Shown here piece after piece: positions 1-64,000 of a DNA stretch of 64,000 nt. The first letter of the stretch is position 1; each line of letters starts with the position of its first letter. The notes under the pieces were generated by a model that did no database searches, was not told where the DNA came from, and was given only the letters and a program-made list of their open reading frames with translations. A program made the translations under genes and the position numbers. This DNA comes from Marinoscillum pacificum (GTDB lineage Bacteria > Bacteroidota > Bacteroidia > Cytophagales > Cyclobacteriaceae), in contig NZ_JAMZMJ010000001.1 in NCBI RefSeq assembly GCF_024714495.1, positions 992,001-1,056,000 on the forward strand, in the 5' to 3' direction.

Positions 1-1
1 A

Positions 2-661
2 TTCCGTGAGCGTTTGGATTTCTTTTTAAAAGAGCGTCCAAAATTAGCCTCTCTAGTGTCGAGATGGGAAGAACCTGGACAAGGCGAAAGAAGATTGCTA
101 AGTATTCTAAGAGGATTTAGAATGAAAAAAATTCTCGAAAGAATGCTGGATGAAGATGAATTCTTGTCTCCTTATGGAATTAGAGCAATGTCGAAAGACC
201 ATGAGAAGAACCCATATAAGATGAACATTGAAGGACAGAAATTCGAAGTTTCCTATATCCCTGGTGAGTCCGATAGTTCATTCTTTGGTGGTAACTCCAA
301 CTGGAGAGGACCAATATGGTTCCCTGTTAATTACTTGATTTTAGAGTCATTGCTGAAATTCTCCTATTACTATGGAGAAGACTACAAAGTAGAATTTCCA
401 ATAGGTAGTGGCGATGAACACACACTACTAGAAGTAACACAGGGAATTTGTGATCGATTGATTGGTATTTTTAAGAAAGACGAAAAAGGTTATCGACCGG
501 TTTATGGAGATTCTTTAAAACAGCAAACTGATCCACACTTTAAAGACTACATTTTATTCTATGAGTACTTCAACGGAGACACAGGTTTAGGCCTTGGTGC
601 GTCTCACCAAACTGGCTGGACAGGACTCGTTGCGGAACTTATTCATCGTTACCACAATTAA
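2..661 (+). CDS. GH63/MGH1-like glycoside hydrolase, C-terminal part (partial)
   Basis: The reading frame is open to the left edge of the window (codons from base 2), so the real start lies outside. The visible 220 residues are the C-terminal part of an (alpha/alpha)6-barrel glycosidase of the GH63/mannosylglycerate-hydrolase-like (MGH1) type. The stretch GGNSNWRGPIWFPVNYL and the late ASHQTGWTGLVAELI are typical of the barrel end and active-site rim in that family. The likely role is hydrolysis of a glucosyl or mannosyl glycoside, but the substrate cannot be told from this fragment. No signal peptide can be judged. The beta-phosphoglucomutase-like gene two positions downstream would fit sugar metabolism (inference). 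Family assignment fairly sure, specificity unknown. Confidence 0.75.
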   Translation, partial: FRERLDFFLKERPKLASLVSRWEEPGQGERRLLSILRGFRMKKILERMLDEDEFLSPYGIRAMSKDHEKNPYKMNIEGQKFEVSYIPGESDSSFFGGNSNWRGPIWFPVNYLILESLLKFSYYYGEDYKVEFPIGSGDEHTLLEVTQGICDRLIGIFKKDEKGYRPVYGDSLKQQTDPHFKDYILFYEYFNGDTGLGLGASHQTGWTGLVAELIHRYHN

Positions 662-726
662 CTCAAAGTAATTTCAATTTAAAATAAGGTTAACATTCTT
701 GAATTACCTTGCGCAAAAATACATTT

Positions 727-2349
727 ATGAGAGCCACGCTTGCACTATTACTATTCGTTAGTACATTATTTTCTTTTGCCCAGAAACAACCCAAACTCGT
801 AGTAGGAATCGTTATTGACCAAATGCGTCATGACTACCTTCAGCGTTTCGAATACCAATTTGGAGAAGATGGTTTTAAACGAATGATGAGTCAGGGATTT
901 GAAGCAAAAAACAATCATTACAATTATATCCCTACCTATACTGCTCCAGGTCACGCATCTATATACACAGGAACCACACCTAGATATCACGGCATCATTG
1001 CCAATGACTGGTACAGTAAAGTTTTAGGTAGATCGGTTTATTGTGTTGGAGACACATTATATAACGCTACTGGCGGTAGCGCGATGAATGGTAAAATCTC
1101 ACCAAGAAACCTTCAAGTCAATACCATTACGGATGAGTTAAAGCTTTCGACCAATTTTCAATCTAAGGTGGTTGGAGTATCTATTAAAGATAGAGGTGCC
1201 GTTTTGCCTGCAGGTCATACTCCAAATGGCGCTTATTGGTATGATTCGCGAACAGGCGAATTCATGACATCAGACTTCTATTTCAAAGAGTTACCAAAAT
1301 GGGTTCAGGATTTCAACAACAAAAGACTTGCTAATAAATACTCTGATCAAGTTTGGAATACAATTAAACCAATTGAGTCATACAAACAATCTACTGCCGA
1401 TAATGTGCCCTACGAGGGCGGATTCAAAGGAAAAGATTCTCCAACCTTTCCATACGATTTATCCAAACTAAGAAAAGAAAACGGTCCATATGGATTAATC
1501 CGTTCCACACCATTCGGAAATACATTGGTTCTAGACATGGCGAAGGCAGCTTTAAAAGGTGAAAATCTGGGTACAGATAATGTCATGGATTTTCTAGCAG
1601 TAAGCCTTTCTTCAACTGACTATGTAGGTCACAATTTCGGACCAAACTCAGTGGAGTTAGAAGATACTTATATCCGCCTGGACAAAGATTTAGGTGAATT
1701 CTTAAAATATTTGGATAAAGAAGTAGGTGAAGGTGAGTATATGGTATTCCTAACGGCTGATCATGGAGTGGTTGCTAATCCTCAGTTCCTGGTAGATCAT
1801 AATTTACCTGGCGGATATTATAGCAATGACGAAGCCAAAGCATCTTTTGGAGAGTTTTTAAAAGAATTGGGATCGGAAGACTATGTTTCAAACATCTCTA
1901 ATGATCAAATATTCTTAAACAGAGAATTCATCCAATCAAAAGGAGAAAACCTGGAAGACATACAGAAACTATTTGCTGAGAAAGCGATGGATTTAGAGTT
2001 TATCACCGAAACATTTACGGCGACTGACCTTTCTAGATTTGACTATTCAGATCCAATGAGAAAGAGCTTGCAAAATGGTTTTAATCGCAAACTTTCTGGT
2101 GATGTCATATTGCTCAAAAAAGCTGGATACTTATCTGGTGGATATGGCAGCACAGGAACAACACATGGCTCAGGATATACCTATGACACTCATGTTCCAT
2201 TACTTTTCTTTGGCGCTGGAGTGAAGAAAGGATCAACTGTAGAAAAGACCTACATCACGGATATTGTGCCAACATTAGCCATGCTCATGAATATTTCGTT
2301 ACCAAATGGTGCCATTACTGGTGAGCCGATAGAAGAAATATTTGAGTAA
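727..2349 (+). CDS. PafA-like alkaline phosphatase / nucleotide pyrophosphatase superfamily protein
   Basis: Exported phosphomonoesterase of the alkaline phosphatase superfamily, closest in layout to the Bacteroidota enzyme PafA, which releases phosphate from organic phosphate esters in the periplasm. Starting at the ATG gives a clean signal peptide (MRATLALLLFVSTLFSFAQ); an upstream in-frame TTG six codons earlier would only add charged residues. Visible motifs are the first metal Asp in VIDQMRHDYL, the Thr nucleophile (about Thr72) in TYTAPGHASIYTGT, SSTDYVGHNFGPNS (Asp and His ligands), LTADHGV (Asp-His pair) and the late GTTHGSGYTYDTHVP His. The length of about 540 residues is normal for the family. 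All ligands appear present, so it should be active. The usual regulation is phosphate-independent in PafA, but nothing in this sequence decides that. Confidence 0.88.
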   Translation: MRATLALLLFVSTLFSFAQKQPKLVVGIVIDQMRHDYLQRFEYQFGEDGFKRMMSQGFEAKNNHYNYIPTYTAPGHASIYTGTTPRYHGIIANDWYSKVLGRSVYCVGDTLYNATGGSAMNGKISPRNLQVNTITDELKLSTNFQSKVVGVSIKDRGAVLPAGHTPNGAYWYDSRTGEFMTSDFYFKELPKWVQDFNNKRLANKYSDQVWNTIKPIESYKQSTADNVPYEGGFKGKDSPTFPYDLSKLRKENGPYGLIRSTPFGNTLVLDMAKAALKGENLGTDNVMDFLAVSLSSTDYVGHNFGPNSVELEDTYIRLDKDLGEFLKYLDKEVGEGEYMVFLTADHGVVANPQFLVDHNLPGGYYSNDEAKASFGEFLKELGSEDYVSNISNDQIFLNREFIQSKGENLEDIQKLFAEKAMDLEFITETFTATDLSRFDYSDPMRKSLQNGFNRKLSGDVILLKKAGYLSGGYGSTGTTHGSGYTYDTHVPLLFFGAGVKKGSTVEKTYITDIVPTLAMLMNISLPNGAITGEPIEEIFE

Positions 2350-2385
2350 TCATCACGATTATTAGTGCAACCAAAAAAATCAACA

Positions 2386-3039
2386 ATGCAAATAGGATTA
2401 ATATTTGACATGGATGGTGTCATCGTAGAAAACCATCAGTACCACTACTTAGCATGGCAAAAAATTGCAGCTAAACATGGCATTACCATTGATGAAGTGT
2501 TCTACAGAGAAAAAATGAATGGCCGAACGCTGAAGAAATTAATGAAAGTGGTTTTTGAGCGTGAGATGAGTGATGAAGAGGCAAAAAGCATTGGATTAGA
2601 AAAAGAGGCGATCTACAGAGACTTGTACAAAGATCATCGCAAGCCTACAACCGGCTTGATCAAGTTTCTTGAAGAGGCTAAAGAAAAAGGAATTCCAATG
2701 GCTGTTGGAACATCAGCACCAAAAGAGAACGTTGAGTTTACACTGGATGATCTCGATCTGAGAAAGTATTTCGTTGGTGTGGTGGACGATAGCATGGTAG
2801 TTCATGGCAAGCCCGATCCAGAAGTATATTTAAAAGGAGCTGAGCTGGTTAACAGAAAACCTGAAGACTGTATAGTGTTTGAAGATGCTGTTTCAGGAAT
2901 TCAAGCAGGTAAAGATGCGGGATCCAAAGTAATCGGATTGGCTACCTCCCACTCTCGTGAAGAATTGGATGCTGATTTGATAATTGATAACTTTTCAGAT
3001 CTATCATGGCAACAAATCACAGACTTGCTAGGTAAATAA
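2386..3039 (+). CDS. HAD-superfamily hydrolase, beta-phosphoglucomutase-like
   Basis: Cytoplasmic HAD subfamily IA enzyme of 217 residues from the ATG at 2386; an in-frame GTG seven codons upstream is less likely. Motif I is FDMDGVIVE (nucleophile and acid/base Asp), motif II the Ser/Thr in GTSAPKEN, motif III the Lys in GKPDPEVYL, and motif IV FEDAVSGIQAG. The helical cap between residues 15 and 80 resembles beta-phosphoglucomutase and 2-deoxyglucose-6-phosphatase-like members. It therefore either isomerises a sugar phosphate or dephosphorylates one. Placement downstream of a glycosidase and a phosphatase supports sugar-phosphate work, but the exact substrate is not determinable. Confidence 0.85.
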   Translation: MQIGLIFDMDGVIVENHQYHYLAWQKIAAKHGITIDEVFYREKMNGRTLKKLMKVVFEREMSDEEAKSIGLEKEAIYRDLYKDHRKPTTGLIKFLEEAKEKGIPMAVGTSAPKENVEFTLDDLDLRKYFVGVVDDSMVVHGKPDPEVYLKGAELVNRKPEDCIVFEDAVSGIQAGKDAGSKVIGLATSHSREELDADLIIDNFSDLSWQQITDLLGK

Positions 3040-3044
3040 TACAT

Positions 3045-3701
3045 ATGCATAGACTATTCATACTACTCACCATTTCCATTTTATCCATAAGCGCCCATGG
3101 ACAATCGCTACGTATTGCCAAATTAAAGTATGATGGAGGTGGTGACTGGTATGCGAATAAAACGTCCCTTCCCAACCTAATTGAGTTCTGCAATAGAAAC
3201 CTAAACACAGACATTGCTCGTGAAGATGATATTGTAGAAGTTGGCAATCCTGACTTGTTTTTATACCCTTATGTTTACATGACCGGTCATGGAAACGTTG
3301 TTTTTAATAGTCAACAAGCAGAAAACCTTAGAAATTACCTGACATCTGGAGGCTTCTTACATATCGATGACAACTATGGACTTGATACGTATATAAGACT
3401 TGAAATGAAGAAGGTATTCCCAAACCTTGAGTTTGTGGAATTGCCTTTTGACCATCCTATTTATCATCAGAAATATGATTTTGCTGATGGACTACCCAAG
3501 ATTCATGAACATGATAGCAAACCAGCACAGGGATATGGTATAATTTACGAAGGACGACTTGTTTGCTTCTATTCATATGAGTCAGACCTGGGTAATGGAT
3601 GGGAAGATCAAGTGATTTACAATGATCCCGAAGAAGTTCGTCAGAAAGCTCTTAAAATGGGAGCCAACATCATTAGTTTCGCTTTTACATCAAACCTTTA
3701 A
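3045..3701 (+). CDS. DUF4159 domain-containing exported protein
   Basis: A 218-residue protein with an N-terminal signal peptide (cleavage near SAHGQS). The rest matches DUF4159, a family common in Bacteroidota and Myxococcota whose fold resembles a glutamine-amidotransferase-like or VWA-associated Rossmann domain. Diagnostic stretches are LKYDGGGDWYANKTSLPNL, FLYPYVYMTGHG, LRNYLTSGGFLHIDDNYG and the late GRLVCFYSYESDLGNGWED. The function is unknown; relatives often sit next to BatA-like or gliding/secretion-related genes. It starts 5 nt after the HAD gene and is followed after 1 nt by a lipoprotein gene, so the three are probably cotranscribed. Confidence 0.85.
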   Translation: MHRLFILLTISILSISAHGQSLRIAKLKYDGGGDWYANKTSLPNLIEFCNRNLNTDIAREDDIVEVGNPDLFLYPYVYMTGHGNVVFNSQQAENLRNYLTSGGFLHIDDNYGLDTYIRLEMKKVFPNLEFVELPFDHPIYHQKYDFADGLPKIHEHDSKPAQGYGIIYEGRLVCFYSYESDLGNGWEDQVIYNDPEEVRQKALKMGANIISFAFTSNL

Positions 3702-3702
3702 C

Positions 3703-4152
3703 ATGAAGCATTTTTTATGGCTGTCTGCAATCTTAATTGGCTGCACTACCACTACTTCACCTACAGAAAATAGTCTTGACATTCAACATACCTGGCTATT
3801 AGTATCCGGCGAGAAAATTGAAGGCTCAGACACCACTTTCACCGACTACACCAAAGACCAGAAGGTCTTAAAAATCATCAATGACACACATTTTTCGTTT
3901 ATTAGGCATGATCTGACTAAGGGTGAAGACTCTACTAAGAGCGTCTTTGTGGCTGGAGCAGGATCTTATCAATTAGAAGGAAACGTCTATAAAGAGCATC
4001 TTGAATTCTGCAGTTATCGACCATGGGAAGGCCATGATTTTGAATTTGAATTATCCCTCGCTGGAGACACACTTGTTCAAAAAGGCATAGAAAGAATAGA
4101 AGAGCTCAACGTAGATCAAATCATCATTGAAACGTATGTCTTAGTTCCATAA
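3703..4152 (+). CDS. Small lipoprotein, lipocalin-like
   Basis: A 149-residue product if started at the ATG one base after the DUF4159 stop. That start gives a lipoprotein signal (MKHFLWLSAILIGC with Cys15 in a lipobox), whereas longer upstream readings run inside the previous gene. The mature part alternates beta-strand-like segments (HTWLLVSGEKIEG, GAGSYQLEGNVYKEHLEFCS, DTLVQKGIERIEE), as in small calycin/lipocalin-type proteins of Bacteroidota, but no family is recognised with certainty. It is probably anchored to the outer or inner membrane. Function unknown. Confidence 0.7.
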   Translation: MKHFLWLSAILIGCTTTTSPTENSLDIQHTWLLVSGEKIEGSDTTFTDYTKDQKVLKIINDTHFSFIRHDLTKGEDSTKSVFVAGAGSYQLEGNVYKEHLEFCSYRPWEGHDFEFELSLAGDTLVQKGIERIEELNVDQIIIETYVLVP

Positions 4153-4212
4153 AAAGTAAAAGGCCACACCACTATGGCATGACCCTACTACCTGATTAAA
4201 AAACTACCTAAA

Positions 4213-5088
4213 TTATTTTCCCCGATGATGACGTCTGCCCTTTGGCTCAATTTCCTTCGTGGTTGTTTCGCCATTGATTGTGATGTTCACTAGATTATCG
4301 CAAGTGCCGTCACCATAATCTATCGTCACTACATTTTCACCCGCAATTATTTCTTTAACCCCAGACACTGGAATCACAACACGTTCATCTCTACATTCTC
4401 GAGCAAAAACAATCTCTTCTACTATAGTCATTGTGTATGAAGTTCCGTCAATCAAAGTACCTGATGCTTCTCCATTAAGTGTCGTGTGAACAGATGACCA
4501 ATCATCAGAGATGTAGGTAGTTCTTTCAAACTCTGAATCTCTGGTAATTGAGGATTCATCAGGGAAAGTCAACTTACCACCCACCAGTTCAATCGTGAAC
4601 GTTCTGCTGAGTGAATCAGCCTCGTCTGAGGTATTGGTAAGTGTTCGTGTGCCTTCCACACCTACACTATCCACATAAAAATCCTCAAAAGTCACTATTC
4701 TATAGGCTCCAGGAACGCTTCTAAGTTGATTGTAAGCGATTCGAACAATACCACTTCTTTCTACACCATGATGGTCTTCGCATCCTTCACCAAAATCTAT
4801 GGTAATTACCTGATTTAAAGTATCTCTATCTATCGTCGCACAATCAGACAACCGACCAAAACGATATTTTCCATACTTATGTCTAGCCGAAGAATTAACA
4901 CCAGATATGCAACTTTCAATTCCATCTTCCACTATTTGATCAACCTCTTCAAAACTAGAAGTTACCGCAGCTTCACCTGCCACATCTATTTCACTCTCAA
5001 TCAAGTTTTCCAAACCAGCATCTCCAGGTTCACAGCTGTAAAGTCCGAATGCAACTATTACTGCAGCCAATATTGATTTCTTCTTCAT
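4213..5088 (-). CDS. Hypothetical lipoprotein
   Basis: A 291-residue product begun at the ATG that places a lipobox (MKKKSILAAVIVAFGLYSC, Cys19). A longer in-frame extension upstream has no sensible N-terminus. The mature protein is rich in Thr, Ser and acidic residues and contains two related beta segments with ITIDFGEGCEDHHG and VTIDYGDGTCDNLVNI, each with a single Cys, suggesting an internal duplication of a beta-sandwich unit with a conserved DxGxGC motif. It ends in a basic tail (KGRRHHRGK). I do not recognise a named domain. It is convergent with the preceding lipoprotein gene and divergent from the outer-membrane-protein gene at 5235. Confidence 0.65.
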   Translation of the reverse strand: MKKKSILAAVIVAFGLYSCEPGDAGLENLIESEIDVAGEAAVTSSFEEVDQIVEDGIESCISGVNSSARHKYGKYRFGRLSDCATIDRDTLNQVITIDFGEGCEDHHGVERSGIVRIAYNQLRSVPGAYRIVTFEDFYVDSVGVEGTRTLTNTSDEADSLSRTFTIELVGGKLTFPDESSITRDSEFERTTYISDDWSSVHTTLNGEASGTLIDGTSYTMTIVEEIVFARECRDERVVIPVSGVKEIIAGENVVTIDYGDGTCDNLVNITINGETTTKEIEPKGRRHHRGK

Positions 5089-5234
5089 GACTATTATTTT
5101 TTGTTTCTTATTGATTTGCCCCTTTGACAGTAAAAAAATCAGAAGGTTTAATGGAGACATAAAAAAATCATGAAAAACCTTACCTTTGAATAACGACCGT
5201 AACAGATTCACCAGCTTTAAAGTCTAACTAAACA

Positions 5235-6182
5235 ATGCGATACTTTTTATTAGTAACTCTAATCTTCGCCGGTCTGAAGGGAAGCGGACAAGGCTGCAGC
5301 GATGCAGGTTTTTGTACCATGGGTGCAATGAAACCTGACCAACCGTATAGCAAACGAATAGATTTCAAACTGAGGTCTCTTGAGTTTAACTACTATCATG
5401 GTAAAAGTTTGCTTACTCCCGTAATTACAGTTTATACAGCAGATATGAACTTTAGCATCAACAGTGATTATACACTGCAGGTGAAGGTTCCTTATCAAAC
5501 GGTCAATGGTAACCTAGGACAAACATCTGGTATAGGTGACCTCTCATTGAGTACCTCCAGAGCATTCAGTTTATCCAACGGATATAGTGCAGGAATAACT
5601 CTGGGTGCCAAAATAGCCACCGGAAAGAGTAACATTGAAAATAATGATACAGAATTTGGTGTTGGTGGTGATCTCCCTATGTATTATCAGTTGAGCCTGG
5701 GAAGCCACGATCTGGTTCTTGGTGGATCACTCATTAATGAAAAATGGCTTTTCGCAACTGGGCTTCAACTTCCAGTCATCTACCAAAATGAAAATGACTT
5801 TAGATGGGCGCAATGGGCAGGATATCCTAATCAAGAATATTTAGAAAAATATAACCTTGCGAATGATTTAAGAAGAGGAACAGATGTAATGCTGCGTGCA
5901 GAGCGTAATTTTCGATATATCAACTTCAACTTCGGCATTGGGTTCCTCGCAATCTATCGATTGAATAAAGATGAAATTTATGATTTCAATACAGACCAAA
6001 GAGTCAAACTTGAAGGCACAACAGGACTGGCCTCCAATGTATTGGTGAATTTTGGTTATAACTTCAATGTCAATCACAGTATCAAATTGATTGGTGGTCT
6101 CAAAACAACACACCGAGAAATGAACCCAGATGGGTTGACCAGAAAACATGTAATCAGTTCCAGCTACGTTTATCGATTCTAA
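5235..6182 (+). CDS. Outer-membrane beta-barrel protein (putative transporter)
   Basis: A 315-residue exported protein: signal peptide MRYFLLVTLIFAGLKGSGQ, then a short Cys-containing plug-like start (GCSDAGFCTMGAM), then alternating amphipathic strands and a terminal aromatic residue (YVYRF), all typical of outer-membrane barrels. The pattern of GIGDLSLSTSRAF, SAGITLGAKIATGKS and a final strand resembles the channel-like proteins annotated as phenol-degradation (meta-pathway) transporters. Substrate unknown. Only 3 nt separate it from the CHAT gene downstream, so the two are almost certainly cotranscribed and may act together at the cell envelope. Confidence 0.65.
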   Translation: MRYFLLVTLIFAGLKGSGQGCSDAGFCTMGAMKPDQPYSKRIDFKLRSLEFNYYHGKSLLTPVITVYTADMNFSINSDYTLQVKVPYQTVNGNLGQTSGIGDLSLSTSRAFSLSNGYSAGITLGAKIATGKSNIENNDTEFGVGGDLPMYYQLSLGSHDLVLGGSLINEKWLFATGLQLPVIYQNENDFRWAQWAGYPNQEYLEKYNLANDLRRGTDVMLRAERNFRYINFNFGIGFLAIYRLNKDEIYDFNTDQRVKLEGTTGLASNVLVNFGYNFNVNHSIKLIGGLKTTHREMNPDGLTRKHVISSSYVYRF

Positions 6183-6185
6183 TAT

Positions 6186-8855
6186 ATGAAACAACTATCC
6201 GTCACTTTCATTGGGTTGTTACTTTCAGTTTCGGTAATAGCGCAAGAAAATTTACTAGACAAATCCGAACAGCTTTTCCTGAAAGGAGCCTATGACGATG
6301 CGATTATATCTTATCGGGAAGCTGGGGAACAATTACTTAAATCCAATCAACTTGACTCATACGCAACATGTCATTTGAATATTGGCCAATGTTATCTCGA
6401 ACTAGGCAACATTGAAGCTGCTCTAGAGCAAACTAAAAATACAGTTGGCTTCATTTCCTCAGAATTACCAGATCAAAAAAGCTTATTGTTTGACGCTTTA
6501 TTACTGGAAGGTGAAGCGCTTCTGAAAATTGGTCGTAATGATGAATCTCTCGAGATTCTTAATCAGGCAGAGGCTTTAGCTCCTAGTCAGGATCCTTTGG
6601 ATGCTGCAGAATGTTACAATGATTTAGGTGTAGGATATTGGAACAATGGAAACAAAGAATTAGCACTAGGCTACCATGAAAAAGCATTAAAAATACGCCG
6701 GGAGACACTGGGTGATACGGCCGTTCAAGTAGCCAACTCCTATTTAAATCTTGGCTTGGTTTATTTAAAAGAAGACTATCTGGATGCCGTTATAGCTTTT
6801 ACTGATGCCCTTGAAATCTACAAGTCCCAACTGGGTGAAAGGCATCCACAAGTAGCTTTATGTTACAGCAATTTGGCATTTGCCAATAGTGCCCAAAACA
6901 ACTACGGAGCTGCTCTGCGCTATTTGGATCTTACTATGGATATCTGGAATCAGAACTACAAGGGAGACCATCCAAACAAGGCTTTCACCTTGACGAATAA
7001 GGGCAACATTTTGGAAGAGCAAGGCAAATATGACGAAGCGCTTGTAGCAGAACAGGAAGCATTACAGATGTATTTGAAGCTATTCGGTCCTAAACATCCA
7101 GAGGTTGCTAATACCTATGCCCTAATGGCTTCATCACAAGCTCAAAAAGGTCAATACAATTTAGCGATGGAAAGCATCCAGCAGTCTATTTATGCAAACT
7201 TGTATGATCAAACCTATTATGATCTGTACGCCCTTCCAAAACTGGAGAACTACTTCAATGCGGATATTCTGCTATCATCTTTACAGCGTAAGGCTCAAAT
7301 ACTGGAAACGCTTCACTTCAATAAGACTTTGAAACCAAGGGATATCAAGGCATCATTAGATACTTATCGTTTATGTGATGATCTGATATCGGATATACGT
7401 CAAATAAGATTGAGTGAAGCTGACAAGATCAAAATAGGTGAAATCAGCACGCAGATTTATGATAATGGGATAAGAATAGCTCTATACCTGGCAGATAAAA
7501 CATTCCATAAAAAAGACTACCAAAAAATTGCCTTCAACTTCTGTGAACGTTCAAAATCTGCAGTATTGCAAGCAGCCATTAATGATACCAAAGCAAAAAC
7601 ATTCGCAGGTATTCCTGATGAATTAATCGAAGAAGAATCTGGTTATCAAACCTATCTCAATTATTTGGAGCAGCAGCTTGAAGACAATCCGAATGATGCC
7701 AATATACGTGCGATGGTTTTTGATGTAAAGCAATCATATATTGATTTCATCAAGAAACTAGAGCAGACTTACCCTAATTATTACAACCTGAAATATCAGA
7801 AGGACATTCTTTCTGTAGAAGACTTACAATCTCATCTACCAGCGACTACTGCGGTACTCTCCTATTTTATCGGAGAACAATCGGTCTACATTTTTGAGAT
7901 TACCAAATCAGGAATTCAAACCTATAGCAAACCGAAACCAGAAAATTTTCTTCAAAGTGTTAATGGTCTTAGGAATAGCATTAAGTATCGCATACAATCC
8001 ATGTATGAAAGCTCTAGTAAAACATTATCAGAGTTATTGATACCTAAAATTGAATCTGGAATACAGCAATTGGTTATCATCCCAGATGGAATTACAGGGA
8101 CTATTCCTTATGAAGCTTTGAAATGGGGAGATGATTCCGACGCAGTTTATCTAGTAGAAAAGTTTGGTGTATCATATGACTATTCTGCCTCTTTGATCAA
8201 TGATCGATTATCTATGACAGCCAGTGAAGCAAAGGGAATTTTACTTACTGCACCAGTTTCATTTGATAAAAATGATACGAGAATGTCTACCCTTCCTGGC
8301 TCGGAAGCTGAAGTAAAAGAGATCAAGTATTTGTTTATGTCTTCCACCGACAAACCTGAAGTTTTGTTTAAAGAAGATGCATCTGAGTCAAAAGTAAAAT
8401 CAATAGATCTCGCTTCATTCAAATACCTGCATTTTGCCACACACGGCATGGTACATGAATCAAAGCCCGATTTATCCAGAATCTTCTTAACACCAGATAA
8501 TTCCGAAGACGGAAACCTTTTCTCAAGTGAAATCTATTCTTTAGACATCAATGCTGATTTGGTTACACTTTCTGCATGCGAAACAGGTCTTGGTAAAATT
8601 GCCAAAGGAGAAGGAATTATCGGGTTGAGTAGATCATTGATGTATGCCGGAGCTAAAAATCTTATTGTATCACTTTGGCAAGTATCTGATGCCTCTACAT
8701 CAGAACTGATGATTGATTTCTATACGCAACATTTGAATCATTCAACCAACATGATTTTTGCTGATGACTTGAGAAAAGCAAAGCTCAAACTAATTGCTTC
8801 TGAAGACTATTCAGAACCCTATTATTGGGCGCCATTCATATTGATTGGGAAGTAA
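6186..8855 (+). CDS. Exported TPR-repeat CHAT-domain putative cysteine protease
   Basis: An 889-residue protein. Residues 1-19 form a signal peptide (MKQLSVTFIGLLLSVSVIAQ). Residues about 20-350 contain TPR units of the tetratricopeptide_12 type, with LGLVYLKEDYLDAVIAF and repeated GERHPQVA/GPKHPEVANTYA motifs. A helical linker follows, then a CHAT domain from about residue 590 to the end. The CHAT catalytic pair is visible: His753 in HFATHG and Cys798 in LSACETG, followed by GEGIIGLSRSLMYAGAKNLIVSLW. CHAT is a caspase/separase-clan (CD) protease fold; in cytoplasmic members it acts in defence and cell-death systems. The signal peptide puts this one in the periplasm, where its target is unknown. 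It follows an outer-membrane protein gene by 3 nt. Confidence 0.85.
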   Translation: MKQLSVTFIGLLLSVSVIAQENLLDKSEQLFLKGAYDDAIISYREAGEQLLKSNQLDSYATCHLNIGQCYLELGNIEAALEQTKNTVGFISSELPDQKSLLFDALLLEGEALLKIGRNDESLEILNQAEALAPSQDPLDAAECYNDLGVGYWNNGNKELALGYHEKALKIRRETLGDTAVQVANSYLNLGLVYLKEDYLDAVIAFTDALEIYKSQLGERHPQVALCYSNLAFANSAQNNYGAALRYLDLTMDIWNQNYKGDHPNKAFTLTNKGNILEEQGKYDEALVAEQEALQMYLKLFGPKHPEVANTYALMASSQAQKGQYNLAMESIQQSIYANLYDQTYYDLYALPKLENYFNADILLSSLQRKAQILETLHFNKTLKPRDIKASLDTYRLCDDLISDIRQIRLSEADKIKIGEISTQIYDNGIRIALYLADKTFHKKDYQKIAFNFCERSKSAVLQAAINDTKAKTFAGIPDELIEEESGYQTYLNYLEQQLEDNPNDANIRAMVFDVKQSYIDFIKKLEQTYPNYYNLKYQKDILSVEDLQSHLPATTAVLSYFIGEQSVYIFEITKSGIQTYSKPKPENFLQSVNGLRNSIKYRIQSMYESSSKTLSELLIPKIESGIQQLVIIPDGITGTIPYEALKWGDDSDAVYLVEKFGVSYDYSASLINDRLSMTASEAKGILLTAPVSFDKNDTRMSTLPGSEAEVKEIKYLFMSSTDKPEVLFKEDASESKVKSIDLASFKYLHFATHGMVHESKPDLSRIFLTPDNSEDGNLFSSEIYSLDINADLVTLSACETGLGKIAKGEGIIGLSRSLMYAGAKNLIVSLWQVSDASTSELMIDFYTQHLNHSTNMIFADDLRKAKLKLIASEDYSEPYYWAPFILIGK

Positions 8856-8914
8856 AAGTGATTAGTCCAGCTTTATTTGCAACCTTCAGAAGTAGTACGG
8901 AAATATATCAAACT

Positions 8915-9781
8915 TCATTTATTTTGTTGCCTGAATACTCGTGGTGTGCAGCCATTGATTTTGAAGAATGATGCATTGAACCTACTGATAGAATTAAAAC
9001 CGGATGCATATGCAATTTTTGTAATTCTTTCATTACTGGAAACTAGTAGCCTTTGTGCATGAGCAATTCGCTCTTCAGTTATATAATCACTAAGTGTTTT
9101 TCCGAAAGACTTTTTAAAAATTGAATTTGCGTAATCCGGGTGTAAACCCACTGCACCACCAATATCTGAAACTCTTATTGGTCTGGTATAATTTTGGGCA
9201 ATGAATAGAGCAATTTCTTCAACAGGCTTAATCAAGTCATCATAAAAGACATGAGTGTTAGACTCTTTAGGAACGCTACATGTACAGGCCATTCTTCTGA
9301 GACGAGCATGTATTTCTAATTCCAATAACTGGTGAGATTCAGGTAACTTGACTTCCTTTTCCCAATTATTAAAAGAATTAATATCTATAGATTCAGATAC
9401 CTGACCTGAATCTATTATCAACTCTCCTTTTATTATTCTTTCCACAAAATCTCCTGGCAAATTCCATTTAAGAAACTGTGAAAACGGAACAGTACAAACA
9501 TAATATGGTTTTTGATTGACATACCCGACTATTTGATGCGGACTTAACCCCCAAAAAACAGTCAATTTCCTTGGTGGAATATCTATTCGTTTATTCCTCA
9601 ATAATTAGGTTATTCCTCCTTCCAGGCAATAATTAAGTTCGACTTCATTATGTCTGTCAGGTCTTTTCATAAGTGAGGGTGTCCATAACTCACATGTTAG
9701 TCCATAAGGCCGAAAAAGCTCTCTACTGTTATCAAATGAACCAGAAATCTCGGAAAACGATATGTTTTGATGTTTATTCAA
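8915..9781 (-). pseudogene. AraC-family regulator interrupted by one in-frame stop
   Basis: The intact-looking part (from a TTG at 9601 to 8915) is an AraC-type regulator with two helix-turn-helix units at its C-terminus (VSDIGGAVGLHPDYANSIFKKSF and ITKIAYASGFNSISRFNASF), but it lacks the beginning of the cupin-like sensor domain. Reading on upstream in the same frame, codons give LMKRPDRHNEVELNYCLEGGIT, then a TAA at 9605-9607, then LLRNKRIDIPPRKLTVFW. Relatives have a Tyr exactly at that stop position, so one base change (TAT or TAC to TAA) explains it; no frameshift is needed. The full frame runs back to a TTG at 9781. It is divergent from the DUF1593 gene it probably regulated. The C-terminal DNA-binding half might still be made from an internal start. 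Confidence 0.8.
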
Positions 9782-9805
9782 CTGTTTTTAATAAATATAC
9801 GAGAC

Positions 9806-9813
9806 TAAGTTTG
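9806..9813 (+). promoter_or_regulatory. Bacteroidota -7 promoter element for the DUF1593 gene
   Basis: TAAGTTTG matches the Bacteroidota -7 consensus TAnnTTTG exactly. It lies 37 nt before the DUF1593 ATG, giving a 5' leader of about 30 nt. No convincing -33 TTG is seen at the usual spacing, consistent with dependence on an activator such as the adjacent AraC-type protein (inference). Confidence 0.55.
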
Positions 9814-9850
9814 CTTTCATAACCAAAAGCTAAAACAACTTCGATTACAA

Positions 9851-11287
9851 ATGATGTTAAGAATTAAACTCCCGATTATTCTACTTTGTGCCATATCTGC
9901 GGTATTTACGTTAAAGGCTCAGCAAACTACCAAACACCGTGTCATTGTATTAACAGACATTGAAGCAGACCCAGATGACACGCAATCATTAGTAAGGCTA
10001 CTCCTTTATTCCAATGAAATAGATATCCATGGGCTAATTGCCACTACCTCATGCTGGATGAAACATGAACTACATCCTGAATCCATCAAGAAAGTCATTG
10101 AAGCATATGAAAAAGTACAACCTAACTTGACTCTACATAAATCTGATTACCCTAAAGCAAGTAAACTCTACGAAATGATCAAAAAAGGTCAGCCTTCATA
10201 TGGAATGAATAGCGTTGGAGATGGTAAAGATTCCGAAGGGTCTGAATGGATTATTAAAGCACTGGAAGAAAAAGATGATAGACCCTTATGGATTTCCACT
10301 TGGGGTGGAGCGAATACTTTAGCTCAAGCACTTTTTAAACTAAAAAAAACTAAGGATGAACAAATACTCAAACACCTCCTATCCAAACTTCGCGTATACA
10401 CTATATCAGATCAAGATGATAGTGGACTTTGGATTCGCAACAACTTTCCAGAACTGTTTTACATTGTGAGTCCCGGAGATAATTATGGTCAGGCTACCTG
10501 GACGGGTATTAATATGGTGGTAGAAGGAATCGATAATTCTAGCATTAGCAATGATTGGCTGGCTAATAACATCCAACAAAATCATGGTCCACTTGGAGCT
10601 AGTTATCCAGATGTAGCGTGGGGCATGGAAGGTGACACCCCGGCTTTTCTATCTCTTATTCAAAATGGCCTAAGTAATCCAAACAAACCAAACTGGGGCG
10701 GATGGGGAGGCAGATATGAGTTGTATCTACCGGACTTCTCAACACTTAAAGAAGGTTCCTCAATCGTTGAAATTGGACCAGAAACAAGATCGATTTGGAC
10801 CAATTCAATAGATACATATACACCATACATAGATAATCCGTATGGCCGAACTGTCGTTAAGAGTAACCAAATATTTAAAAGTGACAAAGCTACCATTTGG
10901 CGATGGCGAAATGATTTTCAAAATGACTTTGCAGCAAGAATGGATTGGACCATTCACGATTATGATAATGCCAATCACGCTCCTGTCCCAATATTATCTA
11001 ATTCAGAAATTCTAAAAGTCAAATCAGGAGAATGGATAAGTTTAGATGCCGTTAATTCTTATGATCCCGATGGAGACAGTTTCAGTTTTTTATGGTTTCA
11101 CTATCAGGAAGCAAGTAGCGGTAATAACCTACTTAATCTAGGTGCTGAAAACACCCATAAGATCGCATTCAAGGCGCCTGAAGTAAAACAAAACGAGATC
11201 ATTCATATAATACTAAAAGTAACCGATAGAGGTACACCAAAACTGAGTGCCTACAAAAGAGTCATTATCGAGGTAACTCCACATTGA
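9851..11287 (+). CDS. DUF1593 nucleoside-hydrolase-like secreted protein
   Basis: A 478-residue exported protein with a signal peptide ending near LKAQQ. Residues about 28-330 form a DUF1593 domain related to inosine-uridine nucleoside hydrolases; the metal-binding Asp cluster is in VLTDIEADPDDTQSLVRLLLY and further motifs are WISTWGGANTLAQAL and YPDVAWGMEGDTPAFL. Residues about 375-478 form a C-terminal beta-sandwich (DPDGDSFSFLWFHYQEASSG) as in the Sde0182-type cellulose-binding proteins. It probably cleaves an N- or O-glycosidic bond on an extracellular substrate of plant or algal origin; activity in this family is poorly known. An AraC-type gene, now broken, is divergent to it. Confidence 0.85.
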   Translation: MMLRIKLPIILLCAISAVFTLKAQQTTKHRVIVLTDIEADPDDTQSLVRLLLYSNEIDIHGLIATTSCWMKHELHPESIKKVIEAYEKVQPNLTLHKSDYPKASKLYEMIKKGQPSYGMNSVGDGKDSEGSEWIIKALEEKDDRPLWISTWGGANTLAQALFKLKKTKDEQILKHLLSKLRVYTISDQDDSGLWIRNNFPELFYIVSPGDNYGQATWTGINMVVEGIDNSSISNDWLANNIQQNHGPLGASYPDVAWGMEGDTPAFLSLIQNGLSNPNKPNWGGWGGRYELYLPDFSTLKEGSSIVEIGPETRSIWTNSIDTYTPYIDNPYGRTVVKSNQIFKSDKATIWRWRNDFQNDFAARMDWTIHDYDNANHAPVPILSNSEILKVKSGEWISLDAVNSYDPDGDSFSFLWFHYQEASSGNNLLNLGAENTHKIAFKAPEVKQNEIIHIILKVTDRGTPKLSAYKRVIIEVTPH

Positions 11288-11328
11288 CGTCAATACCTTT
11301 TTCATAACCTACCAAAACTTTAATCTGG

Positions 11329-11364
11329 TGCCTTAAGGCATTCAAACAAAAGGCCTTAACTTTG
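11329..11364 (+). promoter_or_regulatory. mtaB promoter with palindrome; leaderless start
   Basis: TAACTTTG at 11357-11364 is an exact -7 element (TAnnTTTG), only 7 nt before the mtaB ATG, so the transcript should start at or within a few bases of the start codon. A perfect 12-bp palindrome TGCCTTAAGGCA occupies 11329-11340, where the -33 element would be, and a half-copy GGCCTTAA overlaps the -7 box. No standard -33 TTG is present. The palindrome may be an operator (inference). Confidence 0.55.
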
Positions 11365-11371
11365 CAGTCTT

Positions 11372-12688
11372 ATGAAACGAGTGGCCTTTTATACGTTGGG
11401 ATGTAAGCTAAACTTCTCGGAGACTTCTACCATCTCCAGAATGTTTGAAGATAAGGGATATCAGAAGGTTGATTTCACTGATAAACCGGACATTTTTGTC
11501 ATTAACACTTGTTCTGTTACGGAGAATGCAGATAAGAAGTGTAAGAAAATTGTTAAGGAAGCAAAAAAGATATCACCGAATAGTTACGTAACTATTGTTG
11601 GGTGCTATGCTCAGCTAAAACCAAAAGAAATTTCTGAGATTAAAGGAGTTGACGCTGTATTGGGAGCCGCTGAGAAGTTCAGAATGTTCGAATTTCTGGA
11701 TGACTTCACCTCAAACAATAAGCCACAGGTATTCGCATCTGAAATTCAGGAAGCTAAGGCATACAACTCATCCTACTCTTATGGAGATAGAACAAGAACT
11801 TTCCTGAAAGTTCAGGACGGGTGTAACTATGGCTGTGCATTCTGTACTATCCCTTTAGCCAGAGGTAAAAGTAGAAGTGCCAGCATTGCTGAAATCGTAG
11901 AGCAAGCTAAAGAAATAGCAGCTTCTGAAGTCAAGGAAGTCGTTTTGACTGGAGTGAATATTGGCGACTTTGGGATTCAAGACGGACGTAGAAAAGAGAA
12001 ATTCATTGATTTGATTAAGGCTCTGGACGAAATTGAAGGAATTGACCGTTTCCGTATTTCTTCTATAGAACCCAACCTATTGAGCAATGAAGTCATTGAG
12101 TTTGTAAGCCAATCACAGCGATTTGTTCCCCACTTCCATGTTCCGCTTCAGTCTGGAAGTGATAAAATCTTAAAGCGTATGAATCGCCGCTATTTGAGTG
12201 ATTTGTATCGTGATAGAGTTAGCAACATCAAACAATTGATGCCCCACTGCTGTATTGGGGTAGATGTAATCACCGGATTCCCTGGAGAAACAGAGGAAGA
12301 CTTCCTTGACACCTATCAATTCTTAAATGAATTGGATGTATCCTACCTGCATGTGTTCACCTACTCTGAAAGGGCTAATACGCAAGCTTTAGAAATGGAT
12401 GGCATTGTCCCAATAAAAGAACGTCAGAGGCGATCAAACATGCTTCGGACGCTTTCAGAGAAAAAGAAAAGATACTTTTACGAACAGCATACAGGCAATT
12501 CTCAGACGGTACTGTTTGAAGATGATATTGAAGATGGGATGATGCATGGATTCACAGAAAACTACATCAGAATCAAAGCTAAATATGATCCTGTGCTCAT
12601 CAACGAAACCAAAACTGTGCAAATGGTTCGTGTAGATGAAAATTGTCTCATGGAAGTAGAAGAATTAGAAGAAGTACTCGTTCATTAA
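11372..12688 (+). CDS. mtaB: tRNA (N6-threonylcarbamoyladenosine(37)-C2)-methylthiotransferase MtaB
   Basis: Radical-SAM methylthiotransferase of 438 residues that adds a methylthio group to t6A37 of ANN-decoding tRNAs. The N-terminal UPF0004 domain carries the three auxiliary-cluster cysteines Cys11 (YTLGCKLN), Cys47 (INTCSVT) and Cys78 (VGCYAQ). The radical SAM motif is Cys151, Cys155 and Cys158 (GCNYGCAFC), followed by VVLTGVNIGDFG and HFHVPLQSGSDKIL. A C-terminal TRAM domain is expected near residues 370-436. The spacing and the CxxxCxxC followed by TIPLARG point to MtaB rather than MiaB or RimO. It is preceded by a leaderless-type promoter and followed after 2 nt by a FAH-family gene. 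Confidence 0.93.
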   Translation: MKRVAFYTLGCKLNFSETSTISRMFEDKGYQKVDFTDKPDIFVINTCSVTENADKKCKKIVKEAKKISPNSYVTIVGCYAQLKPKEISEIKGVDAVLGAAEKFRMFEFLDDFTSNNKPQVFASEIQEAKAYNSSYSYGDRTRTFLKVQDGCNYGCAFCTIPLARGKSRSASIAEIVEQAKEIAASEVKEVVLTGVNIGDFGIQDGRRKEKFIDLIKALDEIEGIDRFRISSIEPNLLSNEVIEFVSQSQRFVPHFHVPLQSGSDKILKRMNRRYLSDLYRDRVSNIKQLMPHCCIGVDVITGFPGETEEDFLDTYQFLNELDVSYLHVFTYSERANTQALEMDGIVPIKERQRRSNMLRTLSEKKKRYFYEQHTGNSQTVLFEDDIEDGMMHGFTENYIRIKAKYDPVLINETKTVQMVRVDENCLMEVEELEEVLVH

Positions 12689-12690
12689 TT

Positions 12691-13299
12691 ATGAAAATTA
12701 TCTGCATTGGTCGTAACTATGTCGACCACATCACTGAACTAGGAAATGAAAGACCGGACAATCCAGTAATTTTCATGAAACCGGATACTGCGTTGTTGAG
12801 AAACAATGATCCGTTCTATTATCCAGAGTTTTCAAAAGACATTCATTACGAGTGTGAGTTGTTGGTGAAAATCAAAAAAGAAGGCAAATCCATCGATCCT
12901 AAGTTTGCTCACAAATATTATGACGAGATTGGACTTGGAATAGACTTCACAGCACGTGACATTCAATCTCATGCTAAGGAAAAAGGACTTCCATGGGAAA
13001 GAGCGAAAGCTTTTAATGGCTCTGCTCCTATATCCAATTTCATTTCAAAAGAGGATTTCGATATCAACAAGACAACTTTTGAGTTGGAATTAAATGGTGA
13101 AATCGCCCAGGAAGGAGATAGCTCCTTGATGCTTTGGCCTGTCAATGAGCTGATTGCGTATGTATCTCAATACTTCACATTGAAAACAGGTGATATTTTA
13201 TTCACTGGCACTCCAAAAGGTGTAGGTCCTGTAAAGATTGGAGACAAACTTGTTGGTAGACTTGAAGGAAAAGAAATGTTTAATTTCGAAATAAAATAA
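12691..13299 (+). CDS. Fumarylacetoacetate hydrolase family protein
   Basis: A 203-residue cytoplasmic enzyme of the FAH superfamily, which includes acylpyruvases, oxaloacetate decarboxylases and 2-keto-4-pentenoate hydratases. Start chosen at the ATG two bases after mtaB, giving the canonical opening MKIICIGRNYVDHITELGN. Visible metal ligands and motifs are YECELLVKI (Glu pair), GLGIDFTARDIQ (Asp), AKAFNGSAPISNF and LFTGTPKGVGPV. The short length fits the single-domain FAHD1-like acylpyruvase/oxaloacetate decarboxylase group, but substrate cannot be fixed by reading. Confidence 0.88.
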   Translation: MKIICIGRNYVDHITELGNERPDNPVIFMKPDTALLRNNDPFYYPEFSKDIHYECELLVKIKKEGKSIDPKFAHKYYDEIGLGIDFTARDIQSHAKEKGLPWERAKAFNGSAPISNFISKEDFDINKTTFELELNGEIAQEGDSSLMLWPVNELIAYVSQYFTLKTGDILFTGTPKGVGPVKIGDKLVGRLEGKEMFNFEIK

Positions 13300-13362
13300 A
13301 CAAAGAATGCACCCCACCTATTTAGTGATTAACCGTAACAACAAATAGTACTGGAATCATTC

Positions 13363-15228
13363 ATGAGATATCTCTTTTTAACAGTTTATATTTTTTCATT
13401 CACCAGCTTTTTAAACGCACAGTCATCAGATAACTATTACCTTTTCCCGATTAGACCCGGAGAGCAAAACTATCTAGCAGGAACGATGGGTGAATTGAGA
13501 TCTTCTCACTTTCATGCAGGTATAGACATCAAAACTGGAGGGCAAAGTGGGTGGCCCGTATATGCAGCAGCAGATGGGTATATCAATCGAATAAGAATCA
13601 GTAATGGAGGGTATGGACATGCACTCTACATTGCTCATACCAACGGCACATCAACAGTCTATGGCCATTTAAGCAAATTCAATGATGACATTGCAGCATA
13701 TGTGCTAGATGAGCAATATGAACAGCAATCTTTTACATTGCAACTCTTCCCTAACAAAGAACAATTCAAAGTAAAAAAAGGTGATATCATTGCTTATTCT
13801 GGAAATACTGGTTCCTCTACAGGACCACATTTACACTTTGAAATTCGAGATAAAAATCAACGAATATTAGATCCCTTAAGCTTCAACTTTCCAGAAATTA
13901 AAGATCAAATCGCCCCACAGGTGAAAAGTTTGGCATTCGTAACGCTCGATGGACAATCCAGAGTAAATGGCATGTATGGTAGGTACGAGTTTGATGTGCT
14001 GAAAACAGGTTCTTCCTATGAGCCAAGAATTCCTATTGAACTCTCTGGTAACATTGGCATAGAAATCTATGCCTATGATCTGCTTAATGGAGTTTACAAT
14101 AGAAATGGAATACCCGAAACAACACTTATAATTGATGGTGACACCATATTCAGAGAAGTTAAAAACTCTTTGAGCTTTGCTCATCAAAAGTCAATTCTGG
14201 TTCACATGGATTACGAACGCTACAAGGAAGGCGGACCGAAATTCAACAAACTATTCATCGATGATGGAAATGACAATGACTTCTATGATGTAGCTTCCAA
14301 CGGATTCATTTTTAATGATGAATTACCTCATGACATCAAAATATTACTAGAGGACAGTTACGGAAACATCTCAGTAGTTGAAGCGTCTGTCAACAAAAGA
14401 AATGTGGTCAACAAACCAGATCCTGCTATCTCTGACTATGAAATCTATCGCAATCACCTTCATCTTAAAAACATAAATAGCAAAGGCACAGAACCTATTA
14501 AGGTATTCCATGGTGGATCTACTGAAACCATTGTACCCTACAGAGAAACACATAAAGCCAATTATGCCCTATATGATCTGCGAAAAGGCATTCCTGACTC
14601 CATTGCAATAAACGGAAGGCATATCTACCCTGATCTATACTCCATGCTTACTCCTGGCAGCGACATCACTTTTTACAATCACGACTTTGAATTAGCATTG
14701 CGTAAAAAGACCTTATTTGACACGCTATACTTAAGGTATTCCAAAAGTATAGATGAATCAACTGGTCAGGAACTGTTCGACTTTCCATTACAAAATGTTC
14801 CATTCAAAAGCAGTTTCACGCTTACCTTGAAACCTACCAAAACATATGCAGATAGCACTGCCAGAGTCTATGCAAAGTATGGCAAGCGGTTATCATTTGT
14901 AGGTGGTGAATGGGAAGATGGAATGATCACTTTTGATGGCAGCTCATTCGGAACTTATACCATAGCAGAAGATCTTACACCTCCGGTCATTACTCCAAGA
15001 ATTGTTAACAGCAAGTCGCTCTATTTTAAAATTACAGATGACTTATCGGGAATCAGACACTATAGAGCCACGTTAAACGGTGAGTTTCTTCTGATGAGTT
15101 ATGAATATAAAGACGATCTTATCTGGGCAACTCCCAGAAATCAAAACAACTCATTAGTTGGTGAGTTTATACTGGAAGTAACTGACAACACAGGTAATAA
15201 ATCAGTATATCATAATAACCTAAAATAA
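13363..15228 (+). CDS. M23 family metallopeptidase (LytM-type), exported
   Basis: A 621-residue protein with a signal peptide (MRYLFLTVYIFSFTSFLNAQ). The LytM zinc peptidase domain is near residues 45-170: His51 and Asp55 in HFHAGIDIK, His102 in YGHLSKF, and His156/His158 in GPHLHFEIRD, so the catalytic set is complete. It is expected to cut peptidoglycan cross-links in the periplasm. The remaining 450 residues are a beta-rich C-terminal region of Ig-like character (SYDLLNGVYN, PPVITPRIVNSKSLYFKITDDLSGIRHYRA), a typical arrangement in Bacteroidota. The stop is one base from the start of the peroxiredoxin gene. Confidence 0.9.
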   Translation: MRYLFLTVYIFSFTSFLNAQSSDNYYLFPIRPGEQNYLAGTMGELRSSHFHAGIDIKTGGQSGWPVYAAADGYINRIRISNGGYGHALYIAHTNGTSTVYGHLSKFNDDIAAYVLDEQYEQQSFTLQLFPNKEQFKVKKGDIIAYSGNTGSSTGPHLHFEIRDKNQRILDPLSFNFPEIKDQIAPQVKSLAFVTLDGQSRVNGMYGRYEFDVLKTGSSYEPRIPIELSGNIGIEIYAYDLLNGVYNRNGIPETTLIIDGDTIFREVKNSLSFAHQKSILVHMDYERYKEGGPKFNKLFIDDGNDNDFYDVASNGFIFNDELPHDIKILLEDSYGNISVVEASVNKRNVVNKPDPAISDYEIYRNHLHLKNINSKGTEPIKVFHGGSTETIVPYRETHKANYALYDLRKGIPDSIAINGRHIYPDLYSMLTPGSDITFYNHDFELALRKKTLFDTLYLRYSKSIDESTGQELFDFPLQNVPFKSSFTLTLKPTKTYADSTARVYAKYGKRLSFVGGEWEDGMITFDGSSFGTYTIAEDLTPPVITPRIVNSKSLYFKITDDLSGIRHYRATLNGEFLLMSYEYKDDLIWATPRNQNNSLVGEFILEVTDNTGNKSVYHNNLK

Positions 15229-15229
15229 C

Positions 15230-15676
15230 ATGTTAAAAGCTGGAGATAAAGCTCCTGATATTGAGAGCATTGATCAGGATGGAAACCCGATTAAATTATC
15301 TGATTTCAAGGGCAAAAAGATCGTTTTGTACTTCTACCCTAAAGATAATACACCGGGCTGCACCGCGGAATCATGTAACTTAAGAGACAATTATGAAGCA
15401 TTACAAAATCAGGGATATGTAGTGCTTGGAGTAAGTGGTGATAGTGCAAAGTCTCACAAAAAGTTTATTGACAAGCATGAGCTACCTTTTCCACTTATAG
15501 CTGACGAAGACAAATCTGTACATGAAGCCTTTGGCACCTGGGGAGAAAAGAAAATGTATGGAAAAACCTACATGGGTACACTTCGCACGACTTTTATCAT
15601 CGATGAAGATGGAGTAATCGAAGAAGTGATCGAAAAAGTAAAAACCAAAGATCACACTTCACAGATATTAAAATAA
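15230..15676 (+). CDS. bcp: Thioredoxin-dependent thiol peroxidase (PrxQ/Bcp)
   Basis: A 148-residue AhpC/TSA family peroxiredoxin that reduces hydrogen peroxide and organic hydroperoxides in the cytoplasm. Peroxidatic Cys44 lies in PKDNTPGCTAESC, with resolving Cys49 five residues on, the intramolecular atypical 2-Cys arrangement of PrxQ. The active-site Thr/Pro are present, and FGTWGEKKMYGKTYMGTLRTTFIID is the typical C-terminal half. Start is the ATG immediately after the M23 stop (1 nt spacer), so it shares that transcript. Followed by a strong hairpin terminator. Confidence 0.95.
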   Translation: MLKAGDKAPDIESIDQDGNPIKLSDFKGKKIVLYFYPKDNTPGCTAESCNLRDNYEALQNQGYVVLGVSGDSAKSHKKFIDKHELPFPLIADEDKSVHEAFGTWGEKKMYGKTYMGTLRTTFIIDEDGVIEEVIEKVKTKDHTSQILK

Positions 15677-15685
15677 GAACAATAG

Positions 15686-15716
15686 AAAAGCCCTGACTTA
15701 CGATCAGGGCTTCTTC
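15686..15716 (+). terminator. Bidirectional intrinsic terminator
   Basis: AGCCCTGA at 15689-15696 pairs with TCAGGGCT at 15704-15711 across a 7-nt loop, with A-rich and T-rich flanks (GAAA before, TCTT after). It lies between convergent genes ending at 15676 and 15748 and can serve both. Confidence 0.8.
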
Positions 15717-15747
15717 ATTTACCTGTTTTAACATCAATTAAATTCCT

Positions 15748-17055
15748 TTAGTCTGGACTTCCAAACAAGAAATTAACTCCAAATTTCATATTCAAACCAG
15801 AGGCTTCTGGCAAATTCATCGTTCCGAAAATATGATCTACGGATACATACGTTTGGAAAAATCCTCCTCTTAGCATTAGGCCAAGACCAAGATCTGCACC
15901 ATGTTGTGAAGCTGCAGAAATAGTACCTGATGCACATAGCCATTTCCCCAGTTCTTGGGTATAACCTATACCAAACGCGCTCTTCATTTTTCCCTGGGTA
16001 AAGTAATTGGACATAATAGCGGTCGCATATCCATTTCTTGTCACCCTATAGCTCCCGTTTAAGAACAACCTGGAATTAAGTGAAGTGGTAAAACTAGCTG
16101 CCACGGTGTCTACCGATAAGGACTCTATAGAATCCGAAATAGCATCCGCTAGTTGATCTATGTCATCGAAACTGCTTCCACTAATATCAAAACTAGTTCC
16201 AGTAAATGATGCGGTTTCTGAATCTTCCTTCCAATTGATGAATCCTAAATCAACAACTGACATACCCACTGTAATCTTTTCTGTCAACTCCATCTGCGCA
16301 CCCAAATCGATACCGAAACCTGTATTTTCATTAAAAATGAAATAATCAGCATCCCCATCTTCTGCGGCATTCATACCTGCACTTCTTGACAAGCCATCCT
16401 GCATGGTTACTGTCACAGAATAATCGTCAGGATCCGTATAAATCGACATAGCCAGGTTATCTTTCAGACTTCCATGAATGGTTCCATTGAGTAGCTTTAA
16501 TCGGCCTCCTACATCAAACTTATAACCAAACAAGTTCAATGTACGGCCATAACCAGCACCTATTTCTCTATAGTGAGTAAAATCATAAGATAGATCATCT
16601 ATCAAATAATCCTCTCCCAAATACTCCGCATTACCTTTCCAAATAAAATCAACCAACTTCAATGGATAAAAGAAAGTAGCATCGATTCGCTCGTTCATGA
16701 ACAGGGTAAAATAGGATTTTTCATTCAACCGAACACCAATCATCATATCCGTAATATTGCCAGTGGTGTTCAAATAAGCTCCTTCTTTTTCATTCAGAAG
16801 AAAACGGTTGACATCAATCAAAGTAGAATCACCAGTAGTCACTAATACATCCGATACTCCAAAGCTATTATTCACAGTAAGATCAATACCTGACATCACA
16901 GGTAAACTCACAAAAGTTTGTGCCTTAGGAAAAATCGCAGGATTGTAGTTCATATTTTGCGGTGTAGCACCCTGCATTTGATAAAAATTCAAATTGAATT
17001 GCCCAAACGACATGCTGGCAATTCCTACAAAAAGTATTGTTAAAATAGATTTCAT
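15748..17055 (-). CDS. DUF5723 family outer-membrane protein
   Basis: A 435-residue exported protein (signal peptide MKSILTILFVGIASMSFGQ) of the DUF5723 family, found in Bacteroidota as predicted outer-membrane barrels. Hallmarks are the early QMQGATPQNMNYNPAIFPKAQ, similar to the Asn-Pro-Ala-type opening of PorP/FadL-like barrels, then FVSLPVMSGIDLTVNNSFG, GAQMELTEKITVGMSVVDLGFINW and a long series of amphipathic strands ending in MKFGVNFLFGSPD. Function unknown. The gene begins 1 nt after the large lipoprotein gene at 17057-18688, so the two form an operon and their products may contact each other. Confidence 0.8.
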   Translation of the reverse strand: MKSILTILFVGIASMSFGQFNLNFYQMQGATPQNMNYNPAIFPKAQTFVSLPVMSGIDLTVNNSFGVSDVLVTTGDSTLIDVNRFLLNEKEGAYLNTTGNITDMMIGVRLNEKSYFTLFMNERIDATFFYPLKLVDFIWKGNAEYLGEDYLIDDLSYDFTHYREIGAGYGRTLNLFGYKFDVGGRLKLLNGTIHGSLKDNLAMSIYTDPDDYSVTVTMQDGLSRSAGMNAAEDGDADYFIFNENTGFGIDLGAQMELTEKITVGMSVVDLGFINWKEDSETASFTGTSFDISGSSFDDIDQLADAISDSIESLSVDTVAASFTTSLNSRLFLNGSYRVTRNGYATAIMSNYFTQGKMKSAFGIGYTQELGKWLCASGTISAASQHGADLGLGLMLRGGFFQTYVSVDHIFGTMNLPEASGLNMKFGVNFLFGSPD

Positions 17056-17056
17056 A

Positions 17057-18688
17057 TTAATTACCGTTTATGTCTACTGATACCTTACCTCTTACTCCAA
17101 CTTTCACTTGCAAGTCATAGTCTGCGAATACCTCTACATAGTTATCAGCGCTCGCATCATAGCTATCAACTTTAATGACAGTCCTCAATATATCTGATTG
17201 GATTAAGTTGTTCACTTTTGTCTGATCCAATAGCACTTCTGCACGATTAGCTTCTGGACTAGAAACCTTTCCATTAGAGTCGAAACTCGTAGGTGATGCG
17301 AAAAGAATTTGATCAACAATAGAATCTAAAACCACCTCGTTTTCATCGAGCATGTACAAAGATAAATGGCCTTCAAAAGGCAATTCATTGATCGTATTTA
17401 TCACAAGTGATAGCTCTTGAGTTCCCTCTAGATCTGACAAGTCATCCAACTCTGTATCCTGTTCAAACTCAAAGCCTGACAAATTCACGCTAAATGGTAT
17501 CGAAACCTTAGCATTAATTGCGATTTCAGAATTATCTGTAAGCCAATTGGACGATGTATTATCCAAATTGCTATATCCTGTTGGTTGGATAATGATTTCA
17601 TTAGGAGAATCTGCCAATAGATCTCTAATATTTGAATTATTGACATCTATTTGAAACACAGTTCTAATGGACGTACCAAAATCTTCGACAGGACTCGCAT
17701 CCATATACTGCAGTGTATTCGCAATGCTACCTGTCAGATACTTTTCACTTGATTCTGTATAGCCAAATCGCATATCAGTCAAATCAATTCCTGCAGGTAG
17801 TCCGAAACCATTGTCAATAGTAAATTGAATAACAGGGTCTTCAAATAGAATTCCAGTACCTCCTAAATCATCAAAAAACTTAATTCTCTTTCTAGTAGCA
17901 CTTAAATTGAATGTATCAGTTCCAAATGTCCCGAAGATGGCATCATGATTAGGTTCATCAACAGCGATATCCAGATACAAATATTCTTCACCTGTCAACT
18001 GCTCACCAGACTGAACCAAAATCTCAGCTCTAAGATTTACATAAAACTTGTTGGAATCCGATTCATTGAACAATACGACTTTGTACCCATCCAGTCCAAC
18101 TCGCTGAATTTCAGAACGATCTGCTGCCGCCAAATTGGAAACAATTTCGATTGAGCTATTGTCTGAAAGACTGGTAAACGAATTGGCAACGACCGAGTAG
18201 TTTATTGGTTTACCAAATGTTGATAGAATCTCTATTTTAAAATCACCACCATCAAAATAAATAGAATCAAGATCTTCTCCATCTACGGCCGGAAAGTCAA
18301 TTGAAAACTGTCTTTCAATAACTAAGGTTGTGTCAGTAAAAGCTACAAACGGTACATTTATAGGAGAATTGATGATCTTACTACTATTAAAATTTTGAAG
18401 CTCAACAAATTCATCACCCAATTGAAAATTGGTATTTAAATCATAGGTAAATATGACTTGCTGATTATCTGTAATTTCATAATTGGTAGTATCTGTAACA
18501 TTATCTGTCAAAAACTCACTGAATGAGATAGTGTCATTAACCAGAAGTAATGCTACGTTACCTTCATAGTTTGGGAAATAGGTATTGTCAAGGTTTGGAA
18601 ATTGATCCAGATTACAAGATCCTAAACCTATGGTGCAGATTGATCCGATCAAAATTAACACCAGGTTGGTTAGATTTTTTCTGAGCAC
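17057..18688 (-). CDS. Hypothetical surface lipoprotein paired with DUF5723
   Basis: A 543-residue product beginning with GTG (no in-frame ATG gives the signal). The N-terminus is a lipoprotein signal with the lipobox around IGLGSC (Cys25). The mature protein is acidic, rich in Asp, Asn, Ser and Thr, and made almost wholly of beta strands with repeated patterns (VPFVAFTDTTLVIERQFSIDFP, ELVINTINELPFEGHLSLYMLDENEVVLDS). The latter half resembles the immunoglobulin-like repeats of Bacteroidota cell-surface lipoproteins. I do not recognise a named domain. Operon with the DUF5723 protein suggests a surface lipoprotein and barrel partnership (inference). Confidence 0.7.
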   Translation of the reverse strand: MLRKNLTNLVLILIGSICTIGLGSCNLDQFPNLDNTYFPNYEGNVALLLVNDTISFSEFLTDNVTDTTNYEITDNQQVIFTYDLNTNFQLGDEFVELQNFNSSKIINSPINVPFVAFTDTTLVIERQFSIDFPAVDGEDLDSIYFDGGDFKIEILSTFGKPINYSVVANSFTSLSDNSSIEIVSNLAAADRSEIQRVGLDGYKVVLFNESDSNKFYVNLRAEILVQSGEQLTGEEYLYLDIAVDEPNHDAIFGTFGTDTFNLSATRKRIKFFDDLGGTGILFEDPVIQFTIDNGFGLPAGIDLTDMRFGYTESSEKYLTGSIANTLQYMDASPVEDFGTSIRTVFQIDVNNSNIRDLLADSPNEIIIQPTGYSNLDNTSSNWLTDNSEIAINAKVSIPFSVNLSGFEFEQDTELDDLSDLEGTQELSLVINTINELPFEGHLSLYMLDENEVVLDSIVDQILFASPTSFDSNGKVSSPEANRAEVLLDQTKVNNLIQSDILRTVIKVDSYDASADNYVEVFADYDLQVKVGVRGKVSVDINGN

Positions 18689-18792
18689 ATTAGCCGAATT
18701 AAATATAAAACATTCGGCAAAAATGTCTGTTTGACCTTAACAATCAAACTATTTTCGGTCAATCTCTGAAATTATCACATAAAACCACTTTG

Positions 18793-20151
18793 TTAATTGC
18801 GAAGGACACCAGTTGGGTAGGCGATGACACTTTCATACCCGTTTTCACCTACCGAGCCAACACCAAATAAGAAATTATCCAATACAATACCTTCTAAGGT
18901 AAAAGATGAGACATCACCCACATAGCGACTATACTGCCACACCGCAGATGTAGTTTCTCTCCAATAAACTTTATACCCTTTTGCACCATCCACCTTTCCC
19001 CAGGATAGTTTGGCGCTTGGCTGCACGATACCTCCTACTTTTACATCAGTTGGGCTGGCAGGTCCGCTTGCCATAGCTGCAAGTACAATAGCATTTACAG
19101 CCGTCATCTTGGCGCAGTATGCAAAATTCACTCCTTCTATTACATCTCCGTATGCTATTCCATCTTCTATCCGGATATCCTGGTGCTGACGATTGTAATT
19201 TTCATGTGCTTCCATAATTCTTACACCTGAAAATCCTAACTCATTAAATGGTCTATGATGACCTCCTCTTCCAAAACGATCCAATCTATAGATCATGATC
19301 GGATTCATCTCAGGCATATATGCTTTGGTTGTTTCATAAACGAATCGAGCCAATTGACGGGAATCACCATCGTTTTCACCGCCATAGAAGCGTTTCATCA
19401 ATAAGCTTCTTTCTGTAGAGGTGCTGGAGTAAGGCTCTGAGAAGATTCTGAAGCTACGGTTATCAATTACCCCATCCACACCTTCAATATTACCAATCAT
19501 GTCGTTATTGAGAATACCTATAATTTCCCAGCCCTCTTCTTTGGCTTTTTCAGCTAGAAACTTACCACCATACAAACCTTGTTCTTCTCCTGACAAACCA
19601 GCATAAATTATCGAACTCTTAAACTTGTGTTTAGATAAAACTCGGGCAGCTTCAATTGCTCCGGCCATACCAGTCGCATTATCATTAGCTCCAGGAGCAT
19701 CAATTTTGTAATTTTTGACATCAGAAGCTCTACTATCAATGTCACCACTCATTATTGCATACCTATTGGGATAATCCGTTCCTTTTTGAATAGCATAAAT
19801 ATTTACAACATAGGTATCTTCATAAATTCGAGTTTCTGGATCAGCCTTGACCAGTGTACGTTGCTCATAAACTTCCAAACAGTTACCACATTCTTTAGAA
19901 ATCTTCTCGAATTCAGCCTTTATCCATCTTCTTGCAGCTCCGATCCCACGTGTTTTGGAAACTGTATCTGACATGGTATGTCTCGTTCCAAAACCTGCTA
20001 ATTTTCTAATGTCAGTCTCTAAACGCTCCGCACTTACCTCATCGATGATTTCATACATTTTTAGATCATCGGGCATTTCTTGCGAATAGGAATTAAAGGA
20101 AATCACGAAGAAAACAGCTAAAACAGAAGTAGTAAGAATTGATTTCAACAT
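18793..20151 (-). CDS. M28 family metallopeptidase with fibronectin-III-like C-terminus
   Basis: A 452-residue exported aminopeptidase-like protein (signal peptide about residues 1-23). The M28 domain shows Asp157 in PGANDNATG (bridging ligand), Glu189/Glu190 in SGEEQG (catalytic base and ligand), Asp217 in NNDMIGN and a late His in MEAHENYNRQHQ. The first zinc ligand, usually His in a GHxDS motif, is Asp137 in SGDIDSR, a variant that may be normal in this subfamily. Residues about 360-452 (PASPTDVKVGGIVQPSAKLSW...) look like a fibronectin type III domain. It probably trims N-terminal residues from peptides in the periplasm or outside the cell. Confidence 0.87.
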   Translation of the reverse strand: MLKSILTTSVLAVFFVISFNSYSQEMPDDLKMYEIIDEVSAERLETDIRKLAGFGTRHTMSDTVSKTRGIGAARRWIKAEFEKISKECGNCLEVYEQRTLVKADPETRIYEDTYVVNIYAIQKGTDYPNRYAIMSGDIDSRASDVKNYKIDAPGANDNATGMAGAIEAARVLSKHKFKSSIIYAGLSGEEQGLYGGKFLAEKAKEEGWEIIGILNNDMIGNIEGVDGVIDNRSFRIFSEPYSSTSTERSLLMKRFYGGENDGDSRQLARFVYETTKAYMPEMNPIMIYRLDRFGRGGHHRPFNELGFSGVRIMEAHENYNRQHQDIRIEDGIAYGDVIEGVNFAYCAKMTAVNAIVLAAMASGPASPTDVKVGGIVQPSAKLSWGKVDGAKGYKVYWRETTSAVWQYSRYVGDVSSFTLEGIVLDNFLFGVGSVGENGYESVIAYPTGVLRN

Positions 20152-20288
20152 AATAAGTCAAGGTTTTTTATTTGATTCGTCTAAGTAATCATAAAATGAC
20201 TGATTTTGTCTAACCGCTCATATAATTCTAAGTAGGTCAAACTTTGAGATCCTTTGAAACAAGACTTAGAGGTAGCAATGCTGTTTAT

Positions 20289-20296
20289 TACCTTTG
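20289..20296 (+). promoter_or_regulatory. -7 promoter element, leaderless class III aminotransferase gene
   Basis: TACCTTTG matches TAnnTTTG exactly and ends 4 nt before the ATG at 20301. The likely transcription start is at or next to the start codon. This position is also the reason for rejecting an upstream in-frame TTG at 20244 as the start. A weak -33 candidate (TTAG at 20266-20269, 19-nt spacing) is present. Confidence 0.6.
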
Positions 20297-20300
20297 CGGC

Positions 20301-21488
20301 ATGATTACAAATCGACAGTTATTTCTAGACCATCTTGCCCAAACTACAGACTTCCCACTGATGATTGAAATTGATCATGCAGAAGGAATTTACATGTATG
20401 AGCCCGGAGGAAAGAAATACATCGATTTAATTTCAGGAATAGGCGTCAGCAACGTCGGACACAGACATCCTCAGGTTGTAACTGCATGTAAGGATCAACT
20501 TGATAAATACATGCACTTGATGGTCTATGGTGAGTACGTTCAGTCTCCCCAATCTCAGCTAGCCAAAGCTCTAACAGATACGCTTCCAGACGAATTGAGC
20601 TCTGTTTACTTGGTCAACTCCGGAAGTGAGGCTGTTGAAGGAGCGATTAAATTGGCAAAGAGATATACTGGAAGACCTCACGTAGTTTCGTGTATCAATG
20701 CATATCACGGATCCTCTCATGGTGCGTTGTCTGCGGGAGGTAATGAAATCTTCAAACAGAATTACAGACCGCTCCTGCCGGGCCATTTTCACATTTCATT
20801 CAACGACCAAAAAGCATTTGCTCACATTAACAACAAAACAGCTGCAGTCATTGTGGAAACAGTACAAGGTGAAGCTGGTGTGAAAGTCGCAGATCAAAAC
20901 TATTTCAAGTCGCTGAAACAGCATTGTGAATCTGTTGGGGCCTTGCTCATCCTGGATGAAATTCAAGCTGGATTTGGTAGAACAGGAAAGTTCTGGGCAT
21001 TCGAGCACTATGAAATCGTTCCAGACATTCTTGTAAGTGCCAAAGGTATGGGTGGTGGAATGCCGATTGGTGCATTCATTAGCTCCAAGGAAATAATGGA
21101 CTCGCTTAAGGAGAACCCAATACTGGGTCATATTACCACCTTTGGAGGACATCCGGTAAGTGCAGCAGCTTCTTTAGCGACCATCAATATCATCAAGAAT
21201 CAAAACCTGATTGCTGGCGTAGCATCTAAAGCAGCATTATTCAAATCAGAACTACAACATCCAGCCATTAAAGAGATCAGAAATAAAGGCTTGATGATGG
21301 CGGTGGCATTTGATTCGTTTGATATTTTGAAACCAGTGATTGACAGAGCTATTGAACTCGGCGTGGTAACAGACTGGTTCCTGTTCTGTGACAATGCCAT
21401 GCGAATAGCTCCTCCTTTAATCATCACAGAAGACGAAATAAAAATGGCCTGCAAGATTATCCTACAGGCCATTGATGATGTTTTATAG
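20301..21488 (+). CDS. Class III pyridoxal-phosphate aminotransferase
   Basis: A 395-residue PLP enzyme of fold type I, aminotransferase class III, near the acetylornithine/ornithine/4-aminobutyrate group. Start at the ATG directly downstream of a -7 box. Motifs: GIGVSNVGHRHPQVV, LVNSGSEAVEGAIKLAKRYTG (phosphate-binding GSEA), AVIVETVQGEAGV, ILDEIQAGFGRTGKFWAFEH (cofactor Asp) and the Schiff-base Lys248 in SAKGMGGGMPIGAF. Amino donor is undetermined; no arginine or GABA pathway genes lie nearby. It stands alone, convergent with the aspartyl protease gene. Confidence 0.88.
   Translation: MITNRQLFLDHLAQTTDFPLMIEIDHAEGIYMYEPGGKKYIDLISGIGVSNVGHRHPQVVTACKDQLDKYMHLMVYGEYVQSPQSQLAKALTDTLPDELSSVYLVNSGSEAVEGAIKLAKRYTGRPHVVSCINAYHGSSHGALSAGGNEIFKQNYRPLLPGHFHISFNDQKAFAHINNKTAAVIVETVQGEAGVKVADQNYFKSLKQHCESVGALLILDEIQAGFGRTGKFWAFEHYEIVPDILVSAKGMGGGMPIGAFISSKEIMDSLKENPILGHITTFGGHPVSAAASLATINIIKNQNLIAGVASKAALFKSELQHPAIKEIRNKGLMMAVAFDSFDILKPVIDRAIELGVVTDWFLFCDNAMRIAPPLIITEDEIKMACKIILQAIDDVL
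21443..21473 (+). repeat. 9-bp inverted repeat inside the 3' end of the aminotransferase gene
   Basis: AATGGCCTG (21443-21451) and CAGGCCATT (21465-21473) are perfect inverted repeats with a 13-nt loop, inside the last 15 codons. The neighbouring convergent gene ends only 9 nt after this one, leaving no room for an intergenic terminator, so this stem may help to end transcription. No T-run follows. Confidence 0.35.
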
Positions 21489-21496
21489 ACTGAACT

Positions 21497-22672
21497 TTAA
21501 ATCAAAGGATCCAAATCTAATGTAGACTCCTTCTCGATTCCATCTTGCAAATACTTAACCGTCACAGATTTGTTAGCTTGCTTAAGAGCAGCACGTATTT
21601 CTGGAAGTTTCATGGACTCTACAACTTGACCATCCACAGCCAACAACTGAGCATCCACTTTTATTCCAGCAATCTCTGCAGGACTTCCTTCGAATACTCT
21701 GTGAATAAGAAGTTTTGTTCGCTCTTTGTTGAATTGCAAATTGATACCACTTGCATTAACCAAATATGGCTTCTCAAAATTCTTATTAGACTCCAAATAA
21801 ACTTCGTTTTTTGAATAATCGAATGTGATATTAAAATGCTTCAATACGCCGTTTCCAACAATTCCTGCAACTTTCTTATTATGCTGAATACCGTGCTCAG
21901 CCTGGCTAATACCTATCGGTAGTTGATCAATATTAAATGTTCCGATGCTAAAGTTTTGAATTCGACCTTCATAATGCATGGTCTCATTATCTTCTAGTCC
22001 AGCAACAGGATATGAATAATGATCTCCAGTTTTTGCAATCACATCATGCTTTTGAGCAAATGGAGTGTTAAAATCAAGAGTAGTCCCTGCTCCAGTATTT
22101 AAAAAGAAATCTTCAGTATAGGATTCTCCATTGTTTAGTGTCACAGAGGCCTGAATAGTAGGAATGTAATGAATCAACTTAAAGCTAAATTTCTCACCAT
22201 TGCCAGTATTTTGATAGCCATCCTGATTGTACAATTTGATCTTCATGTCTTCATAATCGATTTTCACTACATAATTCTTCAGTAGGTCATAACCGATTAT
22301 GCCATCAATATTTCTTCCTATAGTTTGCTCTAAATGGCTCAACTCAGTTGTGTAAAGCTCAATATCATCCAGTTTCACATCGTTAATTTCTATTTTATTA
22401 TGCGCTATTAACGAACCACTGATACTTCCCTGAGCACTTGTCTTAGTGGATTGATGATCTGGTTTTAAATTGAGTTTTTTAGCTATGTCAGTATCCAATA
22501 CTGACAAACCATCTCCTGTATCAAAAATGAAATCAACGGGATCAGAATCATCAACGGAAACAGATATGAAGATGTGATCTCCAAACAATTCAAACTCCGT
22601 TTCAGTAATTAACTTCTGTGCTGATACTTGAAGTACCATCACTATTGAGGCTAATGATAAGATTTTTTTCAT
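21497..22672 (-). CDS. Retropepsin-like aspartyl protease with PDZ domain
   Basis: A 391-residue exported protein (signal peptide MKKILSLASIVMVLQVSAQ). Two retropepsin-like lobes follow: lobe 1 has Asp51-Thr-Gly (FIFDTGDGLSVLD) and lobe 2 has an Asn192-Thr-Gly (FFLNTGAGTTLDF) where Asp is expected. Each lobe has the following hydrophobic-Gly motif (DGIIGYDLLKNY; VAGIVGNGVLKHF). Residues about 308-391 form a PDZ domain (VFEGSPAEIAGIKVDAQLLAVDG). This is the standard layout of Bacteroidota aspartyl protease family proteins acting in the periplasm. The Asp-to-Asn change in lobe 2 would weaken or abolish normal catalysis if the lobes pair. Confidence 0.85.
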   Translation of the reverse strand: MKKILSLASIVMVLQVSAQKLITETEFELFGDHIFISVSVDDSDPVDFIFDTGDGLSVLDTDIAKKLNLKPDHQSTKTSAQGSISGSLIAHNKIEINDVKLDDIELYTTELSHLEQTIGRNIDGIIGYDLLKNYVVKIDYEDMKIKLYNQDGYQNTGNGEKFSFKLIHYIPTIQASVTLNNGESYTEDFFLNTGAGTTLDFNTPFAQKHDVIAKTGDHYSYPVAGLEDNETMHYEGRIQNFSIGTFNIDQLPIGISQAEHGIQHNKKVAGIVGNGVLKHFNITFDYSKNEVYLESNKNFEKPYLVNASGINLQFNKERTKLLIHRVFEGSPAEIAGIKVDAQLLAVDGQVVESMKLPEIRAALKQANKSVTVKYLQDGIEKESTLDLDPLI

Positions 22673-22778
22673 GTGTAAGGTCAGAATTTTAAGTTTTCAA
22701 TTTAAAAACAGATTTTATTCTTTACTATAAAAAGTCTTTAATTTTCCCATCTTGTAGACATTCACAAAAACTCTCAAA

Positions 22779-23591
22779 ATGATCAAAAACGTTGAAAAAA
22801 CAGTAGAATTCTTAAAATCGGAAGGTTTTGACATTCCTGAATTTGGAATCATTCTTGGAACAGGTCTAGGCGCTCTAGCTAACCAAATCGAAGTGATCAA
22901 AGTAATTCCGTATGAAGACATCCCCAACTTCCCTATTGCTACAGTAGAATTTCACAAAGGAAAATTGATCTACGGCCTACTCGAGAACAAAAAAGTAGTT
23001 GCTATGAGTGGTCGGTTTCATTACTACGAGGGTTATTCAATGGAAGAGGTGGTATTTCCTGTAAGGGTATTGAAATTCTTAGGCATTCAGAAGCTATTAA
23101 TAAGTAATGCTGCAGGAGCAATGAACCTGGACTGGAAAAAAGGTGAATTGATGTTAATAGATGATCATATCAACCTCCAGCCAGACAACCCTTTAAGAGG
23201 AAAGAACGCCGGAGCTTTCGGTCCAATCTTTACTGATATGAGTCAGCCTTATGACAAACACATGAATGAGGTTATGGAAAAAGTAGCTTCTACTCATCAA
23301 GTTCCATTGAATAAAGGTATCTATGTAGCGGTATCCGGACCCAACCTGGAGACAAGAGCTGAATACCGTTTTTTAAGACAAATTGGTGCTGATGTGGTGG
23401 GCATGTCTACCGTACCGGAAGTAATTGCTGCCAATCAATTGGGACTTCCAGTAAGTGCTGTATCAGTATTGACTGATGAATGTGATCCAGATAACCTACA
23501 GGCCGTAGATATTGCAGATATCATAGCCACTGCCGGCGCTGCGGAGAAACATCTTGTCACCCTATTTAAAGAAGTAATCAAAGCACTATAA
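22779..23591 (+). CDS. Purine-nucleoside phosphorylase
   Basis: A 270-residue trimeric-type (class I) purine nucleoside phosphorylase, which cleaves inosine, guanosine or related nucleosides with phosphate into base and ribose-1-phosphate. Motifs: GIILGTGLGALANQI (phosphate-binding Gly/Ser loop), SGRFHYYEGYSMEEVVFPVRV, ISNAAGAMNLDWKKGELMLIDDHINL, GIYVAVSGPNLETRAEYRFLR (Glu), GADVVGMSTVPEVIAANQLGL and VSVLTDEC (the Asn/Thr-Asp base-recognition region reads TDE). Cytoplasmic. The stop is immediately followed by the ATG of the nitroreductase-like gene, so both are cotranscribed. Confidence 0.93.
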   Translation: MIKNVEKTVEFLKSEGFDIPEFGIILGTGLGALANQIEVIKVIPYEDIPNFPIATVEFHKGKLIYGLLENKKVVAMSGRFHYYEGYSMEEVVFPVRVLKFLGIQKLLISNAAGAMNLDWKKGELMLIDDHINLQPDNPLRGKNAGAFGPIFTDMSQPYDKHMNEVMEKVASTHQVPLNKGIYVAVSGPNLETRAEYRFLRQIGADVVGMSTVPEVIAANQLGLPVSAVSVLTDECDPDNLQAVDIADIIATAGAAEKHLVTLFKEVIKAL

Positions 23592-24272
23592 ATGGAAACC
23601 AAAATAATAAACGGCTACACCCACGTTAAATACTCCCCTCTTCAATTCTCTGAAAAGGAAATGCTCGAACGTTCAAAGTCTTATTATGAACTTCTGAATA
23701 AGAGAAGATCTGTTCGTGAGATAAGTGATCGTCCTGTTGATGAGCAGGTCATTCATCATATCATTCAAACTGCCTCTACCGCTCCTTCTGGTGCACATAA
23801 ACAGCCCTGGACTTTTTGTGTCGTTTCTAATCCTGAAGTGAAAAAGCAGATTAGAGAAGCCGCAGAAAAGGAAGAGTATGACAGTTACAATGGCAGAATG
23901 AGTGAGCGATGGCTCAAAGACCTTGAGCCTATTGGTACCGATTGGCATAAACCGTTCTTAGAAAATGCACCTTATTTGATCATTGTATTCAAAAAGGTCT
24001 ATGAAATGAATGAAGGCGAAAAGGCAAACAATTATTACGTAAATGAATCTGTAGGAATTGCTTGTGGCATGTTGATTAGTGCCATTCATAATGCGGGACT
24101 AGTTACATTAACTCACACACCAAGTCCAATGAATTTTTTAACTGAAGTTTTGAATCGCCCGAGCAATGAAAGACCCTTCCTTTTACTACCTGTTGGACAT
24201 GCAATAGATGAAGTTTACGTGCCAGACCTGGAAAGAAAGTCATTAAAAGAGATGGCAGTCTTCTATAAATAG
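23592..24272 (+). CDS. Nitroreductase-fold protein, iodotyrosine deiodinase-like
   Basis: A 226-residue FMN-dependent nitroreductase-superfamily enzyme. Beyond the family motifs (RRSVREISDRPV, ASTAPSGAHKQPWTF, VGIACGMLISAIHNAGLVTLTHTP), it carries the three residues that chelate the substrate zwitterion in iodotyrosine deiodinases: Glu95, Tyr99 and Lys120, with the same spacings (4 and 21) as Glu157, Tyr161 and Lys182 of the human enzyme. The active-site lid reads EEYDSYNGRMSERWLKDL. Such enzymes reductively remove halogen from mono- and diiodotyrosine. No transmembrane anchor, as in bacterial homologues. It abuts the purine nucleoside phosphorylase gene and ends in a strong terminator. Confidence 0.87.
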   Translation: METKIINGYTHVKYSPLQFSEKEMLERSKSYYELLNKRRSVREISDRPVDEQVIHHIIQTASTAPSGAHKQPWTFCVVSNPEVKKQIREAAEKEEYDSYNGRMSERWLKDLEPIGTDWHKPFLENAPYLIIVFKKVYEMNEGEKANNYYVNESVGIACGMLISAIHNAGLVTLTHTPSPMNFLTEVLNRPSNERPFLLLPVGHAIDEVYVPDLERKSLKEMAVFYK

Positions 24273-24278
24273 CTCTTC

Positions 24279-24315
24279 AAAAACCTTCATTAAAGCTAAA
24301 AAATGAAGGTTTTTT
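24279..24315 (+). terminator. Intrinsic terminator of the phosphorylase-deiodinase unit
   Basis: AAAAACCTTCATT (24279-24291) pairs perfectly with AATGAAGGTTTTT (24302-24314) over a 10-nt loop and is followed by a T-run. It begins 7 nt after the stop codon. Confidence 0.9.
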
Positions 24316-24339
24316 CATTTTGGCAGTCAGGTAAAGTCA

Positions 24340-24470
24340 TTTGGCAGTCAGGAGTCATTTTATTTTTTCAAATTAGCCTCAAGTTTTTAAAGAGAAACAA
24401 CATCCCGTAATCGGGATTCTTGTCTATAGCTGGTTGGAACCCTGAAAAGATAATTTTCAGGGTTTTTTTA
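24340..24470 (+). ncRNA. Candidate small RNA of about 95 nt with its own promoter and terminator
   Basis: Between the terminator at 24279-24315 and the next gene there is a second strong terminator (stem AACCCTGAAAA 24438-24448, TTTTCAGGGTT 24454-24464, seven Ts from 24463) with no ORF before it. A promoter-like pair precedes it: TTTG at 24340-24343, 17 nt, then TATTTTTT at 24361-24368 (one mismatch to TAnnTTTG). The transcript would begin near 24375 and contain a small hairpin ATCCCG-TAAT-CGGGAT (24402-24417). I recognise no known RNA family in it. Direct repeats of TTTGGCAGTCAGG (24319-24331 and 24340-24352) flank the promoter. Confidence 0.4.
24438..24469 (+). terminator. Intrinsic terminator without an upstream ORF
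   Basis: Perfect 11-bp stem with a 5-nt loop (GATAA) and a run of seven Ts on the plus strand. The preceding genes are already terminated at 24315, so this one must serve another transcript, most simply a short untranslated RNA. Confidence 0.85.
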
Positions 24471-24519
24471 TTCCCAAAAACGAACTAATTTCATACCTAC
24501 ATCAAACCGCTAAACTAAA

Positions 24520-25140
24520 ATGAAATTATTCACCCCTCTGATGATGATGTTCATCAGTCTTTGGCCATCTGGTCAAATTGAAGGCAACTCAGAAAAGATC
24601 AATTCTGATTCCAACCCCAAGTTCCCCATAACATCTGGAAGTGTGACTTACGCTATCTCTGGCGATGGTAGTGGTAGCTCCATTCTATACTTTGATAGAA
24701 ATGGTTGGCGTACCATCGAGCACAGAGAGTTAATTATGAAACGGTACGGAATCACCAGTAGTGAAAAGGTCATAGAACTGGTGGATGGAGATTATCAATA
24801 CAAGGCCAATTTAGATGCAGGAACTGGCAAAAAGGGATTTGACAAGAGCTGGAGTGGTTTACTTAGCTATAAATCAAAAGATGAGACCATTGAAGCTATC
24901 ATGACTACTAAGGGAGGCCAATTAAAAGGAACCGAAGTGGTTATAGATAAAATATGTCATGTATGGATTTTTGAGAAGGGTCCCATTAAAGAAATCTGGG
25001 AATGGGAAGGTATTCCTTTAAAAATCAAAAAGGAAATTCCAGGAATACACTATGAACTCACCGCAACGGAAATTAAAGAAAACACCGTCTTTCCAGATGA
25101 TGAGCTGCTAAAGTTAAACGATATCGTCTGGTCTAATTAG
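24520..25140 (+). CDS. Hypothetical exported protein
   Basis: A 206-residue protein with a hydrophobic N-terminus (MKLFTPLMMMFISLWPSGQ) consistent with a signal peptide. The mature part resembles the DUF4412-type beta-rich domain of Bacteroidota (SVTYAISGDGSGSSILYFDRNGWRTIEHREL, followed by a repeated conversion pattern and a C-terminal KIKKEIPGIHYELTATEI) but the match is too weak to name. The tail overlaps the stop of the convergent flavoprotein gene by 4 nt. Function unknown. Confidence 0.65.
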   Translation: MKLFTPLMMMFISLWPSGQIEGNSEKINSDSNPKFPITSGSVTYAISGDGSGSSILYFDRNGWRTIEHRELIMKRYGITSSEKVIELVDGDYQYKANLDAGTGKKGFDKSWSGLLSYKSKDETIEAIMTTKGGQLKGTEVVIDKICHVWIFEKGPIKEIWEWEGIPLKIKKEIPGIHYELTATEIKENTVFPDDELLKLNDIVWSN

Positions 25141-26621
25141 ACTTCAATAAGATCGGCATACTTGCCTTTAGCGTAAGTCTTACAAACCATCGCATTACGC
25201 AGCACAGCAGGTTTCAGCATGGATTTACCTAAAAGCATACGACCACATTCCTGAATACCTTCAATAATTGAAGGATGCGGGTGAATGAGCTCAGCTAGTT
25301 CCTTGATGCCTTTATCCATAGAAATCAATAAAGCTACAGCCTGAATAGCACTAGAAGCATGCTCTCCTACTACACGCATTCCTAATATTTTTTGCTCATC
25401 ATCATTGGTTACCAGAATCTTAATGAACCCTTGAGTATTTCGCATGGCAATAGCTCGTGGAATGCACGAATAATCGATGCTGACAACTTTATATTCAAGA
25501 TCCTTAGCCCTGGCCTGTATTTCATTCATTCCAACTCCAGCCACTTCTGGAGACAAGAACATGATGGTGGAAATGTTTTCATAAATCAATGGTCGTTCAG
25601 GCTTACCAAAAATGCGCTCTACCGCAAATCGTCCTTCCAATTCTCCTACATTTACCAATGATATATCTGCTGTGATATCACCTACTGCATAGATATTGTC
25701 GATGCTGGTCTGCGTATGATCATCTATAATTCCTCTTCCATCCACTTTCAAGTTTAGTGACTCATCGCAGAGATTTTGATAATTAGGCACCCGACCTACA
25801 GAGACTAATGCCTTTTCTACTCTAAACACTTCCTTAGAACCATCAGTATATTCCAAGGTATAAACCACCATTCCGCCTTCAATCTTCATTTCGGTAAGAC
25901 GTGAGTTGCGATGAATCAAGACATTTTTGGCCTCAAGGTTGCGTTCTATGACCTTGACTACATCCTCGTCTTCGAAAGGAAGAATACGATCTCCTTTATC
26001 AATTAAATGAACTTTGGTATGTCCAAAATTGGAAAAGATAGTAGCAAACTCACAACCAATAACCCCTGCTCCAACGATCACCATGCTTTTGGGAAACGCC
26101 TCCAACTTATCTAAGCCATCACTTGTGAAAATATGCTCTTCATCAATTGGAATCTCAGCCAATTTACGAGGGGTACTACCTGTTGCCAGAATGATGTACT
26201 GCCCTTCTATAGTTAATGTCTCATTAAGTCCTTTTACTTCAACCTCATGTTTTCCAGTTACGCGCGCATTACCCTGAATATAATCAAACAATCCATCCTC
26301 TATGGATACGTTGATATTATGCATGTGATGCTCCAATTGCTCCACTCGTTCCTGCACTGCCCGTCTAACTTCAGATTGAATCTTGTTATAGCTGAATACA
26401 ATCCCATCAGTATTGAATGCGTCACCATGTTTTCTCAACATATACGCTTCTCTGCTCAACTCCCACCAGGTTTTACTCCATAGAGCTCCATGATGGATTC
26501 CAGCTCCTCCTAATTGTTTCTTTTCAATTAATGCTACTTTCTTCTTGAAATCAACGGCGCGCATAGCGGCAGCATAGCCAGCAGGACCCGCACCTATTAC
26601 GATAACGTCGTATTTCTTCAT
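25137..26621 (-). CDS. Lipoamide-dehydrogenase-like flavoprotein lacking the redox cysteines
   Basis: A 494-residue class I pyridine nucleotide-disulphide oxidoreductase by architecture: FAD-binding VIVIGAGPAGYAAAMRA at the N-terminus, NAD-binding VIVGAGVIGCEFATIFSNFG near residue 190, ATG motif LATGST, second FAD motif IYAVGDIT, and a C-terminal dimerisation domain with HPHPSIIEGIQE. The place of the CxxxxC redox disulphide reads GGAGIHHGALWSK, with Gly41 and Ala46 where the two cysteines should be, so it cannot be an ordinary dithiol oxidoreductase. It may be a transhydrogenase- or NADH-oxidase-like enzyme. Start chosen at MKKYDVIVIGAG; an in-frame ATG at 26657 would add 12 residues. Divergent from pyruvate carboxylase. 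Confidence 0.82.
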   Translation of the reverse strand: MKKYDVIVIGAGPAGYAAAMRAVDFKKKVALIEKKQLGGAGIHHGALWSKTWWELSREAYMLRKHGDAFNTDGIVFSYNKIQSEVRRAVQERVEQLEHHMHNINVSIEDGLFDYIQGNARVTGKHEVEVKGLNETLTIEGQYIILATGSTPRKLAEIPIDEEHIFTSDGLDKLEAFPKSMVIVGAGVIGCEFATIFSNFGHTKVHLIDKGDRILPFEDEDVVKVIERNLEAKNVLIHRNSRLTEMKIEGGMVVYTLEYTDGSKEVFRVEKALVSVGRVPNYQNLCDESLNLKVDGRGIIDDHTQTSIDNIYAVGDITADISLVNVGELEGRFAVERIFGKPERPLIYENISTIMFLSPEVAGVGMNEIQARAKDLEYKVVSIDYSCIPRAIAMRNTQGFIKILVTNDDEQKILGMRVVGEHASSAIQAVALLISMDKGIKELAELIHPHPSIIEGIQECGRMLLGKSMLKPAVLRNAMVCKTYAKGKYADLIEV

Positions 26622-26856
26622 GCTGATAGGTGGTGAAATATTCATTAATCTAGCCAATTGTACTAGTCAATGCAAATTCTAACAATCTTTAATGGAATAC
26701 AACGACCTGAAATTCAGTAAAAACCGATAGAAATATGAAGAAAAAATCACATTCAAAATAAATATTCTGTTGAACAATTTGCTTTGTTGTTTAGTCAATA
26801 ACTTACGTGTTGCTCATTAATTGATACAGCACAACCTAATTTTTGAAACTCACTTT

Positions 26857-29800
26857 ATGACTCCTACAATTAAAACAATTAACAAACTTCTTGTTGCCAA
26901 CCGAGGCGAAATTGCGATTCGAGTACTACGCGCTGCATCTGAACTAAAAATCAGAACAGTGGCCATGTACACCTATGAGGACCGCTATTCGCTACATCGT
27001 TACAAAGCCGATGAAGCCTATCAAATCGGGAAAGATGACGATCCTCTCAAGCCCTATTTGGATATTGAGGAAATCATCGCGTTGGCAAAAAAAGAAGATG
27101 TTGATGCCATACATCCCGGGTACGGTTTCCTCTCGGAGAACGTACATTTTGTAAGACGATGTAAAGAAGAAGGAATCATTTTCGTTGGTCCAGAGCCTGA
27201 AGTAATGGATCAGCTAGGTGATAAAGTGAAAGCCAAACAAGTGGCCTTAAAAGCCAATGTGCCACTGATTCAGGATAGCGAGCGCGAACTGACTTCATTT
27301 GAAATTGCCAAAGAAGAAGCTAACCGAATTGGGTTCCCAGTTATGGTAAAAGCTGCCGCAGGAGGTGGTGGTCGTGGAATGCGGGTTGTAAGAGAAGCAG
27401 ATCAGCTGGAAAGCTCCTTTAATGAAGCTAAAAATGAAGCCAAAAAGGCATTCGGAGACGACACTATTTTCATTGAGAAATTCATAGATAGCCCGAAGCA
27501 CATTGAGGTGCAAATCATGGGTGATAACTACGGCAATTTGGTTCACTTGTATGAACGAGATTGCTCCGTACAGAGACGTTATCAAAAAGTAGTAGAAGTG
27601 GCTCCATCCATCGGATTGAAGGAAGAGACCCGTAACAAACTCTATGAATATGCGCTTCGAATTACCAGAGAAGTTAACTACAACAACGTTGGAACAGTAG
27701 AGTTTTTGGTAGATGCTGATGAGAACATTTACTTCATCGAAGTGAATCCTCGTGTGCAGGTAGAGCACACGATTACTGAAGAAATTACAGGTATCGATAT
27801 CGTACGTTCTCAAATAGAGATCGCACGTGGATATCCATTGGATGATAAGCGCATATTCATCAAGAGTCAGGAGGACATTCAAATCAATGGCTATGCGATC
27901 CAATGTAGAATCACTACTGAAGATCCAGAGAACAATTTTAAACCTGATTATGGTCGTGTAATCGCTTACCGATCTCCAGGAGGATTTGGCATTCGTCTGG
28001 ATGCAGGAAACTGCTATGCTGGGGTGACCATCTCCCCTTTCTTCGACTCTATGTTGGTGAAAATTACCGCATCTGGTAGAACGTTGATCGGAGCATCTCA
28101 AAGATTGCAACGGGCTCTGTCTGAATTCCGAATCAGAGGTGTAGTTACCAATAAAGGTTTCCTGGAAAACGTATTGAATCACGAAGTGTTCTATCGTGGC
28201 AAGGCAACGGTTAAGTTCATAGAAGATCATCCAGAGCTGTTCCAAATGCGTCGTTACATGAACCGAGCGACCAAGTTGCTCAATTACCTGGGAGAAGTAG
28301 CGGTCAATGGCAATCCAAGTGTCAAAAGAATTGATCCTGCGGTCAAATTCAGAACACCAAAAATCCCGGATTTTGAGCGCAGAGGCTCTTATCCATCCGG
28401 CACCAAACAAATACTGGAAGAAAATGGCCCAGAAGGCCTAGCCAACTGGATCAAAGACCAGAAACAGATTCTGTTCACAGACACTACCTTGAGAGATGCC
28501 CATCAGTCGCTTTTAGCAACAAGGATGCGATCTCTGGATATGCTCAATGTGGCAGAGGGTTTTGCCAAAAACAACCCGAATGTATTCTCTCTGGAAATGT
28601 GGGGTGGCGCGACGTTTGACGTAAGCATGCGCTTCTTACATGAAAACCCATGGGATCGACTAAACAGCATTCGTGAAGCTGCACCAAACATCCTGTTGCA
28701 GATGCTTTTCAGAGGTTCTAATGGCGTCGGTTACAAAGCCTATCCAGATAACTTGATTCAGAAGTTCATCGAGAAGTCTGCTGAAAATGGCATGGACATC
28801 TTCAGAATCTTTGACTCACTGAACTGGGTGGAAGCGATGAAAGTCAGCATCAAAACGGTTAGAGAACGCACAAACTCTGTAGCAGAAGCTTGTATTTGCT
28901 ACACTGGGGATGTGATGCACAAAAACTCCAAATACAACCTGCAGTACTATCTGGACATGGCTAAAGCTTTGGAAGATGAAGGTGCTCACATTTTAGCCAT
29001 TAAAGACATGGCTGGCTTGTTGAAACCCTATGCAGCCACTGAATTGATTGGAGCGCTAAAGGACCACATCAACATTCCTATTCACCTGCATACGCACGAC
29101 ACGTCATCCATGCAGGCAACTACTTATTTGAAGGCCATTGAAGCTGGAGTGGATATAGTAGATGTTGCCATTGCTTCCATGTCAGGCCTGACTTCTCAGC
29201 CGAATTTCAATGCTCTGGCAAATGTATTGGAAGGTCATGAGCGTGATCCCAAAATGAATATCAAGTCCCTGAACGAGTACTCAAACTATTGGGAAGATGT
29301 TCGTCAGTATTACTACCCATTCGAAAGTGGACTGAAGGCCGGAACGGCAGAAGTTTATGATCACGAGATTCCAGGTGGGCAATATTCCAACCTGAGACCG
29401 CAAGCCGCTGCGCTAGGACTGGAAGATCAGTTTGAGGAAGTAAAGAAAAACTATGCGATCGTCAATGACTTGTTTGGAGATATCGTGAAAGTAACTCCAT
29501 CCAGTAAAGTAGTTGGGGACATGGCGATCTTCATGACAGCTAATAAACTGACTGTTCAGGATGTATTGGACCGTGGAGAGTCCCTCTCTTTCCCTGATTC
29601 GGTTATCAGTCTTTTCAGAGGTGAATTGGGTCAAGCTCCTGGAGGATTCCCGCAAGATGTTTCTAAAGTCATTCTAAAAGGTGAAAAACCATTTACCGAT
29701 CGACCAAACGCTCATTTGCCAGAAGTTGATTTTGACAAAGAATTCAAAGCTTTCCAGACTGAATTTGATGAATACTGTGACGAACTAGACTTCTTGTCGT

Positions 29801-30303
29801 ATAAGCTCTATCCGAAGGTATTCACAGACTTCTACAACTACTGGAAGAAGTATGGAAATGTGTCTATTCTTCCAACTAAAGCATTCTTCTACGCCATAGA
29901 ACCTGATGAAGAGGTGTATGTAGAAATTGGTAAAGGGAAACACATCATTGTCAAGCTACAGTACATCTCCAAACCGAATGAGAGTGGAGTTCGCAAGGTC
30001 CATTTTGAGTTGAACGGACAAGCTAGAGTTATCGAAATCAAGGATAATAATGTCCAGGTAACCAAGGTACAGCACCAGAAAGCTACCGAACCAAATCATG
30101 TAGGCTCGCCATTACAAGGCCGATTAGCCGAAGTGAAAGTAAAAGCTGGAGATCAGGTAAAAGCCAAACAGCCACTTTTTATTATTGAGGCTATGAAAAT
30201 GGAATCTACCGTCACTTCTACCCATGATGGAATCGTCAAAAGAGTCTATCTACAGGGTGGTGATATGGTAGAGCAGGATGATTTAGTGGTGGAATTGGAA
30301 TAA
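26857..30303 (+). CDS. pyc: Pyruvate carboxylase
   Basis: A 1148-residue full-length pyruvate carboxylase, which makes oxaloacetate from pyruvate, bicarbonate and ATP to fill the citric acid cycle. The biotin carboxylase domain (residues about 5-460) has KLLVANRGEIAIRVLRA, the ATP-grasp loop KAAAGGGGRGMRVV and EVNPRVQVEHT. The carboxyltransferase domain (about 540-1000) has FTDTTLRDAHQSLLATRMR, WGGATFDVSMRFL and HLHTHDTSS with metal-binding His residues. The C-terminal biotinyl domain carries EAMKMEST with biotinylated Lys1114. Start chosen at the ATG before the TIKTINKLL; an in-frame TTG 12 codons earlier is unlikely. A hairpin terminator follows the stop. Confidence 0.96.
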   Translation: MTPTIKTINKLLVANRGEIAIRVLRAASELKIRTVAMYTYEDRYSLHRYKADEAYQIGKDDDPLKPYLDIEEIIALAKKEDVDAIHPGYGFLSENVHFVRRCKEEGIIFVGPEPEVMDQLGDKVKAKQVALKANVPLIQDSERELTSFEIAKEEANRIGFPVMVKAAAGGGGRGMRVVREADQLESSFNEAKNEAKKAFGDDTIFIEKFIDSPKHIEVQIMGDNYGNLVHLYERDCSVQRRYQKVVEVAPSIGLKEETRNKLYEYALRITREVNYNNVGTVEFLVDADENIYFIEVNPRVQVEHTITEEITGIDIVRSQIEIARGYPLDDKRIFIKSQEDIQINGYAIQCRITTEDPENNFKPDYGRVIAYRSPGGFGIRLDAGNCYAGVTISPFFDSMLVKITASGRTLIGASQRLQRALSEFRIRGVVTNKGFLENVLNHEVFYRGKATVKFIEDHPELFQMRRYMNRATKLLNYLGEVAVNGNPSVKRIDPAVKFRTPKIPDFERRGSYPSGTKQILEENGPEGLANWIKDQKQILFTDTTLRDAHQSLLATRMRSLDMLNVAEGFAKNNPNVFSLEMWGGATFDVSMRFLHENPWDRLNSIREAAPNILLQMLFRGSNGVGYKAYPDNLIQKFIEKSAENGMDIFRIFDSLNWVEAMKVSIKTVRERTNSVAEACICYTGDVMHKNSKYNLQYYLDMAKALEDEGAHILAIKDMAGLLKPYAATELIGALKDHINIPIHLHTHDTSSMQATTYLKAIEAGVDIVDVAIASMSGLTSQPNFNALANVLEGHERDPKMNIKSLNEYSNYWEDVRQYYYPFESGLKAGTAEVYDHEIPGGQYSNLRPQAAALGLEDQFEEVKKNYAIVNDLFGDIVKVTPSSKVVGDMAIFMTANKLTVQDVLDRGESLSFPDSVISLFRGELGQAPGGFPQDVSKVILKGEKPFTDRPNAHLPEVDFDKEFKAFQTEFDEYCDELDFLSYKLYPKVFTDFYNYWKKYGNVSILPTKAFFYAIEPDEEVYVEIGKGKHIIVKLQYISKPNESGVRKVHFELNGQARVIEIKDNNVQVTKVQHQKATEPNHVGSPLQGRLAEVKVKAGDQVKAKQPLFIIEAMKMESTVTSTHDGIVKRVYLQGGDMVEQDDLVVELE

Positions 30304-30311
30304 ACTTAATG

Positions 30312-30334
30312 GCCCCATCTTATAGAGATGGGGC
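30312..30334 (+). terminator. Hairpin terminator after pyc
   Basis: GCCCCATCT (30312-30320) pairs perfectly with AGATGGGGC (30326-30334) across a 5-nt loop, 8 nt after the stop codon. The T-tract is weak (ATTGCTTATT), so it may act only in part. Confidence 0.65.
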
Positions 30335-30346
30335 ATTGCTTATTAC

Positions 30347-30378
30347 TTGTTGTTTTGAATATAAAGTTTGTAGTTTTA
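30347..30378 (+). promoter_or_regulatory. Promoter of the bestrophin-like gene
   Basis: TTG at 30347-30349, a 21-nt spacer and TAGTTTTA at 30371-30378 (one mismatch to TAnnTTTG), 16 nt before the ATG. Transcription would start a few bases ahead of the start codon. Confidence 0.45.
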
Positions 30379-30394
30379 GAGAAACTATAAACTA

Positions 30395-31432
30395 ATGATC
30401 ACTACCAAAAGCTACTCAATACGCAGAGTCATGCAGTTCTCAGGACACCATTTTAGTTGGTTGGTGCCCTGGATGTTCGTACCTGTTTTGCTTCATGAGT
30501 ACGCTAATTTTCAGTGGTTTTATATTCCGTGGTTGCCCATTTCACTGATTGGTACGGCAGTAGCCTTTTATGTGGGTTTTAAAAACAACAGCTCCTATGA
30601 TCGTATGTGGGAGTCTCGAAAAATTTGGGGAGCCATCATCAACACCAGTCGATCCTGGGGAATGTACATCAAGTCTTTTGTGACCAATCAATTCACGGAT
30701 CAAAAGCTAAGCGATCATGATCTTAAACAAATCCAAAAAAAGCTGATTTATCGTCATATTGGTTGGCTGTATGCACTGAGGAGCCAACTTTTGGTTCCAA
30801 CCGAATGGGAACACATTTCGCAAAAAGGCATGGTTGGTACGTATGCGGCATTCTATCGTAAGCGCTTTGGCGTTGGGCTAATAGATGATGATGTCACCAA
30901 AAATGAACTCAAGGAGTATCTTCCGTCGGATGAATACGAGAGACTGATCAACTATAAAAACACAGCTACCCAAATCATTGATCAGCAAGCTCAGGATCTC
31001 AAACAGCTAAGAGAACAAGACTTAATCGAAGACTTTCGCCACATGGAGCTGCAGCGCATCTTGATGGAGTTTTATGATCATCAGGGCAAATGTGAGCGAA
31101 TCAAGAAGTTTCCAATGCCCCGTCAGTATGCCAACATGAGCTTTATCTTCATTGCGATATTTATCTTCTTACTGCCATTTGGCATGGTCTCAGAGTTTTC
31201 CAAACTTGGTCAATGGGGTATCTGGATGTCTATTCCTTTCAACGTGATCGTGGGCTGGATCTTCGTGATGATGGAAATAGTGGGGGATTATTCGGAAAAT
31301 CCTTTTGAAGGCCTTCAGAACGACATTCCAATGCTCTCTATCTGCCGAACCATTGAGATCGACCTAAAGGAAATGCTTGGCGAAGAGAACATCCCTCCTG
31401 CTATTCAGTCCAAGAATGGAATATTGATGTAG
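30395..31432 (+). CDS. Bestrophin-like anion channel family protein (UPF0187)
   Basis: A 345-residue integral membrane protein. Conserved signatures are NNSSYDRMWESRKIWGAIINTSRSW and the C-terminal ENPFEGLQNDIPMLSICRTIEIDLKEMLGE. Hydrophobic segments lie near residues 20-35, 42-62, 245-265 and 275-300, in two pairs as in bestrophins. Bacterial members form pentameric channels, mainly chloride- or cation-permeable in the inner membrane. The middle part (90-235) is cytosolic and helical. Alone on the plus strand after the pyc terminator. Confidence 0.88.
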   Translation: MITTKSYSIRRVMQFSGHHFSWLVPWMFVPVLLHEYANFQWFYIPWLPISLIGTAVAFYVGFKNNSSYDRMWESRKIWGAIINTSRSWGMYIKSFVTNQFTDQKLSDHDLKQIQKKLIYRHIGWLYALRSQLLVPTEWEHISQKGMVGTYAAFYRKRFGVGLIDDDVTKNELKEYLPSDEYERLINYKNTATQIIDQQAQDLKQLREQDLIEDFRHMELQRILMEFYDHQGKCERIKKFPMPRQYANMSFIFIAIFIFLLPFGMVSEFSKLGQWGIWMSIPFNVIVGWIFVMMEIVGDYSENPFEGLQNDIPMLSICRTIEIDLKEMLGEENIPPAIQSKNGILM

Positions 31433-31538
31433 GGTTAGAAGAGGTATTTGACTATTGGCGATAGATAAGTGGCGTGATTAAATCAATTTTAGAGAACATC
31501 CATGATTAATCTTTCACAAATTCATTAACAACTTTATG

Positions 31539-32297
31539 TTAGTGAACGTCCATTCCATCAAAATATATTTCAGTTATTGCTGTATCATCCCATTTTAAAC
31601 CTGGATAAACTTCTGTAATTTCAAACTTCAAGGTAAAGCCTGGTTTCTGTTTTAGTATTGTGAAGTTTTCTCGATCTGAATAACCGATCGCTTCCACTTT
31701 AAAATGTTGTTCAGCCTTCGAGTCCTCAAGCTCAAGATCAGCATATGGCTTATCGTCGAGATACATTTTCAGTCTTTTGACTCTAGAATTATTCTTCCAA
31801 GCATTATCACTCTTTACGTACCCATTCACAATAATTATTTTCGTGATTCGTGGGTTTTCTGGTTTCACATGGTACTCGATATATTCACCTATTCCATATC
31901 CTGAAACACCTTCTACCCAAGCAGTTTCATAACTCAAATCGTGAGCATTTTCAGCACCGTAGGTATTAGAACCTTGAGAAGTGAGTTCAGAAGAAGCCGT
32001 TTGTGTGTCTTGTCCACCTCCACAATACCAACTACACCCACCACCAACAATATCCCACATGTTCTCGTAAATTTCACCATGCTCTTCAATGATGGACTGT
32101 TCTTCCTTAGTTAGATCATCCCAATTTTTATTTCCCTGACCAAGGTCATTAAGCAAATTATCCCTTAAAACCCATTCTTGCTGAACTTTAGCATTAAATT
32201 CCATAACTTTTCCAAGTGTTGGTTTAAGGGTTGGCACTTCTTGAGCACTAATTGGGCTCAGACAGAAAAGAACACAAATTGATATTAGAATCTTCAT
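31539..32297 (-). CDS. Exported protein with NADase-type glycan-binding (discoidin-like) domain
   Basis: A 252-residue secreted protein (signal peptide MKILISICVLFCLSPISAQ) begun at the ATG that yields this signal. The N-terminal 100 residues are helical and acidic and end in the striking GGGCSWYCGGG segment. From about residue 103 the sequence (NTYGAENAHDLSYETAWVEGVSGYGIGEYIEYHV, then NSRVKRLKMYLDDKPYADLEL and DTAITEIYFDGMDV) matches the F5/8-type or NADase-type glycan-binding beta-sandwich family. It probably binds carbohydrate or another ligand outside the cell; no catalytic residue is apparent. Sits in a run of minus-strand exported proteins. Confidence 0.75.
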   Translation of the reverse strand: MKILISICVLFCLSPISAQEVPTLKPTLGKVMEFNAKVQQEWVLRDNLLNDLGQGNKNWDDLTKEEQSIIEEHGEIYENMWDIVGGGCSWYCGGGQDTQTASSELTSQGSNTYGAENAHDLSYETAWVEGVSGYGIGEYIEYHVKPENPRITKIIIVNGYVKSDNAWKNNSRVKRLKMYLDDKPYADLELEDSKAEQHFKVEAIGYSDRENFTILKQKPGFTLKFEITEVYPGLKWDDTAITEIYFDGMDVH

Positions 32298-32444
32298 AGG
32301 CGCAGAACATTTAATCAGCTCTTGAAATGAAAAGTAAATAAATCTGTTTCGTTGGACAAATAGGCACTTTAAAATATACAAATGGCCGATTGAATTTAGG
32401 ATACTTTTGAGCTAAGTATAATACGTCGAGAATTATACATATAT

Positions 32445-33113
32445 CTAATTGATTTTCTGAAGTTTAAGATTCGAATTACCGAAATCAAGGACTTCTGTAG
32501 TTCCACCAAAAACAGACTTTCCATGAAGCTCGAGAAAACCATCAGAGTCAATATCTGTAACTTGTTGCAAATCCCATTGCTTATTGAAAAGGATCCTTCT
32601 TTCCAACGGATCAATAATCGTTACTAGACCTGGTTCACTCGCATACACCCAACCAAACAATACGATTAACTTAGAATTTGGTGTGGCATTAAGAAGAAGG
32701 ATGTTTTGAGACTCCAATTGGTTTTTAGCGACAATTTCCTCAGAGATTGAATAATTATCATTGAATGTCACCCACCCACCGTAATTGGAAAACTCATATG
32801 GCTCTTCACCAGACAGTTCAACTCTAATTTTCTGAAAGTTCCCCGGATCTCCCCAATTCTCAATGATGAATAAGGTGATTTTATCATCTTTTCCATCCTC
32901 GTTTAGATCTACAATTTGGGTTTCTACTTCCTTAAATGGATACTCTTGTTGATTATGACTTTCGACAATGAATAATTCATCCACCAGTTCAGGATCAACA
33001 ACATAGATAGACTTCTTATTAGAAGTTGCTGCACCAGATATTTGTTCGTTCTTAGTACCAGTACTACAAGAAAGGAGAAAGACTGATACAAATACTGAAA
33101 GGTAATGTTTCAT
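32445..33113 (-). CDS. Hypothetical lipoprotein with Asp-rich calcium-loop-like motifs
   Basis: A 222-residue product with a lipobox (MKHYLSVFVSVFLLSC, Cys16). Two Asp-rich loops, DLNEDGKDD and DIDSDGFLE, look like the calcium-binding loops of VCBS/FG-GAP or EF-hand-like repeats in surface proteins. The rest is beta-rich (ITLFIIENWGDPGNFQKIRVEL, LLLNATPNSKLIVLFGWVY). Not assignable to a named family with confidence. A lipid-anchored surface protein of unknown role. Confidence 0.65.
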   Translation of the reverse strand: MKHYLSVFVSVFLLSCSTGTKNEQISGAATSNKKSIYVVDPELVDELFIVESHNQQEYPFKEVETQIVDLNEDGKDDKITLFIIENWGDPGNFQKIRVELSGEEPYEFSNYGGWVTFNDNYSISEEIVAKNQLESQNILLLNATPNSKLIVLFGWVYASEPGLVTIIDPLERRILFNKQWDLQQVTDIDSDGFLELHGKSVFGGTTEVLDFGNSNLKLQKIN

Positions 33114-33139
33114 GAAGAAATGAAATTTGTTTTTGTTTA

Positions 33140-33613
33140 TTACAAGTTAACGATTGGCAAAGCGAAAACATTGGCCTTAATGACAATTAGAGCTAATGAC
33201 AGCAGGGATGTTACAATGATTTGTTTTCTTGTAGTGTTGAAGAAGTATAGATGTCTGTAATATGATCCTGCGTTCAATACTCTAATAAATAGCGCAGCAT
33301 AATCATACCCCATTACCTTCACATCTGGAATTCCTCCGTATCCTACTGCATATCCTCCCTTTAAAAGAATTAGAATAGCTAACCAAATCCCAAATTCAGA
33401 TACCACAAGCTTTTGTCTTACATTTTCATTCCTAGATAAAAGACATATTCCTAAAAAAGTAATTGAAATAACTAAAAATGATATTCTGTAAGGTGTTAGA
33501 AATGTTTCAGGAAATATTATACACCCCGAACGTTGTGTTAAATCAAGTTGAAATAGAAATCCGATGATTGTCCAACCAATAGCTAAAAGTATTAGAATCG
33601 TTCTTTTATACAT
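33140..33613 (-). CDS. Hypothetical membrane protein
   Basis: A 157-residue protein with four likely transmembrane segments (about residues 5-22, 44-61, 73-94 and 133-152), with a short conserved-looking middle GIPDVKVMGYDYAALFIRVLNAGSYYR. No family recognised. The gene lies between a lipoprotein and a zinc-ribbon protein on the same strand, with short spacers, and may belong to the same transcript. Confidence 0.6.
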   Translation of the reverse strand: MYKRTILILLAIGWTIIGFLFQLDLTQRSGCIIFPETFLTPYRISFLVISITFLGICLLSRNENVRQKLVVSEFGIWLAILILLKGGYAVGYGGIPDVKVMGYDYAALFIRVLNAGSYYRHLYFFNTTRKQIIVTSLLSLALIVIKANVFALPIVNL

Positions 33614-33673
33614 TCTAAAATAACCACTAAAGAGAACGATGAAGCAGATTCATACTAGTGAGTGCTCTAAATA

Positions 33674-34276
33674 CTATCTAGAAACTTCGAAAATCTCTCC
33701 TGATTCAAACATTTCCTTCAATTTAGTTTTAGAAATAGCATATTGATATTCAGCGTAATTCTCAGGTTTGTTGATTTTGTAAATCCCCGTAATTTTATCA
33801 ACCACGTAGTTATTAGGTATTACAAAAACACTGTCTTTAGATGTATTTGCTACTTTTAATGTGCTATACTCCCCACGATCTATTTTATACTCATAGATGT
33901 CTCCTACCGAAGGAGAGTTGATGCGATTCAAATTATCTTGATTGTTCTGACTGATGCTGAAGTAACTTTTAATAATTAGAATAGCAATCAACACTAAACC
34001 TGCAAACTGCCATATTGGTCCTTTTGCAACTTCCGTTAAATGAATATATTCCTGTTTTACTTCACCAAACATGGCGTCAGATTTGACTACTCTCTGGCAA
34101 TGGTTGCACTCAGTTACCCCAAACCTACCAATTGGGAACATGGGGATCCAAAAAATGTGAAAATGCTTACGAAAAGCTGAAAGTGTCAAACTGCCTTTCG
34201 TTTTACAGTGTGGGCATTCCGTATTGGCTAGATGTACGCTTTTAATATGTGCCGCTCTTGTTCCAAAAACTATCAC
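33674..34276 (-). CDS. Zinc-ribbon domain membrane protein
   Basis: A 200-residue protein. The N-terminal 60 residues are a four-cysteine zinc ribbon: CPHC near residue 21 and CNHC near residue 57, with the intervening SAFRKHFHIFWIPMFPIGRFGVTE as in the zinc_ribbon_15 family of Bacteroidota. One transmembrane segment follows (about residues 88-108, WQFAGLVLIAILIIKSYF), then a soluble C-terminal domain of about 90 residues. Function unknown; probably binds zinc in the cytoplasm while its tail lies outside the membrane, or the reverse. Confidence 0.75.
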   Translation of the reverse strand: MIVFGTRAAHIKSVHLANTECPHCKTKGSLTLSAFRKHFHIFWIPMFPIGRFGVTECNHCQRVVKSDAMFGEVKQEYIHLTEVAKGPIWQFAGLVLIAILIIKSYFSISQNNQDNLNRINSPSVGDIYEYKIDRGEYSTLKVANTSKDSVFVIPNNYVVDKITGIYKINKPENYAEYQYAISKTKLKEMFESGEIFEVSR

Positions 34277-34611
34277 TTTAGTAATTTTAAGTTATTAATT
34301 AATCATTGTTGGCTAGTAGCCAATTTAGGAAAGTCACTCAACCAGAATGTTGATTTCGAATTTTACTCCAATGCATCATCAACCTGATGGCATCTAACTC
34401 TCCCGGAGCAAACTAGTGAAATTTGTTGTTTCCGACAAGAGAAAATTACTACCTGTTTGCAGGCAAGTTCAAAAGATGAAAAAATACTGCGAGATGCGAC
34501 AAGCAGAAAGCACTACAGAATCTAAGTGGCAGATAAGCGGGATATTTAGCAGGTACTTTTCAGATGGCTAGGTAAGGCCTTGCGCTGTATCGTTTTTTGG
34601 GCTCTCGTTTT
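34277..34611. other. 335-bp gap without a supported gene
   Basis: No ORF of plausible length, RNA gene or transposon end is seen. A small stem CCTG-TTTG-CAGG occurs near 34452-34463. The region may hold the promoter of the minus-strand zinc-ribbon gene, but no element matches the consensus well. Confidence 0.5.
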
Positions 34612-35112
34612 TCAAGTTGAAGCGTTAAAAATGTCTGTTAGATACCAACGTCCGTTTCGGAGCTCGAAGTTGTAGTCAATTCGGATTCCGTTATCAATAC
34701 CCCTTAACTTGATTGTTGCTGATGAGTCAGACAATTCTGTTTGTTGGGAGTATGCGTCAATGTTACGAGTTTCAATGTTTGCGGTGTCGAGCAAATACTC
34801 ATGATCCCAGTCATCTTTGGCGATTGTGATATTCTCTTCGTTATCTTCTATATCAAGAAGTTTAACGTTCAGAGGAAAATCTACTCTCGTTAGCTGGAAT
34901 TCTTTGTTCGTACTGAATTCCACCAAAAATGAGTTGAAATTACTATCGGCTAGTTGAGGTTCAGATGTTGGAATAGCATCCAGGTAAAGTTCCGTTTGTT
35001 CGTTCGAATGTTCATTAGTTGGCCCAGAAAAAGTGGAAGATTCGTTTTCTCGATTCTGAGTTGAACAGTTCAGAAGGAATAACACACTAAAAAGTAAGAG
35101 AATCTGCTTCAT
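34612..35112 (-). CDS. Hypothetical lipoprotein
   Basis: A 166-residue product with a lipobox (MKQILLLFSVLFLLNC, Cys16). A Ser/Glu/Asn-rich linker follows, then a small alpha-beta domain: NFNSFLVEFSTNKEFQLTRVDFPLNVKLLDIEDN, and a closing IRIDYNFELRNGRWYLTDIFNAST. The pattern of FxxFxxxFxxDxxFQxxRxxFPL resembles the DUF4348 family of Bacteroidota, which I can suggest but not assert. Membrane-anchored, function unknown. Confidence 0.65.
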   Translation of the reverse strand: MKQILLLFSVLFLLNCSTQNRENESSTFSGPTNEHSNEQTELYLDAIPTSEPQLADSNFNSFLVEFSTNKEFQLTRVDFPLNVKLLDIEDNEENITIAKDDWDHEYLLDTANIETRNIDAYSQQTELSDSSATIKLRGIDNGIRIDYNFELRNGRWYLTDIFNAST

Positions 35113-35289
35113 TTTGCGGTTTAGAGCCTAACAATTGTCATTATGCAACCTGATACACATAACCTATATCAGCTACACTATATCCGTATTTGAAAACGGA
35201 TAAAACAGTCTACTGATATTCATTCCTCCAAAATAACGGAATATCATAGAATTCACAAGATCAGCGCCTTCACCAAGGTCAAGAAAACT

Positions 35290-36072
35290 CTACACCATCA
35301 CTCGCTCTTTCGTATGCATCACATCAATGGCAAATTCGTCTCGTAAGATTTCCAGCATCTGTTCTTCACTTTCTATCTTCAGTTGCTCCGTTTGATTGTT
35401 GGATTTGACCTTGAGGGTATTGTTGAGAATGGTCTTGCGCCCTGTCTCAGTTGGGATCGTACAAATGATGTTCTTTACAAAATGAGACTCAGGAGAGGTT
35501 TGCTTGATCAGACACTGCTCCACAAATTCTGATACTTCTCTGGGCACCAGGTCAAAGGAATATTTATTTCGAAAGCGTTCTGAGTTTTTGAGTGCTTCTA
35601 CCAGTAAAAAACGTCCATCTGGCTGCTGTTCTACTCGATAATCTTTGAATTGATCAAGCTGAACCTCAGTGCTTCGAAGCTTTAAAGGCTCTATAAACAA
35701 GTCACCATAACCGACATCAAGCAACCACTCTTCCTCCTCTAGTCGAACAATCAGGGCCATATGATCAAACTCAGGACCAAACTCACCTCGTTCGAAGATT
35801 CTGGCAGAGACCATCGTGACATCAAATCCTACGGTTCTTAAAAAATGAGCAAACAAGTAATTAAGCTCATAACACAAGCCTCCTCTATTGTTGACAATGA
35901 CTTTATCGAAGATATCCTCCAAATCAACTCTAATTGGTCTCTTCCATTGCACATCCAGTGCTTCAAACGGAATGGCCATCACGTGGCATCGGTGGAGTTC
36001 TTTAAGGGATTCTAAGGTTACAGATACATGACCTGCATAATTGATGCGTTGTAAGTATACGTTTATATCCAA
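35290..36072 (-). CDS. Arylamine N-acetyltransferase (NAT)
   Basis: A 260-residue cytoplasmic NAT, which transfers acetyl from acetyl-CoA to arylamines, hydrazines and sometimes other amines. The catalytic triad is complete: Cys67 in NNRGGLCYELN, His104 in FDHMALIV and Asp119 in LLDVGYGD. The opening MDINVYLQRINYAG is typical. The gene stands with 338 bp of non-coding DNA upstream and no clear operon partner, so it is probably transcribed alone. Confidence 0.92.
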   Translation of the reverse strand: MDINVYLQRINYAGHVSVTLESLKELHRCHVMAIPFEALDVQWKRPIRVDLEDIFDKVIVNNRGGLCYELNYLFAHFLRTVGFDVTMVSARIFERGEFGPEFDHMALIVRLEEEEWLLDVGYGDLFIEPLKLRSTEVQLDQFKDYRVEQQPDGRFLLVEALKNSERFRNKYSFDLVPREVSEFVEQCLIKQTSPESHFVKNIICTIPTETGRKTILNNTLKVKSNNQTEQLKIESEEQMLEILRDEFAIDVMHTKERVMV

Positions 36073-36410
36073 TAGTTCTTTTTGGTTTTGCTGGTTCTTA
36101 GTAAATCATCATTGAGGAGTAACGCTGCCGTGCTACAGTGTTATCAGATGATCGATGGGTGTGCTGTGGGTATGAGGCAGTTAAAAAAATCTGTACTCCA
36201 GCATTCGATCATATGAGTACTTAAACTGGAACTCTGCTCATCTTGTTCCCAATTTGATTAACATTTTGGATCTTTTTCTATTGATGAGCCAATAGCGCGT
36301 GTAGTACCTAAAGATAGGAGTTGCATTAATTCAATGAGTTTTATAGTGTTGAGTTTTTTATCAGACACACTTCACCCAGAATCGGTTGGGATGAAGAGTT
36401 CATTTCAAAA
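36073..36410. other. 338-bp gap without a supported gene
   Basis: Upstream of the NAT gene; no ORF of plausible length, hairpin with T-run or known RNA motif is visible. Base composition is ordinary. Confidence 0.45.
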
Positions 36411-36881
36411 TCACTTACCTAAGCGATTTCCAGACTCATCGTAAAGCTCCGACATGCTAAAAGCTTCCGCTGTAGAACCTTTTTCATTGAGTAAATCCAG
36501 TTTGGCCTTAGCCTCCTCCACAGTTGGTACATATCCCGGGTCCACATACCACATTACTGCTTTTTGGCCAGCAATTTCATCCGACCACTTTTTTCGGCTT
36601 TTGAGAAAGTAGCTATGCACCGTTTTGTAGGTAAACTCCTTCAAGGATTCGAAATCCTCCCAAACAGACATGTTCACAAAGACCAATTTATCCTCATAGG
36701 GCGTTTCGATATCGGTAGCGCTTGCACCACCTTCATCTTTTAGTCTCCAGACAAAGCCTGGACTTTCTTCAGCCAGCAAATTGACTGGAGCTAAGAAGTC
36801 TCGAAATTCTTTAATGATAGGCGAGTCAAGTTCATCCTTGAGTTTGATGATGTTGAACTGAGCAAGGTGTTTAGTCGGCAT
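36411..36881 (-). CDS. DUF3291 domain-containing protein
   Basis: A 156-residue protein. The stretch HLAQFNIIKLKDELDSPIIKEFRDFLAPVN, LLAEESPGFVWRLKDE, NMSVWEDFESLKEFTYKTVHSYFLKSRKKW and MWYVDPGYVPTVEEAKAKLDLL is the DUF3291 family, small alpha-beta ferredoxin-like proteins. Relatives are often annotated as antibiotic-biosynthesis-monooxygenase-like. No catalytic residues are certain. Cytoplasmic, role unknown. Confidence 0.85.
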   Translation of the reverse strand: MPTKHLAQFNIIKLKDELDSPIIKEFRDFLAPVNLLAEESPGFVWRLKDEGGASATDIETPYEDKLVFVNMSVWEDFESLKEFTYKTVHSYFLKSRKKWSDEIAGQKAVMWYVDPGYVPTVEEAKAKLDLLNEKGSTAEAFSMSELYDESGNRLGK

Positions 36882-37017
36882 GAATAATTGCTTGAGTTGA
36901 TGATCAATGAATCTTCACACGCAATTAAGGAAATGATGGTTGCATTTGACGGAATGAAAAATCAACTGACCAGTAAAAGTCAACTAAGTCTTATCACTCT
37001 ACATGTGAATTGGTCGA

Positions 37018-37494
37018 TCAATTCAATGAGTGAAGACCAATTTTATTTCCTTCTGAGTCCAGAATCAAAGCAAAGAAACCGCTCTCATCGGCATGAGATG
37101 TTTTCGGAACCAAAATCTTCCCACCATTGCTTTCTACCTGATCCAATACAGGTTGCAAATTGTCGCCAGCATGGAAATAGATCGTTATCCCATCGGCGGA
37201 AGGCTTATATCCCTCACCCTGCATTATCACTCCCGTAACCAGCTGATCTGCATACGGGAACAACCCCATAGCCATGCCGGGAAACTCCATTCGTTCTATG
37301 TCGATGTTTAACAATTCCTGATAGAAGGTTACTGCACGATCAAGATCGGTTGCAGGTATTTCGAAGATGGCTACAAAGCTTTTCATGGGGGTATTGGTTA
37401 TTTCATTGGAAGAATTCGAGGATTGTGCGCTTGCATCATATGAGTAGGTCCCTAAAATGAGTAGGATCAACAGTAGAAAAGTGAGTTTGTACAT
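37018..37494 (-). CDS. VOC family (glyoxalase-like) protein with signal peptide
   Basis: A 158-residue product. From about residue 37 it is a vicinal oxygen chelate domain (MKSFVAIFEIPATDLDRAVTFYQELL, then GITIYFHAGDNLQPVLDQVESNGGKIL and SEGNKIGLHSL). The frame extends 36 residues further upstream from an ATG and reads as a signal peptide (MYKLTFLLLILLILGTYSYDASAQSS), so an exported protein is likely. The usual start of such proteins is the MKSF methionine. Substrate unknown; two metal ligands are not obvious by eye. Confidence 0.75.
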   Translation of the reverse strand: MYKLTFLLLILLILGTYSYDASAQSSNSSNEITNTPMKSFVAIFEIPATDLDRAVTFYQELLNIDIERMEFPGMAMGLFPYADQLVTGVIMQGEGYKPSADGITIYFHAGDNLQPVLDQVESNGGKILVPKTSHADESGFFALILDSEGNKIGLHSLN

Positions 37495-37564
37495 GATAAT
37501 GGTAGTTCAGTCTTCTGCATAGTTACGACAGTTCGCATACCATTAATTGTAAAAGTGCGACAAC

Positions 37565-38386
37565 CTACTCTTTGGAGTTGATTAATGAAGACAGCATCAT
37601 TTGATCATTCGTCAAGTACTCCTTCGGGTTAATTCCTGTAAAGTCTTTGAAGTCCTTGATAAAGTGTGCCTGATCGTAATAATTGCTCTCGTAGGCGATC
37701 TGTGTCAGCTTCTCTCCTTTTTTATGAAGCATTAGTTGCAGCGCTGCCTGCAAACGAATAATCCTACCTAGATGTTTGGGGCTAATCCCTACTTCTTTGG
37801 CAAACTTACGTTCCAGGCTGCGTCGTTGAGATGGGTTTTCCTGAAGCAACTCATTGATAGACACATTGCCTCCGGCTTTAGAAATAGCGTCTACGGTTCG
37901 TGAAACAATGTTTTCGATGACCGTGGTTTCATGGAGTTTGTTCAGCAAAAAGGATTCCGCTGCCTCTATTCTGGCTTCAGTGGTAGCAGCTTTGATAATT
38001 TGATCCACTAGCTGCTTGACGTCTTTTGGATCAAACAAATCTTCCAGCGGTGTTTCTTTATCTGCCAGATCTGAGATGGGTTTGGAAATGAAATTGGCAA
38101 ACCCAAAAGGATAAAAGCGAACTGCAAAAGTATTGACATACCCGACCGGCTGAATAAAATAAGGTTTGGTGATCTGACCAATCACCATGGCTCTTGGTTG
38201 GATGATGAATTCTTCCTCTGAAGTATATCGCCGCACATCATCACCAAGAATAAAGCACATCTCTATACATCCGTCCGGAACAATTCGCTGCTTTGGTGCT
38301 TCTAAATCAGCAGGCACCTCCAAAATCCAATGACATTTGACTACAGCATTCAGATTTGGGTGCGGCTCAAAAGTATCGTAGTGCAT
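37565..38386 (-). CDS. AraC-family transcriptional regulator
   Basis: A 273-residue regulator with a DUF6597-type N-terminal sensor domain (FEPHPNLNAVVKCHWILEVPADLEAPKQRIVPDGCIEMCFILGD) and an AraC double helix-turn-helix at the C-terminus (ERKFAKEVGISPKHLGRIIRLQAAL and ITQIAYESNYYDQAHFIKDFKDFTGINPKEYL). Likely ligand unknown. It is transcribed in the same direction as the VOC gene 70 bp downstream, which it may regulate (inference). Confidence 0.88.
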   Translation of the reverse strand: MHYDTFEPHPNLNAVVKCHWILEVPADLEAPKQRIVPDGCIEMCFILGDDVRRYTSEEEFIIQPRAMVIGQITKPYFIQPVGYVNTFAVRFYPFGFANFISKPISDLADKETPLEDLFDPKDVKQLVDQIIKAATTEARIEAAESFLLNKLHETTVIENIVSRTVDAISKAGGNVSINELLQENPSQRRSLERKFAKEVGISPKHLGRIIRLQAALQLMLHKKGEKLTQIAYESNYYDQAHFIKDFKDFTGINPKEYLTNDQMMLSSLINSKE

Positions 38387-38446
38387 AGCTGGTTATTAAG
38401 AGAGTCTAAAATACAGATTATCAACTAATTAAATCCAATTCACAAA

Positions 38447-39634
38447 CTAGTATTCTTGACCCAACTGTCCCTTCACAAAAGCGATTAACTCCTCACCATG
38501 AAGATTTTTAGCAATGACCGTACCTTGAGCATCGAGAATAAAGTTTGCGGGGATGGTTTGAACGCGCAGCTTTCTTAAAAATTCCGAATCATCCCCTTGA
38601 AGCTCTGAGGCATGGTACCATCGGTCAGCTCCATCAGTTGCAATTGCTGCAATCCAGGCATTGCGATCGCTTTCCAATCCATAGCCTACTATCTGGAATC
38701 CATTTTCATGATACTGATCCCACAAAGGAGTCAACACCTTGCGATTTTCTTTTCGACATGGAGCGCACCACGATGCCCATAAATCGACAATGGTCAATTG
38801 CTCTCCCATGATGTCATAGATGGATAAGGTATCCCGATCAACCATGGGTAAACGCTCTTTTGGAAACTGATCACCTATTAAAACCGGCAGGGATTCGGGA
38901 GATGCCATCTGACAAAGCGATGTTACCCAATTATGATCCTCTTCTTTCCATTTGCTACATTGATTAACCAAAAACTCAGGGACGCGCTCATAAACACCCT
39001 CAGGACTCACCCAGCGCAATGCCACCATCGCAGGGAGAAAGTACTCCGTTTGCTGAGCGAATTGTATTAACTCTTGTTGAAATTCCAGATTTGCTTGCTC
39101 CATGTCCAGCAATTCCGTTCCGTCATCAAGATCCCATTCTTGCCCAGCAATATTCGTTTGAAAAGCCTCTTGATGAATATCTCTTAGTTTGATTAATGAC
39201 TCATTCACCTCTGAAGGATCTTGAATAGCATAAGACTTCTGGAACCCACTAATTGTTGCTGAAATTTTGATACGTTCACCTATTGTCCAAACAATTGGCA
39301 TGTAGTTCGATTTTGAGGGGTCTTCTATTTCTAAAAAGGTTGCTGGTTTACCGTTGGGTTGCAGTACGATTTCAAGTAATGCTGAAGATACAGTTTCAGG
39401 AATATTATTGAACTGAAAAGATCCATCAGTTTGCACCACAACGGAATCAATCACCTCTCCAAAATAGGATGCTCCTACTTCCTGAAGCGATTGGGGCTTG
39501 ATAACGTAAACTATATATTCATTCCCATCCACTCCGTCCAAATGGCCTGAAATACCTGATGGCGATTCACAGGAGAAAAAGATAAAAACGGGAATCAGTA
39601 CTAGAAATAATTGCTGAATGGATGAAATCTTCAT
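38447..39634 (-). CDS. TlpA-like membrane-anchored thioredoxin-family protein
   Basis: A 395-residue lipoprotein: MKISSIQQLFLVLIPVFIFFSC with the lipobox Cys near residue 22; an upstream in-frame ATG is not favoured. The N-terminal part is a DUF4369-like beta-sandwich, and residues about 255-395 a TlpA-type thioredoxin fold with the active motif WASWCAPCRKENRKVL (CxxC). Acts in the periplasm in disulphide handling or reductive repair. The usual length of this Bacteroidota family is 350-400 residues. Spaced 61 nt from the AraC gene. Confidence 0.86.
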   Translation of the reverse strand: MKISSIQQLFLVLIPVFIFFSCESPSGISGHLDGVDGNEYIVYVIKPQSLQEVGASYFGEVIDSVVVQTDGSFQFNNIPETVSSALLEIVLQPNGKPATFLEIEDPSKSNYMPIVWTIGERIKISATISGFQKSYAIQDPSEVNESLIKLRDIHQEAFQTNIAGQEWDLDDGTELLDMEQANLEFQQELIQFAQQTEYFLPAMVALRWVSPEGVYERVPEFLVNQCSKWKEEDHNWVTSLCQMASPESLPVLIGDQFPKERLPMVDRDTLSIYDIMGEQLTIVDLWASWCAPCRKENRKVLTPLWDQYHENGFQIVGYGLESDRNAWIAAIATDGADRWYHASELQGDDSEFLRKLRVQTIPANFILDAQGTVIAKNLHGEELIAFVKGQLGQEY

Positions 39635-39719
39635 AAGGTGAAAGTTAGTAGAAATCGAACGAAACATTATTCGATTTTCATACTTCAAACGCAATAACTA
39701 GAAACCTTAAACCTATTCG

Positions 39720-39751
39720 TTTGCAATGCAACGGAATCCTTCGTAGTTTCT
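39720..39751 (+). promoter_or_regulatory. Promoter of the S9 peptidase gene
   Basis: TTTG at 39720-39723, 20-nt spacer, TAGTTTCT at 39744-39751 (two mismatches to TAnnTTTG), 28 nt before the ATG. Confidence 0.4.
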
Positions 39752-39779
39752 AAGTCTATTTCAATCTAATCCTAACAGT

Positions 39780-41699
39780 ATGAAACAAATCATCCCCATT
39801 TTTTTAATGATTGGCATTCTCGGCTGCCAACAGCAACCAGAAAAAACACTCCCCTCCAAGCAATACAGTATTGAGCAGTTTTATGAAAACATCAATATTG
39901 GTGGAGGCAGCTTCTCCCCTGACGAATCGAAATTATTGGTCAACAGTAATGAGACAGGCATTTACAATGTCTTCGAAATTGACATAGCTACTGGTGAGAA
40001 AACACAATTGACCTTTTCCACTAAGGACTCTTATTTTGGCCAAGGCTATTTCCCGAATGACGAGCGTTTCATTTTCTCCTATGACGATGGGGGCAATGAA
40101 AACTATAAGGTAGAATTGATGACCACTGAAGGACAATCAAAGGATTTAACACCCGGAGATAGCGTTCGCAATGGTTTCTACGGATGGTCCAGAGATCAGG
40201 AGGCAATGTACATGGCTTCCAACAAACGTGATCCTCGCTTCATGGATGTGTATAAGATGACCATTTCATCGATGGATGAAGAAATGCCGATAAAGGAAAT
40301 GATCTATCAGAACAATGATGGTATGGATGTAGGCGCTATTTCATCTAATGAGCAGTACTATGCATTGACTCAAGCGCTTACTAGTGCAGATGGCAAGATG
40401 TACCTCTACAACAGTGAAACAGGTGAGAAAACAGATATTTCCGAGCATGAAGGAGATGCTACATATTCTCCACAGTTCTTTAGTTTGGATAATCAATTTC
40501 TATACTATCTGACAGATGAAGGTTCTGACTTTGTGTACCTGGCCAAAAGAGATCTTGAGTCTGGAGAAGTGACTAAAGAATACGAAACAGATTGGGATGT
40601 GTGGTATGCGTACGACTCGTGGAATGAAAAATATCGCGTAATTGGTATCAATCAGGATGCGCAAACTGTGGTCAAAATCTTTGATCAGGCCAGTGGAAAT
40701 GAAGTAGCATTACCGGCGTTAGAAGGTGGAAGTATTGCATCAGTGAATATTTCTAAAAGTGAAACTAAAGCTCGATTGATTGTGAGTACTTCTGCTTCTC
40801 CAAGCAATATTTATATCTACAACTTCGAAACGAAGGAACTGAAGCAATTAACCAACACGCTCAATGAAGCCATCAGCAAAGAGGATCTAGTGGAAGGTCA
40901 GGTAGTTCGCTACCAATCGTTTGATGGTTTGGAAATACCAGCTGTCTACTATCAACCACACCAAGCATCTGCTGCCAACAAAGTCCCTGCTTTGGTTTGG
41001 GTTCATGGTGGACCTGGCGGACAGTCCAGACTCAACTACTTTGCATTAATACAATACCTGGTTAATCATGGCTATGCGATCCTTGCCGTGAACAATCGTG
41101 GAAGTGGTGGATATGGAAAAGAATTCAATCACCTGGATGATCAAAACCATGGAGACAAAGATTTGAAGGATTGTGTGGCAGGAAAAGATTTCCTGGCGTC
41201 TACAGGAGTTATTGACATGGAGAAAGTTGGGATCATTGGTGGATCTTATGGTGGATATATGACCATGGCAGCTTTGACTTTTGAGCCGGAGGCTTTTGAA
41301 GTGGGTGTCAACATATTTGGTGTGACCAACTGGCTACGCACCTTGAAATCTATTCCTCCTTACTGGGAAAGCTTCCGAAAAGCATTGTATGACGAAATGG
41401 GTGATCCAACTACAGCTGATTCTGTAAGACTATATGAGATCTCTCCTCTATTCCATACGGAGAACGTCACCAAGCCACTCATGGTACTTCAAGGTGCCAA
41501 TGATGTGCGTGTGCTTCAGGTAGAATCTGATGAGATTGTAGAAGGAGTTAAATCCAACGGAGTTCCTGTAGAATATGTGGTCTTTGATGATGAAGGCCAT
41601 GGATTCCGCAAAAAAGAAAACGAGATCAAAGGGTATGGCCAGATCAAGGAGTTTTTGGATCAGTATTTAAAAGGTGAAACTGAAATGCCTACCGAGTAA
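39780..41699 (+). CDS. S9 family prolyl-oligopeptidase-like serine peptidase (lipoprotein)
   Basis: A 639-residue protein with a lipoprotein signal (MKQIIPIFLMIGILGC, Cys16). The first 350 residues form a beta-propeller with WD40-like/TolB-type repeats (GGSFSPDESKLLVNSNE, DATYSPQFFSLDNQFLYYLTDEGSD). The C-terminal alpha/beta hydrolase has the serine nucleophile in GGSYGGYM, the Asp in QGANDVRV and the His in DDEGHGF, preceded by VHGGPGGQ. An acylaminoacyl-peptidase or dipeptidyl-peptidase-like enzyme held at the membrane. Transcription probably ends in the repeat element beginning 22 nt downstream. Confidence 0.92.
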   Translation: MKQIIPIFLMIGILGCQQQPEKTLPSKQYSIEQFYENINIGGGSFSPDESKLLVNSNETGIYNVFEIDIATGEKTQLTFSTKDSYFGQGYFPNDERFIFSYDDGGNENYKVELMTTEGQSKDLTPGDSVRNGFYGWSRDQEAMYMASNKRDPRFMDVYKMTISSMDEEMPIKEMIYQNNDGMDVGAISSNEQYYALTQALTSADGKMYLYNSETGEKTDISEHEGDATYSPQFFSLDNQFLYYLTDEGSDFVYLAKRDLESGEVTKEYETDWDVWYAYDSWNEKYRVIGINQDAQTVVKIFDQASGNEVALPALEGGSIASVNISKSETKARLIVSTSASPSNIYIYNFETKELKQLTNTLNEAISKEDLVEGQVVRYQSFDGLEIPAVYYQPHQASAANKVPALVWVHGGPGGQSRLNYFALIQYLVNHGYAILAVNNRGSGGYGKEFNHLDDQNHGDKDLKDCVAGKDFLASTGVIDMEKVGIIGGSYGGYMTMAALTFEPEAFEVGVNIFGVTNWLRTLKSIPPYWESFRKALYDEMGDPTTADSVRLYEISPLFHTENVTKPLMVLQGANDVRVLQVESDEIVEGVKSNGVPVEYVVFDDEGHGFRKKENEIKGYGQIKEFLDQYLKGETEMPTE

Positions 41700-41720
41700 G
41701 TACCCTTTTAATTTCTTTGG

Positions 41721-41855
41721 TTAAGAGTTAAACTCGAAAAATGATTGGTCATCCTGAACTTGTTTCAGGATCTCCAATCATTTTTTAGCCAGATTAAAGA
41801 TTCTGAAATAAATTCAGAATGACTCTTTTATGGATTTAATGAGTTTAACTCTTAA
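41721..41855. repeat. 135-bp element: REP-like doublet inside 15-bp terminal inverted repeats
   Basis: TTAAGAGTTAAACTC (41721-41735) and GAGTTTAACTCTTAA (41841-41855) are perfect inverted repeats. Between them lie a long hairpin AAAAATGATTGG/CCAATCATTTTT (41737-41748, 41774-41785) whose tip holds TCATCCTGAA...TTCAGGAT, and a second hairpin ATTCTGAA/TTCAGAAT (41800-41820). The two inner units are inverted, diverged copies of each other, like a REP doublet (REPIN or BIME). The run of Ts on both strands makes it a bidirectional terminator. The stop codon of the DUF4199 gene lies inside the right terminal repeat. Confidence 0.7.
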
Positions 41856-42366
41856 CTTTTTTCTTTAGAATCAACGAGCCGATCAGCGCGACTACTAATC
41901 CAACCGGTAGCACTTCACTGTAAGTAATCAGTACCACAAAAGCTGGGTTTTGATACATCTTAGCCAGCTGAGTGATTTGTTCTCTTTTAGCTTCTATTTC
42001 ATCAGGAGTAGATCCATTACTCACGCATTGATTCATCACACAAGTACTGTATTGATCTATAAAATCCGGTACGAATAGGTAGTAGACAAACAGCCAAACG
42101 ATCACATAGAAAGTTGAGCCCAGTAATGCAATGAGAGCTCCTGTTTTGAAGGCTTTCCCAAAAGAAATGTATCCCTCCAATTCTTTGTTTCGATAGTTAC
42201 GAATGCCAAAAAAAGTAAGTGAAAAGACAATGACCATTGCTGCATAGCCAAGAAGATCATTAGTTTGTAGATTCTCTTTGGTATACATCAGGTAAATCAT
42301 ATAAATCATGTTACCTGACAGCAGTACTGCGAGAATAGATCCAAAAATGAAGATGTTCTTTTTCAT
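41845..42366 (-). CDS. DUF4199 domain membrane protein
   Basis: A 173-residue inner-membrane protein of the DUF4199 family with four transmembrane segments (about residues 5-27, 39-55, 73-99 and 146-167). The signature GYAAMVIVFSLTFFGIRNYRNKELEGYISFGKAFKTGALIALLGSTFYVIVW is typical. Role unknown. The last residues (KKKVKS) and the stop are encoded within the terminal inverted repeat of the 41721-41855 element, so the tail could have been changed when the element arrived. Confidence 0.86.
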   Translation of the reverse strand: MKKNIFIFGSILAVLLSGNMIYMIYLMYTKENLQTNDLLGYAAMVIVFSLTFFGIRNYRNKELEGYISFGKAFKTGALIALLGSTFYVIVWLFVYYLFVPDFIDQYSTCVMNQCVSNGSTPDEIEAKREQITQLAKMYQNPAFVVLITYSEVLPVGLVVALIGSLILKKKVKS

Positions 42367-42469
42367 AGCGTTTTGTTTTTGGCAAACGTATTCTACAGCA
42401 TAATTCTGGAGTTCATACTAAAGTACCAAAAGCCTAAAATAGCTTAAAACCCTACTTTAGTACTACGGC

Positions 42470-42931
42470 TTAGGGAAGGATTTTCAAGCGTCGGGCTTTC
42501 TCAATGGCCTGCGTTCTGCTTTTCACATGCATCTTTACCAACAAGTTGGACACATGCGTCTTGATGGTGCTGATGGATAAACACAGGCGATCCGCTATCT
42601 CCGCATTACTCGCACCTTTAACAAGTAGTTCAAGCACCTCATACTCTCTATTCGTCAGCTCTAATTGAGCGAGGGCCTGTTCATCCTGCACAAATTCAGT
42701 TGTAAAAACTTCTTTCTCTACCACAATTGTCTTCACCTTGCCTTTTGCCAATTGCATGGCAATCCAAACACCAAGCGCTGTAAAAAGTAAGGCAATGAGA
42801 CCAGTATAGATTTCAGTTGAGTGATCTTCAATCAGGTATTTCCACTGAATCCACTTTAAGGCAAAGATCAGAAGCGCCATGAGTAAGGCATAGAGAGCGG
42901 TATGTTTTAGCTGTTTGATCTGAGCAGTCAT
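42470..42931 (-). CDS. Membrane-bound LuxR-type transcriptional regulator
   Basis: A 153-residue protein with two transmembrane segments near residues 11-27 and 38-60 and a C-terminal LuxR/GerE helix-turn-helix (residues about 92-152: LTNREYEVLELLVKGASNAEIADRLCLSISTIKTHVSNLLVKMHVKSRTQAIEKARR). A linker with coiled-coil character (KEVFTTEFVQDEQALAQLELT) joins them. There is no receiver domain. It would bind DNA while tethered to the inner membrane. No partner kinase is adjacent. Length and order match membrane-anchored regulators seen in Bacteroidota. Confidence 0.82.
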   Translation of the reverse strand: MTAQIKQLKHTALYALLMALLIFALKWIQWKYLIEDHSTEIYTGLIALLFTALGVWIAMQLAKGKVKTIVVEKEVFTTEFVQDEQALAQLELTNREYEVLELLVKGASNAEIADRLCLSISTIKTHVSNLLVKMHVKSRTQAIEKARRLKILP

Positions 42932-43092
42932 ATTTTCAGCTAAAATAATGGGAGTCGCTTATAAATGGAAATGGCTGAGTTCGCACCCAGCCATTTCTCC
43001 CAACCAGCTATAGCATCTCACGATGCACGAGACAAAGGTTGATATAAAATCAACACAAGAACATACCGCGAAAACGGTATATTTAAAAAAAA

Positions 43093-43875
43093 TTAAGAGT
43101 TTCCGTAAAGGTTAGATTCCCCTCCGTCTATTGCGATAGTTTGTCCACTTACATAGCCATTCTCTTCACTTAATAAGTAAGAAACGAAATTTCCAACATC
43201 TTTTGGATCTCCCAAATGTCTTGTAGGGTTGTGCTGTGCATATTCCGCTTCTGCGGCTTTAGGGTCATCTGGATTCACTTGTTTAAATGCTTCCGCTACC
43301 ATTGGTGTTAGAATAGCGCCTGGAGCAATTGCATTGGTCAAAATACCATCTTTTCCATATTCAATCGCTGCATTTTTGGTCATACCTGACACAGCATGCT
43401 TACTAGCTACATAGGCAGTTTGATTGACGACTCCTCTGATACCACCCACTGAAGCTACATTGACAATTCTACCGAATCCTTGCTTTTGCATATGTGGAAT
43501 TACGTATCGCAAGCCATAATAAACTCCCATGAGGTTGATGTCTATTACCTTTTTAAATACATCCAAATCGTATTCAGTCATCGGAGCCTGGCGCCCTTCG
43601 ATTCCTGCATTGTTGTAGAACCCATCAATTCGTCCAAATTTTTCGATGGTCTTATTCACATAATTCTTTACAGCTTCTTCATTGGATACATCAGCTACCA
43701 CTGTTAATGTTTCCAATCCATCAAAATCCTTCGTAAGTGAAGCTTCTGCTTCTTTTAGTTTCTCCTCATTGTAATCAACTAGTACTAATTTCGCACCTTT
43801 TGCAGCCAAACTCTGTGCTGCAGCATAGCCAAGTCCCATGGCTCCTCCTGTGATTATTACTACTTTATCTTTCAT
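43093..43875 (-). CDS. Short-chain dehydrogenase/reductase (SDR)
   Basis: A 260-residue NAD(P)-dependent classical SDR. Cofactor motif GGAMGLGYAAAQSLAAKGAKLVLVD with Asp favouring NAD, NNAG motif (YNNAGIEG), catalytic Ser in VNVASVGGIRG, Tyr-x-x-x-Lys in AYVASKHAV, and AIAPGAILTPMV. The start is the ATG next to the MKDKVVIITGG motif; an upstream in-frame GTG-like reading adds 14 residues without support. Substrate unknown, close in style to glucose/3-oxoacyl dehydrogenases. A perfect 16-bp palindrome overlies the probable promoter. Confidence 0.9.
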   Translation of the reverse strand: MKDKVVIITGGAMGLGYAAAQSLAAKGAKLVLVDYNEEKLKEAEASLTKDFDGLETLTVVADVSNEEAVKNYVNKTIEKFGRIDGFYNNAGIEGRQAPMTEYDLDVFKKVIDINLMGVYYGLRYVIPHMQKQGFGRIVNVASVGGIRGVVNQTAYVASKHAVSGMTKNAAIEYGKDGILTNAIAPGAILTPMVAEAFKQVNPDDPKAAEAEYAQHNPTRHLGDPKDVGNFVSYLLSEENGYVSGQTIAIDGGESNLYGNS

Positions 43876-43889
43876 GATCTTTTTTATTA

Positions 43890-43905
43890 GTATGTATATA
43901 CATAC
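43890..43905. promoter_or_regulatory. 16-bp palindromic operator candidate upstream of the SDR gene
   Basis: GTATGTATATACATAC is a perfect palindrome 15 nt ahead of the SDR start. Its inner TATGTATA serves as a possible -7 element, 17 nt from a TTTG (minus-strand, plus-strand CAAA at 43922-43925). A repressor of TetR or similar type bound here would block the promoter. The gene for the repressor is not visible nearby. Confidence 0.5.
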
Positions 43906-44120
43906 AACCTTAACCATTATGCAAAGTTCCTTTAATGCGTCATTTTAACACATTTATTTTAACCTCTAAAATTTTAGCACTAAAGACCAATCTCATAACC
44001 TACAGATTACCAATCAATTGACCTACAATATTAGATTTAGAATGCTTTAACAATTATTAAGATACATCGGTATTACACATTGAAAGGAAGCGAATAAATT
44101 ACTTTCAGCATAACTCCATA

Positions 44121-45407
44121 ATGATGTTCAAACTGAAAAGATTAACCTTAATAGCGACAGTCGTTAGCTTTCATTTCGCCAATTCTCAGAAAATAATAGA
44201 GGGCAGAATAATTGATAAGGAAACCTCTGAGCCAATTCCTTTCGCTCACATGTATGATCCTGAGAACGGCTTGGGTACTACAACCAATTTACTTGGAGAG
44301 TTTATACTTGATTACCCCGAATCTCTCGAGAGCATTAGCCTAAGAATTTCTCACATTGGGTATGTTTCAACAGACATGTTACTCTATTCTAATTCTGATT
44401 TTTTGGAACTGACATTAATTCCTCAAACCGAATTATTAAATGAAATAGTGGTCTCCCCCAAAGACCCTTACCAGCTAGTGGAACAATGCATCCAATCAAT
44501 AAAGGAAAACTATCCCACAGATGGTTATACGCTCAATGGTTTTCAACGAGAAGTCATAACCATTACTGATGAATATGTACAATTGCTAGAAGCAGAATAC
44601 TCAACCATTCTTGATGATGGTGGATCCAATAGTTATCTAATAGACGGACGATTTGCTGAAAACAAGCCCTACAGAATCAAGGACAATTTGTGGAACGACA
44701 AACGCGGAGGATTTTACGCTTTGGGTATTACTTCGCTGGGTGCATCCAATCTACCTGAGGAAGAATCTTTCTTAGGAGTACCTATTAAAAAGATTGAGAA
44801 ATATTACCAATTGTCATATGATGGAACTACCGACCTAGCCATAGGAAATGCCCATCAAATATCATTTCAACCATTTGAACAAGTCAAGAAACCATTGGTT
44901 ACTGGAACCCTATACATCGATATAGCCACAAACGCACTAGTGGAGATGAATTACCACATTGCGGATCGACAGAAGACCTTTCTAAAGACTAACAAAAACT
45001 GGAAAGGCAATGACCTATCTACCGCTCCTGCAGTTAAAAAAGTCTTTATAAAAGATGAAAAGCGCACCCTAAAATACCGCCCATTTGGTGAAAAATGGTT
45101 TCTGAGTTCCATTATTCATGATATTAAATTCATAGCTGAAGTAAAGCTACCCGTCAAATCCATTGCTGAGAGTAAGCCATTACACCTTCACCTTGAGCAA
45201 GTTGTCACGAACATATCCCCATCCGCTTCCTCTCCTGATGTTCCCGAAGTACCAACAGAGATGTATTATTTCCAGGTGCATCTGAAGAATAATGCCGAAA
45301 GCTATGATTCATCACATTGGAATCAACCAACAGGTATTAAAAGTAATATTGATAATACATCAATTATTAGAGACTTGACATTGAAGAATAAAACTGTGAA
45401 TGAATAA
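44121..45407 (+). CDS. Carboxypeptidase-like regulatory domain protein, exported
   Basis: A 428-residue protein with a signal peptide (about residues 1-23, cleavage near ANSQK). Residues about 25-110 form a CarboxypepD_reg-like beta-sandwich (IEGRIIDKETSEPIPFAHMYDPENGLGTTTNLLGEFILDYP). The remaining 300 residues are a beta-rich domain beginning with LNEIVVSPKDPYQLVEQCIQSIKENYP, like the DUF5686-type envelope proteins lacking the barrel. Likely outer-membrane-facing periplasmic protein; function unknown. Convergent with the Kunitz-domain gene 13 nt further on. Confidence 0.8.
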   Translation: MMFKLKRLTLIATVVSFHFANSQKIIEGRIIDKETSEPIPFAHMYDPENGLGTTTNLLGEFILDYPESLESISLRISHIGYVSTDMLLYSNSDFLELTLIPQTELLNEIVVSPKDPYQLVEQCIQSIKENYPTDGYTLNGFQREVITITDEYVQLLEAEYSTILDDGGSNSYLIDGRFAENKPYRIKDNLWNDKRGGFYALGITSLGASNLPEEESFLGVPIKKIEKYYQLSYDGTTDLAIGNAHQISFQPFEQVKKPLVTGTLYIDIATNALVEMNYHIADRQKTFLKTNKNWKGNDLSTAPAVKKVFIKDEKRTLKYRPFGEKWFLSSIIHDIKFIAEVKLPVKSIAESKPLHLHLEQVVTNISPSASSPDVPEVPTEMYYFQVHLKNNAESYDSSHWNQPTGIKSNIDNTSIIRDLTLKNKTVNE

Positions 45408-45420
45408 CCATTGAAGCAAC

Positions 45421-46005
45421 CTACTTAACGCAACATGCCTGACATTCTTCTAACGTTTCAAATGGTATATTACCTCCACATCCACCCCAATTGAACGATT
45501 CACATTTTCTTGTTTCCTGATTGAAATAAAAATAAGTATTCATCGCTCTGCAAGGACCTCCTTTTGGGATTAACATACAACGATCTACTGGTTCTAAAGA
45601 TCTGTCAGAAGTTGTCTTTGTGAACTTCAATCGACCATTTCTTATAGTTATCACCAATGAAGTTTCACTCTTAGAGTCTAATAAAAAGTAATCCAACATT
45701 TGTGACTTATAGGATGTCAAATCCATTGGAGGCGTATCCTTTCCCATTATCACAACAAGATCATTTTCTAAATCAGATCTTCCCAAAGTTTCTGTAGAAT
45801 ACCAGGTTCTTACTTCTCCAGTCTCATCCCAAAAGTTTAAATATTTTTCATCAAAAAAAGCCAGTTCAAATACTTTATCAGCTGAAATGAATAAGGTATC
45901 TGTCGACTCATTAGCAAGAAAATACTCTAATCTCCAGTTATCATTTTGAGCAGTAACCAATTGTGTACAGACAATTAAAAAAAGAAATCCAGTTATTTTT
46001 TTCAT
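45421..46005 (-). CDS. Secreted protein with C-terminal Kunitz/BPTI domain
   Basis: A 194-residue protein: signal peptide MKKITGFLFLIVCTQLVTAQ, a unique N-terminal domain (about 21-138), and a Kunitz/BPTI-type domain at residues about 143-192. Six cysteines (143, 152, 168, 176, 188, 192) have the BPTI spacings 9, 16, 8, 12 and 4; the fourth is 13 in BPTI. The GPCRA, YFYF and WGGCGGN motifs are present. The P1 position after the second Cys is Arg153, which predicts inhibition of trypsin-like serine proteases. Kunitz domains are rare in bacteria. The N-terminal part (IVITIRNGRLKF) is reminiscent of small lipocalin-like domains. Convergent with 44121-45407. Confidence 0.75.
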   Translation of the reverse strand: MKKITGFLFLIVCTQLVTAQNDNWRLEYFLANESTDTLFISADKVFELAFFDEKYLNFWDETGEVRTWYSTETLGRSDLENDLVVIMGKDTPPMDLTSYKSQMLDYFLLDSKSETSLVITIRNGRLKFTKTTSDRSLEPVDRCMLIPKGGPCRAMNTYFYFNQETRKCESFNWGGCGGNIPFETLEECQACCVK

Positions 46006-46064
46006 AGTGAAGAATCCAGGTTTATAACATTTGAAATTAAATCCGTTTTTTGTTACTTAAACAA

Positions 46065-46979
46065 ATGAAGTCTCATTATTCACCCCTGATCATGCTAATT
46101 GGATTATTAATCCTGACATTTAGCGGCTGCAAAGAAGAAACAGAAACCCCCAATCCACTTTCGGGAAATGAACAAATCTCCATGAAGTTTGATGGAAAAT
46201 ATGCAGCTCAAGACTCTGGCTCAAGTGTGATCTATTACAACCAATACCTCAGCATCAATTCATTTGGTATCACCGGATTTAGAGACAACTTCTTACAATA
46301 CTCGTTTGAATTTAATGGCATGTATGATGGCACGCTCAACGTAAATCTAATTAATGAGTTAAGCTTAACTTTTATAGAAATAGACTACACCAATGTTCGT
46401 TTTACAAACTTCACACCTACAGATGGCCACTTCATAATCACAGAGTTTGACTCAATTAACAATTCCGTCTCAGGTGAATTTGAAATGACTCTTGAAAATG
46501 ATGAACACACCAGAAAGATCGAAATCAAAGAAGGCAAACTTCAAGATCTTCCATTTGCTGAACTCTTCTGTCAACCGAATTGGCCGGTCTTTACTCATGA
46601 TTCCACTTCCATATACAATAAATGGGGAATTGTCGGTATAAGAGATGAAGATGGAAACATGGACTACCCGCCCTGCGACAGTTCTCCTTTTATCACTATT
46701 ACCCCACAATCTAAAAACGAGGACTCTGAAAACTTCCAAGGATCTGACTCGAGTAATGGGTTCATCGGCAAAGCGTCTATTGATGAAGAAAATCAAACGA
46801 TAACAGTTGGAGAATTAGTCAGTACGCTCGCATTTGCCAACATTTGGAATGTTGATTACAGCCGCAAATTCATGGAAATTTTGAATGACGCGACTGTTCA
46901 TTATCAATTCTCAGATACAGAACTTATAATATCTAAGGAGAACTCCGAAATGGAATTGGTGTTTGTGCCGGTGGAGTAA
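46065..46979 (+). CDS. Hypothetical lipoprotein
   Basis: A 304-residue product begun at the ATG giving a lipobox (FSGCKEE, Cys near residue 22); an in-frame TTG five codons upstream is less likely. The mature protein is rich in beta strands (QISMKFDGKYAAQDSGSSVIYYNQYLSINSFG, TFIEIDYTNVRFTNF) and ends in MELVFVPVE. It contains two central cysteines (LFCQPNWP, DYPPCDSS). No family recognised. Divergent from the Kunitz gene, so the two may share regulation (inference). Confidence 0.65.
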   Translation: MKSHYSPLIMLIGLLILTFSGCKEETETPNPLSGNEQISMKFDGKYAAQDSGSSVIYYNQYLSINSFGITGFRDNFLQYSFEFNGMYDGTLNVNLINELSLTFIEIDYTNVRFTNFTPTDGHFIITEFDSINNSVSGEFEMTLENDEHTRKIEIKEGKLQDLPFAELFCQPNWPVFTHDSTSIYNKWGIVGIRDEDGNMDYPPCDSSPFITITPQSKNEDSENFQGSDSSNGFIGKASIDEENQTITVGELVSTLAFANIWNVDYSRKFMEILNDATVHYQFSDTELIISKENSEMELVFVPVE

Positions 46980-47010
46980 ATCACTAACCTTCACATTTAT
47001 TATTAGAATG

Positions 47011-47042
47011 AAAAAACCCGTCCAGTGTATACTTAGACGGGT
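47011..47042 (-). terminator. Terminator of the phhA-his operon
   Basis: ACCCGTC (47016-47022) and GACGGGT (47036-47042) pair over a 13-nt loop; on the minus strand a six-T run follows. It starts 28 nt after the hisIE stop. Confidence 0.8.
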
Positions 47043-47069
47043 CTTAAAATATCTACTTTGATAGAGAAC

Positions 47070-47666
47070 TTACTTCTTATGTCTTCCCTCCAGTACCTTC
47101 ACCACATCGTCTAGTGAGTAGCCTTTGTGAGCCAATAGTACCATCAGGTGATAAAGCAAATCAGCTGATTCATTGAGGAACAAGTCTTCATTGTCATCTT
47201 TTGCTTCGATCACCACCTCTACAGCTTCCTCTCCTACTTTCTGAGCTACTTTATTGATTCCTTTTTTGAATAAACTAGCCGTGTAAGACTCATCTGATGG
47301 ATTGTTCTTACGGTCCTCTATAATGTCTCTCAGGTGATTCAGAAAAGTGATCGGATTACTATTCGCTTCATCAAAGCAGGTGTCTGCGCCAGTATGACAA
47401 GTTGGGCCCTGAGGTTCTGCTTTTACTAAAATGGTATCCTTATCACAATCTTCAGCTATACTTTTAACCATCAAGAAGTTACCAGATGTTTCACCTTTCA
47501 CCCAAAGACGATCCTTGGAGCGACTAAAGAATGTCACTTTACCTGTTTCTTCCGTTTGTTTCAATGCCTCAGCATTCATGTAGCCGAGCATCAATACTTT
47601 TCCAGTTAAGCTATCTTGTATGACTGCTGGCAGCAGTCCTCCTCCTTTTTCGAAATCCGGTGACAT
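47070..47666 (-). CDS. hisIE: Bifunctional phosphoribosyl-AMP cyclohydrolase / phosphoribosyl-ATP diphosphatase
   Basis: A 198-residue fusion carrying the second and third steps of histidine biosynthesis. HisI part (residues about 1-105): DCDKDTILVKAEPQGPTCHTG with metal-binding Asp and Cys residues. HisE part (about 108-195): EEAVEVVIEAKDDNEDLFLNESADLLYHLMVLL, a MazG-like acidic helix pair that binds magnesium. The start codon overlaps the hisF stop by 1 nt. Order hisH-A-F-IE is standard. Confidence 0.95.
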   Translation of the reverse strand: MSPDFEKGGGLLPAVIQDSLTGKVLMLGYMNAEALKQTEETGKVTFFSRSKDRLWVKGETSGNFLMVKSIAEDCDKDTILVKAEPQGPTCHTGADTCFDEANSNPITFLNHLRDIIEDRKNNPSDESYTASLFKKGINKVAQKVGEEAVEVVIEAKDDNEDLFLNESADLLYHLMVLLAHKGYSLDDVVKVLEGRHKK

Positions 47667-48421
47667 TATAATCGTATTGGTAAATTTTGTTTTGCTAATT
47701 CGTTTTTCAAGTGTTTGATCTCTACTTCCTTATAGTGAAATATACTGGCAGCTAAAGCCGCGTCTGCCTTGCCATTGTGGAAGATATCAGCGAAGTGGGC
47801 TTCATTTCCTCCTCCACCAGAAGCAATCACAGGAATGCTCACAGCCTCTCCAACTCGCTTGGTTAAGTCCAGTGCAAATCCGGATTTGGTTCCATCATGA
47901 TCCATAGAAGTCAACAAGATCTCTCCTGCACCTCTTTCTGCCACCTCCTTAGCCCAGGCAATCGTTTCTAGCTCTGTTGGTTTGGTACCACCATGTGTAT
48001 GAACGAAATCCACTCCATCTACATTTCGGCTATCTATGGCTACTACGATACATTGAGATCCAAACTCCTTCGCTAGTTCGTTGATCAAACCAGGGTTTTT
48101 CACCGCAGAAGAATTAATAGACACTTTGTCTGTACCTGCACTAAGCAGAGCACGAACATCTTCTACAGAACTTATGCCTCCTCCAACAGTAAAAGGTATA
48201 TGAATAGCTGATGCCACTTTTTTTACCAGATCAATCAAAGTTTTACGCTTCTCAAGAGTTGCTGAAATATCCAAAAAGACTAATTCATCTGCTCCTTCTA
48301 GTGTATAACGTTCCGCAAGCTCCACTGGATCTCCAGCATCACGAAGCTCCACAAAGTTGACGCCCTTCACGGTGCGACCATCTTTGATATCCAGACAAGG
48401 TATGATTCTTTTTGTTAACAC
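47666..48421 (-). CDS. hisF: Imidazole glycerol phosphate synthase, cyclase subunit HisF
   Basis: A 251-residue (beta/alpha)8 barrel that takes ammonia from HisH and PRFAR to form imidazole glycerol phosphate and AICAR. Motifs: [20 protein letters not shown] with catalytic Asp, [63 protein letters not shown] (second catalytic Asp) and PVIASGGGG. Full length. Spaced 41 nt from hisA. Confidence 0.97.
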
Positions 48422-48462
48422 TTTTTCTATCGTTTAATAGGCTCTGGTTTATCGACATTCAA

Positions 48463-49176
48463 TCATATTGATGCCAGCTCTTCCAAAGTTATATGTCCTT
48501 CATAAAAAGCTTTACCGACTATAGCTCCGTAAAGTCCCTGTTCTTTCAATTGGATCAGATCCGATTTTCCAGACACTCCTCCACTAGCTATCAATTTCAG
48601 TTCAGGAAACTCACCCAATATTTTCTGATACAGCTCAAAAGATGGCCCCTGAAGCACTCCATCTTTGCTGATATCGGTACAAATCACGTATTCAATTCCA
48701 AGCTGAAGGTAATACTCCAGATACTCCATCAAATCAAGATCTGAAGACTCCTGCCATCCTGAAACCATCACTTTTTCATCCAGCACATCTGCGCCTAAAA
48801 TGATTTTTTCAGCTCCGTACTCTTCGATCCAGCTTTTGACTTCTTCACGGTTGTTCGCAGCAATGCTCCCAGCGGTAACTTGCTTAGCACCTGCTTCTAA
48901 AACCTTCTCCAGATCCTTTCTAGTCTTCACACCTCCTCCAAAATCAACAGTCAAATTGGTTGAAGAAGTGATCGATTGTAAGGTTTCTAAATTAACGACA
49001 TTCTTTGCTTTAGCTCCATCCAAATCAACTACATGCAATCGTTGAATGCCTGCATCTTCAAATGCTTTAGCTACTGCAGCCGGATTGTCAGAATACTCTT
49101 TCTTTTGGTTGTAATCGCCTTTGGTTAGGCGAACACATTTACCCCCTATGATGTCTATTGCAGGTATGATATGCAT
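48463..49176 (-). CDS. hisA: 1-(5-phosphoribosyl)-5-[(5-phosphoribosylamino)methylideneamino]imidazole-4-carboxamide isomerase HisA
   Basis: A 237-residue (beta/alpha)8 barrel isomerase, step 4 of histidine biosynthesis. Motifs: HIIPAIDIIGGKCVRLTKGDY (catalytic Asp8), LHVVDLDGAKAKN, VDFGGGVKTRKDLEKVLEAGA, ICTDISKDGVLQGPSFELY (catalytic Asp in TDISKDG) and LIASGGVSG. Starts 1 nt from the stop of hisH. Confidence 0.96.
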   Translation of the reverse strand: MHIIPAIDIIGGKCVRLTKGDYNQKKEYSDNPAAVAKAFEDAGIQRLHVVDLDGAKAKNVVNLETLQSITSSTNLTVDFGGGVKTRKDLEKVLEAGAKQVTAGSIAANNREEVKSWIEEYGAEKIILGADVLDEKVMVSGWQESSDLDLMEYLEYYLQLGIEYVICTDISKDGVLQGPSFELYQKILGEFPELKLIASGGVSGKSDLIQLKEQGLYGAIVGKAFYEGHITLEELASI

Positions 49177-49177
49177 G

Positions 49178-49762
49178 TTAAAGCTTTAAGAAATTGTCTA
49201 AAAGTTTCATTCCTGCCTCAGCACTCTTTTCGGGGTGTGGCTGTATGGCATAGTAATTATTCTTGTTCAATGCTGCACTGAATGCCATTGGATATTCAGC
49301 TACCGCGACGGTCTCTTCACAAACGGGCACATAGTAGCTATGAACGAAATACAAATAATCTCCTTCACTGATTCCGTTCATGATTGGAGACTTCAATTGA
49401 TGAATATCATTCCAACCCATGTGAGGAACTTTTACTTCAGAAGAATCAAATCGAAGTACTTTTTGAGGTATGATTCCAAGACATTCCGTATCATTTTCTT
49501 CAGATGACTCACACATCAGCTGCATGCCCAGGCATACACCTAAGAAAGGCTGATTTAGAGATTTCAATACCTGATCCAACCCTTTTTCTTTCAGGCTTTT
49601 CATTGCAGAGCTAGCCTCTCCTTGTCCAGGAAATATCACTTTATCTGCAGACTGAAGAAATTCAGGATCATCTGACAAAATGGGTTCAACACCCAGTCTA
49701 TTCAATGCAAATGTCAATGACTGAACATTCCCAGCATTGTATTTAACTATTGCTACTTTCAT
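49178..49762 (-). CDS. hisH: Imidazole glycerol phosphate synthase, glutamine amidotransferase subunit HisH
   Basis: A 194-residue class I glutamine amidotransferase that supplies ammonia to HisF. Oxyanion and nucleophile loop FLGVCLGMQLM (Cys in GVCLG), His-x-Glu in YAIQPHPEKS, and the HisH opening MKVAIVKYNAGNVQSLTFALNRLG. The start overlaps the phhA stop by 1 nt (TAATG), which implies translational coupling to phenylalanine hydroxylase. Confidence 0.96.
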   Translation of the reverse strand: MKVAIVKYNAGNVQSLTFALNRLGVEPILSDDPEFLQSADKVIFPGQGEASSAMKSLKEKGLDQVLKSLNQPFLGVCLGMQLMCESSEENDTECLGIIPQKVLRFDSSEVKVPHMGWNDIHQLKSPIMNGISEGDYLYFVHSYYVPVCEETVAVAEYPMAFSAALNKNNYYAIQPHPEKSAEAGMKLLDNFLKL

Positions 49763-50505
49763 TAGACAGTTACCACTTTTCCTTCGTGCTCGGCTACCAT
49801 CTCAGCCAAAATTCTCTTTACTTCCGGGATGCTGTTATACAGCTGTTCATAGGATTCAATCACAAAGTAACGATCCTGAAAAACATTCTTTTTGTATGGC
49901 GTATTGGCAATTACCTGCACATCAAACGAATATTTTGGAGGCTCTTCACTCAGCGAAAACTTGGTTTCACCGGCACTTGATAAAATACCAGCTCCGTAGA
50001 TTCTCAGACCAGCTTCTTCCTGAATCAATCCAAACTCCACCGTAAACCAGTACACTCGAGAAAGTATTTCAATCGCATAATCATTGCCGACATATTGCAA
50101 ACCGATATTGCTCAATGCTTCCAAAAAATCCACGAAAGACTGATTACTCAATAATGGTACATGAGCAAAAACATCATGAAACATGTCAGGCTCTTCCAGG
50201 TAATCCAGTTCTTTCATTTTCCTTAACCAGGTGGTCGCTGGAAAACGTTTATTGGACATCAACTCGAAGAATGTATAATCCGGTACAATACCTGGAACAA
50301 CAGCCAATTTCCAACCTGTCAACTGCTGAAGTACTTCGTTCGTTTCATCGAATTTTGGAATAGCATCTTCTACAAAATTCACTTTATTCAACCCCTCCAG
50401 ATAGGCAGTACTGGCAGCAGTTGGAAGGTTCCCCATCTGACGCTTGTAGAGGATCTGCCATACTTCAAAATCCTCCTTCGTGTAATTGCCGTAAATCTGT
50501 TTCAT
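49762..50505 (-). CDS. phhA: Phenylalanine 4-monooxygenase
   Basis: A 247-residue monomer-type bacterial phenylalanine hydroxylase that makes tyrosine from phenylalanine using a tetrahydropterin and iron(II). Iron ligands His110 and His115 (FHDVFAHVPL) and Glu157 (FTVEFGL) are all present. The YTKEDFEVWQILYKRQ opening and FELMSNKRFPATTWLR region are typical. It lacks the regulatory ACT domain, as bacterial enzymes do. It is the first gene of the unit phhA-hisHAFIE, with a strong -7 element upstream. Confidence 0.93.
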   Translation of the reverse strand: MKQIYGNYTKEDFEVWQILYKRQMGNLPTAASTAYLEGLNKVNFVEDAIPKFDETNEVLQQLTGWKLAVVPGIVPDYTFFELMSNKRFPATTWLRKMKELDYLEEPDMFHDVFAHVPLLSNQSFVDFLEALSNIGLQYVGNDYAIEILSRVYWFTVEFGLIQEEAGLRIYGAGILSSAGETKFSLSEEPPKYSFDVQVIANTPYKKNVFQDRYFVIESYEQLYNSIPEVKRILAEMVAEHEGKVVTV

Positions 50506-50536
50506 AAAGGGTTATCTAATCAAATTTAGAAAGCCG

Positions 50537-50544
50537 CAAAGATA
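50537..50544 (-). promoter_or_regulatory. -7 promoter element of the phhA-his operon
   Basis: On the minus strand TATCTTTG matches TAnnTTTG exactly, ending 31 nt before the phhA ATG. No good -33 box is seen at 17-23 nt. Confidence 0.55.
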
Positions 50545-50722
50545 ACCACTATCGACTCTAGCATGGCCTAAAAATCAATTATTCTGCTTCAGCAAAACGT
50601 TTATTAAACTTCATTTAACTGGCAATTGTCGTTATCCAACTAAATTCATCAAAGTCATTGGTTATCTCTAAGCATTTTTGAAATGTATCCTGTAAATTAA
50701 AGATTGATATAGTTGGGTTAGT

Positions 50723-53188
50723 ATGAGTTATTTGGTGGAGGGTTTTCCTGCAATTTTTCAAAGTAATTCCTTCGGTGTTTTAATCATCGGCCAGCAAGAT
50801 GAAGTCATAGATTTCAACTCAATGGCAGAAGAAATTTTTGCCCTTTCCAAAAATCAAAAATTACCACTAGCAGACCTTATCAACATCAAAAGTGATTCCA
50901 AGAATCCTGCATTAGCGGAAGGAAGACATCAAGGCACCAACCTGAATGGAAAGTTCATTTCCATTGATTATACCCAAATCAGTTCTGATCATCATAGTTA
51001 TAGAAGCTACATTCTGGTAACTGAAACACCAGAACATCAATTAAGAGAAGAAGATTTTGCAATTACAGTGATCAACAGCATGCCTGGCCAATTTTACCTC
51101 TTCAATGAAAAAGGTGAAATGCTGTTATGGAATCATCAAATGTCCTCTATGTCTGAGTATACTGATGATGAAATTAAAGCGATGGGTGCATTATCATTTT
51201 TCCCAGAAGAAGAACGTGAACTGGTGCTATCAAAAATCCAGGAGGTTTATGCACTTGGTGAGGCGCAAGTACAGGCACATTTGTTAACAAAGTCTGGCAA
51301 AAAGATTCCCCAAAAAGTTTCCGGTAAAAGAATTAAATACAAAGGCCAAACGTGCATAGTAGGACTGTCTACTGATATTTCAGATTTAGTGGACATGCAA
51401 GACACACTTAAATCATCAACTAAGCTTTTAAAGACAGCTCAAGAAATTGCTCAAATCGGTTATTGGGAATGGAACTGGTATGATGAAAAATACTATTGGT
51501 CTGACGAAATGTATGAGCTATGTGGTAGAAACAAGAATGATGGACCAATGCCACATCTTGAATTTGCCTCAAGGATACATCGAAAAGATTTGGAAGTACT
51601 CGAAAAAGAGCGAAAGCGTATTGTCAAAACACTTGAACCCGGTGAGGCTGAATTTCGATTTTTTACTCCTAATGATGAAATGCGGTATTTCACCGTTCAC
51701 ACTAGTCCAATAATTGATGAAAACGGCCGCTTCTGCAGTTTGGAAGGTACTATTCAAAACATCACTGAGCGTAAGAAGCACGAGGAAGATGTTCGTAATT
51801 CTAATGATCGATATGAATTGATTTCTAAAGCCACCAATGATGCCGTTTGGGACTGGGATATACGTGGCAATACGATCACAGGAAACAAAAACTATCTCAA
51901 ATTATTCAACATCAAAAACAATGAAGTTGAATTAACAGACGAAATGTTCTTTACGAGAATTCATCCAGAAGATAGAGAACGTGTACGATCAAATATGGCT
52001 GAAGCTTTATTTGACAATAAGAGCACGGTGACAGAAGAATATCGTTTTTTAAATCATGAAGAAGAGTATCGTGTGATATTGGATAGGTCTCAGATCATTT
52101 ATGATGAAAAGAGAATGCCAATTAGAATGGTTGGAGCCATGCAAGACATTACCCTTCAGAAAAATGCTGAGGATGAACTTCAAGATATAACCAATAGGTT
52201 ATCCCTGGCCACTACATCGGCTAAACTGGGCATATTTGACTGGAACCTGGAGTCTGATCAGCTTGATTGGAATGAATACATGTATGAAATTTTTGATGTA
52301 GACCCTTCCGATTTCGACAAGAAATTTCAGTCATGGCTGGACTGTTTACACCCACGAGATGTTCACAATTTCGATTTCATCAATAACCAGGATCTTCTCA
52401 AGAAGCGCCTTCTTCATACGCATGTTCGGGTTGTTCCTTTCTCGGAAGAAATCCGATACATTGAGATTCATGCTATCATCTTGCCAGACAAAGATCGGAA
52501 TGTGTATTCCGTCATTGGCGTCTGTAGAGATATTTCTGAAAAAGTATTGGCTGAGCAATCTATTAATAGAGCAATCATAAGCACCCAGGAAACCGAGCGA
52601 TTCGAAATTGGCCGAGAATTGCATGACAATGCCATTCAGGTGTTAATTGCAGCATTAATGAACCTGAATTACGTCAAAGAAAGATCATCTGACCCTACTG
52701 CAGCAGAAACAAGCATCGAACTGACCAAACGAGCCATAAACGAAATTCGAAGATTGTCACATCAGCTCGCTCCTTCTGATTTGGGATATCTCGCTATCGA
52801 AGAATCAATAAAAGATTTACTGAAGGAGATGAACTATAATGATGAGTTCGAAACGAATCTTGACATTGAAATTGATCCTGAAGCGTTCATTCCCAATGAG
52901 GTGAAAATGAACCTGTACCGCATAGTTCAGGAACAGCTTAGCAATATTCACAAACACTCTAAAGCCTCCAAAATCGATATTGAACTGACTGTAAAGCGAT
53001 TATCCTTACTTCTTAAAACAAGCGACAATGGAATTGGGTTTGACCTCAACTCCAGTCTCAAAGGAATTGGGATTAGCAATATGGAGCGAAGAGTAAAAAT
53101 GTTTGAGGGAGATATTGAAATCAAAAGCTCCCCCAAAAATGGATGTGAAATCGTTATTCAAATTCCGCTTGAAAGTATGGACTTTTAG
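50723..53188 (+). CDS. Multi-PAS sensor histidine kinase (HisKA_3 type)
   Basis: An 821-residue cytoplasmic-looking kinase without a transmembrane segment. About five PAS/PAC units occupy residues 1-610 (for example MPGQFYLFNEKGEMLLWNHQMS, GYWEWNWYDEKYYWSDEMYEL, AVWDWDIRGNTITGNKNYLKLF, GIFDWNLESDQLDWNEYMYEIF). The HisKA_3 dimerisation helix carries phospho-acceptor His634 in GRELHDNAIQV, and the HATPase_c domain shows LYRIVQEQLSNIHKHSKAS (N box), SDNGIGFD and LKGIGISNMERR. HisKA_3 kinases usually pair with NarL-type regulators. None is adjacent. A TATAGTTG box 8 nt before the ATG suggests a nearly leaderless mRNA. Confidence 0.9.
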   Translation: MSYLVEGFPAIFQSNSFGVLIIGQQDEVIDFNSMAEEIFALSKNQKLPLADLINIKSDSKNPALAEGRHQGTNLNGKFISIDYTQISSDHHSYRSYILVTETPEHQLREEDFAITVINSMPGQFYLFNEKGEMLLWNHQMSSMSEYTDDEIKAMGALSFFPEEERELVLSKIQEVYALGEAQVQAHLLTKSGKKIPQKVSGKRIKYKGQTCIVGLSTDISDLVDMQDTLKSSTKLLKTAQEIAQIGYWEWNWYDEKYYWSDEMYELCGRNKNDGPMPHLEFASRIHRKDLEVLEKERKRIVKTLEPGEAEFRFFTPNDEMRYFTVHTSPIIDENGRFCSLEGTIQNITERKKHEEDVRNSNDRYELISKATNDAVWDWDIRGNTITGNKNYLKLFNIKNNEVELTDEMFFTRIHPEDRERVRSNMAEALFDNKSTVTEEYRFLNHEEEYRVILDRSQIIYDEKRMPIRMVGAMQDITLQKNAEDELQDITNRLSLATTSAKLGIFDWNLESDQLDWNEYMYEIFDVDPSDFDKKFQSWLDCLHPRDVHNFDFINNQDLLKKRLLHTHVRVVPFSEEIRYIEIHAIILPDKDRNVYSVIGVCRDISEKVLAEQSINRAIISTQETERFEIGRELHDNAIQVLIAALMNLNYVKERSSDPTAAETSIELTKRAINEIRRLSHQLAPSDLGYLAIEESIKDLLKEMNYNDEFETNLDIEIDPEAFIPNEVKMNLYRIVQEQLSNIHKHSKASKIDIELTVKRLSLLLKTSDNGIGFDLNSSLKGIGISNMERRVKMFEGDIEIKSSPKNGCEIVIQIPLESMDF

Positions 53189-54186
53189 TAAAGCTCTTGC
53201 AGCGCTCTCATTTTTCGTATGAGTCTTGCTGACTCTTCGTAATCTAACGTTTGCTGACCGTCAGAAAACGCCTTTTCAGGTTTATCATGTATCTCGAAAA
53301 TTACGCCATCTGCTCCTGCTACTGTTGCTGCCAAAGCTACTGGCTCCACATGATCCCTGATACCAATTCCATGACTAGGATCAGCGATTACAGGTAAATG
53401 CGTCTTCTCTTTTAAGATAGGAATGGCATTGATGTCGAAGGTATTTCTTGATGCTTTTTCATACGTTCTGATACCTCGTTCACACAATAACAAACGCTCG
53501 TTACCTCCTGCAAACACGTATTCTGCACTATATAACAATTCATCAATTGTACCAGAAATACCACGTTTGATCATCACTGGCTTATCAACTCTTCCCAGCT
53601 CATCCAATAAATTGAAATTCTGCGTATTTCGAGCACCAACCTGGTATACATCCACATAGTCGTACATCTCCTCTATCTGAGAAACCTGCATCACTTCTGT
53701 TACGATTTTGATCCCAGCTTCTTTTGCGGCTTTGTACCACATCTTCAGGCCGTCTATTCCCATTCCACGGAAAGAGTAAGGAGAACTTCTAGGCTTATAA
53801 ACGCCTCCTCGCATAATCCTCAACCCATTCTCTTTCAGGTGATTAATAGTCTTTTCAATATTCTCTTCACCTTCGATGCTACATGGCCCAGCCATCATCG
53901 CAAAATTTCCATCTCCGATCAATACGCCATCACCAAGGTCGATTACGGTTCTGTTAACCTTCCACTTTCTAGAAACCAGTTTGAAGTCATCTGACACAAT
54001 ATGAATGTCTTTGATTCCTTCCAGATGACCGATGTTTCGAACATCAAATTTTTCCTTACCAATACCGATGATGTACTCTCCTTTTTGAGTTTTTACGTCA
54101 TTGGTTTTGTATTTAAGTGCCGAGACTTGTGCTTTTAATGCTTCGCGCTGCTCAGCAGTAATAGTGGGTTCAAGCTGAATAATCAT
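53185..54186 (-). CDS. 3-deoxy-7-phosphoheptulonate synthase (DAHP synthase), type I-beta
   Basis: A 333-residue enzyme that condenses phosphoenolpyruvate and erythrose 4-phosphate, the entry to the shikimate pathway. Residues 1-70 form a ferredoxin-like regulatory domain (MIIQLEPTITAEQREALKAQVSAL...IGIGKEKFDVRNIG) as in the Thermotoga maritima type, and the barrel follows (MAGPCSIEGEENIEKT, PRSSPYSFRGMG, QVGARNTQNFNLL, GERLLLCERGIRTYEK, PVIADPSHGIGIRDHV). It is the last gene of the trp operon, overlapping trpA by 4 nt and the histidine kinase stop by 4 nt. Feedback inhibition by an aromatic amino acid through the N-terminal domain is known for the family. Confidence 0.95.
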   Translation of the reverse strand: MIIQLEPTITAEQREALKAQVSALKYKTNDVKTQKGEYIIGIGKEKFDVRNIGHLEGIKDIHIVSDDFKLVSRKWKVNRTVIDLGDGVLIGDGNFAMMAGPCSIEGEENIEKTINHLKENGLRIMRGGVYKPRSSPYSFRGMGIDGLKMWYKAAKEAGIKIVTEVMQVSQIEEMYDYVDVYQVGARNTQNFNLLDELGRVDKPVMIKRGISGTIDELLYSAEYVFAGGNERLLLCERGIRTYEKASRNTFDINAIPILKEKTHLPVIADPSHGIGIRDHVEPVALAATVAGADGVIFEIHDKPEKAFSDGQQTLDYEESARLIRKMRALQELY

Positions 54187-54962
54187 GATACAGGTGATTT
54201 AACTTGTTGAATGTAGTTTTTAATATTTTCTGATGAGGAATTCTCCTCCATTAGTTTAATAAATGCACTTCCGATAATGGCTCCATCTGCATACTCACAG
54301 GCTTTGCTAAATGACTCATTGTCAGAGATACCAAAACCAATCAATCGCTTATTTTTCAAGCCCATTGACTTTATTTTTTGGAAGTAGCTGATTTGCTCGG
54401 TAGAGATGCCTGATTTTGCTCCTGTTGTACTTGCCGAAGAAACCATGTAAATAAACCCTTTACTCAAAGAGTCAATCTTTTGGATACGTTCTTCTGAAGT
54501 TTGTGGAGTAATTAGAAAAACATTATACAATCCATACTTCTCCAACACCGATTGATACATCACTTCATACTCATACATGGGTAAGTCTGGAAGAATCAAC
54601 CCATCTATTCCTACCTCTGCACATTTGGCACAGAAAGCCTCAAAACCATATTGCAAGACGGGGTTGATGTATCCCATTAGCAATACAGGCACTTTGACAT
54701 GCTCACGTAAAGTTGCTAACTGGTCAAATAACCTATTAAGTGTCATTCCATTTTCCAGTGCTACAGTAGAGCTCGCTTGAATGGTCGGCCCATCTGCTAC
54801 AGGATCAGAGAAAGGCAAGCCAATTTCAATCAAATCTGCCCCGCCCTCGTCTAATGCTTTAGCAATAGAAAGTGTGTCTTCCAGATTTGGGTAACCAGCT
54901 GTGAAATACACATTGAGTAACCGATCTTTTTTATCTATAAATGCCTGATCTATTCGATTCAT
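54183..54962 (-). CDS. trpA: Tryptophan synthase alpha subunit
   Basis: A 259-residue TIM barrel that cleaves indole-3-glycerol phosphate into indole and glyceraldehyde 3-phosphate. Catalytic Glu in DLIEIGLPFSDPVADG and Asp in GLILPDLPMYEYE; TGAKSG and GFGISDNES loops present. The trpB gene ends 85 nt upstream, an unusually wide gap that carries a short repeat. Confidence 0.95.
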   Translation of the reverse strand: MNRIDQAFIDKKDRLLNVYFTAGYPNLEDTLSIAKALDEGGADLIEIGLPFSDPVADGPTIQASSTVALENGMTLNRLFDQLATLREHVKVPVLLMGYINPVLQYGFEAFCAKCAEVGIDGLILPDLPMYEYEVMYQSVLEKYGLYNVFLITPQTSEERIQKIDSLSKGFIYMVSSASTTGAKSGISTEQISYFQKIKSMGLKNKRLIGFGISDNESFSKACEYADGAIIGSAFIKLMEENSSSENIKNYIQQVKSPVS

Positions 54963-54981
54963 TATTTTAGTCTTTTAGTTA

Positions 54982-55025
54982 ATAGTCCATAGTCGATAGC
55001 CCATGATTCACTTACTTTGGACTAT
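54982..55025. repeat. Imperfect repeats in the trpB-trpA spacer
   Basis: The 85-nt spacer holds ATAGTCCA (54982-54989) and TGGACTAT (55018-55025), an 8-bp inverted repeat, with further AGTCGATAG and CTATGGTCTAT fragments. It resembles remnants of an AT-rich intergenic repeat. Tight trpB-trpA coupling, usual in trp operons, is lost here. Confidence 0.4.
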
Positions 55026-55047
55026 AAACTAATTTCTATGGTCTATA

Positions 55048-56244
55048 TTAATATTTCCCCCATTTGATATAGGTCTCCAAGTCTTTATCACCTCGACCCG
55101 ACAAGTTCACAACAACAATGTCAGTTTCTTTCAACTCCACTTTATCCAAAGCAGCCAGAGCATGTGCACTTTCTACTGCTGGTATAATTCCTTCCAATTT
55201 GCTGAGTTGTACTCCTGAGATCATTGCCTCCTCGTCGGTTGCCCCAACGAATTTGGCTCTTCCGGTATCAAACAAGTGCGCGTGAAAAGGCCCTATCCCC
55301 GGGTAATCCAACCCTGCAGAAATACTATATGGCTCAACAACCTGACCATCATCCGTTTGCATCAAAATACTTCTACTTCCATGCAATACGCCCTCACGAC
55401 CTAGAGCAGTTGTAGCTGCAGATTTACCAGTTTCGTTTCCTAGACCAGCTGCTTCCACTGCCACTAACTTCACCGCTTCATCATCTAAATAATGATAGAA
55501 AGCACCCGCAGCATTACTTCCACCGCCAACACAAGCAATCACATAATCTGGGTTTTCTTGTCCTTCATGCTCTTTCAATTGCCATTTAATCTCTTCGCTG
55601 ATTACCGACTGAAAGCGTGCTACCAAATCGGGATATGGATGTGGTCCAACCACAGAACCGATAATGTAATGCGTGTCTTGAGGATGATTGATCCAATGCC
55701 GCATTGCCTCATTGGTCGCATCCTTAAGTGTCTTACTTCCACTAGTAGCTGGTCTCACCTCAGCACCCAAAATCTTCATGCGCTCAACGTTTGGCTTCTG
55801 ACGAGCCATATCAATTTCACCCATGTATACCGTACACTCAAGTCCCATCAGCGCACAAACAGTAGCTGTAGCCACACCATGCTGACCAGCACCAGTCTCA
55901 GCAATTATTCGTTTTTTACCAAGTGCTTGTGCTAAAAGTATCTGACCAATGGTATTGTTCACTTTATGCGCTCCAGTGTGGCACAAGTCTTCCCTCTTCA
56001 AATAGATTTTAGCCCCATATTGCTCAGACAATCTGCCAGCGAAATATAGTGGTGTAGGTCTACCAACATAATCCTTAAGCAATTTTTGAAAGTCCTTTTG
56101 AAACGCATCAGAATTCATGATTTCCAAATACGCATTCTTCAATTCCTCCACGTTTGGATACAACATTTCAGGAATGTATGCTCCTCCAAATTTTCCAAAG
56201 TAGCCCCTTTCGTCTACTAAATATTTTGATTTCACTTCGCTCAT
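55048..56244 (-). CDS. trpB: Tryptophan synthase beta subunit
   Basis: A 398-residue PLP enzyme that joins indole and serine to tryptophan. PLP-Lys in [19 protein letters not shown], substrate loop [27 protein letters not shown], phosphate loop [21 protein letters not shown], and [13 protein letters not shown] at the C-terminus. The start overlaps the trpF stop by 4 nt. Confidence 0.97.
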
Positions 56245-56840
56245 AATTGATGCTTAAATGATTTAATCTTTTGTATGTCTTTCACAGCCGGTGCTATTTC
56301 AAATCGGCTGTTGATATCCACTGCATAAAGCTGAGGAATGTTTAATGCTTTGATGGATTCCAGATCTTCTAAATCTATGCCTCCACTTAGAAAGAAAGGC
56401 TTTTCCAAATCATACGATTCCAGAATACTCCAATCAAATTTTTGTCCGCTACCTCCATGCTGTGGTGTTTTGGTATCAAACAAGAAGTAATCCACTGTTG
56501 ATTCATAAGGTTTCATATCTTCGAGTGGAAGCTGATCCATTACCCCAAATACTTTGATCACTGTAAAACCTAATTGCTTCAATTCCTTTGCCTGTTCAAC
56601 TGACTCACTACCATGCAATTGAACCATTTCAAAACCAAACTTTTTTGATTTCTCCTTAATGACTTCAGTCGATTCATTGACAAAAACCCCAACTGTCGCA
56701 ACATCCAGATCTGTCTGTGGTGACTCTTCCACATATCTCGCACTTTTTGGATAGAAGATCATTCCCATAAAATCTGGCTTCACCTCCATCAACTCCCGGA
56801 TATTATCCGACTCCCGCATGCCACAAACTTTCAGTTTCAT
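56241..56840 (-). CDS. trpF: Phosphoribosylanthranilate isomerase
   Basis: A 199-residue barrel that performs the Amadori step of tryptophan synthesis. Catalytic Cys in [12 protein letters not shown], then [20 protein letters not shown], Asp in [21 protein letters not shown], and [13 protein letters not shown]. Its start lies 8 nt beyond the end of an inverted repeat bounding the GxxExxY cassette. Confidence 0.94.
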
Positions 56841-56848
56841 TTTTTTTC

Positions 56849-57346
56849 TTAACCGCTGAGCCCCTGAGTCCTCAGAGAGGAATGTTCTACATGTTTAAAT
56901 TCTATTTATCTTGATAGTATTTATTGATCAACCTTCTGATACCATCTTTAACTCTGTATTCATTAAAATTTATCAGCAAACCGATTTTACAATTTGCTAG
57001 TTTCAAATAAGTGAGAATTTGAGCTAAATGAACATCTTCAATACCTTTAACCGCCTTCAATTCCACAACAACCTTGTCCTCAAGTAATAAATCAATTCGA
57101 TAACCACATTCCAACTGAATTCCTTTATATACCACTGGCATCGCTTTCTCTCTTTCTACTTTCAATCCAACCTCACCTAACTCGAACGCAAGACATTCAC
57201 TATATGCAGATTCAAGAAGACCCGGACCTAATTCTGAATGCACCTTGATTGCAGATCCTATAATAATGTTGGTGATATCATTGATTTCCATAAACTATTC
57301 AATTTGGCCAGTCAGAACTCCGATTTCTATGCTTCTCTGCGGTTAA
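56849..57346. mobile_element. Putative GxxExxY cassette with 12-bp terminal inverted repeats
   Basis: TTAACCGCTGAG (56849-56860) and CTCTGCGGTTAA (57335-57346) are inverted repeats with one mismatch in 12. They enclose only the GxxExxY gene and its flanks. The right end meets the trpC stop codon within 2 nt and the left end lies 8 nt before the trpF start, as if a segment had been inserted at the trpC-trpF junction. A second small palindrome CTGAG-TC-CTCAG is at 56864-56875. No transposase is present. Confidence 0.5.
56902..57291 (-). CDS. GxxExxY protein (PDDEXK-like nuclease fold)
   Basis: A 129-residue protein of the GxxExxY family: SELGPGLLESAYSECLAFEL at the N-terminus holds the name-giving motif, followed by YRIDLLLEDKVVVELKAVKGIEDVHLAQILTYLKLANCKIGLLINF. 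The Asp...Glu-x-Lys pattern (RIDLLLEDKVVVELKAV) suggests the PDDEXK nuclease fold. Its function is unknown; copies are often scattered in Bacteroidota genomes. It stands between trpC and trpF, flanked by inverted repeats, and has no link to tryptophan synthesis. Confidence 0.85.
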   Translation of the reverse strand: MEINDITNIIIGSAIKVHSELGPGLLESAYSECLAFELGEVGLKVEREKAMPVVYKGIQLECGYRIDLLLEDKVVVELKAVKGIEDVHLAQILTYLKLANCKIGLLINFNEYRVKDGIRRLINKYYQDK

Positions 57347-57347
57347 A

Positions 57348-58151
57348 TTAAACCTTAGAACTTTGCAGTTTGATCTGTTTTACAAAGTCTCTACACGCTT
57401 TTTCAGGACTACCTTTTTGCATGAAGTACTCTCCTATTAAGAAACCTTCGAATCCATGGCTCATCAGATCCACAACTACCGCAGGATCATTAATTCCACT
57501 TTCAGAAACTTTCACAAAGTCATTCGGAATGAGTTCTGCCAGATCCTTAGATGTTTGAATAGTTGTTTCAAACGTGGACAGATTTCTGTTATTTACTCCT
57601 AATAAATCAATGTGTGGATTAAGAGTACTTTCCAACTCTTCTTTATTGTGTACTTCCAACAGCACTTCCAGCCCTAAAGACTGAGCAAAAGCACCAAGTG
57701 ACTTCACTTGCTCTGGTGTTAGCGCTGCTGCAATTAATAAAATCACATCTGCTCCTATTGATTTAGCTTCAATGATTTGATACTCATCTACAATGAAGTC
57801 TTTTCTAAGAATTGGGCAGAAGTTGAAACTACGTGCTGTAATCAAATCTTCATTTTTACCACCGAAGTATTTCGAATCAGTAAGAACGGACAACCCTGAA
57901 GCTCCAGCCTGCATGTACCCAATAGTCGTCTTCTCAACTTTTGCACTTGAATTGATGATTCCTTTAGAAGGCGATTGACGCTTGAACTCCGCAATAATTC
58001 CAACCTTATCTTCTCTTCTGATATATTTTTTCAGTGAAACTGCTTTACTGGAGAAATAGGTACTTTGCTCCAATAACTTCACTGGGTAGAGACTTTTGCG
58101 TTGCTCTACTTCTACTTTCTTATCTGCAATAATTTGATCTAGAATACTCAT
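57348..58151 (-). CDS. trpC: Indole-3-glycerol phosphate synthase
   Basis: A 267-residue barrel that closes the indole ring from CdRP. Catalytic Lys/Glu motifs: GIIAEFKRQSPSKG, LSVLTDSKYFGG, CPILRKDFIVDEYQI, LLEVHNKEELE, LGVNNRNLSTFET and VSESGINDP. The start shares 1 nt with the trpD stop. The stop is followed directly by the GxxExxY cassette boundary. Confidence 0.96.
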   Translation of the reverse strand: MSILDQIIADKKVEVEQRKSLYPVKLLEQSTYFSSKAVSLKKYIRREDKVGIIAEFKRQSPSKGIINSSAKVEKTTIGYMQAGASGLSVLTDSKYFGGKNEDLITARSFNFCPILRKDFIVDEYQIIEAKSIGADVILLIAAALTPEQVKSLGAFAQSLGLEVLLEVHNKEELESTLNPHIDLLGVNNRNLSTFETTIQTSKDLAELIPNDFVKVSESGINDPAVVVDLMSHGFEGFLIGEYFMQKGSPEKACRDFVKQIKLQSSKV

Positions 58152-59143
58152 TATTGATTCACTGCTAAAAAGTTTTTGAATGATTCTAAGGCTTTTCCTG
58201 AGTTCAGAGACTCTCTCGCCTGCTCAATTCCTTGTTGAATTGAAATTTGTTTTCCTGTTGCTATTGCCAAACCAGCGTTAGCCAATATCGCCTGCTCTTG
58301 GGCTTCTGTTCCTTCATTATTAAGTACCTGCCGGAAGATCTTCGCAGAATCCTCAACAGTATCTCCACCGTGAAGCTGCTCCTGAGTCAGACGCTTTAGA
58401 CCTATATCCTCTGGCTCATATACCGCCTCTTCATTTCGAGAGATGATCTTAAATCCACCAGTTAATGAAACTTCATCGTATCCGTCCAAAGAATGCACAA
58501 TCATGAAGTTCTTATCCGTATTTTGATAGAGATATCCATAAAGTCTTGCCAACTCCAGACTAAATACTCCTACCAATTGATTCTTGGGGAATGCTGGATT
58601 TACCATTGGCCCAAGCATATTAAAGAAGGTCTTGATACCAAGCTCTCTTCGAACTGGCCCTACATTTTTCATGGCAGGGTGGAATAAAGGAGCATGTAAG
58701 AAACAAATTCCTGATTGCTCTATGCTCTTCTTTATCTGATCCACATCATTGGAGAACTTGGCTCCCATGCTTTCCAGTACGTTGGATGATCCACTAACTG
58801 AAGACACACCGTAGTTTCCATGTTTTACCACGTTTTGACCAGCTCCTGCCACCACAAATGATGATAGCGTAGAGATGTTGAAGGTGTTTTTACCATCCCC
58901 ACCAGTACCACAAAGGTCAATGGCATCATAATTTTCACCTGGCACCTTCACGCAAAGCTCCAACATCGCATCACGGAAACCTTCCAACTCCTCCACAGTA
59001 ATGGATCTCATCAAATAGACCGTCATAAAGGCAGCCATTTGACTATTGTTATATTGACCTGTAGCCAGATTTGACAAAATGGTAAATGCCTCGTCCTTAC
59101 TCAGAGATTGATACTTAAATAATTTATTGAGTACTTCTTTCAT
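58151..59143 (-). CDS. trpD: Anthranilate phosphoribosyltransferase
   Basis: A 330-residue class IV phosphoribosyltransferase using PRPP and anthranilate. PRPP motif DLCGTGGDGKNTFNISTLSSFVVAGAG, KHGNYGVSSVSGSSNVLESMG and FLHAPLFHPAMKNVGPVRRELGIKTFFNMLGPM. Normal length. Spaced 13 nt from trpG. Confidence 0.96.
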   Translation of the reverse strand: MKEVLNKLFKYQSLSKDEAFTILSNLATGQYNNSQMAAFMTVYLMRSITVEELEGFRDAMLELCVKVPGENYDAIDLCGTGGDGKNTFNISTLSSFVVAGAGQNVVKHGNYGVSSVSGSSNVLESMGAKFSNDVDQIKKSIEQSGICFLHAPLFHPAMKNVGPVRRELGIKTFFNMLGPMVNPAFPKNQLVGVFSLELARLYGYLYQNTDKNFMIVHSLDGYDEVSLTGGFKIISRNEEAVYEPEDIGLKRLTQEQLHGGDTVEDSAKIFRQVLNNEGTEAQEQAILANAGLAIATGKQISIQQGIEQARESLNSGKALESFKNFLAVNQ

Positions 59144-59156
59144 CTATAGCTGTTGA

Positions 59157-59738
59157 TTAGAGTTGTTCTTTTAACCAGTTATCAATCATTTGAATACCGT
59201 GCTCAGTCATGATGGATTCAGGGTGAAACTGCACACCTCGCACTTTATATTCAGCATGTTTGATAGCCATAATATTTCCAGACTCGTCTGTTGCCGTTAC
59301 TTTCAGGCAATCTGGTAATCCTGCAGGAGTTACTGCCCAGCTGTGATATCGACATACATTGAATTCGCCAGGAAGTCCTTCAAAAAGAACATCAGACTCA
59401 TCCGTCAAAACCGTTTTGGTAGCTACTCCATGAAATACAGTTGGTAAGTTGAATAACTCTGCTCCAAAGGACTCAGATATACCTTGATGTCCTAAGCATA
59501 CTCCCAAAATGCTCTTAGAATCGCTATAGCGCTTGATTACCTCCGGCATGATGCCTGCATCTTTTGGCAATCCAGGGCCTGGAGACAATAGTATTCTTTC
59601 AAAGTCAGCCACATAATCCACCGTAATTTTATCGTTGCGGTGTACTTCCAATTCATTCTCCAGACCTAACTCTCGAAGTATATGCACGAGGTTGTACGTG
59701 AACGAATCGTAATTATCGATAACTAATACCTTCTTCAT
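59157..59738 (-). CDS. trpG: Anthranilate synthase component II (glutamine amidotransferase)
   Basis: A 193-residue class I amidotransferase that feeds ammonia to TrpE. IDNYDSFTYNLVHILRELG, LSPGPGLPKDAG, nucleophile loop LGVCLGHQGISESFGAEL (Cys), HSWAV and VQFHPESIMTEHG (His-Glu). The start overlaps the trpE stop by 1 nt. It could also serve folate synthesis, as TrpG/PabA are often shared; no pabB is in the window. Confidence 0.95.
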   Translation of the reverse strand: MKKVLVIDNYDSFTYNLVHILRELGLENELEVHRNDKITVDYVADFERILLSPGPGLPKDAGIMPEVIKRYSDSKSILGVCLGHQGISESFGAELFNLPTVFHGVATKTVLTDESDVLFEGLPGEFNVCRYHSWAVTPAGLPDCLKVTATDESGNIMAIKHAEYKVRGVQFHPESIMTEHGIQMIDNWLKEQL

Positions 59739-61153
59739 TAATCGTTGATGTTTTCAGCCATTTTCATAGCAGACTCAAGGGCTGCCAACTTATTATATAC
59801 TTCCTGCACTTCACTCTTTGGGTCGGACTTGGACACGATTCCTGCCCCTGCCTGGAAGAACAATTTATTTGCCTTACTCAAGAATGTTCTGATCATAATG
59901 GCATGATTGAAATTACCTTTGAAGTCCATGAAACCAATTGCTCCACCATAAAATCCACGAGCGATGTTTTCATTTTCATCAATCAACTCCATAGCTCGGT
60001 ATTTTGGTGCGCCCGACAATGTTCCTGCAGGGAAGGTGCTCGCAACAATTTCTAATGGATCTGACTCAGGACGTAGTTTACCAGTCACCTTTGAAACCAA
60101 GTGAATTACATGGGAATAGTATTGCACTTCTTTATAAGTCTCAACTTTCACCTGATCAGAACTCTTGCTCAGATCATTTCTAGCCAGATCGACTAACATG
60201 ATGTGTTCAGAGTTTTCTTTCGGATCTTCAAGAAGCTTTTTAGCCAATTCCGCGTCTGCTGCGTCATCGCCAGTTCGTTTGAAGGTTCCAGCAATGGGGT
60301 AGATAACTGCTTCTCGATCTTTTACCACAATCTGTGCCTCTGGTGAAGAACCAAAGATCTTGTAGCTACCATAATCGAAATAAAATAAGTATGGTGATGG
60401 ATTTATAGATCTCAAGGCTCTGTAAACCTGGAATTCATCGCCTTTAAATCCGGTACTAAACTGTCTGGAAAATACTACCTGGAACACGTCTCCTATGTCA
60501 CAATGCTTGATTCCTTGCTTTACTCTTTCCAAAAACTCTTCATCCGTAAAGTTTGATGAGGTTTCGGTTGATTTATTAAAGCTAAATGATGGAATATTTC
60601 GCTGAGACAAAACATTCAATAGATCATTAAATGAAGCATCATCTGGCTCCTCAGTGTAGCACTCTATTAAATGACACTCATTTTTGAAGTGATCTAAAGC
60701 AATAATGTATTTGAATACGCAGTACTGAATCTGAGGTATTTGCGCTGATTCAGTTTTTACATTACTGAACGTAATGTCTTCATAGAACTGAACAGCATCA
60801 TACGCCATATAACCAAACAATCCTGTCTGTATGTGCTTAACCTCTTCATCTTCTACACTGAAATGCTCCAGAAAAGATCTCAAAGCAGGTAGAACTGTAG
60901 CAGATTGAAGCTCTTTCTTTTCGGTACTTCCATCTGGAAATGACATTTCCAACTGAAGATTTTCCAACTTAAAATTAGCCAGAGGATCACAGCAGATATA
61001 ACTAAATGCATTTTCCCCTCCATGATAGTCAGAACTCTCCAAAAGGAAGGATTTCGCGTACTTGTCACGGATTTTCAGATATAGGCCAACTGGCGTAATG
61101 GTATCCGCCAGCAGCTTTTTCTTCCGTATTTTCAACTTAAATTGGTTTTCCAT
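59738..61153 (-). CDS. trpE: Anthranilate synthase component I
   Basis: A 471-residue chorismate-using enzyme. Start chosen at the ATG just after the attenuator; an in-frame ATG 23 codons earlier would run through the terminator hairpin and gives no sensible N-terminus. The LLESSDYHGGENAFS stretch is the tryptophan-binding feedback site (LLES). Catalytic region: VVFSRQFSTGF, GSSPEAQIVV, PIAGTFKRTGDD, LVDLARNDL, STFPAGTLSGAPKYRAMELIDE and GFYGGAIGFMDFKG. Complete. Confidence 0.95.
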   Translation of the reverse strand: MENQFKLKIRKKKLLADTITPVGLYLKIRDKYAKSFLLESSDYHGGENAFSYICCDPLANFKLENLQLEMSFPDGSTEKKELQSATVLPALRSFLEHFSVEDEEVKHIQTGLFGYMAYDAVQFYEDITFSNVKTESAQIPQIQYCVFKYIIALDHFKNECHLIECYTEEPDDASFNDLLNVLSQRNIPSFSFNKSTETSSNFTDEEFLERVKQGIKHCDIGDVFQVVFSRQFSTGFKGDEFQVYRALRSINPSPYLFYFDYGSYKIFGSSPEAQIVVKDREAVIYPIAGTFKRTGDDAADAELAKKLLEDPKENSEHIMLVDLARNDLSKSSDQVKVETYKEVQYYSHVIHLVSKVTGKLRPESDPLEIVASTFPAGTLSGAPKYRAMELIDENENIARGFYGGAIGFMDFKGNFNHAIMIRTFLSKANKLFFQAGAGIVSKSDPKSEVQEVYNKLAALESAMKMAENIND

Positions 61154-61168
61154 AGTAAAGTATAGATC

Positions 61169-61198
61169 AAAAAAAAACCCGCTGTGATCAGCGGGTTT
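61169..61198 (-). terminator. trp attenuator (intrinsic terminator between leader peptide and trpE)
   Basis: On the minus strand AAACCCGCTG pairs perfectly with CAGCGGGTTT over a 4-nt loop (ATCA), followed by nine Ts: 10-bp stem and long T-run, the form of an efficient terminator. It lies 38 nt after the leader-peptide stop and 16 nt before the trpE ATG. I could not find a convincing antiterminator by eye. Confidence 0.85.
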
Positions 61199-61235
61199 CT
61201 TGATGTTAATATTATTATTCACATACCTCTACTGT

Positions 61236-61289
61236 TCACAGTCTGCTAAGATCTATGTGCCACCAGTAGTATGTGTTCATTGTTTTCAT
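61236..61289 (-). CDS. trpL: trp operon leader peptide with tandem Trp codons
   Basis: A 17-codon ORF, MKTMNTYYWWHIDLSRL, upstream of the attenuator. Two Tyr codons (TAC TAC) precede two adjacent Trp codons (TGG TGG at 61260-61265). The stop is TGA at 61236-61238. A paired segment CACATA (61254-61259), right after the Trp codons, matches TATGTG (61220-61225), a likely pause hairpin enclosing a small ACTGT/ACAGT stem; a ribosome stalled at Trp would cover CACATA. A -7-like TACATTAG (minus strand, 61294-61301), 21 nt from a TTG (61323-61325), lies just upstream, so the mRNA would start at about the leader's own ATG. Confidence 0.85.
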   Translation of the reverse strand: MKTMNTYYWWHIDLSRL

Positions 61290-61293
61290 GCCG

Positions 61294-61325
61294 CTAATGT
61301 AGCATCGTATCTGTTGTAAATCCAA
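61294..61325 (-). promoter_or_regulatory. trp operon promoter
   Basis: Minus-strand TTG (61323-61325), 21-nt spacer, TACATTAG (61294-61301; one mismatch to TAnnTTTG). Only 4 nt separate it from the trpL ATG. Confidence 0.5.
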
Positions 61326-61458
61326 GCCTTTCAATAAATTATTCTGAAAAAAATGGAATTGCCCGATTATTAGATCAAATAAAGCAATCCAAAAGACTTC
61401 TTACCATGATTTTTATTCGTAGATTTAATCAGTTTCTATTTTGGAGACTAAGTAGGAA

Positions 61459-61486
61459 TTGAATTTCAATTTTTGAACTATCTTCA
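61459..61486 (+). promoter_or_regulatory. Promoter of the TerB-like gene
   Basis: TTG (61459-61461), 17-nt spacer, TATCTTCA (61479-61486; two mismatches to TAnnTTTG), 5 nt before the ATG; nearly leaderless. Confidence 0.4.
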
Positions 61487-61491
61487 CAACC

Positions 61492-61899
61492 ATGTTACCT
61501 GTAGAAGAACAATTAAGTATACTGGTTCATCTTTCAATGGCTGATAAATTTCTTGCTGAAGAAGAAAGCAAGCTTATTCATAAAATAGGTGAGGGAAATG
61601 GCCTCAGCACGGAAGATGTGGAATTGATAATGGATAATCCCAAGCCAATTCCAAATTTGAAAGATTTACCGCCTGATGAAAAATTTGATTATTTATTCAA
61701 TGTGATTCAACTAATGAAAGTAGATGGAAAAATCTACCAAAGTGAAATTGAATTCTGTGAAAGGCTCGCTATTGCCCTGGGATACAAACCTGGTGTGGTA
61801 GGTGACCTATCGGCCTATATTTATTCTGATCCAGCTATTATGACTAAAAGGAGTTATTTACGATCAATTGCAGATAAACATCTGGTTCCGAGAAAATAA
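61492..61899 (+). CDS. TerB-like tellurite-resistance-family protein
   Basis: A 135-residue helical protein of the TerB superfamily: the opening LPVEEQLSILVHLSMADKFLAEEESKLIHKI and DYLFNVIQLMKVDGKIYQSEIEFCERLAIALGY show the acidic metal-binding helix pair repeat typical of TerB (MADKFLAEEE and MKVDGKIYQSEIE). No other ter genes are nearby, so a general metal or membrane-stress role is more likely than tellurite resistance. Monocistronic, ended by a strong terminator. Confidence 0.78.
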   Translation: MLPVEEQLSILVHLSMADKFLAEEESKLIHKIGEGNGLSTEDVELIMDNPKPIPNLKDLPPDEKFDYLFNVIQLMKVDGKIYQSEIEFCERLAIALGYKPGVVGDLSAYIYSDPAIMTKRSYLRSIADKHLVPRK

Positions 61900-61905
61900 G
61901 AAATG

Positions 61906-61934
61906 AAAAAAGGCCCGAAATTCGGGCCTTTTTT
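61906..61934 (+). terminator. Bidirectional intrinsic terminator
   Basis: AAAAAAGGCCCG (61906-61917) and CGGGCCTTTTTT (61923-61934) form a perfect 12-bp stem with a 5-nt loop. It lies between convergent genes and serves both strands. Confidence 0.9.
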
Positions 61935-61953
61935 ATTGAATATCATGTCTTAT

Positions 61954-62205
61954 TTACTGAGCACTAATGGCCTTACTAAGATCATCCAACAATTTCTTTG
62001 ACACTTTTCTTGGATTATCCTTCTTAAAACTCTCTAGAGCAGTTTGAGCTTCCGCTCCTTTTTCAAATAGACCAGCAGGATTGTGGTCATGCGCGTAACT
62101 TCCAAGACACCACTCGATTTCTGAAACCAGTTGTTCTTCAATACCAAGTTGTGTCAACTTGTCTTTAGCTTCGATTAATACTTTTTCCATTTTTTCTGCA
62201 GACAT
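61954..62205 (-). CDS. Small hypothetical protein
   Basis: An 83-residue, helical, charged cytoplasmic protein (MSAEKMEKVLIEAKDKLTQLG, IEWCLGSYAHDHNPAGLFEKG, ALESFKKDNPRKVSKKLLDDL). One Cys in EIEWCLGSYAHDHNP. The family is conserved in Bacteroidota by impression, but no named domain is recognised. Own terminator shared with the TerB-like gene. Confidence 0.7.
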   Translation of the reverse strand: MSAEKMEKVLIEAKDKLTQLGIEEQLVSEIEWCLGSYAHDHNPAGLFEKGAEAQTALESFKKDNPRKVSKKLLDDLSKAISAQ

Positions 62206-62299
62206 TTTTAAACGGTAACGATTGTGAATATTTATACAAAGTAAAGTAAATAATCATCTGATTTTCAAAGGATTGTTATCTTTTTTAACAAATACGTAA

Positions 62300-63352
62300 T
62301 TAACACAACGATTTCTTAAAATTCGCAATCCTTTCATTCATAATTCTGAACCATATTGGAGGTATCGTCGCTAATATCATCATACCAGGATATCCGGTAG
62401 GCATTTGAGGACTCTCATCCATATGCCTCAATATTTGATACTTCCTACTTGCCTTATAATGATGATCTGAGTGCCTGGACAACTCAAACAACATCATTCT
62501 CCCAATCACATGATCGGAGTTCCACGAATGTGCCGGCATGACACGCTCATAGCGATCTCCCTTCTTATCTCTGGATAATCCATAATGCTCGATATAATTA
62601 ACCGTCTCAAGCAACACGAATCCGATGATCGCAGCTAAAACAAAGTAAATTGCGATCACCCAACCAAAGTACCAGTATATTAACGCAACAAACATCAATT
62701 GCGTTATCTGAAATAGCAACATTTCATTGCGCCAAGAAAGTTTCCCATAACCTTTCTTTTTTAGTCGATCATATTCTAATCTCCATGCAGACAGATATGC
62801 ATTGATAATTGACCTAAACCAAAAAGCATACAAAGACTCGCCTAGGCGTGCTGATGACGGATCCTCATCTGTAGAAACGTTTTTATGGTGTCCTCGATTA
62901 TGCTCTATAAAAAAGTGCATATACAATGAGGTCATCAAAAGCATTTTGGCCATCAGCTGCTCATATTTATGCTTTCGGTGTCCGAGCTCATGAGCAACAT
63001 TGATCCCCATTACTCCGCACAGCAATCCCATGGAGGCTGTTCGTCCAATAATGGATACTGCATCCAAGTCTGGATGTTGTAGGGAATTCAAAAACAACCA
63101 AAGACTTACAAACTGAATCGGGACGACTAGGTAGACCAACCAATCGAATAACCGATTTTGGAGTAATTCACTTTCCTCCTCTTCCTTATGGTTGGCGTTA
63201 TTCGGCTTGAAAAACAACTCTAATAAAGGAATAAAAAAGAATGCCTCAATAACCGGAAGGAAGGTCAAGAAACCAGTACTGTTAAAAGAAATGTAGGCTA
63301 AAATGGGCAGAGTGAAAACACTCAGGTATTTAAGAATTCCTAAACGTTTCAT
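62300..63352 (-). CDS. Alkane 1-monooxygenase (AlkB-type membrane di-iron hydroxylase)
   Basis: A 350-residue integral membrane enzyme. Histidine motifs: HELGHRKH (121-128), HNRGHH (151-156), NYIEHYGL and HSWNSDH near residues 256-281, and RHSDHH (293-298), together the eight-His di-iron set of AlkB. Hydrophobic segments span residues about 8-26, 30-50, 72-92, 104-120, 212-248. It hydroxylates alkanes or other alkyl chains, or serves as a fatty-acid hydroxylase. No rubredoxin gene is adjacent. Starts 26 nt after the preceding outer-membrane-protein gene. Confidence 0.88.
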   Translation of the reverse strand: MKRLGILKYLSVFTLPILAYISFNSTGFLTFLPVIEAFFFIPLLELFFKPNNANHKEEEESELLQNRLFDWLVYLVVPIQFVSLWLFLNSLQHPDLDAVSIIGRTASMGLLCGVMGINVAHELGHRKHKYEQLMAKMLLMTSLYMHFFIEHNRGHHKNVSTDEDPSSARLGESLYAFWFRSIINAYLSAWRLEYDRLKKKGYGKLSWRNEMLLFQITQLMFVALIYWYFGWVIAIYFVLAAIIGFVLLETVNYIEHYGLSRDKKGDRYERVMPAHSWNSDHVIGRMMLFELSRHSDHHYKASRKYQILRHMDESPQMPTGYPGMMILATIPPIWFRIMNERIANFKKSLC

Positions 63353-63378
63353 TTTATTGGGTTATGTTCCCAATAAAA

Positions 63379-64000
63379 TTACCTTGAAAATTCCATTTTC
63401 CCGAATGGAATGAGGTAAGCAACCGTAAACCCTCCCAAATAATGATTGGTAAGATCAGGAAGTCGATCGGAGAAATCGTCGGTTTTGATAAAACTACTTG
63501 CACTATATGATAAAAAGCCATCTAAATGCAATGCTCCAAATGGAAAATCACGATGTATTCCTACTGAGACTTTCACTCCATAACCCAATTTACGATCTCG
63601 ATCTTCTTCGTAAGTATAAAACTCCTGCCCCCCTAGATTGTCGAGATTGGGAGTAGTGTCCTTATCTACACTGATCAACTGCTCTAAAAATATCCCTAGA
63701 GTAGCAAAAATTTTCGTTTTGCGCTTTCCTCCATAAATAATAGCATCCAAGGGAAACGTAATGTAATCCATTTTAACATGGTAGGTAGGCTCATCAGTAT
63801 CGAAAGTCTGCCTCCAACCTTTGGTCTCATACTGCAATCCACTCTGCAAACCCGCATTCAGAAAAGATGTATGAGATTGATTGGTGAAAAGCTTGAACAT
63901 CACTCCACCATGATATCCAGGATCAAATCCTGTTGACATAAATGTATTATACAGCGTATGCTCGATGTAAGCCGACTGAAAATGTCCGCCACCACTAATA
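63379..64000 (-). CDS. Outer-membrane beta-barrel protein, 5' end outside the window (partial)
   Basis: The frame stays open to the right edge (20 more codons before the ATG at 63939 without a stop), so the protein begins beyond the window. Visible part: GYHGGVMFKLFTNQSHTSFLNAGLQSGLQYETKGW, KMDYITFPLDAIIYGGKRKTKIFATLGIFLEQLIS and a final strand ending in GKMEFSR. This is the PorT/outer-membrane-beta-barrel style of Bacteroidota. It is 26 nt upstream of alkB on the same strand, so the two may be cotranscribed. Confidence 0.65.
   Translation of the reverse strand, partial: ISGGGHFQSAYIEHTLYNTFMSTGFDPGYHGGVMFKLFTNQSHTSFLNAGLQSGLQYETKGWRQTFDTDEPTYHVKMDYITFPLDAIIYGGKRKTKIFATLGIFLEQLISVDKDTTPNLDNLGGQEFYTYEEDRDRKLGYGVKVSVGIHRDFPFGALHLDGFLSYSASSFIKTDDFSDRLPDLTNHYLGGFTVAYLIPFGKMEFSR

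Follow-up and report, generated by a model that had tools for sequence, protein, structure and literature searches.

The trp operon in the window (the whole stretch of 64,000 nucleotides that was analysed) is preceded by a conserved trp attenuator, a divergent form missed by Rfam, which appears to be leaderless and whose antiterminator has now been placed by modelling. We assign a probability of about 0.9 to its controlling transcription by ribosome-mediated attenuation in response to charged tRNA-Trp. This kind of attenuation had been proposed in the original prediction, and it agrees with the position of the element, its conserved Trp codons, its terminator and alternative antiterminator, and the spread of the element across the phylogeny. 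Three features by which the class is recognised were found here: a short ORF with tandem Trp codons lies before the operon, a terminator lies between this ORF and trpE, and, in silico and for nascent RNA, the antiterminator forms only when the ribosome is at the Trp codons.

The first gene of the operon is trpE, which encodes component I of anthranilate synthase (59738..61153, minus strand, with its start ATG at 61153-61151). Its best family match is TIGR00564, with 425.7 bits, a score below the curated cut-off of 517.7. The genes trpG, trpD, trpC, a gene for a GxxExxY protein, trpF, trpB, trpA, and the gene for DAHP synthase follow on the same strand (53185..59738), as named with NCBIfam; trpF takes its name from a best match below the cut-off, and the other downstream genes each have at least one model above it. 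The GxxExxY gene (TIGR04256, 151 bits) occupies positions 56902-57291 (minus strand), inside the operon between trpC and trpF. The best matches to trpE come from Marinoscillum and from other records titled Flammeovirgaceae or Cyclobacteriaceae. The nearest record, L001 (PBTY01000019.1), is titled 'Rickettsiales bacterium', its trpE is 96% identical to that of the window, and it has the same leader peptide; it is probably a mislabelled genome of the window's clade. Among the 20 loci L001-L020, seven (L005, L006, L008, L010, L011, L014, and L016) also hold a gene for Bacteroidales_small_SRP RNA (RF04183) approximately 1.6-2.5 kb upstream of trpE.

All the parts of the leader are located on the minus strand. 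The ORF of the leader peptide, MKTMNTYYWWHIDLSRL, extends from 61289 to 61236, where it ends in a UGA stop codon (61238-61236), and ORFs with a run of Trp codons are found in the same place in relatives. The tandem Trp codons, UGGUGG (61260..61265), constitute the putative sensor. The intrinsic terminator (stem and U-run, 61169-61195) consists of the hairpin CCCGCUG-AUCA-CAGCGGG (61178..61195), identified by folding and by an alignment of 23 leaders, and a run of nine T (61169..61177). Its stem, CCCGCTG/CAGCGGG, is lengthened by A-U pairs, and the terminator ends 15 nt 5' of the ATG of trpE. The sequence bears out what had been described: a YYWW peptide, in which two Tyr codons precede two Trp codons, a hairpin, and a run of nine Ts. 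The 131 nt between 61160 and 61290 fold with an energy of -41.5 kcal/mol versus -21.1 ± 2.6 for 200 dinucleotide shuffles (z -7.7), none of which folded equally well. As regards the pause hairpin, the original prediction had taken CACATA, 3' of the Trp codons, as one of its strands, whereas the best (MFE) fold, together with the alignment, uses CACAUAC over the Thr-Tyr codons (strand 1, 61275-61269), which pairs with GUAUGUG (strand 2, 61226-61220) to form the 1:2 helix.

The combination of leader and terminator is conserved upstream of trpE. A script that looked for an intrinsic terminator preceded by an ORF containing two Trp codons, either neighbouring or with one codon between them, found this pair in 222 of 250 Bacteroidota regions, versus one of 1250 dinucleotide shuffles and none of 250 reverse strands, and the check that had been proposed, that Trp codons and terminator be kept in relatives, thus turned out in favour of the attenuator. 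The 250 regions, in which the window is counted once (L081), comprise 80 genome-contig loci (the best 80 of 222 relatives), 110 regions that belong to the family of the window, and 60 that represent other families of its order, of which 79, 99, and 44, respectively, hold the element. The family set includes 110 of the 111 genomes with a match: G087, in which the gene is only partial where the contig ends, was excluded, as was a second, partial match in G115. The 60 regions from other families were picked for spread among the genomes with a match. The sets of 80 loci and of the family share species, and the upstream regions of L005 and L086 are identical; the 222 units correspond to 208 distinct sequence pairs and 211 distinct leader cores. 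A sample of the phylum added 25 of 27 further regions from the same class (all the matching genomes of the class outside the order) and 12 of 37 from other classes (picked for spread among 96), after excluding from the count L256, L260, L266, L267, and L269, whose genomes had already been sampled. The element therefore occurs widely within the class, and its distribution beyond the class is patchy. Where record titles do not give them, order and class are named from general taxonomic background.

Reading of individual regions refines these counts. In ten of the 11 same-family regions missed by the script, L133 being the exception, a leader with a run of Trp codons and a hairpin resembling a terminator can be read, which the rules had rejected; therefore, 99 of 110 is an underestimate. 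False calls are L197 (a 43-residue frame) and the first unit given for L021. Among the other families of the order, the script found no leader in 16 of the 60 regions, including L225 and L229, which are shortened by contig ends; ten of the regions without a script-found leader were read, and some had no Trp-run leader (L211, L213, and L215, for example). In L227 and L245, a leader-like ORF with a single Trp is followed by a terminator. The 206 distinct leader peptides mostly hold three Trp codons (158 peptides) or two (39 peptides). All seven pairs of the terminator persist throughout the alignment of 23 leaders, which includes that of the window and has one gap here, and four of these pairs show changes on both sides. 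In the same leaders, the inner five pairs of the 1:2 helix are kept in 86.5% of cells and the outer two in 51.2%; this helix is maintained mostly by one-sided G-U changes, with a two-sided change in two cells, and just 67 of the 208 loci have a 1:2 helix that ranks with the top 5% of its shuffles.

The leader had also been described as nearly leaderless in the original prediction, and its promoter fits this description, as a predicted start. A -7 box, TACATTAG (61301-61294, minus strand), which is one letter off TAnnTTTG, ends 4 nt before the ATG of the leader, and a -33 element, TTG (61323..61325), is situated 21 nt 5' of this box. The consensus, TTTG/TAnnTTTG, is that of two published studies (PMC6847099, PMC7366714). 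In Flavobacterium psychrophilum, the -7 box is placed at -12 to -5 (PMC9723704), and in F. johnsoniae, a candidate whose box lay 4 or 5 nt from the start was accepted as a probable promoter (PMC6847099). With the 4-nt spacing and this published position, +1 would coincide with the A that opens the leader AUG (61289), so that the transcript probably starts at the initiation codon, that is, without a 5' leader. Across the 211 distinct leaders, a strict pattern (TAnnTTnG with a -33 TTG, 4-8 nt before ATG) was found in 87, versus none of 187 control genes, although the share of leaderless genes among these controls may be underestimated, their starts having been picked mechanically. Under looser criteria, the counts were 100 of 211 and eight of 187. 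The remaining 124 leaders do not follow the strict spacing pattern, and in some, such as several from Flavobacterium, the boxes are 10-20 nt away; therefore, close spacing is common, not universal. As for the background in the phylum, published work reports Bacteroidetes to be without Shine-Dalgarno sequences (PMC6847099) and leaderless messages to be uncommon: they make up 5.5% of mRNAs in F. psychrophilum (PMC9723704), 5' UTRs shorter than 10 nt are 3.7% of those of B. thetaiotaomicron (PMC7366714), and 87% of the predicted transcripts of F. johnsoniae have a leader longer than 10 nt (PMC6847099).

An antiterminator had not been found by eye in the original prediction. A duplex search and state folding now point to one, in which CUGUGAACAG (61232..61241, minus strand), a strand that includes the stop codon of the leader, pairs with CUGAUCACAG (61182..61191), which is made up of the inner 5' arm of the terminator, its loop, and its inner 3' arm. 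The predicted duplex CUGUGAACAG:CUGAUCACAG holds six pairs, an A-A mismatch, and then three to four pairs, and with its six contiguous pairs is shorter than most: helices of at least seven contiguous pairs appear in 168 of 208 loci, a share that falls to 48% when the strands of different loci are combined and to 32% with shuffled strands. In L002, CUGUGAACAG:CUGUUCGCAG pairs at all ten positions; the flavobacterial loci present UGUCGUGA:UCACGACA, and L012 presents GCUAACAGG:CCUGUUGGC, with a UAA stop codon inside GCUAACAGG. Judged from these sequences, the candidate antiterminator turns over between subclades with its pairing retained.

Over the 208 distinct loci, duplexes with the terminator of the same locus average -16.5 kcal/mol, compared with -12.4 for the terminators of other loci and -10.3 for shuffled strands. 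The duplex is inside the best 5% of shuffles in 142 of the 208 and inside the best 5% of other loci's terminators in 69; set against the terminators of 60 other loci, the own pairing is stronger than their mean in 181 and stronger than 80% of them in 118. In 168 distinct loci, the 5' strand of the best duplex overlaps the stop codon of the leader. In a MAFFT alignment of the 23 leaders, no pair of the antiterminator shows a change on both sides, and such changes are visible only between subclades; the rows in which the helix is shifted (L012, L015, L017, L018, and L110) are misregistered in this alignment, where 75.9% of antiterminator cells are paired versus 31-46% when slid, and where 27 of 500 column shuffles are as good. 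As the alignment yields no column-wise covariation, the case for the antiterminator rests on the comparison of own, cross, and shuffled pairings and on state folding. In the latter, which assumes a ribosome footprint of approximately 30 nt around the P site, a nascent RNA ending at the 3' strand of the antiterminator forms it with a probability of 0.99 when the ribosome is on the Trp codons, of 0.01 without a ribosome (the 1:2 helix, with a probability of 0.98, then occupying the antiterminator strand), and of 0.00 with the ribosome at the stop codon. For the full-length RNA at equilibrium, the terminator prevails whatever the state of the ribosome; therefore, switching must be kinetic, taking place while RNA polymerase moves.

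From these parts, their conservation, and their state-dependent folding in silico, we infer the start of transcription, the stalling of the ribosome, and the switching as follows. RNA polymerase would begin at or beside the leader AUG, so a ribosome could load on the bare 5' end. When Trp is scarce, the ribosome would stall on UGGUGG and cover strand 1 of the 1:2 helix, leaving CUGUGAACAG free to pair with CUGAUCACAG as this emerges, before the rest of the 3' arm of the terminator exists, and trpE would be transcribed. When Trp is plentiful, the ribosome would reach UGA and occupy CUGUGAACAG, no antiterminator would form, and the terminator would act 15 nt before trpE. If the leader is not translated, the 1:2 helix would hide the antiterminator strand, and transcription would stop too.

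Since the terminator is the most stable fold of the full-length RNA in all states, it might be thought to be a standing intrinsic terminator or a polarity element before trpE, with a short ORF that is untranslated and meaningless. However, such an element would not explain the in-frame Trp runs that precede the terminator in 222 of 250 regions versus one of 1250 shuffles, nor the overlap between antiterminator strand and stop codon seen at 168 of 208 loci, and we consider it very improbable. Just as improbable is a sensor of free Trp, of the protein or riboswitch type, operating on the same terminator with an incidental peptide: it is compatible with the sequence alone, but a search of the whole window gave no match to any Rfam family at gathering scores, and in silico the position of the ribosome accounts for the switching elements. 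Ribosome-mediated attenuation is therefore preferred to both.

Two further alternatives concern how the leader peptide of this attenuator is read. The original prediction had suggested that the Tyr-Tyr pair might couple the attenuator to tyrosine, so that the YYWW codons would exert a joint Tyr and Trp control, as DAHP synthase, encoded by the last gene of the operon, is part of it; indeed, the window and its nearest relatives (L001, L002, L003, L006, and L085) all retain YYWW. Nevertheless, only 49 of the 206 distinct peptides have a Tyr at either of the two codons preceding the first Trp, and 115 contain no Tyr at all. Moreover, in the window's clade the Thr-Tyr codons (ACAUAY) are one strand of the 1:2 helix, which offers an alternative reason for their conservation. 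According to these counts and to the role of the codons in the helix, coupling to tyrosine is decidedly unlikely, and this part of the original prediction is left unsupported. Somewhat less unlikely, though still doubtful, is that translation starts at a second AUG (M4), which would provide a 5' UTR of approximately 9 nt and a message that is not leaderless. An in-frame ATG does occur 9 nt 3' of the first in the window, L001, and L006, but close relatives without this second ATG (L002, L003, L005, and L085) share the one located 4 nt from the -7 box, which argues for initiation of the leader peptide there.

The attenuator layout is already known in the phylum, as the Rfam family RF01692 (2010) covers flavobacterial relatives. 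This family, Bacteroid-trp, is the 'Bacteroidete tryptophan peptide leader RNA' of Weinberg 2010, as named in PMC2864571, and its presence in F. psychrophilum is recorded in PMC6414381. Like the window element, it is situated upstream of trpE in the same phylum and holds a Trp-rich leader peptide and a 1:2 hairpin. Because the RF01692 model breaks off at the 5' terminator arm, GGCUUGUC, it lacks the antiterminator and the remainder of the terminator. The window element scores 20.5 bits (E 6.9) against RF01692, whose gathering score is 49, and is therefore not assigned to this family; against the enterobacterial RF00513 (Trp_leader), it reaches 27.4 bits, with a gathering score of 41. At its threshold, RF01692 picks up 43 of the 80 best loci among the 222 relatives: none of the 20 in L001-L020 and 43 of the 60 in L021-L080. 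A model, R1, built from 23 leaders of the window's clade, none of them from L019-L080, and whose E-values are rough, matches at the leader 39 of the 62 loci L019-L080 with E < 0.01, including 30 of the 43 that are RF01692-positive, and its best match elsewhere in that search has an E of 0.08. Because R1 finds RF01692-positive leaders, these members and the leaders of the window's clade very probably belong to a single continuum that Rfam covers at one end. On reading, the two highest-scoring additional hits of R1 in the genome that contains the window (41.9 and 36.7 bits) have a terminator and no Trp leader, and were rejected.

With the enterobacterial trp attenuator (RF00513), the window element shares a leader peptide with tandem Trp, a 1:2 helix, a terminator, and an alternative antiterminator. 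In contrast to it, the element apparently lacks a 5' UTR, and its antiterminator strand includes the stop codon. The partner of this strand is also different: in the E. coli trp attenuator, the antiterminator is formed with a separate segment 3, whereas in the window it would be formed with the loop and inner arms of the terminator itself. A likeness in the start of the RNA is offered by rnTrpL/peTrpL from the alphaproteobacterium Sinorhizobium meliloti, a Trp attenuator RNA which begins with the AUG of the leader peptide, as reported in PMC7298713; such a start is predicted here, and the likeness is one of description. In F. psychrophilum, strong clues of leader-peptide attenuation before amino-acid operons are mentioned in PMC9723704.

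In some relatives, the attenuator is duplicated. Two units of leader and terminator, each with its own Trp-rich peptide and terminator, are arranged in series upstream of trpE in eight of the 110 same-family regions, five of which were recognised by the script (L130, L169, L174, L185, and L186) and three by double model matches and reading (L163, L171, and L188). Tandem attenuators are described for mgtCBR in PMC3641672. In one open-licence library of papers, no report was found of this antiterminator, of a leaderless start of a trp leader in Bacteroidota, or of tandem trp units. What appears to be new here is a divergent, apparently leaderless relative of Bacteroid-trp with a placed antiterminator.

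The family RF01692 misses part of the true distribution of these leaders, and it gains an explicit, predicted antiterminator. Attenuation requires a ribosome close behind RNA polymerase. We tentatively propose, at somewhat less than even odds, that there is a Bacteroidota-wide selection for leaderless trp attenuators, in which the nascent 5' end would be gripped on leaving RNA polymerase and would stay coupled until the decision approximately 100 nt later; because the antiterminator contains the stop codon of the leader, one strand would read both ribosome positions, and some lineages may stack two switches for a sharper response. A conserved and apparently leaderless leader peptide of this kind would be a compact natural assay for transcription-translation coupling and for leaderless initiation in Bacteroidota.
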